The notes beneath the pieces are model-generated. The model had not been told where the DNA came from. It was given only the letters and a program-made list of their open reading frames with translations, and searched no databases. A stretch of DNA of 32,919 bases from Planctomycetota bacterium (lineage in GTDB: Bacteria > JAJVIF01 > JAPKYR01), in the NCBI GenBank assembly GCA_030614715.1, contig JAUWTM010000027.1:1-32919 (forward strand). Reading direction: 5' to 3'. This document shows positions 1 through 32,919 of the stretch, in pieces; positions within the stretch are counted from its first letter, which is position 1, and every line of letters starts with the position of its first letter. The translations under genes were made by a program, and so were the position numbers.

Positions 1-126
1 GGCGACGACGTGAAGATGGAAGTCGAGTTGATCACGCCGATCGCGATGGAGGAAGGACTCCGTTTCGCGATCCGTGAGGGTGGACGTACCGTAGGCGCCG
101 GCGTAGTCGATAAGATTCTTGAATAA
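1..126 (+). CDS. tuf: Elongation factor Tu, C-terminal end (partial)
   Basis: The first 41 codons in frame 1 end at TAA 124-126 and read as the last beta-barrel strands of EF-Tu, with the family's typical ending ([16 protein letters not shown] followed by DKILE). EF-Tu delivers aminoacyl-tRNA to the ribosomal A site as a GTP complex. The start and the GTPase domain lie outside the window, so nothing can be said about them. Its place directly before ribosomal protein genes fits the str operon (rpsL-rpsG-fusA-tuf) running into the S10 operon. Confidence 0.95.
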
Positions 127-170
127 AAGAAAGGTTTAAGCTCTACCGAAACGGTGGAGGTGTTACAGAT

Positions 171-371
171 ATGGCACAGCAGAAAGGTGGAAGAAGTAAA
201 AAGGACGTCAGGATCGTAGTAACCCTGGAGTGCACCGAGGCGAAAGCCGAGGGTAAGACTCCTTCTCGCTACACGACCACCAAGAACCGACGTAACACGA
301 CGGAACGGCTGGAGCTTAAGAAATACAACCGGTACCTGCGTCGACATACGCTGCACAAGGAAATCAAGTAA
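171..371 (+). CDS. rpmG: 50S ribosomal protein L33
   Basis: A 66-residue basic protein of the L33 family, a small 50S protein near the E site. The family pattern is clear: an N-terminal beta-strand ([14 protein letters not shown]), then a segment resembling [19 protein letters not shown], then a Lys/Arg-rich tail. It has only one Cys, so it is the zinc-free (C-minus) type. It is about ten residues longer than the E. coli protein, mostly at the N-terminus. The ATG is preceded by a GGTGGAGGT ribosome site. The position is unusual: rpmG normally sits before secE-nusG or beside rpmB, whereas here it lies 44 bp after tuf and 21 bp before rpsJ. Confidence 0.93.
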
Positions 372-392
372 GGAGTACAAGGAGCGGCTAAA

Positions 393-707
393 GTGGCCAA
401 AGCAAAGCAAAAAATAAGGATCAGGCTGAAGGCATACGATCATCACCTTCTGGACAAGTCGGCGGCAAAGATCGTCGAGACCGCCCGGCGCAGTGGTGCC
501 GAGGTAGTCGGTCCGGTACCGCTCCCGGTACGAATTCACAGGATATGCGTAAACCGGTCGCCGCACGTGGACAAGAAATCGCGCGAGCAGTTCGAGATCC
601 GAGTGCACAAGCGAATGATCGATATTTTAAAGCCGACACAGGAGACTGTTGACAACCTGACGCAGTTGGAACTACCGAGCGGGGTCGACGCTGAGATTCG
701 AATTTAA
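393..707 (+). CDS. rpsJ: 30S ribosomal protein S10 (NusE)
   Basis: A 104-residue S10, the usual length. It carries the family's N-terminal [18 protein letters not shown] and the loop segment [19 protein letters not shown] that inserts into the 30S head, followed by [15 protein letters not shown]10 also acts as NusE in antitermination with NusB. The start is GTG at 393, with AAGGAG about ten bases upstream. It is the usual first gene of the S10 operon, but here rpmG comes between it and tuf. Confidence 0.97.
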
Positions 708-763
708 GGAGTAACCCGAGAACTGCATCCAGCAATGCAGCAATCCGGGACAGGTGAAGAGCA

Positions 764-1396
764 ATGGCTCTGGAACTGATAGGACGAAAGATACAAATGG
801 GAAACGTCTTCAAGGAAGACGGAAAGCGAGTGCCGGTGACGTTCGTGGAACTGCTCCCGCTTACCGTGATCCAGGTAAAAAAGGAAGACGGACCCGATAA
901 ATACAGCGCTATCCAGGTTGGCTGGGATCCCGTACCGGGACACAGGCTTACCCGCGCTGAGGTCGGACACCAGAAGAAAATTGACGGCAAACCACGTCGA
1001 AAGCTGGCGGAAATACGGGTCGATGATCCATCGAAATACGAAGTCAACACTGAGCTTCCGACCGATTTCATAAAGGTCGGGGACAAGGTTGATGTAGTCG
1101 GTACGAGCAAGGGTCGCGGATTCGCGGGAGTTATGAAGCGCCACGGGTTCCACGGCCAGTCGTCGAGCCACGGAGTAAGCAAGACGCACAGGAAGCCTAT
1201 GTCATCCGGTGCTACCGACGCGGCCCGTGTATTCAAGGGCACGAAAAAACCGGGCCATATGGGTAACGAGCGCGTGACTGTCAGGAATCTTGAAATTGTT
1301 CTTTTTGATGAAGATAAGGGTATTGTCGCAATAAAGGGTGCGGTTCCCGGACCCAGCGGCAGACTTCTGAGGATTATCCCCCTGAATCCGGCATAA
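764..1396 (+). CDS. rplC: 50S ribosomal protein L3
   Basis: A 210-residue L3, an early-assembly 50S protein that binds the 3' end of 23S rRNA and reaches toward the peptidyl-transferase centre. Diagnostic segments are GRGFAGVMKRHGF, the extended-loop part SSSHGVSKTHRKPMSSGAT, and GHMGNERVTVRNLEIV. Length matches E. coli L3 (209). The start ATG 764 follows GGTGAAGAGCA. The 56-bp gap before it holds a small 6-bp hairpin (723-728 with 735-740) of unknown meaning. Confidence 0.97.
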   Translation: MALELIGRKIQMGNVFKEDGKRVPVTFVELLPLTVIQVKKEDGPDKYSAIQVGWDPVPGHRLTRAEVGHQKKIDGKPRRKLAEIRVDDPSKYEVNTELPTDFIKVGDKVDVVGTSKGRGFAGVMKRHGFHGQSSSHGVSKTHRKPMSSGATDAARVFKGTKKPGHMGNERVTVRNLEIVLFDEDKGIVAIKGAVPGPSGRLLRIIPLNPA

Positions 1397-1420
1397 AGTG
1401 CCTGACGGGAGTGACTGAAC

Positions 1421-2056
1421 GTGACTAAGTTGAACGTTTACGACATAAAAGGTAAGGCCAAGGGCGAAGTACCGATGGACACGATTCCAGATGGATTCGA
1501 GCCGGATCAGATGCTTATTGCCCGGAGCCTCAAGAGACAGCTTGCTAACGCGCGAATCCCGTGCGCGCATGTTAAGAACCGATCTGAGATCCACGGCGGA
1601 GGGCGAAAACCGTTCCGTCAGAAGGGTCTCGGACGTGCGCGACAGGGTTCCACCCGCGCAATCCAGTGGGTCGGCGGCGCAGTTGCCTTCGGTCCCCAGA
1701 GGAACCGTAATTACACGATCGGAATGAACCGCAAGGAACGGAAGGCTGCACTGAAGCACCTGGTCTGGTCAAAGATCCAGGACGGGGACTGGCTTCTCTT
1801 CGGCGATCTGAAGCTGAAGGAGCCGTCCACCAAGAAAGCCAAGGCATTCCTGGCATCGCTGGATCGTCCGGGCAAGTTTCTCGTGCTGGTTCCCGCAGGC
1901 GAGGAGTTCGACGTGGTCCGGAAGAGCCTCAGGAACCTCCAGGGCGTGACAATTCTTACGCCCGACAGGCTGAACACATTTGACGTGATGAAAAACGGAA
2001 CCATCCTTGCGCACGAGAAGGCGTTCGAGACGGTCCGGGACATCTGGCAGGTGTAA
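1421..2056 (+). CDS. rplD: 50S ribosomal protein L4
   Basis: A 211-residue L4. The long loop that lines the nascent-peptide tunnel is plain at about residues 48-90 (HGGGRKPFRQKGLGRARQG, then a segment ending in GGAVAFGP). The C-terminal half is the usual Rossmann-like domain ending with a conserved NTFDVMKNGTILAHEKA-type segment. In E. coli L4 also represses the S10 operon; no equivalent S10 leader can be judged here because the region upstream of rpsJ is short and occupied by rpmG. The start is GTG 1421. A GTG ten bases upstream is closed by an early stop. Confidence 0.97.
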   Translation: MTKLNVYDIKGKAKGEVPMDTIPDGFEPDQMLIARSLKRQLANARIPCAHVKNRSEIHGGGRKPFRQKGLGRARQGSTRAIQWVGGAVAFGPQRNRNYTIGMNRKERKAALKHLVWSKIQDGDWLLFGDLKLKEPSTKKAKAFLASLDRPGKFLVLVPAGEEFDVVRKSLRNLQGVTILTPDRLNTFDVMKNGTILAHEKAFETVRDIWQV

Positions 2057-2060
2057 CGAG

Positions 2061-2354
2061 ATGGAAACGTACAGAATATTAGTCAGGCCACTTGTAACGG
2101 AGAAATCGAACTTCGGTCCGATGGATGGAAAGTACTCGTTCGTGGTAGATAAAAGAGCAACGAAAGCCCAGATCAAGCGTGCTGTCGAGGAACGGTTCGA
2201 AGTGACCGTGATCGATGTAAACACCGCGAATTACAAGGGCAAGCGAAAGACCAAGAACGTCAGGGTTGCCGGTCGACGTCCTGACTGGAAGAAAGCGATA
2301 GTCACCCTCCAGAAGGGTGACACGATCCCGGAGCTTTACGAAGACCTGGGCTGA
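2061..2354 (+). CDS. rplW: 50S ribosomal protein L23
   Basis: A 97-residue L23, the protein at the tunnel exit that docks trigger factor and SRP. It begins with the typical METYRILVRPLVTEKS and contains YSFVVDKRATKAQIKRAVEE and the K-rich loop (YKGKRKTKNVRVAGRRPDWKK) found in the family. ATG 2061 was chosen although the frame is open further upstream, because the protein then starts as L23 normally does and the gap to rplD is 4 bp, suggesting translational coupling. Confidence 0.96.
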   Translation: METYRILVRPLVTEKSNFGPMDGKYSFVVDKRATKAQIKRAVEERFEVTVIDVNTANYKGKRKTKNVRVAGRRPDWKKAIVTLQKGDTIPELYEDLG

Positions 2355-2392
2355 TAAAGGAAAGAAAATCGAGCCGAAAGGCGGCTTAAGAT

Positions 2393-3229
2393 ATGCCGGT
2401 TAAGAAATACAAACCATACACGCCCTCAAGAAGGTTCATGACAACACTCGTGGACCCGTCGCTCAAGCGGAAAAACAAGCCTGAGAAGGGACTTGTTGTC
2501 GGCAAGAAGCGTAGCGGGGGCAGGAACAACATGGGCCGGACCACGGTGCGATTTCGCGGTGGCGGTCACAAGCAGAGGCTCAGGATCGTCGATTTCAACC
2601 GGGACAAGCACGGCGTTCCCGGCATGGTGAACTGCCTCGAGTACGACCCGAACCGCAGCGCCAACATTGCGCTGATCTTCTACAAGGACGGCGAGAAGCG
2701 ATACATACTCGCACCCGTGGGATTGAAGCCTGGTGACGAGATCATGAGCGGTCCGGACGCGCCGATCGCGGTCGGAAACGCACTCCCGCTTCACAAGCTT
2801 CCCCTTGGAACCGAGATCCACAATATCGAGATGATCCCTGGACACGGTGCCAAGGTCGCGAGGGGAGCCGGCATGAGCGCTCAGCTCCTGGCGAAGGAAG
2901 GCGGATGGGCACAGATAAGGATGCCGTCAGGAGAAATCCGCAAGTTTAAGCCCGAGTGCTTCGCGACCGTCGGCCAGGTCGGTAACATCGAGCACGAGAA
3001 CGTGGAAATTGGCAAAGCCGGCCGCAGCAGGTGGCTGGGAAAGCGACCGCACGTACGCGGTACGGTCATGAATCCATGCGACCACCCTCATGGTGGCGGC
3101 GAAGGCAAGAGCAATTCGGGACGCCCGCCGTGTTCACCGTGGGGTGTACAGGCGAAGGGATTCAGGACAAGGAAGAAAAAGAATCCAACTGACAAGTTCA
3201 TCGTCCGCAGGCGCAGGAAGCGCCGCTGA
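2393..3229 (+). CDS. rplB: 50S ribosomal protein L2
   Basis: A 278-residue L2, one of the most conserved 50S proteins, needed for subunit joining and peptidyl transfer. Visible hallmarks are the N-terminal [13 protein letters not shown], the RNA-binding core with [20 protein letters not shown], and the C-terminal [20 protein letters not shown] segment containing the conserved histidine near the peptidyl-transferase centre. Length is as expected (E. coli 273). It sits 38 bp after rplW and 28 bp before rpsS. Confidence 0.98.
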
Positions 3230-3257
3230 CGGATGAAAGAAGAGACATAGAGAAAAC

Positions 3258-3548
3258 ATGTCAAGATCAAGTAAAAAAGGACCCTTTATCGAGCCGAAGC
3301 TCCTTGCGAGAATCGTCGCGATGAATGAGAGCGGCGATAAGAAGGTAATCCGGACGTGGTCACGCGCAAGCACGATCGTACCTGAGTTCATCGGGCACAC
3401 GATCGCGGTGCACGACGGAAGGAAGCACCTTCCGATCTACATCACGGAGTCGATGGTTGGGCATAAACTCGGAGAATTCGCACCTACGAGGTTGTTCCGC
3501 GGTCACAGCGGAAAGCATAGCAAGACGAAACCGGGCAAGAAGGGTTGA
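3258..3548 (+). CDS. rpsS: 30S ribosomal protein S19
   Basis: A 96-residue S19, a 30S head protein that pairs with S13 and contacts A-site tRNA and bridge B1a. The family segments are [35 protein letters not shown] and [19 protein letters not shown]. Length is normal (E. coli 92). Start ATG 3258. It is followed by rplV after 22 bp, the standard rplB-rpsS-rplV-rpsC order. Confidence 0.97.
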
Positions 3549-3570
3549 TAAACCGGGACCGGAGTAAACA

Positions 3571-3921
3571 ATGGACGTCAAGGCGACCAGCAAATTCGTG
3601 CGTGGATCGCACTTAAAATTCCGAAGGATACTTGACCTGATCCGGGGCAAGGATGCCCAGGCAGCTCTCAACATCCTGGACAACCTGCCGAGCCCCAGGG
3701 CACGGACGGTATACAAGACGCTGCACTCGGCTTGCGCCAACGCAGATCACAACAACTCGCTTCCAATCGAATCGCTGGTTGTGAAGAAGGCTTTTGCGGA
3801 CAAGGGTCCGGACAAGCACATGAGAAGGTTTCGAGAAAGAGCCCGGGGACGTGCATTTCCAATACGCAAGAAGATCAGCCATGTGACGTTGGTCGTAGGG
3901 ACAAAGGGAGAAGAAGATTAA
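3571..3921 (+). CDS. rplV: 50S ribosomal protein L22
   Basis: A 116-residue L22, which lines the exit tunnel with a long beta-hairpin. The hairpin is recognisable near the C-terminus (RFRERARGRAFPIRKKISH followed by VTLVV), and the N-terminal part shows the family helix pattern (KFVRGSHLKFRRILDLIRGK). This hairpin is where macrolide-affecting changes arise in other bacteria; nothing unusual is seen here. The stop codon overlaps the next start by one base (TAATG at 3919-3923), so L22 and S3 are probably translationally coupled. Confidence 0.96.
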   Translation: MDVKATSKFVRGSHLKFRRILDLIRGKDAQAALNILDNLPSPRARTVYKTLHSACANADHNNSLPIESLVVKKAFADKGPDKHMRRFRERARGRAFPIRKKISHVTLVVGTKGEED

Positions 3922-4568
3922 TGGGTCAGAAAGTTAATCCCGTTGGATTCAGGCTGGGGATCTCCAAGAGATGGATTGCCAACTGGTACGCAAGCCCGAA
4001 GGCTTTCCCGGATACGCTGCACGAGGACCTGGTCATCCGTCGCGAGCTGAAAAGGATGTTCAGGCGCAACGGCGCGGTCGACCGTATCGTGACCGAGCGC
4101 GACCCGGGCCGGGTTAAGGTCATTATCTACACCAGCAGGCCGGGTATCATTATCGGATCAGGCGGAAGCAACATAGAACGCGTACGGAAGGACATCCAGA
4201 AGCTCGTAGGCAGCCAGGTGCTGATCAACATCCAGTCGGTGGACCGTCCTGACCTGTCGGCCGCCTTGAACGCGCAGTCGGTGGCAAGGCAGCTTGAGGA
4301 ACGTCGAAGGTTCAGGCGGGTCTGCAAGATTACGATCAACCGAATCATGAAGAACAAGGCTCTCGGTGTGAAAATAATGGTGAAGGGACGTCTGGACGGG
4401 TCCGAGATGGCTCGACAGGAGACGTTCCGCGAGGGCCGTGTCCCGCTTCACACATTACGGGCGGATATCGATTACGCGTACGAGGTTGCGCGGACAACAT
4501 ACGGAGTAATCGGCGTGAAGGTCTGGATCTATCGTGGAGACCTTCCGACAAATCTAAGCGGTGAGTGA
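3921..4568 (+). CDS. rpsC: 30S ribosomal protein S3
   Basis: A 215-residue S3, a 30S head protein at the mRNA entry tunnel with helicase-assisting role. It begins MGQKVNPVGFRLGI, contains a KH domain with the GxxG loop in GIIIGSGGSNIERVRKDI, and has the C-terminal domain with MVKGRLDGSEMARQE and VGVKVWIYRG-like sequence. It is shorter than E. coli S3 (233) because the basic tail after the core is missing, as in many phyla. An upstream in-frame extension exists, but ATG 3921 gives the conserved N-terminus and overlaps the rplV stop. Confidence 0.97.
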   Translation: MGQKVNPVGFRLGISKRWIANWYASPKAFPDTLHEDLVIRRELKRMFRRNGAVDRIVTERDPGRVKVIIYTSRPGIIIGSGGSNIERVRKDIQKLVGSQVLINIQSVDRPDLSAALNAQSVARQLEERRRFRRVCKITINRIMKNKALGVKIMVKGRLDGSEMARQETFREGRVPLHTLRADIDYAYEVARTTYGVIGVKVWIYRGDLPTNLSGE

Positions 4569-4598
4569 TAACCCGGTTAATAATTACGGTACATAAAG

Positions 4599-5006
4599 AT
4601 GCTGCAACCGAAAAGAACGAAACACAGGAAGATGCACCGTCGATACCCGCATGGTGTCGCGCGAAAAGGAAATACGCTCGCATTCGGGCAGTACGGACTC
4701 CAGGCGCTCGCGGGCAAATGGATAACCGCGAGGCAGATCGAAGCGGCCCGTATCGCCATGACCCGCCATATCAAGCGTGGCGGTAAAGTCTGGATCAGAA
4801 TTTTCCCGCACTTGTCCATCACAAGGAAACCCGCCGAGACCCGCATGGGCAAGGGCAAGGGAAACCCGGATCATTGGGTGGCAGTAGTAAGAGCCGGAAC
4901 GGTTATGTTCGAGATCGGCGGAGTCAGCGAAGAAATGGCGAAGGAAGCGATCAGGCTGGCAGGCCACAAGCTTCCGATGAAGACAAAATTCCTTAAGAGG
5001 GACTAA
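4599..5006 (+). CDS. rplP: 50S ribosomal protein L16
   Basis: A 135-residue L16, which organises the A-site region of the 50S subunit. It shows [55 protein letters not shown] and [15 protein letters not shown], all family hallmarks. The conserved Arg region around [11 protein letters not shown] is intact. Length is standard (E. coli 136). It lies 30 bp after rpsC and 25 bp before rpmC. Confidence 0.98.
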
Positions 5007-5031
5007 CCCGGCGATAACGGGGAACGAAAAA

Positions 5032-5241
5032 ATGAAGGCGAATGATCAGATAAAGGAATTCAGGGAAAACGACGAGCGTGAGCTTCGAGAGCGTTACAAC
5101 GAGCTCATGAAGGAGCTGTTTAACCTGAGGTTCCAGGCCTCGATGGCGCAGTTATCGTCACCTGCGAGATTCAAGCAGGTGAGGAAAGAGATCGCGAGGC
5201 TGAAAACAGTGGCTAAAGAAAGAAACATAAAGGTTGGCTGA
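5032..5241 (+). CDS. rpmC: 50S ribosomal protein L29
   Basis: A 69-residue, almost wholly helical protein with the L29 pattern ELRERYNELMKELFNLRFQ, then SSPARFKQVRKEIARLKTV. L29 sits next to L23 at the tunnel exit. About six residues longer than E. coli L29, mainly at the N-terminus. The ATG at 5032 follows GGGGAACGAAAAA. The gene ends only 7 bp before the chosen rpsQ start. Confidence 0.94.
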   Translation: MKANDQIKEFRENDERELRERYNELMKELFNLRFQASMAQLSSPARFKQVRKEIARLKTVAKERNIKVG

Positions 5242-5248
5242 AACTGAG

Positions 5249-5530
5249 ATGAGTGAGGCGACTGAAAATAACAACATCGAGGCTCCACGCCGCAAGCTGC
5301 TCAAGGGCAGAGTGGTGTCGGACAAGATGAACAAGACGATCACCGTTGCCGTGGACCGTAAGAAGCGTCATCCACTTTACGAAAAGATCCTGACCCGCAC
5401 GAAAAAGTACCTGGTTCACGATCACAAGGATGAAGCCGGCGTCGGGGATTTCGTGCTGATCGAGGAAACCCGTCCGATGTCCAAGAGAAAGCGATGGCGC
5501 CTGTCGAAGATCCTGGAGAAGGCGGAATAA
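5249..5530 (+). CDS. rpsQ: 30S ribosomal protein S17
   Basis: A 93-residue S17, an early 16S rRNA binder with an OB fold. The core starts at about residue 16 with KLLKGRVVSDKMNKTITVAV and continues through the family's KKYLVHDHKDE, VGDFVLIEETRPMSKRKRW and a C-terminal helix. The first 15 residues are a variable acidic lead-in (MSEATENNNIEAP). The start is uncertain: ATG 5249 has only a weak ribosome site, while an in-frame TTG at 5234, overlapping the rpmC end, has AAAGG directly upstream and would add five residues. Confidence 0.93.
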   Translation: MSEATENNNIEAPRRKLLKGRVVSDKMNKTITVAVDRKKRHPLYEKILTRTKKYLVHDHKDEAGVGDFVLIEETRPMSKRKRWRLSKILEKAE

Positions 5531-5598
5531 CGAGGGCTCTCTGACCAGTACTTCGAGGAAATCTGAAGAGTCAGACAGTTAGAAAGGAAGAAACGACG

Positions 5599-5970
5599 AT
5601 GATTCAGCAGGAGAGCCGCTTAAAAGTTGCAGATAACACCGGGGCAAAAGAGATACTGTGTATCCGGGTGCTCGGTGGGTCGAAAAGGCGATACGGTCGG
5701 ATTGGCGACGTGATCGTTGCCACGGTAAAGAAGGCGCTTCCGCACGGTAACGTGAAGAAGGGCACCAAGGTGAAGGCTGTAATCGTTCGGACGCTCAAGG
5801 AGCACTCAAGAGCTGACGGCAGCAGGATACGATTCGATGACAATGCTGCTGTTATCCTCAGTCCGGACGACAAGAATCCGGTTGGCACACGAGTTTTCGG
5901 GCCCGTGGGTCGTGAACTGAGGGAAAAGAAGTTCATGAAGATCGTGTCCCTTGCACCAGAGGTGCTCTGA
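5599..5970 (+). CDS. rplN: 50S ribosomal protein L14
   Basis: A 123-residue L14, which forms bridge B8 with 16S rRNA and pairs with L19; it is also the RsfS silencing-factor binding site. Hallmarks are [57 protein letters not shown] and [19 protein letters not shown]. Length equals E. coli L14. A 68-bp gap separates it from rpsQ, and GAAAGGAAG precedes the ATG. Confidence 0.98.
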
Positions 5971-5992
5971 AAAGAAAGGAACCTGAAGCACA

Positions 5993-6385
5993 ATGGCAAT
6001 ACCACGGAAAAATAAATCCAAGGTCGTTGGAAAGAAACATTCCAAGCTCCACGTGAAGATGAACGACACGGTGTACGTGCGAACAGGTAAGGACCGTGGA
6101 GCACAGGGCAAGGTTCTCGAGGTCGACCCGGTCAGGCAGCGCGCGACTGTCGAGGGCATAAATATAATGAAGAAGCATCGTAAGGAAAGCCAGAGCGGAA
6201 GCGGCGGCGGAATTACGGACATACCCGCGCCGATTCACCTGAGCAACCTCGCGGTGGTCTGCCCGCACTGCAAAGCACGGACCAGCCCGACCAAAAAGCT
6301 GGTCGAGCGGACCAAAGAGGGTAAAACAAAGCGATACCATGTACGGCAGTGTAAAAAGTGCGGGGAGCAGTTAGACCAGGGGTGA
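5993..6385 (+). CDS. rplX: 50S ribosomal protein L24 with C-terminal Cys4 motif
   Basis: A 130-residue L24, an assembly initiator at the tunnel exit. The KOW motif lies near residues 23-45 (VYVRTGKDRGAQGKVLEVDP), followed by VEGINIMKKHRK. The C-terminal part holds CPHC (about residue 82) and CKKCGE (about residue 121), a four-cysteine knuckle that probably binds zinc. Similar Cys4 tails are known in L24 of several thermophilic and other phyla but not in E. coli (104 residues). It is 22 bp after rplN. Confidence 0.96.
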   Translation: MAIPRKNKSKVVGKKHSKLHVKMNDTVYVRTGKDRGAQGKVLEVDPVRQRATVEGINIMKKHRKESQSGSGGGITDIPAPIHLSNLAVVCPHCKARTSPTKKLVERTKEGKTKRYHVRQCKKCGEQLDQG

Positions 6386-6413
6386 TTTACTGACCTCCTG
6401 AGGACGAGAAACA

Positions 6414-7364
6414 ATGGCTAAGAACGATAAAGAAAAGGACGTCCAGGAAGAAGCCGAAGTCGAAGCTCCGGCAGAGGCCAAACCTGAAGCCGCGGACGAA
6501 GCAAAGTCCAAGGATAAAGGTAAGGCTAAGGCTAAGGCCAAGGGCAAGAAGGAAGCCAAAGTCGAAGCTTCTGCAGAGGCCAAACCTGACGCCGCGGACG
6601 AAGTAAAGTCCAAGGATAAAGGTAAGGCTAAGGCCAAAGGCAAGAAGGAAGCTAAAGTCGAAGCTTCTGCAGAGGCCAAACCTGACGCCGCGGACGAAGT
6701 GAAGTCCAAGGATAAAGGTAAGGCTAAGGCCAAAGGCGAGGGCAAAGCCAAGGGCAAGAAGAAGGCCAAGGGCAAGAAGGAAGCCGAACCCACGCGTCCG
6801 TTGAAGACACCGATTTCGCGGTTGTGGAAGCGTTACCGCGAGGAAATCGTGCCTGCTCTCCAGAAGGAATTCGGCTGGGACAACCCGTGGCAAGCGCCGA
6901 AACTCGAGAAAGTCGTCATTAACATGGGCGTCGGTGAAGGCGCGAGAGACATCAAAGTGCTGGAAGCTGCGATGAAGGATCTCGTAGTCATCACCGGGCA
7001 GAAATGCAACATGACCCGGACAAAGACATCGCAGGCGGCGTACAAGATCAGGACCGGAATGCCGGTCGGGACAAGCGTTACGCTTCGCGGTAACAGGATG
7101 TATGAATTCCTGGACAAGCTTTTCAACCTTGCATTACCCAGGGTGAGAGACTTCCAGGGTCTGAATCCGAACTCGTTTGATGGAACCGGGAATTTCACGT
7201 TCGGAATTCGCGAGCAGCTGGTATTTCCGGAGATCGATTACGATGAGATCGACCGCGTACGCGGGATGGACATAACGATAGTAACCACGGCGAAGAACGA
7301 TGCGTATGCTACATCACTTCTTCGTGAGCTTGGGTGTCCGTTCCGGAAGGAAGCGGCGAAGTAG
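6414..7364 (+). CDS. rplE: 50S ribosomal protein L5 with long Lys/Ala/Glu repeat extension
   Basis: A 316-residue protein in the L5 position. Residues from about 137 to the end are a complete L5 ([72 protein letters not shown]). L5 binds 5S rRNA and touches P-site tRNA. Normal bacterial L5 is about 180 residues, so about 130 residues are added at the N-terminus. They are low complexity and built from three repeats of about 32-34 residues rich in Lys, Ala, Glu and Asp. The extension is in frame with a good start (ATG 6414) and no other start with a clear ribosome site lies before the core, so it is probably translated. Its function is unknown. Confidence 0.95.
6459..6737 (+). repeat. Three tandem in-frame repeats (102, 96 and about 81 bp) inside rplE
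   Basis: Copies begin at 6459, 6561 and 6657, each starting GTCGAAGCT. The second and third copies differ at only about one base over roughly 80 bp, so the last duplication is recent. The first copy is longer by two codons (an extra Lys-Ala) and more diverged. After 6737 the array breaks into shorter Gly/Lys/Ala blocks. The period is a multiple of three, which keeps the L5 frame open. Confidence 0.9.
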
Positions 7365-7392
7365 TAAGCAGGGAAAGCGAAGGTAAGAATTT

Positions 7393-7578
7393 ATGGCTAA
7401 GAAAAGCGTCATAGCGCGGAACGAGAGAAAGAAAGGGCACTCGACCCGATACCGTAACCGATGCAGGCTTTGCGGACGGCCGCGTGCATACCTGAGAAGA
7501 TTCGGGCTCTGCCGTATATGCTTCCGCTTACTCTATCATGACGGAGTAATACCCGGAGTAAGGAAAGCCAGTTGGTAA
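7393..7578 (+). CDS. rpsN: 30S ribosomal protein S14, short zinc-binding type (type Z)
   Basis: A 61-residue S14 with two CxxC pairs in the segment [20 protein letters not shown], the zinc site that defines the short C-plus form. It begins [16 protein letters not shown] and ends [10 protein letters not shown], as in the family. S14 is a late-binding 30S head protein. The type-Z form replaces the 101-residue form of E. coli. It is 28 bp after rplE. Confidence 0.97.
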
Positions 7579-7597
7579 GGGAGACAGCGAGGAAGAC

Positions 7598-7648
7598 ATG
7601 ATGTTACGGCTAAGGACAAGAAAAGTTAACGAGAGGAGCAACGATTAA
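7598..7648 (+). CDS. Possible 16-codon ORF just before rpsH
   Basis: In the 71-bp gap between rpsN and rpsH, ATG-ATG at 7598 is preceded by GAGGAAGAC and runs 16 sense codons to TAA at 7646, one base before the rpsH ATG. The product would be very basic (five Arg and one Lys). The stop next to the rpsH start would permit coupled translation. I recognise no family, and a chance ORF of this size is quite possible. Confidence 0.2.
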   Translation: MMLRLRTRKVNERSND

Positions 7649-7649
7649 T

Positions 7650-8048
7650 ATGGTCATGACCGATCCGATCGCGGACATGCTGACCAGGCTCCGCAACGCA
7701 ACAATGGTCAACAAGAAGACGTGCGACGTGCCGTATTCCAACTTCAAGAAGGCAATTGCCAACGTCTTGAAGAAGGAAGGGTTCATTCTCGGCTACGACA
7801 TACGTCTCGTCAACAACCGGAAGGTGCTGCGCTTCTACCTGAAATACGCAGGTGAGAAGGACCCGGTGATCAAGGGAATCAGCCGGGAAAGCACGCCGGG
7901 TCGCAGAAAGTATGTCGGATACAAGGACATTCCCTATGTCTACGACGGCCTCGGGGTGAACATTTTGTCCACCTCAATGGGCCTGATGACTGGCATTGAA
8001 GCGAAGAAACGGAAGCTGGGAGGTGAGCTGATCTGTTCGGTCTGGTAG
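7650..8048 (+). CDS. rpsH: 30S ribosomal protein S8
   Basis: A 132-residue S8, a primary 16S rRNA central-domain binder and, in E. coli, the repressor of the spc operon. It has MTDPIADMLTRLRNA near the start, ESTPGRRKYVGYKDIP, and the conserved C-terminal ILSTSMGLMTGIEAKKR followed by GGELICSVW. Two in-frame ATGs (7650 and 7656) are possible; GAGAGGAG at 7631-7638 favours 7650 by spacing. The extra two residues do not change the assignment. Confidence 0.97.
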   Translation: MVMTDPIADMLTRLRNATMVNKKTCDVPYSNFKKAIANVLKKEGFILGYDIRLVNNRKVLRFYLKYAGEKDPVIKGISRESTPGRRKYVGYKDIPYVYDGLGVNILSTSMGLMTGIEAKKRKLGGELICSVW

Positions 8049-8069
8049 ACGACCGGAGGATCACGGGCT

Positions 8070-8621
8070 ATGTCCAGAATAGGCAAAAAGCCAATCCAGA
8101 TTCCGAAGGGAACCACTGTTACGGTCAAGGGCAATGTTGTCGAGGCAAAGGGTCAGCACGGCACGCTTAGTGTCGAGTGCAACGACCTGGTCACCCTTGA
8201 GGTTGCCGACGACAAGGTGCTTTTAACCAACAAGTCGGGACTCAAGGAGCATCGAAAGTTCCACGGGCTGTACAGGTCGCTCGTGAATAATATTGTAATC
8301 GGTGTATCTGATGGATTCACGAAGCAGCTGGAGCTGGTCGGGGTCGGTTACCGCTCGTCGGTGGCAGGCAAGGACCTCGTGCTCGAGGTTGGTTACTCGA
8401 ATCCCGTGAAGCTCAGGATACCTGATGGAATCAAGGCAAGCGTGGACAAGAACACGAAGATAACGCTCTGGGGGATCGACAAGCAGATCGTCGGGCAGTT
8501 CGCCGCGAACGTGCGCGAGATCCGTCCGCCGGAGCCGTACAAGGGCAAGGGAATACGTTACAAGGACGAGCAAGTTAGGCGCAAGGCTGGTAAGGCCGGC
8601 GCGATCGGACAGGGTGCGTAG
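8070..8621 (+). CDS. rplF: 50S ribosomal protein L6
   Basis: A 183-residue L6 built of two related domains. It starts MSRIGKKPIQIPKGTTVTV, has GVGYRSSVAGKDLVLEVGYS in the second domain and the C-terminal REIRPPEPYKGKGIRYKDE that contacts the sarcin-ricin loop region. Length is normal (E. coli 177). Start ATG 8070 follows a GGAGGATCACGG ribosome site. It is separated by 21 bp from rpsH and 19 bp from rplR. Confidence 0.98.
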   Translation: MSRIGKKPIQIPKGTTVTVKGNVVEAKGQHGTLSVECNDLVTLEVADDKVLLTNKSGLKEHRKFHGLYRSLVNNIVIGVSDGFTKQLELVGVGYRSSVAGKDLVLEVGYSNPVKLRIPDGIKASVDKNTKITLWGIDKQIVGQFAANVREIRPPEPYKGKGIRYKDEQVRRKAGKAGAIGQGA

Positions 8622-8640
8622 GGCACCCGGTGAATTAGAG

Positions 8641-9000
8641 ATGACTGACGCCAGGAAGAAAAGAACATTACGGTTTAGAAGGCATAAGCGCCTGAGGAAG
8701 AAGGTCATGGGCACGGCCGAGCGGCCGCGAGTGGCGGTTTACAAGAGCCTCAAGCATTTCTATGCCCAGGCGATTGACGATCTCTCGGGGAACACTGTAA
8801 TTTCAGCAAGCAGCCTGACTCCCGAGCTGAAAACTACCGGCGGCACCACCGTAACGGCGGTAGCAGTCGGTGAATTGTTTGCCGGCAAGGCGAAGGACGC
8901 CGGAATCAAGAAGGTCGTGTTCGATCACGGCGGGTTCGGATATCGCGGGAAGATCAAGGCGTTTGCAGATAAACTCCGGGAAAAGGGGCTTGAATTCTGA
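8641..9000 (+). CDS. rplR: 50S ribosomal protein L18
   Basis: A 119-residue L18, a 5S rRNA-binding protein. It starts with the basic MTDARKKRTLRFRRHKRLRKK, then RPRVAVYKSLKHFYAQAIDD, and ends with FDHGGFGYRGKIKAFADKLRE. The frame is open upstream to ATG 8614, overlapping rplF, but ATG 8641 gives the standard length and N-terminus. Confidence 0.96.
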   Translation: MTDARKKRTLRFRRHKRLRKKVMGTAERPRVAVYKSLKHFYAQAIDDLSGNTVISASSLTPELKTTGGTTVTAVAVGELFAGKAKDAGIKKVVFDHGGFGYRGKIKAFADKLREKGLEF

Positions 9001-9034
9001 GCCTCGGCGTTAAGGCTGAAGCAGGAGAAAATAA

Positions 9035-9622
9035 GTGATAGAGCAAGAGCAGAACGAAACCAAGAGCACTACAGAAGTCCCGGGCAAGACCGCCGGTGAG
9101 GAAATTGTCGAGGTTATCGAGGAAGAGATAATCGAGGAAGTCACCGAGCCTGCAGTTCTCCAGGACAAGGTTATCCATATCAACCGCGTGGCGAAGGTCG
9201 TCAAGGGCGGACGCAAGTTCCATTTCACAGCCCTGGTTGCGATGGGTGACGGTCAGGGCAGGGTCGGACTCGGATACGGCAAGGCCGGTGACGTGCTGTC
9301 AGCGATCAAGAAAGGCCAGGAGCACGCTCGAAAAAACCTGGTCATCATCCCGATTGAGAAGGGCACGATTCCTCACTCGATCAAGATGAAGTACGGGGCT
9401 GCTACTATCTGGCTGAAGCCTGCGAGCGAAGGCACCGGGGTAATCGCGGGAGGTCCCATGAGGAGCCTTCTCGAGGTGGCTGGAATACAAAACATACTGG
9501 CAAAGAACATCAGCAGGACAAATACAAAGATAAACGTCGCGCGCGCTACGTTCGAGGCATTAAAAGAGCTGAGAACACTCAAGGAAGTGGCCGCAAGGCG
9601 CACCGCGACACATGAAAGTTGA
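9035..9622 (+). CDS. rpsE: 30S ribosomal protein S5 with acidic N-terminal extension
   Basis: A 195-residue S5, involved in decoding fidelity and the mRNA entry site. The double-stranded RNA-binding fold begins near residue 44 (KVIHINRVAKVVKGGRKFHF), followed by GRVGLGYGKAGDVLSAIKK, KPASEGTGVIAGGPMRS and AGIQNILAKNISRTN. E. coli S5 has 167 residues. The additional stretch, residues 1-42, is strongly acidic with a Glu/Ile/Val run (EEIVEVIEEEIIEEV). Start is GTG 9035 with GCAGGAGAAA upstream. The gene is followed directly by rplO; rpmD, which usually comes next, is absent. Confidence 0.96.
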   Translation: MIEQEQNETKSTTEVPGKTAGEEIVEVIEEEIIEEVTEPAVLQDKVIHINRVAKVVKGGRKFHFTALVAMGDGQGRVGLGYGKAGDVLSAIKKGQEHARKNLVIIPIEKGTIPHSIKMKYGAATIWLKPASEGTGVIAGGPMRSLLEVAGIQNILAKNISRTNTKINVARATFEALKELRTLKEVAARRTATHES

Positions 9623-9642
9623 AATTACGTGAGGTTGAATAG

Positions 9643-10122
9643 ATGAAACTCTCGGAGCTTCCAAAAGATCCGGCAACGAAGAAAAAGCGACGCAGGCTGG
9701 GTCGCGGAATTTCAGCCGGACAGGGACGTTACTGCGGCAAGGGACGGAACGGTCAGAAATCGCGTTCCGGCGGCGCAAAGCCGTACCCGTTCGCGGGCGG
9801 AGCACTTCCGCTTTACCGTCGAATACCTAAAATCGGCGGATTCAGGAATCCGAACCGTGTCGAGTACACACCCGTGAACCTCGACCAGCTTGCAGCCCTC
9901 GAACTTCCCGAGGGTACGAGGATCAGTCCCGCGCTTCTCAGGGAGAAGCACGTGATCGCACAGCGCGAGTCGAAGGTAAAGCTCCTGGCTCGCGGTGAGA
10001 TCGTAAGGCCGCTGTCAATCGCAGTGCACGCAGCTAGTAAGAGCGCTGTTTCGAAGGTCGAAGCGGCAGGCGGAAGTGTTGAAATTATCAGCCAGCAAAC
10101 CGAACGAGGGAAGAAAGCGTGA
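9643..10122 (+). CDS. rplO: 50S ribosomal protein L15
   Basis: A 159-residue L15, an assembly protein of the 50S core. The Gly/Arg-rich N-terminal half is typical (RRRLGRGISAGQGRYCGKG, GQKSRSGGAKPYPFAGGALP, YRRIPKIGGF), and the C-terminal half is the globular domain. Slightly longer than E. coli L15 (144). Its TGA overlaps the secY GTG by four bases (GTGA 10119-10122). Confidence 0.96.
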   Translation: MKLSELPKDPATKKKRRRLGRGISAGQGRYCGKGRNGQKSRSGGAKPYPFAGGALPLYRRIPKIGGFRNPNRVEYTPVNLDQLAALELPEGTRISPALLREKHVIAQRESKVKLLARGEIVRPLSIAVHAASKSAVSKVEAAGGSVEIISQQTERGKKA

Positions 10123-11456
10123 ACGAAAAGCTGACTACAATCTTCGTTAACGCCATGCAGGTCCCGGACCTGCGAAAGCGCATCTACTTCGTGCTTGGGA
10201 TGTTTGTTCTGTTCGTTTTCGGAGCGCATGTCCCGGTGCCCGGTACCGATGCCTCGGCATTAATGAGATTCTTTGATAATCCCGATGCAACGGGTAACAC
10301 AATATTCCAGCTTCTCGACATCTTCTCAGGCGGTGCGCTGAAGCAATTCAGCATCTTTGCTCTCGGCGTAATGCCTTATATCAATGCAAGCATTATCTTC
10401 AACCTGCTGGTTGTTATTATCCCGCAGCTCGAGCAACTCCAGAAGGAAGGCGATGCGGGACGAAAGGCGATCCAGCAGTACGTACGCTACTCAACTGTGG
10501 CCCTCGCTGCGTTCCAGTCCGTCGGACTTCTCACACTGTTCAAGAATTACGGAATCGTCCCGGTGGGAACCGGTGACGCAACAGTGTATTTTGACCTGAT
10601 ATTAATCGTCGCGACCATGACGGCCGGGACATTCATATTGATGTGGGTCGGTGAGCTGATCACCGAGCACGGCGTCGGCAACGGTGTAAGCCTTATCATC
10701 TTTGCGGGTATCATCTCGCGACTCCCGCTGACATTCTTCCAGGACATTTCCTCCGCCAGCCTCAGGGGAGCGGGCGAGGTAGTAAAAATCATGTTCTGGT
10801 TCGTTATTCTGTCGGTTGGAATGGTCTGGTGCATCACATACATGCACCTCGCGGAACGCCGGATACCGGTCCACTACGCCAGACGCCAGGTCGGGCGGAA
10901 GACGTACGAGGGCTATACACATTACTTACCCCTGAAGGTCAACATGGCCGGCGTTATCCCGATCATCTTCGCGATATCGGTCCTGTTGTTCCCGACTACG
11001 ATCTCGAACTTCTTCGATCCGGCCAGCGAGAACGGTTTTATTCGAGGCCTTGCCACTTTCGGCAACTGGTTCCCGAACAGCATTGTCTATTACATTACGT
11101 ACGCCGTTCTGACTATAATATTCACCTATTTCTACACTGCGGTTACGTTTAACCCGAAGGATATCGCCGAAAACATGAAGAAGAACGGCGGATATATCCA
11201 GGGCGTCAGACCGGGTCCAAGGACCGAGGCGTACATCAGCAGGATTCTCGAAAGAACCACTTTCATTGGCGCGTTGTACCTTGCATCCGTGGCGGTACTA
11301 CCGAGCGTGCTGTACTACTACGTCTTCAAGGATTTGTCAACGTTAAACCTGATTGGTGGAACGAGTATCCTGATCATGGTCGGAGTGGCCCTGGATACGG
11401 TAAGAGAGCTCGATGCGCGCCTGACAATGCTTAAATATGAGAGCGCTCTCGGATAG
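10119..11456 (+). CDS. secY: Protein translocase channel subunit SecY
   Basis: A 445-residue polytopic membrane protein, the pore of the Sec translocon. About ten hydrophobic segments are visible. Family segments are RIYFVLGMFVLFVFGAHVPV (helix 1 and start of the plug region), GVMPYINASIIFNLL, RIPVHYARRQVGRKTYEG with LPLKVNMAGVIPIIFA (fourth to fifth cytosolic region), and NPKDIAENMKKNGGYIQGVR with PGPRTEAYI in the C5 loop that meets SecA and the ribosome. Length equals E. coli SecY (443). Start is GTG 10119, overlapping rplO, which implies coupling. secY followed by adk is a standard arrangement. Confidence 0.98.
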   Translation: MNEKLTTIFVNAMQVPDLRKRIYFVLGMFVLFVFGAHVPVPGTDASALMRFFDNPDATGNTIFQLLDIFSGGALKQFSIFALGVMPYINASIIFNLLVVIIPQLEQLQKEGDAGRKAIQQYVRYSTVALAAFQSVGLLTLFKNYGIVPVGTGDATVYFDLILIVATMTAGTFILMWVGELITEHGVGNGVSLIIFAGIISRLPLTFFQDISSASLRGAGEVVKIMFWFVILSVGMVWCITYMHLAERRIPVHYARRQVGRKTYEGYTHYLPLKVNMAGVIPIIFAISVLLFPTTISNFFDPASENGFIRGLATFGNWFPNSIVYYITYAVLTIIFTYFYTAVTFNPKDIAENMKKNGGYIQGVRPGPRTEAYISRILERTTFIGALYLASVAVLPSVLYYYVFKDLSTLNLIGGTSILIMVGVALDTVRELDARLTMLKYESALG

Positions 11457-11463
11457 AAACAGG

Positions 11464-11491
11464 TTGCGGAGAAAAAATACACTGGTATAAT
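11464..11491 (+). promoter_or_regulatory. Candidate promoter for adk and downstream genes
   Basis: TTGCGG (11464-11469), a 16-bp spacer and a perfect TATAAT (11486-11491) with the extended -10 TG at 11483-11484. It lies between the secY stop and the adk ATG at 11544, giving a leader of about 45 nt. It would supply adk, infA, rpmJ and the alpha-operon genes independently of the upstream superoperon. Confidence 0.6.
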
Positions 11492-11543
11492 AGATCGTTT
11501 GTGTTCCGGCAGGTCCGGAACTGCGATAGAGAGAATTATAAGA

Positions 11544-12206
11544 ATGACTGAATATGTAAAAAAGCTTTTGATCTTCGGTCCTCCCGGCGCCGGGAAGGGG
11601 ACTCAGGCCTCGCGTGTGACGCAGGACCTGGGCATCCCGCATATCGATACCGGCAGCATGATCCGGGAGAACATTGCGAGGAAGACCCCGCTGGGCCTCG
11701 AGGCCCAGTCGTATGTCGAAAAAGGTGAACTTTCACCGTCGGAGATGGTCATTCGAATGATCTCCGACCGGCTGAAGTGGGACGATGCCGTGAACGGCTG
11801 GCTTCTGGACGGGTTCCCGAGGTCGATCGAACAGGCTGAAGCCCTCAGCGTGATGGGTCCGGACGGCGGAGAGGTTGTCGAGAGAGTACTGTTTATCGAA
11901 GTTCCCGAGGAACTGCTGGTCCAGAGGCTTACGTCGAGAAGGATCTGCGGAAGCTGCGGGGCAGTGTACAACCTGATCACGCTGAAACCGTCGAAAGAAG
12001 GCATCTGTGACAAGTGCGATGGAGAGTTGATCCAGCGCGCGGACGACAACGAGGAATCGGTGCGTAACCGGTTCAGGGTGTACCGAGAGTCGACAGCCCC
12101 GATCGCCGATTATTACGAGGGGAGAGGTTTGATAGTAAGTGTCGACGGACAGGGTGGAGTTGAAGAGGTGAACGAGCGCATACTGGCCGCATGTATTAAG
12201 GCCTGA
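11544..12206 (+). CDS. adk: Adenylate kinase, zinc-finger lid type
   Basis: A 220-residue adenylate kinase (ATP + AMP = 2 ADP). The P-loop is FGPPGAGKGTQ (residues 11-21), the AMP site contains IDTGSMIR, and GWLLDGFPRS is the conserved NMP segment. The lid holds CGSC and CDKC, a four-cysteine zinc site as in Gram-positive and several other lineages. DNEESVRNRFRVYRE follows the lid. ATG 11544 was chosen over an in-frame codon at 11499 because the latter lies at the putative promoter. map, usually found between adk and infA, is missing here. Confidence 0.97.
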   Translation: MTEYVKKLLIFGPPGAGKGTQASRVTQDLGIPHIDTGSMIRENIARKTPLGLEAQSYVEKGELSPSEMVIRMISDRLKWDDAVNGWLLDGFPRSIEQAEALSVMGPDGGEVVERVLFIEVPEELLVQRLTSRRICGSCGAVYNLITLKPSKEGICDKCDGELIQRADDNEESVRNRFRVYRESTAPIADYYEGRGLIVSVDGQGGVEEVNERILAACIKA

Positions 12207-12225
12207 AGCGATAGACGGATAAGAT

Positions 12226-12453
12226 ATGCCGAAAGAAGACGCAATAGAAGTCGAGGGCGAAGTAATCGAGGCTCTACCCAACGGGATGTTCAAGGTCAGG
12301 GTAAAGCTTGCTAAAGAGGAACACGAGGTCCTTGCGCACATTTCCGGGAAGATCCGGATGAGCTTCATCAGGATAGCTCTGGGAGACAAGGTGAAGGTGG
12401 AGCTGAGCCCGTACGACCTGAAGAGAGGACGAATTGTCTGGCGTCTTCGATAG
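12226..12453 (+). CDS. infA: Translation initiation factor IF-1
   Basis: A 75-residue single S1/OB-fold protein: [68 protein letters not shown]-1 binds the 30S A site during initiation. Length and motifs are standard (E. coli 72). It lies 19 bp after adk and 18 bp before rpmJ. Confidence 0.98.
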
Positions 12454-12471
12454 GCAAAGGAAATGATCGAG

Positions 12472-12585
12472 ATGAAAGTACGCGCAAGTGTTAAAAAAAT
12501 ATGTATCAAGTGCAAGATCATCAGGCGGCACGGTCGCGTGATGGTGATTTGTGAAAACCCACGCCACAAGCAGCGACAAGGGTAA
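12472..12585 (+). CDS. rpmJ: 50S ribosomal protein L36
   Basis: A 37-residue protein starting [15 protein letters not shown] and ending in a basic tail. It keeps the zinc site C11, C14, C27 and H32 (CIKC, ICENPRH), so this is the C-plus form of L36. L36 is a small late-assembly 50S protein. An in-frame ATG at 12463 would add three residues, but the AAAGG at 12456-12460 is correctly spaced for 12472 and too close to 12463. infA-rpmJ-rpsM-rpsK-rpsD is the standard order. Confidence 0.96.
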
Positions 12586-12602
12586 AGAAGGAGTAAGGAT
12601 AA

Positions 12603-12983
12603 GTGCCTCGTATAGCGGGAGTAGACATACCTAACAGAAAGCGGGTCGAGATAGCCCTGACGTATATCTACGGCATCGGGCTGACGAGATCGCAGCAGAT
12701 CCTTTCACTGGTCGGGGTGGACCCCGGCAAGAAGGCGCAGGATCTGACAGAGGAAGAGACGGTAAAGATCCGTGAGGAAATCGATCGGACTTACACTGTG
12801 GAGGGTGATTTAAGACGCCTTGTGGTCGAGAACATCAAGCGTAAGATGGAGATCGGTTGCTGGCAGGGCCTCAGGCACCGTCGCGGGCTTCCGGTTCGCG
12901 GTCAGCGGACAAGAACCAACGCACGTATGCGCAAAGGCACGAAGAAAACAGTGGCTGGCAGAAAGGCTGCACCGGGTAAATAG
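12603..12983 (+). CDS. rpsM: 30S ribosomal protein S13
   Basis: A 126-residue S13, the 30S head protein that forms bridges B1a/B1b and touches P-site tRNA with its tail. It begins [20 protein letters not shown], has [12 protein letters not shown] and the C-terminal [20 protein letters not shown] followed by a Lys-rich tail. Start is GTG 12603 with AAGGAGTAAGG upstream. Length is close to E. coli (118). Confidence 0.97.
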
Positions 12984-12999
12984 GTCAGAGGCTGAATAA

Positions 13000-13395
13000 A
13001 TGGGTAAAAAAAGACAGTCAAAAGGTGGAAAGAGAAAAGCAAGGCGCCAGGTACCGCACGGTGTTGCGCACATCAGGTCCACCTTCAACAACACGATAAT
13101 CACGATATCGGATCTCGAGGGCAACACGCTCGTGTGGTCGTCGGGCGGCAAGAAAGGATTTCGCGGGTCGAGGAAGTCAACGCCGTTCGCAGCCACGCAG
13201 GCATCGAGAGACTGCGCTAAAACCGTCATGGACATGGGAATGCGCAGGATCGATGTTTACACGAAGGGTCCCGGGAGCGGACGTGAAGCCGCGATTCGGG
13301 CGCTCATGTCGAGCGGTCTCGAGCTTGGAATAGTTAAGGACGTCTCACCCGTACCGCATAACGGGTGCAGACCGCGCAAGAGGCGCAGAGTATAA
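13000..13395 (+). CDS. rpsK: 30S ribosomal protein S11
   Basis: A 131-residue S11, a platform protein near the E-site mRNA. It has [52 protein letters not shown] and the basic C-terminal [15 protein letters not shown]. Length matches E. coli (129). It lies 16 bp after rpsM. Confidence 0.98.
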
Positions 13396-13417
13396 ATAAA
13401 CGGAGTGAGGAACGACC

Positions 13418-14053
13418 TTGTCACGTTACACAGGACCAGTTTGCCGTCATTGCCGTCGAGAGGGAGATAAGCTTTTCCTCAAGGGCAGTCGATGTTTCAG
13501 CCCCAAGTGCTCGATGGAGGAAGGGCGCAACCCACATCCTCCGGGAGGCCAGAGGTTTGGACGTCGACGTACCAGTTCAGATTACAACCTTCAGCTTCGG
13601 GAGAAGCAGAAGGCAAAGCGAATCTACGGCATAAATGAGCGGCAGTTTAAAAATTACTATACGAAAGCAGCGCACAAAAAGGGTGTGACCGGCGACCAGC
13701 TGGTCGAGTACCTGGAGCGACGTCTGGACAACGTAATCTACCGCATGGGATTTGCGGTTAGCCGGTCACAGGCCAGGCAGCTCGTAAGTCACGGGCATTT
13801 CATGCTAAACGACAGGGCCGTGAACGTGGCGAGTATCCAGGTAACCGACGGCGACGTCATCGAGGTCAAGACCCACAAGAGAAAAGCTGCGCCGTTCCAG
13901 GAAGTGGTTAATCTCAAGCCCGAGGACTGTACGTACCCGTGGATTGAGATTGATTACGGAAAATTAAAGGGCTCCTTCAGGCATGCGCCTGCAAAGGGGC
14001 AATTTGACCATCAACTCCAGGTCAACCTGATCGTCGAGTTCTACTCACGATAA
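13418..14053 (+). CDS. rpsD: 30S ribosomal protein S4, cysteine-containing N-terminus
   Basis: A 211-residue S4, a primary 16S rRNA binder and fidelity protein. The N-terminus has C9, C12, C26 and C31 (CRHC, CFSPKC), a likely zinc knuckle as in Thermus- and Bacillus-type S4. The S4 RNA-binding domain is at about residues 100-165 (YLERRLDNVIYRMGFAVSRS, ARQLVSHGHFMLNDRAVN). The start is TTG 13418 with GGAGTGAGGAACGACC upstream, giving the family's SRYTGP start. Confidence 0.97.
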   Translation: MSRYTGPVCRHCRREGDKLFLKGSRCFSPKCSMEEGRNPHPPGGQRFGRRRTSSDYNLQLREKQKAKRIYGINERQFKNYYTKAAHKKGVTGDQLVEYLERRLDNVIYRMGFAVSRSQARQLVSHGHFMLNDRAVNVASIQVTDGDVIEVKTHKRKAAPFQEVVNLKPEDCTYPWIEIDYGKLKGSFRHAPAKGQFDHQLQVNLIVEFYSR

Positions 14054-14077
14054 AGGGACAGGAGGGATCGATCCTAC

Positions 14078-15175
14078 ATGGCGAACATAACAGCTGTGGA
14101 AAAAGAGACTGGCGAGGTTATCGGATTCGAGAGGAGTCTGGAACTCATCGACCGGCTCAACCAGGTACGCCCCACGATTGTCGAGGAGCCGGATGAAACG
14201 GAAGAGAATCTCTCCCGGTTTATCATTGCGCCGCTGGCCCAGGGTTACGGCACAACTCTCGGCAACGCGATCCGTCGCGTGCTCATTTCATCCATCACTG
14301 GAAGTGCGGTCACTTACATTAAGTTTGAAAAGTCGCTGCACGAGTACTCCACTGTGGAGGGAGTCCAGGAGGATGGAATCGAGCTCCTGCTCAACTTCAA
14401 GTCTCTGGCTGTGCACCTGAAGGGATCGGATGACTACGCGATCCTGAGTCTTGACAAACAGGGGATCGGGGAAGTAACCGCTGCGGACATCAAGCCTAAT
14501 CCTGATGTCGAGTTACTCGATCCGGAGCAGCATCTTGGTACGATCACCAGTGACAAGGCGCAATTCAAGGCTGAAATCGGCATTGGGCGCGGTGTCGGTT
14601 ACATTTCTACTGAGAGACACCAGGTCGCTGCACTCAACCCGAGGTGGGGAGATGTAGCGAGACCTCCACTCGGCGTTATCGTTCTGGACAGCAAGTTCTC
14701 ACCTGTTCTACGCTCCAATTACCACGTAGAGAACACCCGTGTGGGTCAGGATACAGAGCTCGACAAACTGACCGTGGAAGTAAAAACGAACGGGTCGATC
14801 ACACCAAAGGAGGCTATCAGCGAAGCTGCGAACATTATGACCGGCTATTACGGCCTGTTCGCGAAGTTCCCTGAGGATGCTGATAGCTACGAATACGCGA
14901 TCGAATCACCTGCACAGGCCGAAGGTGTGCTTGCACAGTCGGTTGAGATCCTCGACCTTCCCATCCGTCCGGCAAACTGCCTGAAGAAGATGGGAATCAC
15001 GACGATCGGCGAACTCATCCTGACGCCGGAAGTGGAGCTGCTGAAGATCAGGAACTTCGGTGAAAAATCATTAAGGGAAATCAGGGAAAAACTGGAACCA
15101 ATGGGACTCGAGCTTCCGAGTGGAAGCACGAGGAGACGACGTTCTAAAAAGGAATCAAAGTGGCAGGCCCGGTAA
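14078..15175 (+). CDS. rpoA: RNA polymerase alpha subunit
   Basis: A 365-residue alpha subunit, longer than E. coli RpoA (329). The dimerisation domain starts around residue 45 (RFIIAPLAQGYGTTLGNAIR) and contains RRVLISSITGSAVTYIKFE. The C-terminal domain is intact (LDLPIRPANCLKKMGITTIG and LLKIRNFGEKSLREIREKLE), including the Arg corresponding to E. coli R265 that contacts UP-element DNA. The first 40 residues or so (GEVIGFERSLELIDRLNQ and a Glu-rich stretch) exceed the usual N-terminal lead. A Lys/Arg-rich tail follows the CTD. rpsD-rpoA-rplQ is the standard alpha-operon order. Confidence 0.98.
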   Translation: MANITAVEKETGEVIGFERSLELIDRLNQVRPTIVEEPDETEENLSRFIIAPLAQGYGTTLGNAIRRVLISSITGSAVTYIKFEKSLHEYSTVEGVQEDGIELLLNFKSLAVHLKGSDDYAILSLDKQGIGEVTAADIKPNPDVELLDPEQHLGTITSDKAQFKAEIGIGRGVGYISTERHQVAALNPRWGDVARPPLGVIVLDSKFSPVLRSNYHVENTRVGQDTELDKLTVEVKTNGSITPKEAISEAANIMTGYYGLFAKFPEDADSYEYAIESPAQAEGVLAQSVEILDLPIRPANCLKKMGITTIGELILTPEVELLKIRNFGEKSLREIREKLEPMGLELPSGSTRRRRSKKESKWQAR

Positions 15176-15196
15176 AGCCCGGCGCCGTGTTATGCA

Positions 15197-15556
15197 ATGA
15201 GACATTTACATGGGCATAAGAAATTAAACCGACCGACGGATCAGCGTCTTGCGCTCCTTCGAAATCTGGCAAAAAGCCTGATTGAGCACGGCGAGATCAC
15301 AACGTCGCATGCGAAGGCTAAGTCGCTTGCGCGATTTATGCAGAAGCTGGTAACTCTCGCCAGGAAGGGAGATGTTGCGAGCTTGCGTCAGATTCGAAAG
15401 CATATCAGCAGCCGTGACCTTATCAAGAAGCTGAAGGACGAGATCGTTCCAAAGCTTTCCGATGATCGCGGCGGTGAAGTTAGCGTGTTTGCCGCGGGAA
15501 AACGTCGCGGTGACGGCGCCGAGATTGCGATTATCGCATTCAACCTGAACGAATAG
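15197..15556 (+). CDS. rplQ: 50S ribosomal protein L17
   Basis: A 119-residue L17: MRHLHGHKKLNRPTDQRLAL, LRNLAKSLIEHGEITTSHAK, AKSLARFMQKLVTLARKGD, then a C-terminal domain with AAGKRRGDGAEIAIIAFN. L17 lies near the tunnel exit. Length is close to E. coli (127). It follows rpoA by 21 bp and precedes truA by 22 bp. Confidence 0.97.
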   Translation: MRHLHGHKKLNRPTDQRLALLRNLAKSLIEHGEITTSHAKAKSLARFMQKLVTLARKGDVASLRQIRKHISSRDLIKKLKDEIVPKLSDDRGGEVSVFAAGKRRGDGAEIAIIAFNLNE

Positions 15557-15578
15557 GTTAACGTTCGGGCGGGAAAGC

Positions 15579-16388
15579 TTGTACATTGTCAAAATGAACC
15601 GACCACTGCTCCGATGCTTACGTGCCACGCTGTCGTACGACGGCAGCGGGTTCAGAGGGAGCCAGCTTCAGAAGACAGACCGTACGGTACTGTCCGAGGT
15701 CAACAGGGCGCTTACGAAAGTGCTTGCCCACCCTGTACGGGTGAAGGTTGCGAGCAGGACCGATGCAGGTGTGCACGCGACCGGGCAGGTTATCGCTTTC
15801 AGGACCAGTGCTCCGAGGACTCCGGATGAAATATACCGTGCACTGAATGGTCTTCTGCCCGGCGATGTCCGCGTGACTGAGTGCGTGGAAGCGAACCTGA
15901 ATTTCCACCCGCGTCACTCGGCGATCGCAAAGGAGTATCTTTTCAGGATACTCAGGGCGAAGGAGCTCCCGCCGACGTCCAGGCAATACGTCCTGTACAT
16001 CGAGGAGCACAAGCCGTTTGATATCGACCTGCTTAAGAAGTGCGCGAAGGAACTCGAGGGGGAGCGTGATTTCAGAAGCTTTTCCCCGAGGCTGGAAACC
16101 GGGGAGAATCCGGTCAAAAGGATTCGCAGGGTCGATGTTACGGAAGACGCTCCGCTTGTCGAAGTGAGATTCGTGGGCTCAGGATTCCTGTACCAGATGA
16201 TACGCCGCATGATGGGAGTGCTGATCGCCATCGTACAGGGACGTGAATCGCGGGACGCGGTAACGATGGCTCTGGAGAATCCCGAGACGGGCAGCGTGAG
16301 ATTCAATGCGAGTCCGAAGGGACTATTTCTTGAGAAGGTTTTCTACGATGAAAACGAGCTGAGTGAGCGGGTCGGTCAAAAGGATTGA
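15579..16388 (+). CDS. truA: tRNA pseudouridine(38-40) synthase TruA
   Basis: A protein of up to 269 residues that converts uridines 38-40 of the tRNA anticodon arm to pseudouridine. The catalytic aspartate is in SRTDAGVHATGQV, and other family segments are LSYDGSGFRGSQLQ, NFHPRHSAIAKEYLFRI, GERDFRSFS and GSGFLYQMIRRMMGVLI. The start is ambiguous: TTG 15579 has GGGCGGGAAAG correctly spaced, while ATG 15594, which gives the more usual 264 residues, has no good ribosome site. truA between rplQ and rplM-rpsI is common. Confidence 0.95.
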   Translation: MYIVKMNRPLLRCLRATLSYDGSGFRGSQLQKTDRTVLSEVNRALTKVLAHPVRVKVASRTDAGVHATGQVIAFRTSAPRTPDEIYRALNGLLPGDVRVTECVEANLNFHPRHSAIAKEYLFRILRAKELPPTSRQYVLYIEEHKPFDIDLLKKCAKELEGERDFRSFSPRLETGENPVKRIRRVDVTEDAPLVEVRFVGSGFLYQMIRRMMGVLIAIVQGRESRDAVTMALENPETGSVRFNASPKGLFLEKVFYDENELSERVGQKD

Positions 16389-16432
16389 TATGAACGGGTC
16401 GGATGATGTTCCCTCCCGTGGTGATAAAGAAG

Positions 16433-16906
16433 ATGGTTAAGACATACATACCAAACAAGACGACGGTCGAGCGCGTGTGGTACATAATCGACCTTGACGG
16501 CCTTGTGCTGGGCCGCGTTTCGAGCGCAATCGCGCAGGTTCTTATCGGCAAGCACAAGCCGGATTACTCACCGCACGTTGACAACGGTGATTTCATCATC
16601 GCAATCAACGCGTCAAAGATCAGGGTTACCGGTGCCAAGGAAACAGGCAAGCTGTACTGGCGGCATTCCGGATACCCGGGATCGATCAAGAAACGCACGT
16701 TCGAGGAAATGATGAAGCGCGACCCGAGGAGGGTCATCGAGCTTGCAGTCAAGAACATGCTCCCGAAAAACCGCCTGGGCAGGGCTTTACTGAAAAAGCT
16801 GAAGGTCTACTCTGACGCGGGACCGTCGCACCAGCACGCGGCTCAGAAACCCGAGGAGTTCCCGAAATATATCCTGGAGTCGAAGGTACGAGGAGATAAG
16901 AAATAA
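16433..16906 (+). CDS. rplM: 50S ribosomal protein L13
   Basis: A 157-residue L13, an early-assembly 50S protein. ATG 16433 gives the family start MVKTYIPNK and has AAAGAAG just upstream; an in-frame ATG at 16403 would add ten residues. Motifs are WYIIDLDGLVLGRVSSAIAQ, GKHKPDYSPHVDNGDFIIAI, KLYWRHSGYPG and NMLPKNRLGRALLKKLKVY. Slightly longer than E. coli (142). Its TAA overlaps the rpsI ATG by one base. Confidence 0.96.
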   Translation: MVKTYIPNKTTVERVWYIIDLDGLVLGRVSSAIAQVLIGKHKPDYSPHVDNGDFIIAINASKIRVTGAKETGKLYWRHSGYPGSIKKRTFEEMMKRDPRRVIELAVKNMLPKNRLGRALLKKLKVYSDAGPSHQHAAQKPEEFPKYILESKVRGDKK

Positions 16907-17301
16907 TGGCAGACGTGACATACATCTGGGGAACCGGTAAGAGGAAATGCGCGATCGCGCGCGTCCGTCTTGCACGCGGCAGCGGCAAGATCACGGTCAA
17001 CGGGAAGGACCACAAAGAGTATTTCCCGCGTGAGAAGCAGCTTCAGAAGATCGCGAAGCCGTTCGAGGTTATCGGGCGTCCCGGTGATTTCGATGTTATC
17101 GCGAAGATTCACGGTGGTGGGATCGCGGGGCATGCAGATGCGCTGCTGCTTGGAATCTCACGCGCCCTGGTTCAGTTCGATGCCACGTTCCATAGAACTT
17201 TGAAGGACTCCGGGTGTCTTACCCGAAACTCAAAGATCAAGGAACGAAAGAAGTACGGCCAGAAGAAAGCCCGCAAGAAGTTCCAGTTCTCGAAACGTTA
17301 G
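16906..17301 (+). CDS. rpsI: 30S ribosomal protein S9
   Basis: A 131-residue S9, whose C-terminal tail reaches P-site tRNA in the 30S head. It has WGTGKRKCAIARVRLARGSG, HGGGIAGHADALLLGISRAL and the basic tail ending FQFSKR, so the tRNA-contacting C-terminal Lys-Arg is kept. Length equals E. coli (130). It overlaps rplM by one base and is the last gene before the operon terminator. Confidence 0.98.
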   Translation: MADVTYIWGTGKRKCAIARVRLARGSGKITVNGKDHKEYFPREKQLQKIAKPFEVIGRPGDFDVIAKIHGGGIAGHADALLLGISRALVQFDATFHRTLKDSGCLTRNSKIKERKKYGQKKARKKFQFSKR

Positions 17302-17344
17302 ATTTTCACATACAGGAAAGGCATCACAGAGAAAGAAGAGAGAG

Positions 17345-17372
17345 ACCACCCGTACCGTCGGGTGGTTTTTTT
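17345..17372 (+). terminator. Intrinsic terminator closing the ribosomal superoperon
   Basis: A perfect GC-rich stem, ACCACCCG (17345-17352) with CGGGTGGT (17359-17366), loop TACCGT, followed by a T-run to 17372. The convergent cupin gene on the minus strand has its stop inside the T-run, so the same stem may also serve that gene, though its own downstream side is only pyrimidine-rich rather than a pure T-run. Confidence 0.93.
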
Positions 17373-17853
17373 ATGCGTCGGGAGTCAGACGGTTAATCCA
17401 TTCCCTGACATCGGAATATTTTTGACTTAAAAATTCACCTTCTCCTGCTTCGTAGTCGTCGAAATCGAATCCCGGAGCCACGGTGGTTCCCATTAGAGCA
17501 AAAACCCCGCCGTCCTGAAGAATCGATCCCTGCCACGTGCCGGCAGGGACTGCAAACTGGACATGCTGTCCGTTCGCGATATCGGAACCGAGTGTGATTA
17601 TCTCAGATGAGCCATCCGGGTGCAGAAGCAGCATCGTCACGGGATCACCGATGTAGAAATGGAAAATTTCATCGGCAGGGAGACGGTGCATCGCCGAAAA
17701 TGTATCGGAAGTCAGCAGATAGTAGATCGCGGTTGAGAAATTTTTACTCGTGCCGGGAATTTTTCCATCGGAGCGGTACGTTTCACGGTACCAGCCGCCT
17801 TCGAGGGGAAGCGGTTTAAGGTCGAGGAGTTTTATGATCTGTTCTGGGGTCAT
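17371..17853 (-). CDS. Cupin-fold protein, DUF985 / cupin_5 family
   Basis: A 160-residue protein with the pattern of the DUF985 cupin family: LKPLPLEGGWYRETYRS near the start, a central segment with AIYYLL and AMHRLPADEIFHFYIGDPV, and AVPAGTWQGSIL plus GTTVAPGFDFDDYE toward the end. The His/Glu residues in the HRLPADEIFHFY region are where a metal could bind. Members are small dimeric cupins without a firmly known reaction. It converges on the ribosomal operon and its start (17853) is divergent from the rsgA promoter. The ribosome site is weak. Confidence 0.88.
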   Translation of the reverse strand: MTPEQIIKLLDLKPLPLEGGWYRETYRSDGKIPGTSKNFSTAIYYLLTSDTFSAMHRLPADEIFHFYIGDPVTMLLLHPDGSSEIITLGSDIANGQHVQFAVPAGTWQGSILQDGGVFALMGTTVAPGFDFDDYEAGEGEFLSQKYSDVREWINRLTPDA

Positions 17854-17905
17854 ACAAACATTGTACAGAAGCTGCGATGCATTATGTAAGGAATTCGATC
17901 ATGAG

Positions 17906-17933
17906 TTGAATTATTATTAAGACATGATATAAT
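17906..17933 (+). promoter_or_regulatory. Promoter of the rsgA leader
   Basis: TTGAAT (17906-17911), a 16-bp spacer and a perfect TATAAT (17928-17933) preceded by TG at 17925-17926 (extended -10). Transcription would start near 17940, just upstream of a strong ribosome site, a 19-codon ORF and a terminator-like hairpin. The organisation matches that of the candidate adk promoter. Confidence 0.75.
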
Positions 17934-17977
17934 CCATCAGTTGGTTAAATAAAAATATCTGAAAGGAGGCGTATAAC

Positions 17978-18037
17978 ATGACTGCTGCCATTGAAAATAT
18001 CGACGTGTTGTCACGCCTCCGGTACGTCCATCGCTGA
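17978..18037 (+). CDS. 19-residue leader-peptide-like ORF
   Basis: ATG 17978 has an ideal ribosome site (AAAGGAGG at 17962-17969, spacing 8) and runs 19 codons to TGA 18035-18037; the product would be MTAAIENIDVLSRLRYVHR. It directly follows the promoter at 17906-17933 and precedes a terminator-like hairpin, the layout of a leader peptide. Three Arg codons fall in its last seven codons, but there is no strong run of one amino acid that would name the sensed molecule. No family is recognised. Confidence 0.5.
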   Translation: MTAAIENIDVLSRLRYVHR

Positions 18038-18061
18038 TTTAATCCCCATGGAACAAATGCG

Positions 18062-18089
18062 ACGGTCGTCCTGACGGGCGGCCGTTTTT
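18062..18089 (+). terminator. Terminator-like hairpin in the rsgA leader (possible attenuator)
   Basis: ACGGTCGTCC (18062-18071) pairs with GGGCGGCCGT (18076-18085) with two G-U pairs and the tetraloop TGAC, followed by TTTTTC and then ATTTT. It lies 25 bases after the stop of the 19-codon ORF and well upstream of rsgA, so it would end a transcript of about 150 nt unless read through. Confidence 0.7.
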
Positions 18090-18191
18090 CATTTTAGTCG
18101 TGCCGCCTGCGTGACAACACGATATGGCGGAACACGTGTATTTGTGGGCGGATTTTGTACAAATACAATCGAAATCAAAGGAGAAAATTTC

Positions 18192-18320
18192 ATGAGCCCA
18201 GGAAGAATTAATGCGGAAAAGGCTGTTGAAGGGAGATCGGTGCGGGAAGATCACGAAAGGAGGCAAAACATTGTTGCTAGTTACAGACCAGAGAAAATTC
18301 TTAAACGCAAACAGGAGTAA
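18192..18320 (+). CDS. Possible 42-residue protein upstream of rsgA
   Basis: ATG 18192 is preceded by AAAGGAGAAAATTTC, a good ribosome site, and runs 42 codons to TAA 18318-18320, eight bases before the rsgA ATG at 18328. The product would be strongly charged with a basic end (RPEKILKRKQE), with no recognisable domain. It overlaps a longer in-frame version of rsgA (starts at 18211 or 18271), so it could be a genuine small coupled gene or simply the alternative frame of the rsgA N-terminus. Confidence 0.35.
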   Translation: MSPGRINAEKAVEGRSVREDHERRQNIVASYRPEKILKRKQE

Positions 18321-18327
18321 AAGGACG

Positions 18328-19317
18328 ATGTCATTAGATAAAACAGATCAAACGACAGAAAGGAAAGTCGGTAAGGGGAAGGTTTTCAGGAAGCTGATAG
18401 GCAGTTACGACGTGCATACACCGGATGGGAAGGTCGTGACGTGTTCTATCTCCAGCACTCTCAGGAAGGTGCTTGTTTACCCATTGGCGGATCCATCGTC
18501 GAGACGTCCGACGGTCGACAAGGTCGAGGACATAAAGATGACGGATCCAATTGCAATCGGGGATGAGGTCGGTTTCATCTACGCGGACAACTGTTCCGGG
18601 ATGATCACGGAGGTGCTTCCCAGACGTAACAAGCTCAACAGGAAATCGGGCCGCAACAAGAACCTGGAGCAGGTGATAGTCGCGAACGCAGACCAGGTAA
18701 TAACGGTCACACAGGCATCGAGAGCGAAGATCTACTGGTCGATCCTCGATGCATTCCTCGCGGATATTGAAGCCTCTGAAATCCCGGCCGTAATCTGCAT
18801 TTCCAAGATGGATATCGCGGATGACGACGTGATGGATGAGGTCAGAAATTACGAGAAGATTGGTTATCGCGTGCTTTTAACAAGTGCTGAGTCGGGTGAA
18901 GGACTCGATGAGTTCAAGGACGTGCTGAAAAACAAGATTTCAGTACTGATCGGGAAGTCGGGAGTCGGGAAGTCGACACTTCTCAACGCGATACAACCCG
19001 GGCTTGCGATCAGGACGAAGGAGGTCAGCAGGATGACGGGGAAGGGCAAGCACGCGACCACACATCTGGAGATGTACCCGCTTGATATCGGGGGAGCGGT
19101 GGTCGACACGCCGGGAATGCGTAAGTTCGGACTCTGGGATGCCAGGACCATAAACGTGGCATGGCTGTTCCGGGAGATGAGACCGTATCTCGGAGAGTGC
19201 AGGTTCGGTGGGGACTGCAGCCATACTCATGAGCCTGGCTGCGCTATCAAGGGTGCCGTCGAGTCAGGTGATGTATCGGAACGTCGGTATAAGAGTTTCC
19301 TGAAGATGTTGAAGTAG
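18328..19317 (+). CDS. rsgA: Ribosome small-subunit-dependent GTPase A (RsgA/YjeQ)
   Basis: A 329-residue circularly permuted GTPase that acts in late 30S maturation. An N-terminal OB domain (GSYDVHTPDGKVVTCSIS) is followed by the G4 motif SKMD before G1 (IGKSGVGKSTLLNAI), then G3 DTPGMRKFGLWD, the permuted order typical of the family. The C-terminal zinc site is CRFGGDCSHTHEPGC (C-x5-C-x-H-x5-C). The start is uncertain: ATG 18328 has GGAG and AAGG upstream; TTG 18271 in the same frame has a perfect AAAGGAGG seven bases upstream and would add 19 residues. It is preceded by its own promoter and a structured leader. Confidence 0.95.
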   Translation: MSLDKTDQTTERKVGKGKVFRKLIGSYDVHTPDGKVVTCSISSTLRKVLVYPLADPSSRRPTVDKVEDIKMTDPIAIGDEVGFIYADNCSGMITEVLPRRNKLNRKSGRNKNLEQVIVANADQVITVTQASRAKIYWSILDAFLADIEASEIPAVICISKMDIADDDVMDEVRNYEKIGYRVLLTSAESGEGLDEFKDVLKNKISVLIGKSGVGKSTLLNAIQPGLAIRTKEVSRMTGKGKHATTHLEMYPLDIGGAVVDTPGMRKFGLWDARTINVAWLFREMRPYLGECRFGGDCSHTHEPGCAIKGAVESGDVSERRYKSFLKMLK

Positions 19318-19329
19318 AGGATAGAATAT

Positions 19330-19400
19330 GGGGACACCTGCCTGACGAGGATGTCAGGAGGTGTCCCCGTAACAACGAAATGAGGTGTCCCCGTTATTAC
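19330..19400. repeat. REP-like palindrome plus a second half-copy
   Basis: GGGGACACCT (19330-19339) pairs with AGGTGTCCCC (19359-19368), with an inner six-base pairing CCTGAC (19341-19346) with GTCAGG (19353-19358) and a one-base bulge. AGGTGTCCCCGT recurs at 19383-19394, each followed by a similar A/T-rich ACG end. GGGGACA-type palindromes of this kind often belong to REP families in other bacteria. No T-run follows, but it lies between convergent genes and could act as a transcription barrier. Confidence 0.7.
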
Positions 19401-19423
19401 GTTCACTCAGTTATTCTATTAAC

Positions 19424-20407
19424 TTATATCTTCAGGTTGGGTTCAGAGTCGATAACGGTCAGCAGGTTTGCTGCCATCTCGTCGATCGCACTTGTCGGGA
19501 AGTTTCGCTCGCCCGGCTTACCCCGACCGTATTCGAGATTAAAGACCAGCTGCACGAACAACATTCTTGATGCGGCTTTCACGAACATCGCGTGAAACAG
19601 GGATATTTCATCATCGGTGAAAGGATATTTACCGACGTAAATGGCCAGGGCCCGGTTGATTGAGTTGAAATCAGGAATGCCGTCGTTGAAATACAGGCAG
19701 TGCCAGTAGAGAGAGACACAGAGAGAGTACAGGTGTGATTCAAGGTAAGGGGTGAAGTCGATGACGGCAACGACGTTGCTGTCCCTGTACAGGATGTTGC
19801 CGGGACCGGCATCGCCGTGCGTAAGCTGTTTTGGGGACTCGGCAAGGCTGTCCCTGTTGAGGTCCAGAAATTCGAGTGCCGCATCAATAGCGTTTTCAGT
19901 CAGTGGAGTTAACTCAAGAAATGGACGAAGGGAAGGAAAACTATCCAGTAGCCAGTCTATTGAGTCAGCCTTGTCCCAGGGATTTTTAAGTGTCTGCACC
20001 CAGTCCGGTACTTGGATTTCCGCAAGTGCAAGGTTGTATCGCGCGAAGTATTCAATAAATGAGTCGAATTGATCCGTCGATGGATTCTCCAGAGAACTGC
20101 CGTCGAGGAACTCAAACACCGCATAACCAGTAGAGGACAGGTACGATCCCGATTGTGTGCGGAAGATCTCAGCCTGGCGGACACCCGATTCGTTCAGGGA
20201 CTTTTCAACATCGGAGTAAAGAACCAGCTCACGTTCCTCCATTCCGGGTTTAATAAAATAGACACCCCTGCTGGTCGTCAGCCTGCCGGTTTCACAGGAT
20301 GGATCGTGAGCAGGATCATAATCGACGAAGTCGCCAATATCGAATTCCCGGATAATTGTGTCGAGGATTTGTTTCATTTCCGGTACCGGGTTGGTAGGAT
20401 AGGCCAT
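19424..20407 (-). CDS. Aminoglycoside phosphotransferase / choline kinase-like protein
   Basis: A 327-residue protein with the kinase-like APH fold. The catalytic loop is LTHGDAGPGNILY (H197, D199, N204) and the metal-binding aspartate is in VAVIDF (D217). The N-terminal lobe shows a weak nucleotide-lobe pattern (RGVYFIKPGMEERELVLYSD, with EFLDGSS as hinge). The substrate cannot be told; the family includes kinases of choline, homoserine, sugars and drugs. ATG 20407 lacks a ribosome site; ATG 20377 (317 residues) is an alternative with slightly better context. It is divergent from the methyltransferase gene with only six bases between starts. Confidence 0.8.
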   Translation of the reverse strand: MAYPTNPVPEMKQILDTIIREFDIGDFVDYDPAHDPSCETGRLTTSRGVYFIKPGMEERELVLYSDVEKSLNESGVRQAEIFRTQSGSYLSSTGYAVFEFLDGSSLENPSTDQFDSFIEYFARYNLALAEIQVPDWVQTLKNPWDKADSIDWLLDSFPSLRPFLELTPLTENAIDAALEFLDLNRDSLAESPKQLTHGDAGPGNILYRDSNVVAVIDFTPYLESHLYSLCVSLYWHCLYFNDGIPDFNSINRALAIYVGKYPFTDDEISLFHAMFVKAASRMLFVQLVFNLEYGRGKPGERNFPTSAIDEMAANLLTVIDSEPNLKI

Positions 20408-20413
20408 ACAGCC

Positions 20414-21016
20414 ATGGAAGAATACCAGAAATGGTTCGAAGAATTGAAAGACCTTCTCGAGTCGGCCTATGTTAAGGCGGACACGCCGTGGGAGCAGTCG
20501 GGATTTTCGGGTCCTGAGGAGAGATGGGTCGCGGTGAGGAAGCCGATCGCCAACTGCATGAATGATTCAGGGACGTTCCGGGATATCGGCTGTGCGAACG
20601 GTTACCTGCTCGAGTGCGTGATGAAATGGGCGTCCGAGAGGGAGGTGGAAATCGATCCATGGGGACTGGATCTTTCGGAGACGCTGGTCGGGATGGCGAA
20701 GAAACGTCTGCAGGATAAAAAGAAGCAAATATTTGTCGGGAACGGCATGTACTGGAACCCGCCGAGGAAATTCGATTACGTAAGGACCGAACTCTGTTAC
20801 GTACCGGAGGAACTGAGGAAGGAATATATTGAAAGGCTGCTGGGTAATTTTGTCAACGATGGCGGAAGACTCCTGGTAGCGGAATATCGCAGCCAGAAAG
20901 ACGATGGCAGGGATCCATGGGTGGATGATTTACTGAAGGACATGGGCTTCGAGGTTGATTATTGCGAGTGGGGTTACTGGCAGGGGAAGGAACTCACTAG
21001 GATTGCATTGATCTAA
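20414..21016 (+). CDS. Class I SAM-dependent methyltransferase
   Basis: A 200-residue protein with motif I of class I methyltransferases in FRDIGCANGYLLECV, an acidic residue at the end of the second strand (IDPWGLDLSETLVGMAKKRL), and a later GGRLLVAEYRS segment typical of strand 5. It is close to a minimal methyltransferase fold without an added substrate domain, so the target is unknown. ATG 20414 gives a sensible N-terminus; the frame is open farther upstream but would overlap most of the start of the divergent kinase gene. Its 3' side carries a palindrome at 21044-21064. Confidence 0.82.
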   Translation: MEEYQKWFEELKDLLESAYVKADTPWEQSGFSGPEERWVAVRKPIANCMNDSGTFRDIGCANGYLLECVMKWASEREVEIDPWGLDLSETLVGMAKKRLQDKKKQIFVGNGMYWNPPRKFDYVRTELCYVPEELRKEYIERLLGNFVNDGGRLLVAEYRSQKDDGRDPWVDDLLKDMGFEVDYCEWGYWQGKELTRIALI

Positions 21017-21043
21017 TTACTAATGTATCAGATTTGAGTGAAT

Positions 21044-21064
21044 GCGGGATCAGGATGATCCCGC
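21044..21064. repeat. Nine-base palindrome with three-base loop
   Basis: GCGGGATCA (21044-21052), loop GGA, TGATCCCGC (21056-21064). It lies 27 bp after the methyltransferase stop with no T-run. Its design (perfect GC-rich stem, three-base loop) is the same as four palindromes at 24216-24304. Confidence 0.75.
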
Positions 21065-21072
21065 TCCGGCCG

Positions 21073-21108
21073 ACTGGAAGTCGCCCCTCCCACTGGAAGT
21101 CGCCCCTC
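21073..21108. repeat. Direct repeat of 17 bp, period 19
   Basis: ACTGGAAGTCGCCCCTC occurs at 21073-21089 and again at 21092-21108, separated by CC. It adjoins the palindrome at 21044-21064 and lies in the 286-bp non-coding stretch before the GrpE-like gene. The rest of that stretch holds only the promoter listed separately. Confidence 0.85.
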
Positions 21109-21228
21109 TACATGAAGTAGCACATCCATGGGGATTATTGGAGCTCAAGCGGTTTCAGGGACATTACGGATTTCAACTCGTTATAGCGTATCGTGTAAGA
21201 TATCCGCCGTAAACATATGTCGGTGGAG

Positions 21229-21257
21229 TTGTGATTCCCATATCGGGTTTATATAAT
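21229..21257 (+). promoter_or_regulatory. Candidate promoter of the membrane GrpE-like gene
   Basis: TTGTGA (21229-21234), a 17-bp spacer and a perfect TATAAT (21252-21257). Transcription would start near 21264, about 40 nt before ATG 21303, which supports that start rather than the in-frame GTG at 21231. No CIRCE-type heat-shock operator was seen around it. Confidence 0.6.
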
Positions 21258-21302
21258 TCATTCCTGTTGCTATCCAGGGAGGCAGGATCTAAATCCAGAA
21301 CA

Positions 21303-22085
21303 ATGGCAGACGAAAGAAAACCCGGCGGGGGACGAAAACCTTCAATGCAGACATCAAGACGCTGGTCGTTCGACCTTGCGTCGATCTTTCTCACGATTAT
21401 CGCCACGATCCTGATTCTGGACAGTTTCATTCGCGACTCATGGCTGTTTCTGCTGATCGGGATAATCGGATTGATCGCCGCAATGGGTTTTCTGGTCCTT
21501 CCGGAGATGATCAAACGCAAAGAACCTGATGCGGAAATAACTAACGAGGATACGGATAAGCTGAAGGCTACACTCGCGGAGCTTGAAACAACTTTGATGG
21601 AGCTTCACAGGGACCAGGAAGGGGTCAAACGCGCCGGACACGTCATGGAGAGCGGTGTTCAGGAGATTTCCGATGGCGTCGCGCTTGCGATTGAGAAAAT
21701 CAGGGGTATGAGTGATACCCAGGAGCAGCTGATCGCGCTGCGTCAGGAATCCGGCGAGGCAAAACGTCACATCGATGAATGGCTTGAGGCGTCGATGGAG
21801 TACATGGACTTCCTTGACCGTACGCTGAGGCTCGAGGGGATCGATGAGAACTATGTCAAGGCGATAGAGAAGGCAAGGTCGCAGTTTGTCAGCAGGCTTG
21901 TCGGGCTGGGAGTGAGCGAGATCAGCCCTGAGGTCGGAGACGAGGTCGATGAAAGGCTGCACAGGGCTGAGGGATTCGAGGATGCTGAAGGATTGCCGTC
22001 GGGAGTGATTGCGGTAGTTATCTGTACCGGCTTTGCAACCGGGAGGAAGGTCCTGCGTCCAGCTATTGTAAGGGTAACGCAGTGA
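21303..22085 (+). CDS. Membrane-anchored GrpE-like nucleotide-exchange factor (putative)
   Basis: A 260-residue protein. After a basic N-terminus come two hydrophobic segments, about residues 26-43 (ASIFLTIIATILILDSF) and 47-68 (SWLFLLIGIIGLIAAMGFLV), then a long charged helical, probably coiled-coil region (about 80-185), and a C-terminal beta domain like that of GrpE. The ending GFATGRKVLRPAIVRVTQ nearly matches the GrpE signature, and VDERLHRAEGF resembles its FDP..HeA part. GrpE releases ADP from Hsp70; ordinary GrpE is soluble and about 190 residues. The next gene encodes an Hsp70, supporting the role. Exchange activity is inferred. ATG 21303 follows the promoter at 21229-21257. Confidence 0.78.
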   Translation: MADERKPGGGRKPSMQTSRRWSFDLASIFLTIIATILILDSFIRDSWLFLLIGIIGLIAAMGFLVLPEMIKRKEPDAEITNEDTDKLKATLAELETTLMELHRDQEGVKRAGHVMESGVQEISDGVALAIEKIRGMSDTQEQLIALRQESGEAKRHIDEWLEASMEYMDFLDRTLRLEGIDENYVKAIEKARSQFVSRLVGLGVSEISPEVGDEVDERLHRAEGFEDAEGLPSGVIAVVICTGFATGRKVLRPAIVRVTQ

Positions 22086-22103
22086 AGAAGGTTGGAAAAT
22101 TAT

Positions 22104-22289
22104 ACTGAGCTTGTACATTAGATGAGACACCCTCAAGCACCAGTGGACGCATGAGAGAGTAACCATCCTCGTGTGCTTGAGGGAGGCATTAGGGAATTTT
22201 TAACTGAGCTTGTACATTAGATGAGACACCCTCAAGCACCAGTAGACACATGAGAGAGTAACCATCCTCGTGTGCTTGAGGGAGGCATT
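22104..22289. repeat. Tandem pair of 87-nt repeats with internal dyad symmetry
   Basis: Copies at 22104-22190 and 22203-22289 differ at only two bases. Each holds CCCTCAAGCAC (22130-22140; 22229-22239) and its perfect complement GTGCTTGAGGG (22173-22183; 22272-22282). Inside, CGCATGAG (22148-22155) or, in copy 2, CACATGAG can pair with CTCGTGTG (22168-22175 and equivalent); the G-to-A change turns a G-U pair into A-U. The element fills most of the 295-bp gap between the GrpE-like gene and the Hsp70 gene. It may be a structured RNA or a protein-binding site; no known class is recognised. Confidence 0.9.
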
Positions 22290-22380
22290 GGAAATTTTGT
22301 TTGTTTTTAAAGGATTGGATGTTCTTTGAAGCAGTAATTGAGAAGGAATTTCGAGTTTATTAATTTTAAGGAGTACTGAG

Positions 22381-24147
22381 ATGGCGCAGCCGCCGGTTGG
22401 TATTGATTTAGGCACATCCACATCGGAGATCGCGTACTACGACTCCGCATCGGGTCAGCCGCAACTTATTCCCGACCCGCTTACGGGCAGTCCGATCATT
22501 CCGTCGCTTGTCGCGAAGAGCCACAAGGGTGAGCTCCTGGTCGGTGAAGCAGCGCGCGCGTTCGTGGACCTGCCCGGACGGGGTGTGCGCGAGATCAAGC
22601 GCAAGATGGGATCGTCCGACATGGTGGAGATGGACGGCACGATGTACCGTCCAGAGGAAATTTCCGCGGTTATCCTCACGAGGCTGAAGCAGATCGCGTC
22701 CGAAGCCCTTGGAACCGAGGTCACAGAGGCCGTTATCTCGGTGCCCGCGAACTTCCCGGACACGGCCAGGACCGCGACACGTAACGCTGCCGAACTCGCA
22801 GGACTGACCGTACTTCGTCTAGTAAACGAGCCGACTGCAGCTGCGATGGCTTATGGAATTCTGAACCTCGACAAGGATGAGAAGATTCTTGTCTTCGACT
22901 TCGGCGGTGGCACGCTCGATATCAGCATACTTGAGATGTTCGAGGGCGTGCTGGACGTGAAATCGAGCTTCGGCGACGTGAAGCTTGGCGGTAAAGACAT
23001 CGATGCGAAGATGATCGAGCTTATCAAATCAAAGTTCATGAGGAAATACCCGAACGCCGAGATAAACGAGACCTCAATGGCCTTGCTCAAGGGTGTCGCT
23101 GAGAAAACGAAGATTTCGCTATCCGCGAATACTGAAACCATGGCAGAAATGGCGAGTTTCGCTGTCGATCGCGGGTCGCCGGTTGATTTGAACGTGGAGG
23201 TTGCGCGTCACGAGTTCGAGTGGGAGATCAGGGACATTCTCGAAAGGACCCGTAAGACCCTCACAGAGGCGTTGAGGAAGAAAAACGTGTACGCGCACGA
23301 TATCGATAAAGTCCTGCTTGTCGGCGGGACGACATATATTCCGAGCATCAGGAAACTCGTAAGGGACTTCTTCGGGAAGGATCCGCAGACCGATGTAAAC
23401 CCGGACAAGGCTGTATCCCTTGGAACCGCGATCAAGGCGGGGATCGTGAAGGCTGAGATCCCGACCCAGACAGGACTTATCGTCACCGACGTGTGCCCGT
23501 TCGGGCTCGGAGTTCGGACGATGGAGAAGGTCGGGACGCAGATTCGTGACGACTGCTACCAGTCGCTGATCCAGCCGAACACGACAGTCCCCTATTCAGG
23601 CAGGACACGTTTCAGTTTAATCGAACCGGACCAGGACAAGCTGAAGGTCGAGGTGTACCAGGATCATGACGGTGCCGCGCGTTACATCCACGAGGCGGTC
23701 CCGACCGGGTACGAGGGGACAATCATCGGGATTCCACCGTCAAGAACACGCGTCCCGCACGAGGTGGAAGTGTCGCTCGAATACAACGCGAACGGATTGA
23801 TCGAGATAATGGCAAAGATACCTGCAACCGGGCATAACTGCCGTGTATCGTTTAAAGCGTCGGGTATCAGGATGTCGCAAACAGACCTGATCACGAGTGA
23901 GTTGAAGCTGAAGACGCTGCTTCAGGACACGTCGCTGGGTGCGTATAAGGGATCGGCTGCGAAGAGCATCCTGACAAAGTCGGAGCAGATGCTGAAAAAG
24001 AAGCTGTCACCGAGCGATTCCGCGATATTGAGGTCGCTTGTGAATGACCTTAAGAGCGCGATGAATATTAAGGACGCGCGACGTATCGAGATTGCCGTGG
24101 ACAAGCTGACGGACACGATGTTCGAGATGGAGAAGAGGTACAGGTAG
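22381..24147 (+). CDS. Divergent Hsp70 (DnaK-like) chaperone
   Basis: A 588-residue Hsp70, an ATP-driven chaperone. Nucleotide-domain signatures are GIDLGTSTS (residues 7-15; the usual is IDLGTTNS), VFDFGGGTLDIS (171-182) and KVLLVGGTTYIPSIRKLV (310-327), with VNEPTAAAMAYG at about 148-159. The linker and first strand of the substrate domain are IVTDVCPFGLGV (367-378). The substrate domain reaches about residue 510 and a short helical end of about 75 residues follows, so the lid is shorter than in E. coli DnaK (638) and there is no EEVD-like tail. ATG 22381 has AAGGAG eight bases upstream. It lies between GrpE-like and J-domain genes, so it is probably a dedicated paralogue rather than the housekeeping DnaK. 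Confidence 0.93.
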   Translation: MAQPPVGIDLGTSTSEIAYYDSASGQPQLIPDPLTGSPIIPSLVAKSHKGELLVGEAARAFVDLPGRGVREIKRKMGSSDMVEMDGTMYRPEEISAVILTRLKQIASEALGTEVTEAVISVPANFPDTARTATRNAAELAGLTVLRLVNEPTAAAMAYGILNLDKDEKILVFDFGGGTLDISILEMFEGVLDVKSSFGDVKLGGKDIDAKMIELIKSKFMRKYPNAEINETSMALLKGVAEKTKISLSANTETMAEMASFAVDRGSPVDLNVEVARHEFEWEIRDILERTRKTLTEALRKKNVYAHDIDKVLLVGGTTYIPSIRKLVRDFFGKDPQTDVNPDKAVSLGTAIKAGIVKAEIPTQTGLIVTDVCPFGLGVRTMEKVGTQIRDDCYQSLIQPNTTVPYSGRTRFSLIEPDQDKLKVEVYQDHDGAARYIHEAVPTGYEGTIIGIPPSRTRVPHEVEVSLEYNANGLIEIMAKIPATGHNCRVSFKASGIRMSQTDLITSELKLKTLLQDTSLGAYKGSAAKSILTKSEQMLKKKLSPSDSAILRSLVNDLKSAMNIKDARRIEIAVDKLTDTMFEMEKRYR

Positions 24148-24177
24148 TTTACTGAATGAAATATCGGAATATAATAG

Positions 24178-24304
24178 ACGCCGACAGTAGTCGGCGTTAA
24201 TGTTATACGGCTTTGGCGGACAAGCTGTCCGCGATACTGCAGACTGGCAGTCTGCGTTACGTAAGCGGACGGGACGTCCGCTAGACAGCCGGCGGGACGC
24301 CCGC
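24178..24304. repeat. Row of five short palindromes
   Basis: Five perfect stems stand in a row: ACGCCGAC/GTCGGCGT (24178-24197), GCGGACA/TGTCCGC (24216-24232), GCAGACT/AGTCTGC (24239-24255), AGCGGACG/CGTCCGCT (24264-24282) and GCGGG/CCCGC (24292-24304). The last four have three-base loops. They fill the 213-bp gap between the Hsp70 and J-domain genes. The first could work as a weak terminator for the Hsp70 gene (TTAATGTT follows); the rest look like a cluster of REP-type elements. Confidence 0.85.
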
Positions 24305-24360
24305 GCTACGTGAAAATCTGCAATATGGTGTGTAAGGAAATGATTTGTTAGAGTCAGCTA

Positions 24361-25818
24361 ATGGAGAAGACGGAACAACATAGTGACTTTTATGCGGTCC
24401 TTGGTGTGGAGAAGGACACTGTGCATGACGATATCCGTCGTGCGTACTACCGTCTTGTCCGTAAACACCCGCCGAATGTCGATCCTGACGGCTTCCAGAG
24501 AATCAAGCGTGCATGGGATACGCTTAGCGATGAGAGGGCGCGGAAGTCGTACGATGCAAAATCGCAGTATGGTGAGGATATTCAACGCCTGATGGACCAG
24601 GTGTTCGCGTATATTGAAAAGATGGATTTCAGTACCGGGGAGAAGCTCCTTAAACGCGTGCTGGTCCTCGATCCCGAGGCTGACGAAGCGCTGGATCTGC
24701 TTGGATCGTGCCAGGTGGGCCTGGGCAGGCACGACGACGCTATCGTGACTTACACCGAGCTGACTGACAGGGTATCAGACGTTCCGCTTTACTGGATCCG
24801 CATCGGTGAGGCCTACATGTTGAAAGCGGCATACGGTGGTCCGTTCGAGGTTAAAGACCTGCTGGAAACCGCACGTGTACACTTCCGCAGTGCTAACGAG
24901 ATAGACCGGATCAACAACACGCCGTACCTTTCTATAGCCAAGTCCTACATGATGGAGAAGGATTACGATCGTGCGGTCGATTGGGTCGAAAAGGCGATCA
25001 TGGCTGACGAGGGAGTCGATTATAAGGACTTCGACGCGTTGTTCTACCTTGCCAGGATTCACGCGATGTCGGGCGTACCTGTGAAGGTGCTGGATGTCGC
25101 GAAACGAATAGAGGAGCTTGCACCGGAGGACAGCGAGATAAGGCTGACTGTCGCGGCCCAGTTTGTCGATGCAGCGTACGAGCTTATGGATTCCGAACTT
25201 TACACCGAGGCTGGCTACTTCGTGGATGCGGCGAGGAAGTTCGATCCGAAGAATGTAATTTACTGGGAGCTCAGGGACAAGGTCCGACTGATTGTCGAGG
25301 CGAACAGGTACCGTCCGGGCATGGAAGTGGACAACTCGATCATCCAGCCGGTAAGGTCGCTTGCGTCGCTTGTGTTCAGTAACTACGCGGGACAAGTACC
25401 GGACGTCAGTTACATAAAAACTGCGGAACGTCTTAAAAACCAGATGGCTACCTATTCAACCGCCAACACGGCAAGCAGCATCGAGTACCTGAAGAGCCAG
25501 TACCCATGGTTTTATGACCTGGCACCGCAGATGTGGGACGACATCGTAAAGTCCCTGCGTCAATCCACGCCAATCCCGTCCAATATTTTCGATCACAGGA
25601 GCACGCTGAAGCAGACGATGTTTGATTTCTACCAGTCTGATTACAAGCCGGGAACCGCCCCTGCATCGGGTTCGTCAGCGAAATTCGGCTGGGGATGTAT
25701 GTTTGCGATAATAGGGGCGTTTATCGGATCGATAATACAATTCCCGATCGGGACGATGTTCGGGATATTTATCGGCATCTGGATCGGGGATTATGTAACA
25801 CGGATGCAGGACTCCTGA
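24361..25818 (+). CDS. J-domain/TPR protein with C-terminal membrane hairpin, HPP instead of HPD
   Basis: A 485-residue protein. Residues 8-66 form a J-domain-like unit (DFYAVLGVEKDT, DDIRRAYYRLVRKHPP, GFQRIKRAWDTLSDERARKSYD). The loop that should read HPD is HPP at 36-38, followed by N-V-D-P-D-G-F. Residues of about 70-310 are helical repeats of TPR type (FSTGEKLLKRVLVLDPEADE, DYDRAVDWVEKAIMADEG). After a less clear middle part, residues of about 440-478 form two hydrophobic glycine-rich segments (FAIIGAFIGSIIQFPIGTMF, GIFIGIWIG), a likely membrane hairpin. J-proteins bring clients to Hsp70 and stimulate its ATPase; TPRs bind protein partners. Its neighbour is an Hsp70. Loss of the catalytic Asp leaves stimulation in doubt. 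The ribosome site is weak. Confidence 0.85.
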   Translation: MEKTEQHSDFYAVLGVEKDTVHDDIRRAYYRLVRKHPPNVDPDGFQRIKRAWDTLSDERARKSYDAKSQYGEDIQRLMDQVFAYIEKMDFSTGEKLLKRVLVLDPEADEALDLLGSCQVGLGRHDDAIVTYTELTDRVSDVPLYWIRIGEAYMLKAAYGGPFEVKDLLETARVHFRSANEIDRINNTPYLSIAKSYMMEKDYDRAVDWVEKAIMADEGVDYKDFDALFYLARIHAMSGVPVKVLDVAKRIEELAPEDSEIRLTVAAQFVDAAYELMDSELYTEAGYFVDAARKFDPKNVIYWELRDKVRLIVEANRYRPGMEVDNSIIQPVRSLASLVFSNYAGQVPDVSYIKTAERLKNQMATYSTANTASSIEYLKSQYPWFYDLAPQMWDDIVKSLRQSTPIPSNIFDHRSTLKQTMFDFYQSDYKPGTAPASGSSAKFGWGCMFAIIGAFIGSIIQFPIGTMFGIFIGIWIGDYVTRMQDS

Positions 25819-25879
25819 GGATCCGCTTTCCCAGATGCTTCGGCGGACAGGGACACCCATGATACGTTACATAAGAGTG

Positions 25880-26383
25880 TTATTCGTCGATTTCCAGAGC
25901 CGGCCAGTTATCCGCGTATAAAGGCTGGACGTACCACCATCGTCCGTCCCTGAAGAGGAAATGAAGCCTGATTACCTGGCTTGAGGCAAATGGATTGTAC
26001 ACGGAATCATCGGTCCTGTCGTTAGCCCACTCAATTACCCCTGAATTGGTCAGGTCGACCCCAACTGTCATCCGGTTGTCCTCGTAGGTCTGGTAAAGGA
26101 GGAAGTTATCCTTCAGGAGGCTTCTCAGAGTCGCAATGTCCCCTGGATTTTTTGTAAGCTCGTTTGTGCCAATGTTACCCGGCCAGGTGTTTGCGTTCAG
26201 GAAGTCGTTATCAATGGTCAGCGTGGCTACTACTACGTCTTCTATGAAGGAATTTGAAATCTGTCTGGGGGTACATCCGGGGATGAGCATCAGCGTACAG
26301 GTGATGAAGATAAGCACCAGGTTCAGCGTCGGTGGAACTCCCGCACCAGCTGATTTTAGTATCCTGTATGCGATTTTTTTCAA
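25880..26383 (-). CDS. Small lipoprotein of unknown function
   Basis: A 167-residue protein if translated from TTG 26383, which has a strong GGGAGGTG seven bases upstream; the in-frame ATG 26407 has no ribosome site and would add eight residues. The N-terminus is a lipoprotein signal: basic start KKIAYRILK, hydrophobic LNLVLIFITCTLML and lipobox LIPGC, so it is probably lipid-modified at that Cys and anchored in the envelope. The rest (about 130 residues) has no recognised domain but ends with a beta-rich RDGRWWYVQPLYADNWP, reminiscent of small NTF2-like folds; this is only a resemblance. It converges on the J-domain gene and is divergent from the MCE gene. Confidence 0.7.
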   Translation of the reverse strand: MKKIAYRILKSAGAGVPPTLNLVLIFITCTLMLIPGCTPRQISNSFIEDVVVATLTIDNDFLNANTWPGNIGTNELTKNPGDIATLRSLLKDNFLLYQTYEDNRMTVGVDLTNSGVIEWANDRTDDSVYNPFASSQVIRLHFLFRDGRWWYVQPLYADNWPALEIDE

Positions 26384-26514
26384 TGGAATACACCTCCCGT
26401 GCGCCATGATACAGGGCAGTTAACGGTGAAATCAAACTCGGGGGGTGCTGGATAAGAGGTCGATTGCACCAACGGTGCACTATAGGGGAGGTTATTTATT
26501 GTGATTAAATCAGT

Positions 26515-26520
26515 TATAAT
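26515..26520 (+). promoter_or_regulatory. Candidate -10 element upstream of the MCE gene
   Basis: A perfect TATAAT at 26515-26520 within an A/T-rich stretch 79 bp before the MCE ATG. The -35 at the right distance (26492-26497, TTATTT) is poor, so an activator or another sigma factor may be involved. The 215-bp stretch between the divergent lipoprotein and MCE genes shows nothing else I can name. Confidence 0.4.
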
Positions 26521-26598
26521 ACCTTCCATTGAGGGAGGAACCCTTCGTCGACCTGTGAGTGGGTTATAGTTATACCTGTCGAGACGGAAGGGTGTGAA

Positions 26599-28203
26599 AT
26601 GAAAGTCTCATCTGCCGCAAAAGTAGGTTTCACCGCGATCATTCTAATCGCTGTGCTTGTAGTGGTTTACAAGGGCGAAGATTGGGACTTGGACCTACCG
26701 TTCTTACCCAAGTCAAATATCGGCGTGTATACAATATTCGCCAAATTCGACTCGGTAAAGGGCCTGAAACCCGGGGCAGAAGTGCAGTTGAATGGGTTCG
26801 AGGTAGGGGAAGTTGGAGAGATGAATACCATCCCTTTCGGGAGAGTCAGGGTAGAGCTGATGATCAGTGACGACGAGATAATACACGAGCATGCCGAAGC
26901 CCTGATCACCCGTGACAGTATTTTCGGAGGCTACCTGGTGTTCATCAGTGAGCCGAGGTCCGGTTATGCGACCGGGATCGATGACGACGGCAGGCTGGTA
27001 GTCCTTATCGAGTCCGGGCAGGTCAATCCAGGCGGTCTGGTAATCATGGACGACACCCCTATCGGAATAATTGAAAGCGTGACTCCCGATGAAGATGACT
27101 GGATAGACGAGGTTATTATCGAACTCGGCAGCGATGTCATTGTTCCTGCGGATGTCGCGTATCTTCCCGTGCGACCGGTAATGGGGCTTATAACAGGTCT
27201 GGCAGTTTCTGAACGAATTGGTGAAGGCGCGGAGGTTCCGGGTGACCGCGAGGCCGGCCCGGAAGACCTCGTGGCGAATGCGGATGAAGCACTGGGCCAG
27301 ATGTCCGATCAGACCACGGCAATTATGCAGCAGCTTGGTGGTCTTCTGGACAATATAGAAGAGCTGCTCGCACCTGAGGATATACGTAACCTTGTCGAAG
27401 GGATAACCTCTGAAATCACAACGATCGCGGACAATATCATTGAGTTGACCGACAGGGTGAATTACATCGTTGCCACTAGCGAGCCTTACATAATCAGAAC
27501 GGCAGAGAATATAGAGGGTCTCACCGAAGAAGCACATGAATTGATGGTGGGATTTGGCGAGTATAACGATCCTCAGATTAGAAAGGACATAGGTGATCTC
27601 CTGACTAACCTGGCGGTGGCGTCCGACAGGCTGGTTGAAATCCTCGAAGATGTTGAGGTGTACACGTCCGACGAGGAGTTGAGGGCCGATATCACCGGCT
27701 CGATCCACGAAGCCCGTATTGCTATCGAGCAGGCACAGGGCACGCTTGAGGCCGCTGAAGACACGATGGAGGATCTTTCCGATCTCGGGGTGGACCTGCT
27801 TGGCGGCATCGAGACCAGCGCCGAGTTCAGGCTCAGGAACGCACCTGAACCTGATCGATGGTCCGGTGATCTGAATGTCAGGATCGGTGTGGAGCGAAGC
27901 GACGTCTTCGTTACCGCTGGTATTGAGGATATTGGTGAAAGTGATATGGCGAATGTCCAGATCGGATGGTGGGTCAATGAGGGCATAGCCGCAAGGGCTG
28001 GCGTTCACAGGGATAAGCTGGGTCTCGGAATCGACTGGGAATCGGATGCATACTCAATCATGAATGACATATACGATTTGAACGACCTCAGGTGGGACAT
28101 CTACGCTGGTTACGCGATCCTTCCTGAGCTGAACCTGGTTGTCGGGGTTGAGGATCTGCTGGACGATGACGAATTGAATATCGGCTTTGCCTTCCAGTTC
28201 TAA
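26599..28203 (+). CDS. MCE-domain (MlaD-like) protein with beta-rich C-terminal domain
   Basis: A 534-residue envelope protein. It begins with a membrane anchor (about residues 9-25, VGFTAIILIAVLVVVYK), then an MCE domain at about 38-120 (YTIFAKFDSVKGLKPGAEVQ, LNGFEVGEVGEM, RDSIFGGYLVFIS). MCE proteins form hexameric rings or tubes that carry lipids between the membranes of diderm bacteria. A long helical region follows (about 225-400, Leu/Ile heptads with IADNIIELTDRVNYIVA). The last 130 residues are beta-rich and end in an aromatic residue (LNIGFAFQF), like a small outer-membrane barrel or beta-sheet end. A TamB-like gene follows after 29 bp, probably in one operon. ATP-binding and permease partners (MlaF/MlaE-like) are not in the window. 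Confidence 0.88.
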   Translation: MKVSSAAKVGFTAIILIAVLVVVYKGEDWDLDLPFLPKSNIGVYTIFAKFDSVKGLKPGAEVQLNGFEVGEVGEMNTIPFGRVRVELMISDDEIIHEHAEALITRDSIFGGYLVFISEPRSGYATGIDDDGRLVVLIESGQVNPGGLVIMDDTPIGIIESVTPDEDDWIDEVIIELGSDVIVPADVAYLPVRPVMGLITGLAVSERIGEGAEVPGDREAGPEDLVANADEALGQMSDQTTAIMQQLGGLLDNIEELLAPEDIRNLVEGITSEITTIADNIIELTDRVNYIVATSEPYIIRTAENIEGLTEEAHELMVGFGEYNDPQIRKDIGDLLTNLAVASDRLVEILEDVEVYTSDEELRADITGSIHEARIAIEQAQGTLEAAEDTMEDLSDLGVDLLGGIETSAEFRLRNAPEPDRWSGDLNVRIGVERSDVFVTAGIEDIGESDMANVQIGWWVNEGIAARAGVHRDKLGLGIDWESDAYSIMNDIYDLNDLRWDIYAGYAILPELNLVVGVEDLLDDDELNIGFAFQF

Positions 28204-28232
28204 TCGGGAAGGAGCCACGTAAGGCAATCAGG

Positions 28233-31200
28233 ATGTCCGCAAGCAAGGATACTTCCGGAAATAAAAATGAGAAGGTGAGAACCCGCGGGATCTTTCGTTT
28301 CCGTCGGGTACTCGGCGTCCTCCTTATTTTATTAATCCTTGCACTTACAGCCGGTGTTTTTCTCCACAGATCCCTCTTAAGCGCATACGCACCTTCGATA
28401 CTCGCCCAGCTCCAGACGGAATTTGAATACTTCTACGAGCTGGATCTCACTTACAGCGGTTACCGTATCGACGGCCTGAACGATTTCACCGTCACGGGAA
28501 TTAGCATCACCGATATCCCTACTGAAACACCATTTCTTGAGGTCGACTCCATGAGGGTTCGAACGAGCCTGTTTGCACTGGCGGTCAGGGGACAGGACTC
28601 GATGCTCGGAGTGACGTCGGTTGAACTCGATAACCCGTCGATCATTCTCGAACGGAAGGACGGAAGGTGGAATACGGGTACATTTTTCGAGCCCAGCGAC
28701 GGTGAACCGTACGTGTTTCCCGGCAGGCTGGGAATTGTGATCAGGGACGGGGTCGTTGACTGGCGGGGTGGTGAATTCACCGACCGTTACCCGTTTCCAC
28801 CGGCCAGGCTGTCAGGTTTGCAGGGTGTTTTCAGGCTGGGATCGAACGGTGAGTTGGGAATCAGCCTTGAGGGAACACTCACGTCCAACGGAACTGAGCC
28901 GGGCAGCGTCAGTGTAGTCGGGACGTACGATCCTGACACTTACATGATGCAGTTCAATATTGACGGTGAGTCAATCGATCTGGATATTCTCCGGGAGTAT
29001 GCTGAGCTGCGTGATTTCCATGACCTGAGAGGTACGGCCGATACAAACCTGTCAATTCTGCTTGGTGAGGGTGCGGGAGAGGACGGCTTCAGCCTGCTGG
29101 GACAGGCGTCCGTGACTGACGGCTCATTTTCATACAGCACATACGAGATTGAAGTCTACAATGTGACCGGAGATATCCATTACTCGAAGGATTCCGTATT
29201 TTCATCCGGCTTGAGGGGTATCATCGACGGATCGAATGTCTCGGTAATGGGACGGTATGCGGATTTTTCGGCTGAGAGGGAATCATACGATGTTCTGATC
29301 GATGCCGGCAGCGTCAGGGTCTCGACACTCCTGGAATTTTTTCCATCGATAAATACATTGCCCCTTGCCGGCTCAATCAACCTGCGTGCGGAGATTGCAT
29401 CGACCGAAACCGGCACCGAGGCAGTGATGAGTGCAAATTCACCCGTGGTGTCGGCGTTCATGTTCCCGTGCAGCATCAAGAGAGCTGTCGGCTGGTATTC
29501 AGACGACAGGTTTGTGATAAACAATATAGAGTTAGGTGTTTTCGGTGGAACCGTCAGCAGTGACGGCGTGGTGGATAATTCTGGGGAGGAATCAGTCTAC
29601 GATTTCAGAGTCGCGACGTCGGACCTTCCAGCAAGCCAGTTTGCATCATACATTGCAGCGCTTTCGTCCGGAGTATCCGTGCCGACCGGAAAAATCACCG
29701 CTGATTTGAACGTATCCGGTACTGAATCAGGATTTCCCCAGATTTCAGGACTTGTAGAGGTAGTGGATGTTAACCTGCCGCAGTACAGCGGACTGCAACC
29801 GGTGACAATTTCATTGCCACTGACAACGTCCGGTGAGGTAATCAGGATTTCTGGCGCATCGGTGACCACGTCCGGGTTTACAATGCTGGGTGAAGGAGAT
29901 TTTCGAGTCGATTCAGGATTCGATGGCAACGTAGCCATTACAGTCGATGACCGTTACCTTTTCAGCGAGTTAACAGGCATAGACCTGGCAGGCCAGTTTG
30001 CCATTGCGGGAGACATGAGCTGGTCGGGGAGAACGGGCGTCGAGTTAGAAGGCGAGACTCTGGTCACGGATGTCGGATTCGGGAACATAAGCGCGCCCAA
30101 TGTCTCCTGCCGGTTCGCTTACGACACTGATTCCCTGCGTCTCTGGGATCTGCTGGGACTGGTAAACGGCGGAGTACTGGAGGGTGAGCTGGTTATACCG
30201 TTTACCGGCGGTCAGGAGGGACTGGAGACGGGCACCTTCCAGTTAACCGGATTCAATGCAGGTCAGCTGGTACCGCCTGCGTATGCGGAACACATCTCGA
30301 CAGCAATCGATGTATCCGGTGGTATCAGTTATGATTCATCCCGCTGCATTCTGGCTGTGGACATGACCATACAGGAGAACGCAGCACAGTTCGGACCTAA
30401 CACGGTTTCCACTGCAGATGAGGGTTTATCCCTAATGGTGGAGATACCGTTCAGCGATATGCACGAACCGTCACTTTCTGCATCGGGCAGGATAGTTTCG
30501 AGTGTAAGTAACATACCAATTTTTCAGGGTAGGACGTTGTCACCATTCTCATCGAGCGTAATACGCGACGTCACCGACCTCCTGCGTGGTCAGGACGGTG
30601 ATGCAGATGAGCTGAGTCCGGTATCGATACCAACCATCGAAGGAACTTTCGTACTGGATCTGCATCTGGAGGACCTGCTTGGGAACTCATTCGGCTCAGC
30701 CAGCCTGGTCTGTGGTGAGGTGCAGGTTGCGGGAGTCGACCTTGGATCGGCAAATATGTCGATGAGTACCGAGAACGGGATCAACTGGGATGCTGATTTC
30801 AAGGTTGATGCCGGGAATATCGGTAAGTTCGAGATCGTGGGACAGGTGCAGCGTGGTGCAGTAATAGGCGAGAGCGCGATTGCTCTCGAAGCGGCAATCA
30901 ATGACTCCGGGATCAACAACCTGTTCGCACTGGTCGGCCTGGAAGCTTCGGGCCAGAATTCAGGATGGATAAGCGGGACCGGTTCGATTGAAGGAACAAT
31001 AAACGATCCGGTGATAGACTCGTTCGACCTCGGATTTGGAGAATCACAGGCTTTCGGAATTCCCCTGAGCCAGGGTACCGCTACGTTCAGTTACGATTCC
31101 CCGATGCTTAACGTTACAGGGCTGGAAATAGTGGGCAGTGACGGATTCCGTGCTCTTGGGGCCGGGGCTGTCGATGTAAGGTCGGTATCCCTTACGAGTG

Positions 31201-32919
31201 CAAGCCTTGTGCTGCGTGTCGATGCATTCGACCTCGGTGCCCTGTCAAGCGCGCTTGGACAGGATGTTCCACTGGCCGGGATCGCATCGGGCACACTTCA
31301 GCTGGCACAGGACGCACTGGGTCCGAAAATCCTTTACGGAGCATCGGTCATCGGGTTCCAGTATGAGGGTCTGGACCTCGGGGACATCAGCCTGAGTGCG
31401 GAAACCCGTCCGGGCGATCCACAGTTGAAGATTGGACACCTCGACTTGGTCAGGGGTGAAGAAGCGATCAACATTGCGGGATTCATCCCGATTAATTTCA
31501 GGGACTCCGGAGCCGACCTGTTCGACCTTACGATCGATTGCAACAACGGATATTCAGTTGTGGTTCCGGAAGGTATGGTCCCGCTCGGGCTGACCTGGGA
31601 AGGCGGTCTTGGTCCGGTACATCTCGCTCTGACAGGAAGCGTAGCCAGTACAGTGCTAACCGGGGAATTGAACCTGGATATTCGCGACGTGCGAGTTGGT
31701 GAGAATACATTCGTCAACTCGATCAGCGGACCGCTCACATCGGAGAACTCGATATTAACAGCATCGCCGGACGATCTGCTCATTACGGGTCCGGACTGGG
31801 AGATCGGTGTCGATACGCGGATCGACCTGAACACATACAAGCTCTGGCAGGCGAGTTACATTGAGGGCACCGGCCACCTGTTCACTGTCGGGTCTGTTGC
31901 CAGGCTGAAGTTCGTGCGGAGATCGGAGAATCCACTTGTTGTAACAGGGCTGGGCTACCATCTGCAGATGCAGCCCGGGTTGGATGACAATGCACCGGTT
32001 TTCCAGGTGCGGCCAAAACGCGAACGGCTTGAATACACTTTCAGTGGTGAAATCCTCCTTGTCGGGGGAGATGTGGATATTGCGCAGATCATTAGTGGTG
32101 TAATTGAAATTGAATCGGAAAATGTAAGTCCATTCTCATTTGACCTCAAAATGTTTGTGGAGTCTGGATTCGGGGTACAGTACGGTATAGGACACTACTT
32201 CCTGATTAATGTCACTGCTGAAGAAGCGGACTTCGAACTGACCGGTGATCTGGTGCACCCGGTGCTGACCGGCTCGCTGGTGGCAACGGAAGGCTGGTTC
32301 GACCTTCTCGGGAACCACTTTATACTGGTCGAGCCACTTTCGCTCAGGCTTTCGTCGATTTACCCAATTACCAACCCTCATATTACTGCTACCGGTCGGA
32401 CCTACATGCGACAGTCAAGGAGTCCCGGTTCGTACGGCGAGGAGCTGGTTATTACCGCACGGATCAATAGCCCTCTCTGGGAGCTTCTGGACAACGTTCT
32501 GCTGACAAGCGATCCACCATACAGCAAGGATACCCTGATGGCGGCACTTGCGTACGAGGATTTCTACGTGCGGACCGTCACCGAGACTTTATTCGGTACC
32601 GGGCCGATGAATCCCGGCTTCGATAGTATTGATTTCGGTAATACTCTGCTGCCGATTGCGACAGGTTACCTGTCGCAATATATTCGGAGGAAGGCCGGGT
32701 TCGTGGACTTCGAGCTCAGCATGGATCAGTACCAGAACCTGCTTGTTTACATCGAGAAGGAAGTGTTCGACAACTTCGTGATGTACTATTCGCAGTCGTT
32801 CGGTCCCGACAACGAGGACGATTACCTGTTCGGGGCACGGTACCGCTGGCGACCCCGCAGCTGGATTGGCGTCGAGCTCGACAGCAACGAGGAAGTTACC
32901 CCGCATATAGAATACATAA
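28233..32919 (+). CDS. TamB/AsmA-like (DUF490) envelope protein, 3' end outside window
   Basis: The frame is open from ATG 28233 to the window end, 1562 codons without a stop, ending in an incomplete codon. It begins with a basic stretch and one membrane helix (about residues 26-43, VLGVLLILLILALTAGVFL), then a very long beta-rich repetitive region as in AsmA/TamB proteins, which form bridge-like lipid-transfer grooves between inner and outer membranes. An AsmA-like N-terminal pattern is seen near SYRIDGL and DSMRVRTSLFALAV-like segments; the C-terminal DUF490-type part includes TGDLVHPVLTGSLVATEGWF, NPHITATGRTYM and, near the end, YRWRPRSWIGVELDS. E. coli TamB has 1259 residues, so this is longer. 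It follows the MCE gene by 29 bp; AAGG lies eight bases before the ATG. Confidence 0.85.
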   Translation, partial: MSASKDTSGNKNEKVRTRGIFRFRRVLGVLLILLILALTAGVFLHRSLLSAYAPSILAQLQTEFEYFYELDLTYSGYRIDGLNDFTVTGISITDIPTETPFLEVDSMRVRTSLFALAVRGQDSMLGVTSVELDNPSIILERKDGRWNTGTFFEPSDGEPYVFPGRLGIVIRDGVVDWRGGEFTDRYPFPPARLSGLQGVFRLGSNGELGISLEGTLTSNGTEPGSVSVVGTYDPDTYMMQFNIDGESIDLDILREYAELRDFHDLRGTADTNLSILLGEGAGEDGFSLLGQASVTDGSFSYSTYEIEVYNVTGDIHYSKDSVFSSGLRGIIDGSNVSVMGRYADFSAERESYDVLIDAGSVRVSTLLEFFPSINTLPLAGSINLRAEIASTETGTEAVMSANSPVVSAFMFPCSIKRAVGWYSDDRFVINNIELGVFGGTVSSDGVVDNSGEESVYDFRVATSDLPASQFASYIAALSSGVSVPTGKITADLNVSGTESGFPQISGLVEVVDVNLPQYSGLQPVTISLPLTTSGEVIRISGASVTTSGFTMLGEGDFRVDSGFDGNVAITVDDRYLFSELTGIDLAGQFAIAGDMSWSGRTGVELEGETLVTDVGFGNISAPNVSCRFAYDTDSLRLWDLLGLVNGGVLEGELVIPFTGGQEGLETGTFQLTGFNAGQLVPPAYAEHISTAIDVSGGISYDSSRCILAVDMTIQENAAQFGPNTVSTADEGLSLMVEIPFSDMHEPSLSASGRIVSSVSNIPIFQGRTLSPFSSSVIRDVTDLLRGQDGDADELSPVSIPTIEGTFVLDLHLEDLLGNSFGSASLVCGEVQVAGVDLGSANMSMSTENGINWDADFKVDAGNIGKFEIVGQVQRGAVIGESAIALEAAINDSGINNLFALVGLEASGQNSGWISGTGSIEGTINDPVIDSFDLGFGESQAFGIPLSQGTATFSYDSPMLNVTGLEIVGSDGFRALGAGAVDVRSVSLTSASLVLRVDAFDLGALSSALGQDVPLAGIASGTLQLAQDALGPKILYGASVIGFQYEGLDLGDISLSAETRPGDPQLKIGHLDLVRGEEAINIAGFIPINFRDSGADLFDLTIDCNNGYSVVVPEGMVPLGLTWEGGLGPVHLALTGSVASTVLTGELNLDIRDVRVGENTFVNSISGPLTSENSILTASPDDLLITGPDWEIGVDTRIDLNTYKLWQASYIEGTGHLFTVGSVARLKFVRRSENPLVVTGLGYHLQMQPGLDDNAPVFQVRPKRERLEYTFSGEILLVGGDVDIAQIISGVIEIESENVSPFSFDLKMFVESGFGVQYGIGHYFLINVTAEEADFELTGDLVHPVLTGSLVATEGWFDLLGNHFILVEPLSLRLSSIYPITNPHITATGRTYMRQSRSPGSYGEELVITARINSPLWELLDNVLLTSDPPYSKDTLMAALAYEDFYVRTVTETLFGTGPMNPGFDSIDFGNTLLPIATGYLSQYIRRKAGFVDFELSMDQYQNLLVYIEKEVFDNFVMYYSQSFGPDNEDDYLFGARYRWRPRSWIGVELDSNEEVTPHIEYI

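Follow-up and report, generated by a model that had tools for sequence, protein, structure and literature searches.

An HscC-related Hsp70 gene flanked by genes for a GrpE and a J-like protein that both appear to be membrane-fixed

The DNA analysed here (the window) is a 32,919-nucleotide stretch of contig JAUWTM010000027.1 from an uncultured Planctomycetota bacterium (assembly GCA_030614715.1). Three of its genes, all on the + strand, encode in this order a GrpE-like protein (P0001), an Hsp70 (P0002) and a J-like/TPR protein (P0003). An earlier note on this DNA had placed them at the same positions and on this common strand, and had read them as a membrane-surface Hsp70 cycle. Judged from its sequence, the locus looks like a specialised Hsp70 gene flanked by the genes of two co-chaperones, both apparently membrane-fixed. 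Its features are the following.

21303..22085, + strand: P0001, GrpE-family nucleotide exchange factor with a putative N-terminal membrane hairpin, 260 aa (Pfam GrpE and PDB matches)
21375..21500, + strand: hydrophobic hairpin in P0001, formed by residues 25-43 and 48-66 (hydropathy, shuffles)
21702..22079, + strand: GrpE domain of P0001, residues 134-259, last strand RKVLRPAIVRV (profile match)
22094..22291, + strand: two tandem 99-bp copies with an inner hairpin in the GrpE-Hsp70 gap (repeat analysis; no Rfam match)
22381..24147, + strand: P0002, HscC-related Hsp70, 588 aa (Pfam HSP70, trees)
23167..23190, + strand: GrpE-signature loop DRGSPVDL of P0002, residues 263-270, around DnaK 290-295 (alignment)
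23485..23511, + strand: HscC-type interdomain linker TDVCPFGLG of P0002, residues 369-377 (sequence comparison)
24178..24310, + strand: palindrome cluster between the Hsp70 and J genes, very stable on folding (z-score -7.3 over 24170-24310)
24361..25818, + strand: P0003, J-like/TPR protein with a C-terminal hydrophobic stretch, 485 aa (Pfam DnaJ and TPR; homologues P0004 and P0005)
24469..24477, + strand: P-P-N in place of HPD in P0003, residues 37-39 (ungapped alignment to DnaJ, DjlB and DjlC)
25684..25788, + strand: 35-residue stretch of P0003 free of charged residues, probable membrane hairpin, residues 442-476 (shuffles)

The GrpE assignment of P0001 made in the earlier note is borne out by the Pfam GrpE profile, which matches residues 134-259 at 53.5 bits (cut-off 25.8; profile positions 36-164 of 165). 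A profile search of the same genome returned GrpE for this protein at 49.9 bits, and the PDB GrpE 3a6m is matched at an E-value of 3e-7. P0001 is plausibly an exchange factor for an Hsp70. By hydropathy, the only criterion applied here, it departs from the usual GrpE, soluble and with a disordered N-terminus, in carrying two strong hydrophobic segments within residues 25-66. Their mean Kyte-Doolittle values are 2.36 (25-43) and 2.89 (48-66), four residues separate them, and the best hydrophobic 35-mer of the protein was equalled in 4 of 5000 shuffles. Basic residues lie on both flanks of the predicted hairpin, both ends of which would be cytosolic if it inserts into the membrane as we infer. 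A membrane segment was found in none of the 57 other GrpEs examined.

P0002 matches the Pfam HSP70 profile at 386.6 bits and retains the catalytic residues equivalent to D8, K70, E171, T199 and D201 of DnaK. Its lid is short, as first described, with about 86-93 residues beyond the DnaK 505 column (two alignments) against 134 in DnaK. It has in common with HscC this short lid, the TD[VI]CP linker and the 76-101 deletion. The two differ in the GrpE-signature loop, which is present in P0002 and in the Hsp70s of L082 (Clostridiales MAG AS22ysBPME_279) and G108 and absent from E. coli HscC, four HscC-like proteins and HscA. They differ also in that the P0002 locus has an adjoining GrpE gene and the HscC locus has none. 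Because it retains the loop, P0002 is classed in an HscC-related lineage and not as HscC proper, and nucleotide exchange driven by a GrpE, as the earlier note had supposed, is plausible on it. In trees, P0002 clusters with the accessory Hsp70s of L082 and G108 (98/95, or 100/98 with the HscC group omitted). Eight rows including HscC are set against the DnaK side (100/96), under a midpoint root only, and when L082 and G108 are left out P0002 is drawn on the other side relative to HscC. P0002 is a long branch, and its placement relative to HscC varies with sampling and rooting.

P0003 fits the DnaJ profile at 47.5 bits (cut-off 27.8), with TPRs behind the J fold. Its J domain has a short loop, as in DjlB/DjlC, and retains the basic residues of helix II. 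The HPD motif is absent from this domain in the ungapped alignment, where P-P-N stands in its place, and P0003 is excluded as a classical HPD J protein. HPN or QPD versions of J domains lose ATPase stimulation, according to passages of two reviews (PMC8215388, PMC13254874). Delivery by a classical J protein, as proposed before, is therefore unsupported: the P0003 J domain may dock or tether, and its role as a trigger of ATP hydrolysis is doubtful. The stretch at residues 442-476, free of D, E, K, R and H, was equalled in 1 of 5000 shuffles; a 19-mer hydropathy test on P0003 alone is weak, with 231 of 2000 shuffles reaching its value. Hydrophobic segments are thus present on both putative co-chaperones, N-terminal in one and C-terminal in the other, as the earlier note had said. 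Three other J proteins examined in the same genome have HPD, and two of the three also have hydrophobic segments.

The genes are separated by 295 bp (GrpE-Hsp70) and 213 bp (Hsp70-J). A promoter-like site lies 3' of the Hsp70 gene, such sites occurring at the number expected by chance, and no Rfam element reached its gathering score in 20900-26700. These gaps, with their repeats and the promoter-like site, count against a single transcript. In the neighbourhood are a lipoprotein-like gene and an MlaD gene, whose products are candidate clients only.

Neither the anchored GrpE nor the TD[VI]CP Hsp70 was found in more than one of five genomes of the phylum, in each case the window's own, and the three-gene layout occurs in 0 of the 4 others, which rules out a widely conserved triad within the phylum. 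The linker pattern was found in 6 of 386 genomes, and the control pattern in none among the matches listed. In the four besides the window's and G108, which represent two families only, the Hsp70 adjoins a short-loop HPE J protein, with hydrophobic segments in three of the four. The 13 kb examined at the G108 Hsp70 contain no GrpE, and the phylum of G108 is represented by one genome in the sample. A J/TPR search gave matches in 305 of 386 genomes, most of those listed spanning the J domain or a TPR part only. Co-occurrence in relatives, whose absence the earlier note had named as a refutation, fails inside the phylum; an unanchored version of the gene order exists in L082, where GrpE, Hsp70, TPR and J/TPR genes follow one another. 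The L082 Hsp70, from the P0002 clade (98/95), has in common with P0002 the GTSTSE and TDVCP motifs and the GrpE loop, and the L082 J domain also lacks HPD (PPD). In contrast to the window, L082 has no detected hydrophobic anchor on its GrpE or its J/TPR protein, the latter ends in a SEC-C motif instead of a hydrophobic stretch, and the cluster includes an extra TPR gene. The L082 J/TPR protein had no match among PLSDB plasmids at 1e-10.

The nearest named system is DjlB/DjlC-HscC. In the sections of a review drawn on here, DjlB and DjlC are tail-anchored and inferred to act at the plasma membrane, and HscC is reported to be independent of GrpE and to lack the GrpE-signature loop (PMC8215388). 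The earlier statement that no named system with this layout is known needs correction, since HscC with DjlB/DjlC in E. coli is a named membrane-surface Hsp70 system, albeit one that is reported to do without GrpE. DjlB/DjlC and P0003 have in common a length of 475-485 aa, a J loop six residues shorter, a motif other than HPD, a C-terminal hydrophobic anchor (by hydropathy only) and a gene adjoining an Hsp70 gene. They differ in that motif (HPE against PPN) and have no detectable similarity beyond the J domain, where hhalign covers 46 columns. The soluble DnaK-DnaJ-GrpE system has the same three cycle components, but its GrpE is soluble, its J domain has HPD and its lid is long; E. coli GrpE is described as evenly distributed in the cell (PMC8215388, in part). 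Yeast Snl1 is, like P0001, an exchange factor with an N-terminal membrane segment, and a 2014 paper, in the part drawn on, calls it the sole known membrane-associated Hsp70 exchange factor (PMC3962485); it differs in having a BAG domain in place of GrpE and in belonging to the eukaryotic ER. Myxococcus xanthus DnaK2 with its neighbouring GrpE, MXAN_6672, is likewise a specialised Hsp70 with its own GrpE gene, a likeness drawn from its description in part of one paper (PMC11019930). Mitochondrial Pam16, given as a pseudo-J example in part of a review (PMC13254874), has a membrane J-like domain without HPD, but differs from P0003 in that its partner is the HPD protein Pam18.

At about even chances, we propose that the locus encodes a membrane-surface Hsp70 system related to HscC-DjlB/DjlC, with P0003 as the tether and exchange by an anchored P0001. 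P0003 would be anchored in the membrane through the hairpin at its C-terminus, its TPRs would gather clients or the Hsp70, and its short-loop J domain, having lost HPD, would dock P0002 and keep it at the membrane. ATP hydrolysis could be triggered by this J domain via co-evolved contacts, or in trans by an HPD J protein of the same genome. The hairpin-anchored P0001 would open the nucleotide cleft of P0002 at the membrane, and client release would therefore take place at the membrane only. Counting against this proposal are the missing co-occurrence in the phylum, P0004 and P0005 with neither GrpE nor Hsp70 as neighbours, the intergenic gaps, the G108 Hsp70 with no GrpE in its 13 kb, the long branch of P0002, and G132, where a PP-type J/TPR protein is paired with GrpE and a different kind of Hsp70. 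The cycle first envisaged is partly supported: the three families and the hydrophobic segments stand, and the GrpE loop makes exchange by a GrpE plausible; classical J delivery and co-occurrence in the phylum are not supported. On a tentative evolutionary reading, to which we give a little under even chances, an Hsp70 lineage sister to HscC kept GrpE, and one lineage moved nucleotide exchange onto the membrane. The J-like tether and the GrpE would then both be membrane proteins, and client binding and release would thereby be confined to the membrane surface. Since the J domain also lacks HPD, this would amount to an Hsp70 cycle gated in space, and the literature searched describes none of this kind in bacteria.

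The alternative that survives best, although we consider it rather unlikely, is that P0003 is a pseudo-J protein that works with no Hsp70; P0001 and P0002 would then pair alone, and the part played by the adjacent P0003 at the membrane would be structural. None of the three homologues known from the phylum has kept HPD (PPN in P0003, PPG and IKQ in P0004 and P0005), neither P0004 nor P0005 has an adjoining GrpE or Hsp70, and the family mate G001 has P0005 and no TD[VI]CP Hsp70. However, the acid at the third position is kept in 5 of 6 PP- or SP-type J/TPR proteins of other phyla (L082, three of G108, and G132; not G110). Two such proteins adjoin GrpE and Hsp70, the Hsp70 in G132 belonging to a different lineage that has no TD[VI]CP linker. 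In those genomes, at least, selection together with an Hsp70 has therefore preserved the J fold; the helix II residues kept in P0003 also speak against a pseudo-J protein. It is improbable that the anchored GrpE acts at the membrane on the genome's general DnaK (C21) or on its other Hsp70 (C112), its adjacency to P0002 being incidental. GrpE binding sites are conserved across DnaKs, the loop is also kept in the canonical DnaK and the C112 Hsp70, and large gaps separate the three genes, but the C21 DnaK and the C112 Hsp70 each adjoin a GrpE of their own, and in L082 the GrpE adjoins an Hsp70 of the P0002 kind. That a dnaK-grpE-dnaJ cluster was simply duplicated not long ago, and that the membrane segments are meaningless, is very improbable, although the common gene order and the similar gap of the C112 pair (288 bp) could be cited for it: P0002 stands apart from the DnaK and the C112 Hsp70 of its own genome in trees, its linker has changed and HPD is lost in P0003, and no such segment occurs in any of the 57 other GrpEs examined. 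We give equally little credence to a soluble P0001 whose N-terminus is a helical-bundle or signal-like region. The anchor is read from hydropathy in one genome, which favours this alternative, but the two 19-residue segments, with the strength, spacing and basic flanks given above, speak against it.

The membrane-surface system proposed here is of a kind already known, and its new aspect is an HscC-related Hsp70 with apparently membrane-fixed nucleotide exchange. Whether exchange factors exist to provide 'localized nucleotide exchange' is weighed in one review, which in the part drawn on takes the uniform spread of GrpE in E. coli to refute the idea for GrpE (PMC8215388). According to another, it is enigmatic whether deviations from HPD reflect accident or selection, the only tolerated one named in the part drawn on being the HPE of DjlB/DjlC (PMC13254874). 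The PP-type J/TPR proteins, found in several phyla and in two cases adjoining GrpE and Hsp70, offer a concrete family for testing such departures. The anchored GrpE, if true, would be a natural test of localized nucleotide exchange, and the locus would allow a test of whether bacteria control the site at which a chaperone releases its client.

The three genes at the centre of the analysis, with the families they match, are:

21303-22085 (+): P0001, GrpE-family protein, 260 aa, Pfam GrpE
22381-24147 (+): P0002, Hsp70, 588 aa, Pfam HSP70
24361-25818 (+): P0003, J/TPR protein, 485 aa, Pfam DnaJ and TPR

Pfam assigns residues 134-259 of P0001 to GrpE (53.5 bits, cut-off 25.8), P0002 to HSP70 (386.6 bits) and P0003 to DnaJ (47.5 bits) and several TPR families; P0001 also matches solved GrpE structures (3a6m, E 3e-7; 4ani, E 1e-4). 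The NCBIfam equivalog scores for GrpE, DnaK/HscA and DnaJ are only sub-threshold, which marks all three proteins as divergent. The genome carries three Hsp70 and three GrpE genes, at C21 (the general DnaK), C112 and the window. The gaps between the window genes (295 bp, GrpE-Hsp70; 213 bp, Hsp70-J) contain repeats, and promoter-like sites are as numerous as expected by chance. The first gap contains two tandem 99-bp copies (22094-22291; 93% identical, with an inner hairpin), whose 11-base core was absent from three other stretches of this genome that were checked; the second contains a GC-rich palindrome cluster (24170-24310) with a very stable predicted fold (z -7.3). Nearby are encoded a small protein that carries a lipobox-like LIPGC and matches nothing in Pfam at E 0.1 (25880-26407, -) and a 534-aa protein with an MlaD/MCE domain (26599-28203, +; 52 bits, Pfam), a long C-terminal part to which no domain is assigned and an N-terminal hydrophobic segment judged by eye; neither neighbour offers evidence as to clients.

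Hydrophobic segments span residues 25-43 and 48-66 of P0001 (mean Kyte-Doolittle 2.36 and 2.89), and the best 35-mer of this protein was equalled in 4 of 5000 shuffles. Basic residues flank both sides of this hairpin, suggesting from sequence that the GrpE domain is cytosolic. P0003 has a single 19-mer above 1.6 on the same scale, which 231 of 2000 shuffles reach, and a 35-residue run devoid of D/E/K/R/H (residues 442-476), reached in 1 of 5000. C-terminal hydrophobic segments are likewise present in its homologues P0004 (same genome, C174) and P0005 (genome G001, same phylum); shuffles support that of P0004 least (134 and 456 of 5000).

When P0001 was used as query, matches were obtained in 58 of 386 genomes (its own counted), and the remaining 58 match rows all start at P0001 residue 69 or later, so that no other match covers the hairpin. 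A 19-mer of at least 1.6 (Kyte-Doolittle) was found in none of 57 other GrpE frames, which comprised 37 of the 58 match frames and 20 further ones (every other GrpE frame found in the phylum, 10 in number, plus 10 at other loci). The GrpE domains at L076 (10318-12006) and L056 (genome G003) lie within unusually long frames, one (562 aa) with a long proline-rich C-terminal extension, the other a 503-residue stop-to-stop frame with GrpE near its C-terminal end. In the literature searched, largely other than subscription papers and preprints, exact phrases for a membrane GrpE matched no paper, and no title listed for combined terms concerns a bacterial membrane GrpE. The authors of a 2014 paper (PMC3962485) knew of no membrane exchange factor other than yeast Snl1; P0001 is likewise an exchange-factor homologue with predicted membrane segments.

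P0002 forms a long branch in trees. A 25-row tree makes it the sister of E. coli HscC (support 87/61), possibly as a long-branch artefact. With HscC-like and accessory Hsp70s added, P0002 forms a clade (98/95) with the Hsp70s of L082 (Clostridiales MAG AS22ysBPME_279) and G108 (a genome outside the phylum), and this clade and five HscC-type rows make up one side of a branch (100/96). The clade persists when the HscC group is left out (100/98); without L082 and G108, P0002 attaches to the stem that separates HscC from the remainder. P0002 and HscC share a TD[VI]CP linker and a short lid, as well as a deletion (76-101) that many of the aligned DnaKs have too. Six of the 386 genomes carry the linker pattern, the reversed control giving no match among the matches listed. 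In four of the six (L158, L159, L160 and L161, from two other families), the HscC-like Hsp70 adjoins a short-loop J protein with HPE, hydrophobic segments being present in three of these four J proteins, and no GrpE was found beside the Hsp70s within the 12-13 kb fetched. At L158 a DUF1266 gene also adjoins the Hsp70, much as ybeU/ybeR accompany hscC/djlC in E. coli.

The GrpE-signature loop (DnaK 290-295) is kept in P0002, L082 and G108 and missing in E. coli HscC, the four HscC-like proteins and HscA; from the missing loop, one review (PMC8215388) argues that neither HscA nor HscC uses GrpE. In P0002 the lower cleft salt bridge (R at DnaK 55, E at 267) is present and the upper one absent; the lower bridge is also found in G330, one of the HscC-like four, and so does not distinguish the P0002 clade. 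Equivalents of DnaK R167, N170 and P419 are kept, and Q378, a D35 contact, is K.

In P0003, an alignment ungapped before the loop puts P-P-N at the place of HPD in DnaJ and HPE in DjlB/DjlC, and the J-domain loop is six residues shorter than that of DnaJ, as in DjlB/DjlC. The letters read H-P-P-N, and an alternative register would keep H and P, replacing D. Motifs at this place are PPG in P0004, IKQ in P0005, PPD in L082, PPS in G110, PPE in G132 and PPE, SPE and SPE in three G108 proteins; across the nine J/TPR proteins, P0003 included, the histidine is never kept and the acid is kept in five. One of the G108 proteins (L144, 3747-6974, -; 1075 aa) has long repeat arrays, then a J domain with a short loop (SPE) and further TPR-like sequence. 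According to two reviews (PMC8215388, PMC13254874), HPN and QPD versions lose ATPase stimulation, and HPE is the only HPD replacement apparently tolerated. Three other J proteins examined in the window's genome all have HPD, so the trigger could come in trans; two of them carry hydrophobic segments and are candidate membrane J proteins for this role:

L012, 742-1830 (-): HPD J protein with five hydrophobic segments
L011, 250-1701 (-): HPD J protein with one hydrophobic segment

The phylum is represented by five genomes of 82-99% completeness, so that single gene absences are weak evidence. P0001 and a TD[VI]CP Hsp70 were found in none of the other four, which have two GrpE loci each plus Hsp70 matches, and a full-length J/TPR homologue is present in one, G001, with no GrpE or Hsp70 near it. 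One scan of genome contigs returned 32 loci, and at two of them, L082 and the record of G001 itself, most of P0003 is covered. The gene order at L082 is GrpE, Hsp70, TPR, J/TPR/SEC-C, and no membrane segments were detected in its GrpE and J/TPR proteins. J/TPR, GrpE and Hsp70 genes are adjacent in G132, where the Hsp70 lies outside the P0002 clade and lacks the TD[VI]CP linker; in G108 a TPR gene adjoins the Hsp70, and the three PP/SP-type J/TPR proteins are on other contigs. Judging from these sequences, an anchored GrpE has so far been seen only in the window, and the module exists elsewhere unanchored.

The nearest named system is E. coli HscC with its tail-anchored J proteins DjlB/DjlC. 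Unlike HscC, P0002 has the GrpE-signature loop and, unlike DjlB/DjlC, P0003 does not have HPE, and we therefore file the window system as a related variant. Altogether, the likeliest reading is that the window encodes an Hsp70 system that acts at the membrane surface and is akin to HscC-DjlC. The sequences themselves establish the families, motifs and hydropathy. If P0001-P0003 are partners and the predicted membrane insertion and topology hold, P0003 would keep the Hsp70 or its clients at the membrane, and GrpE dependence would be retained with GrpE itself moved there, so that release would be local and clients would be captured and released at one place, the membrane surface.
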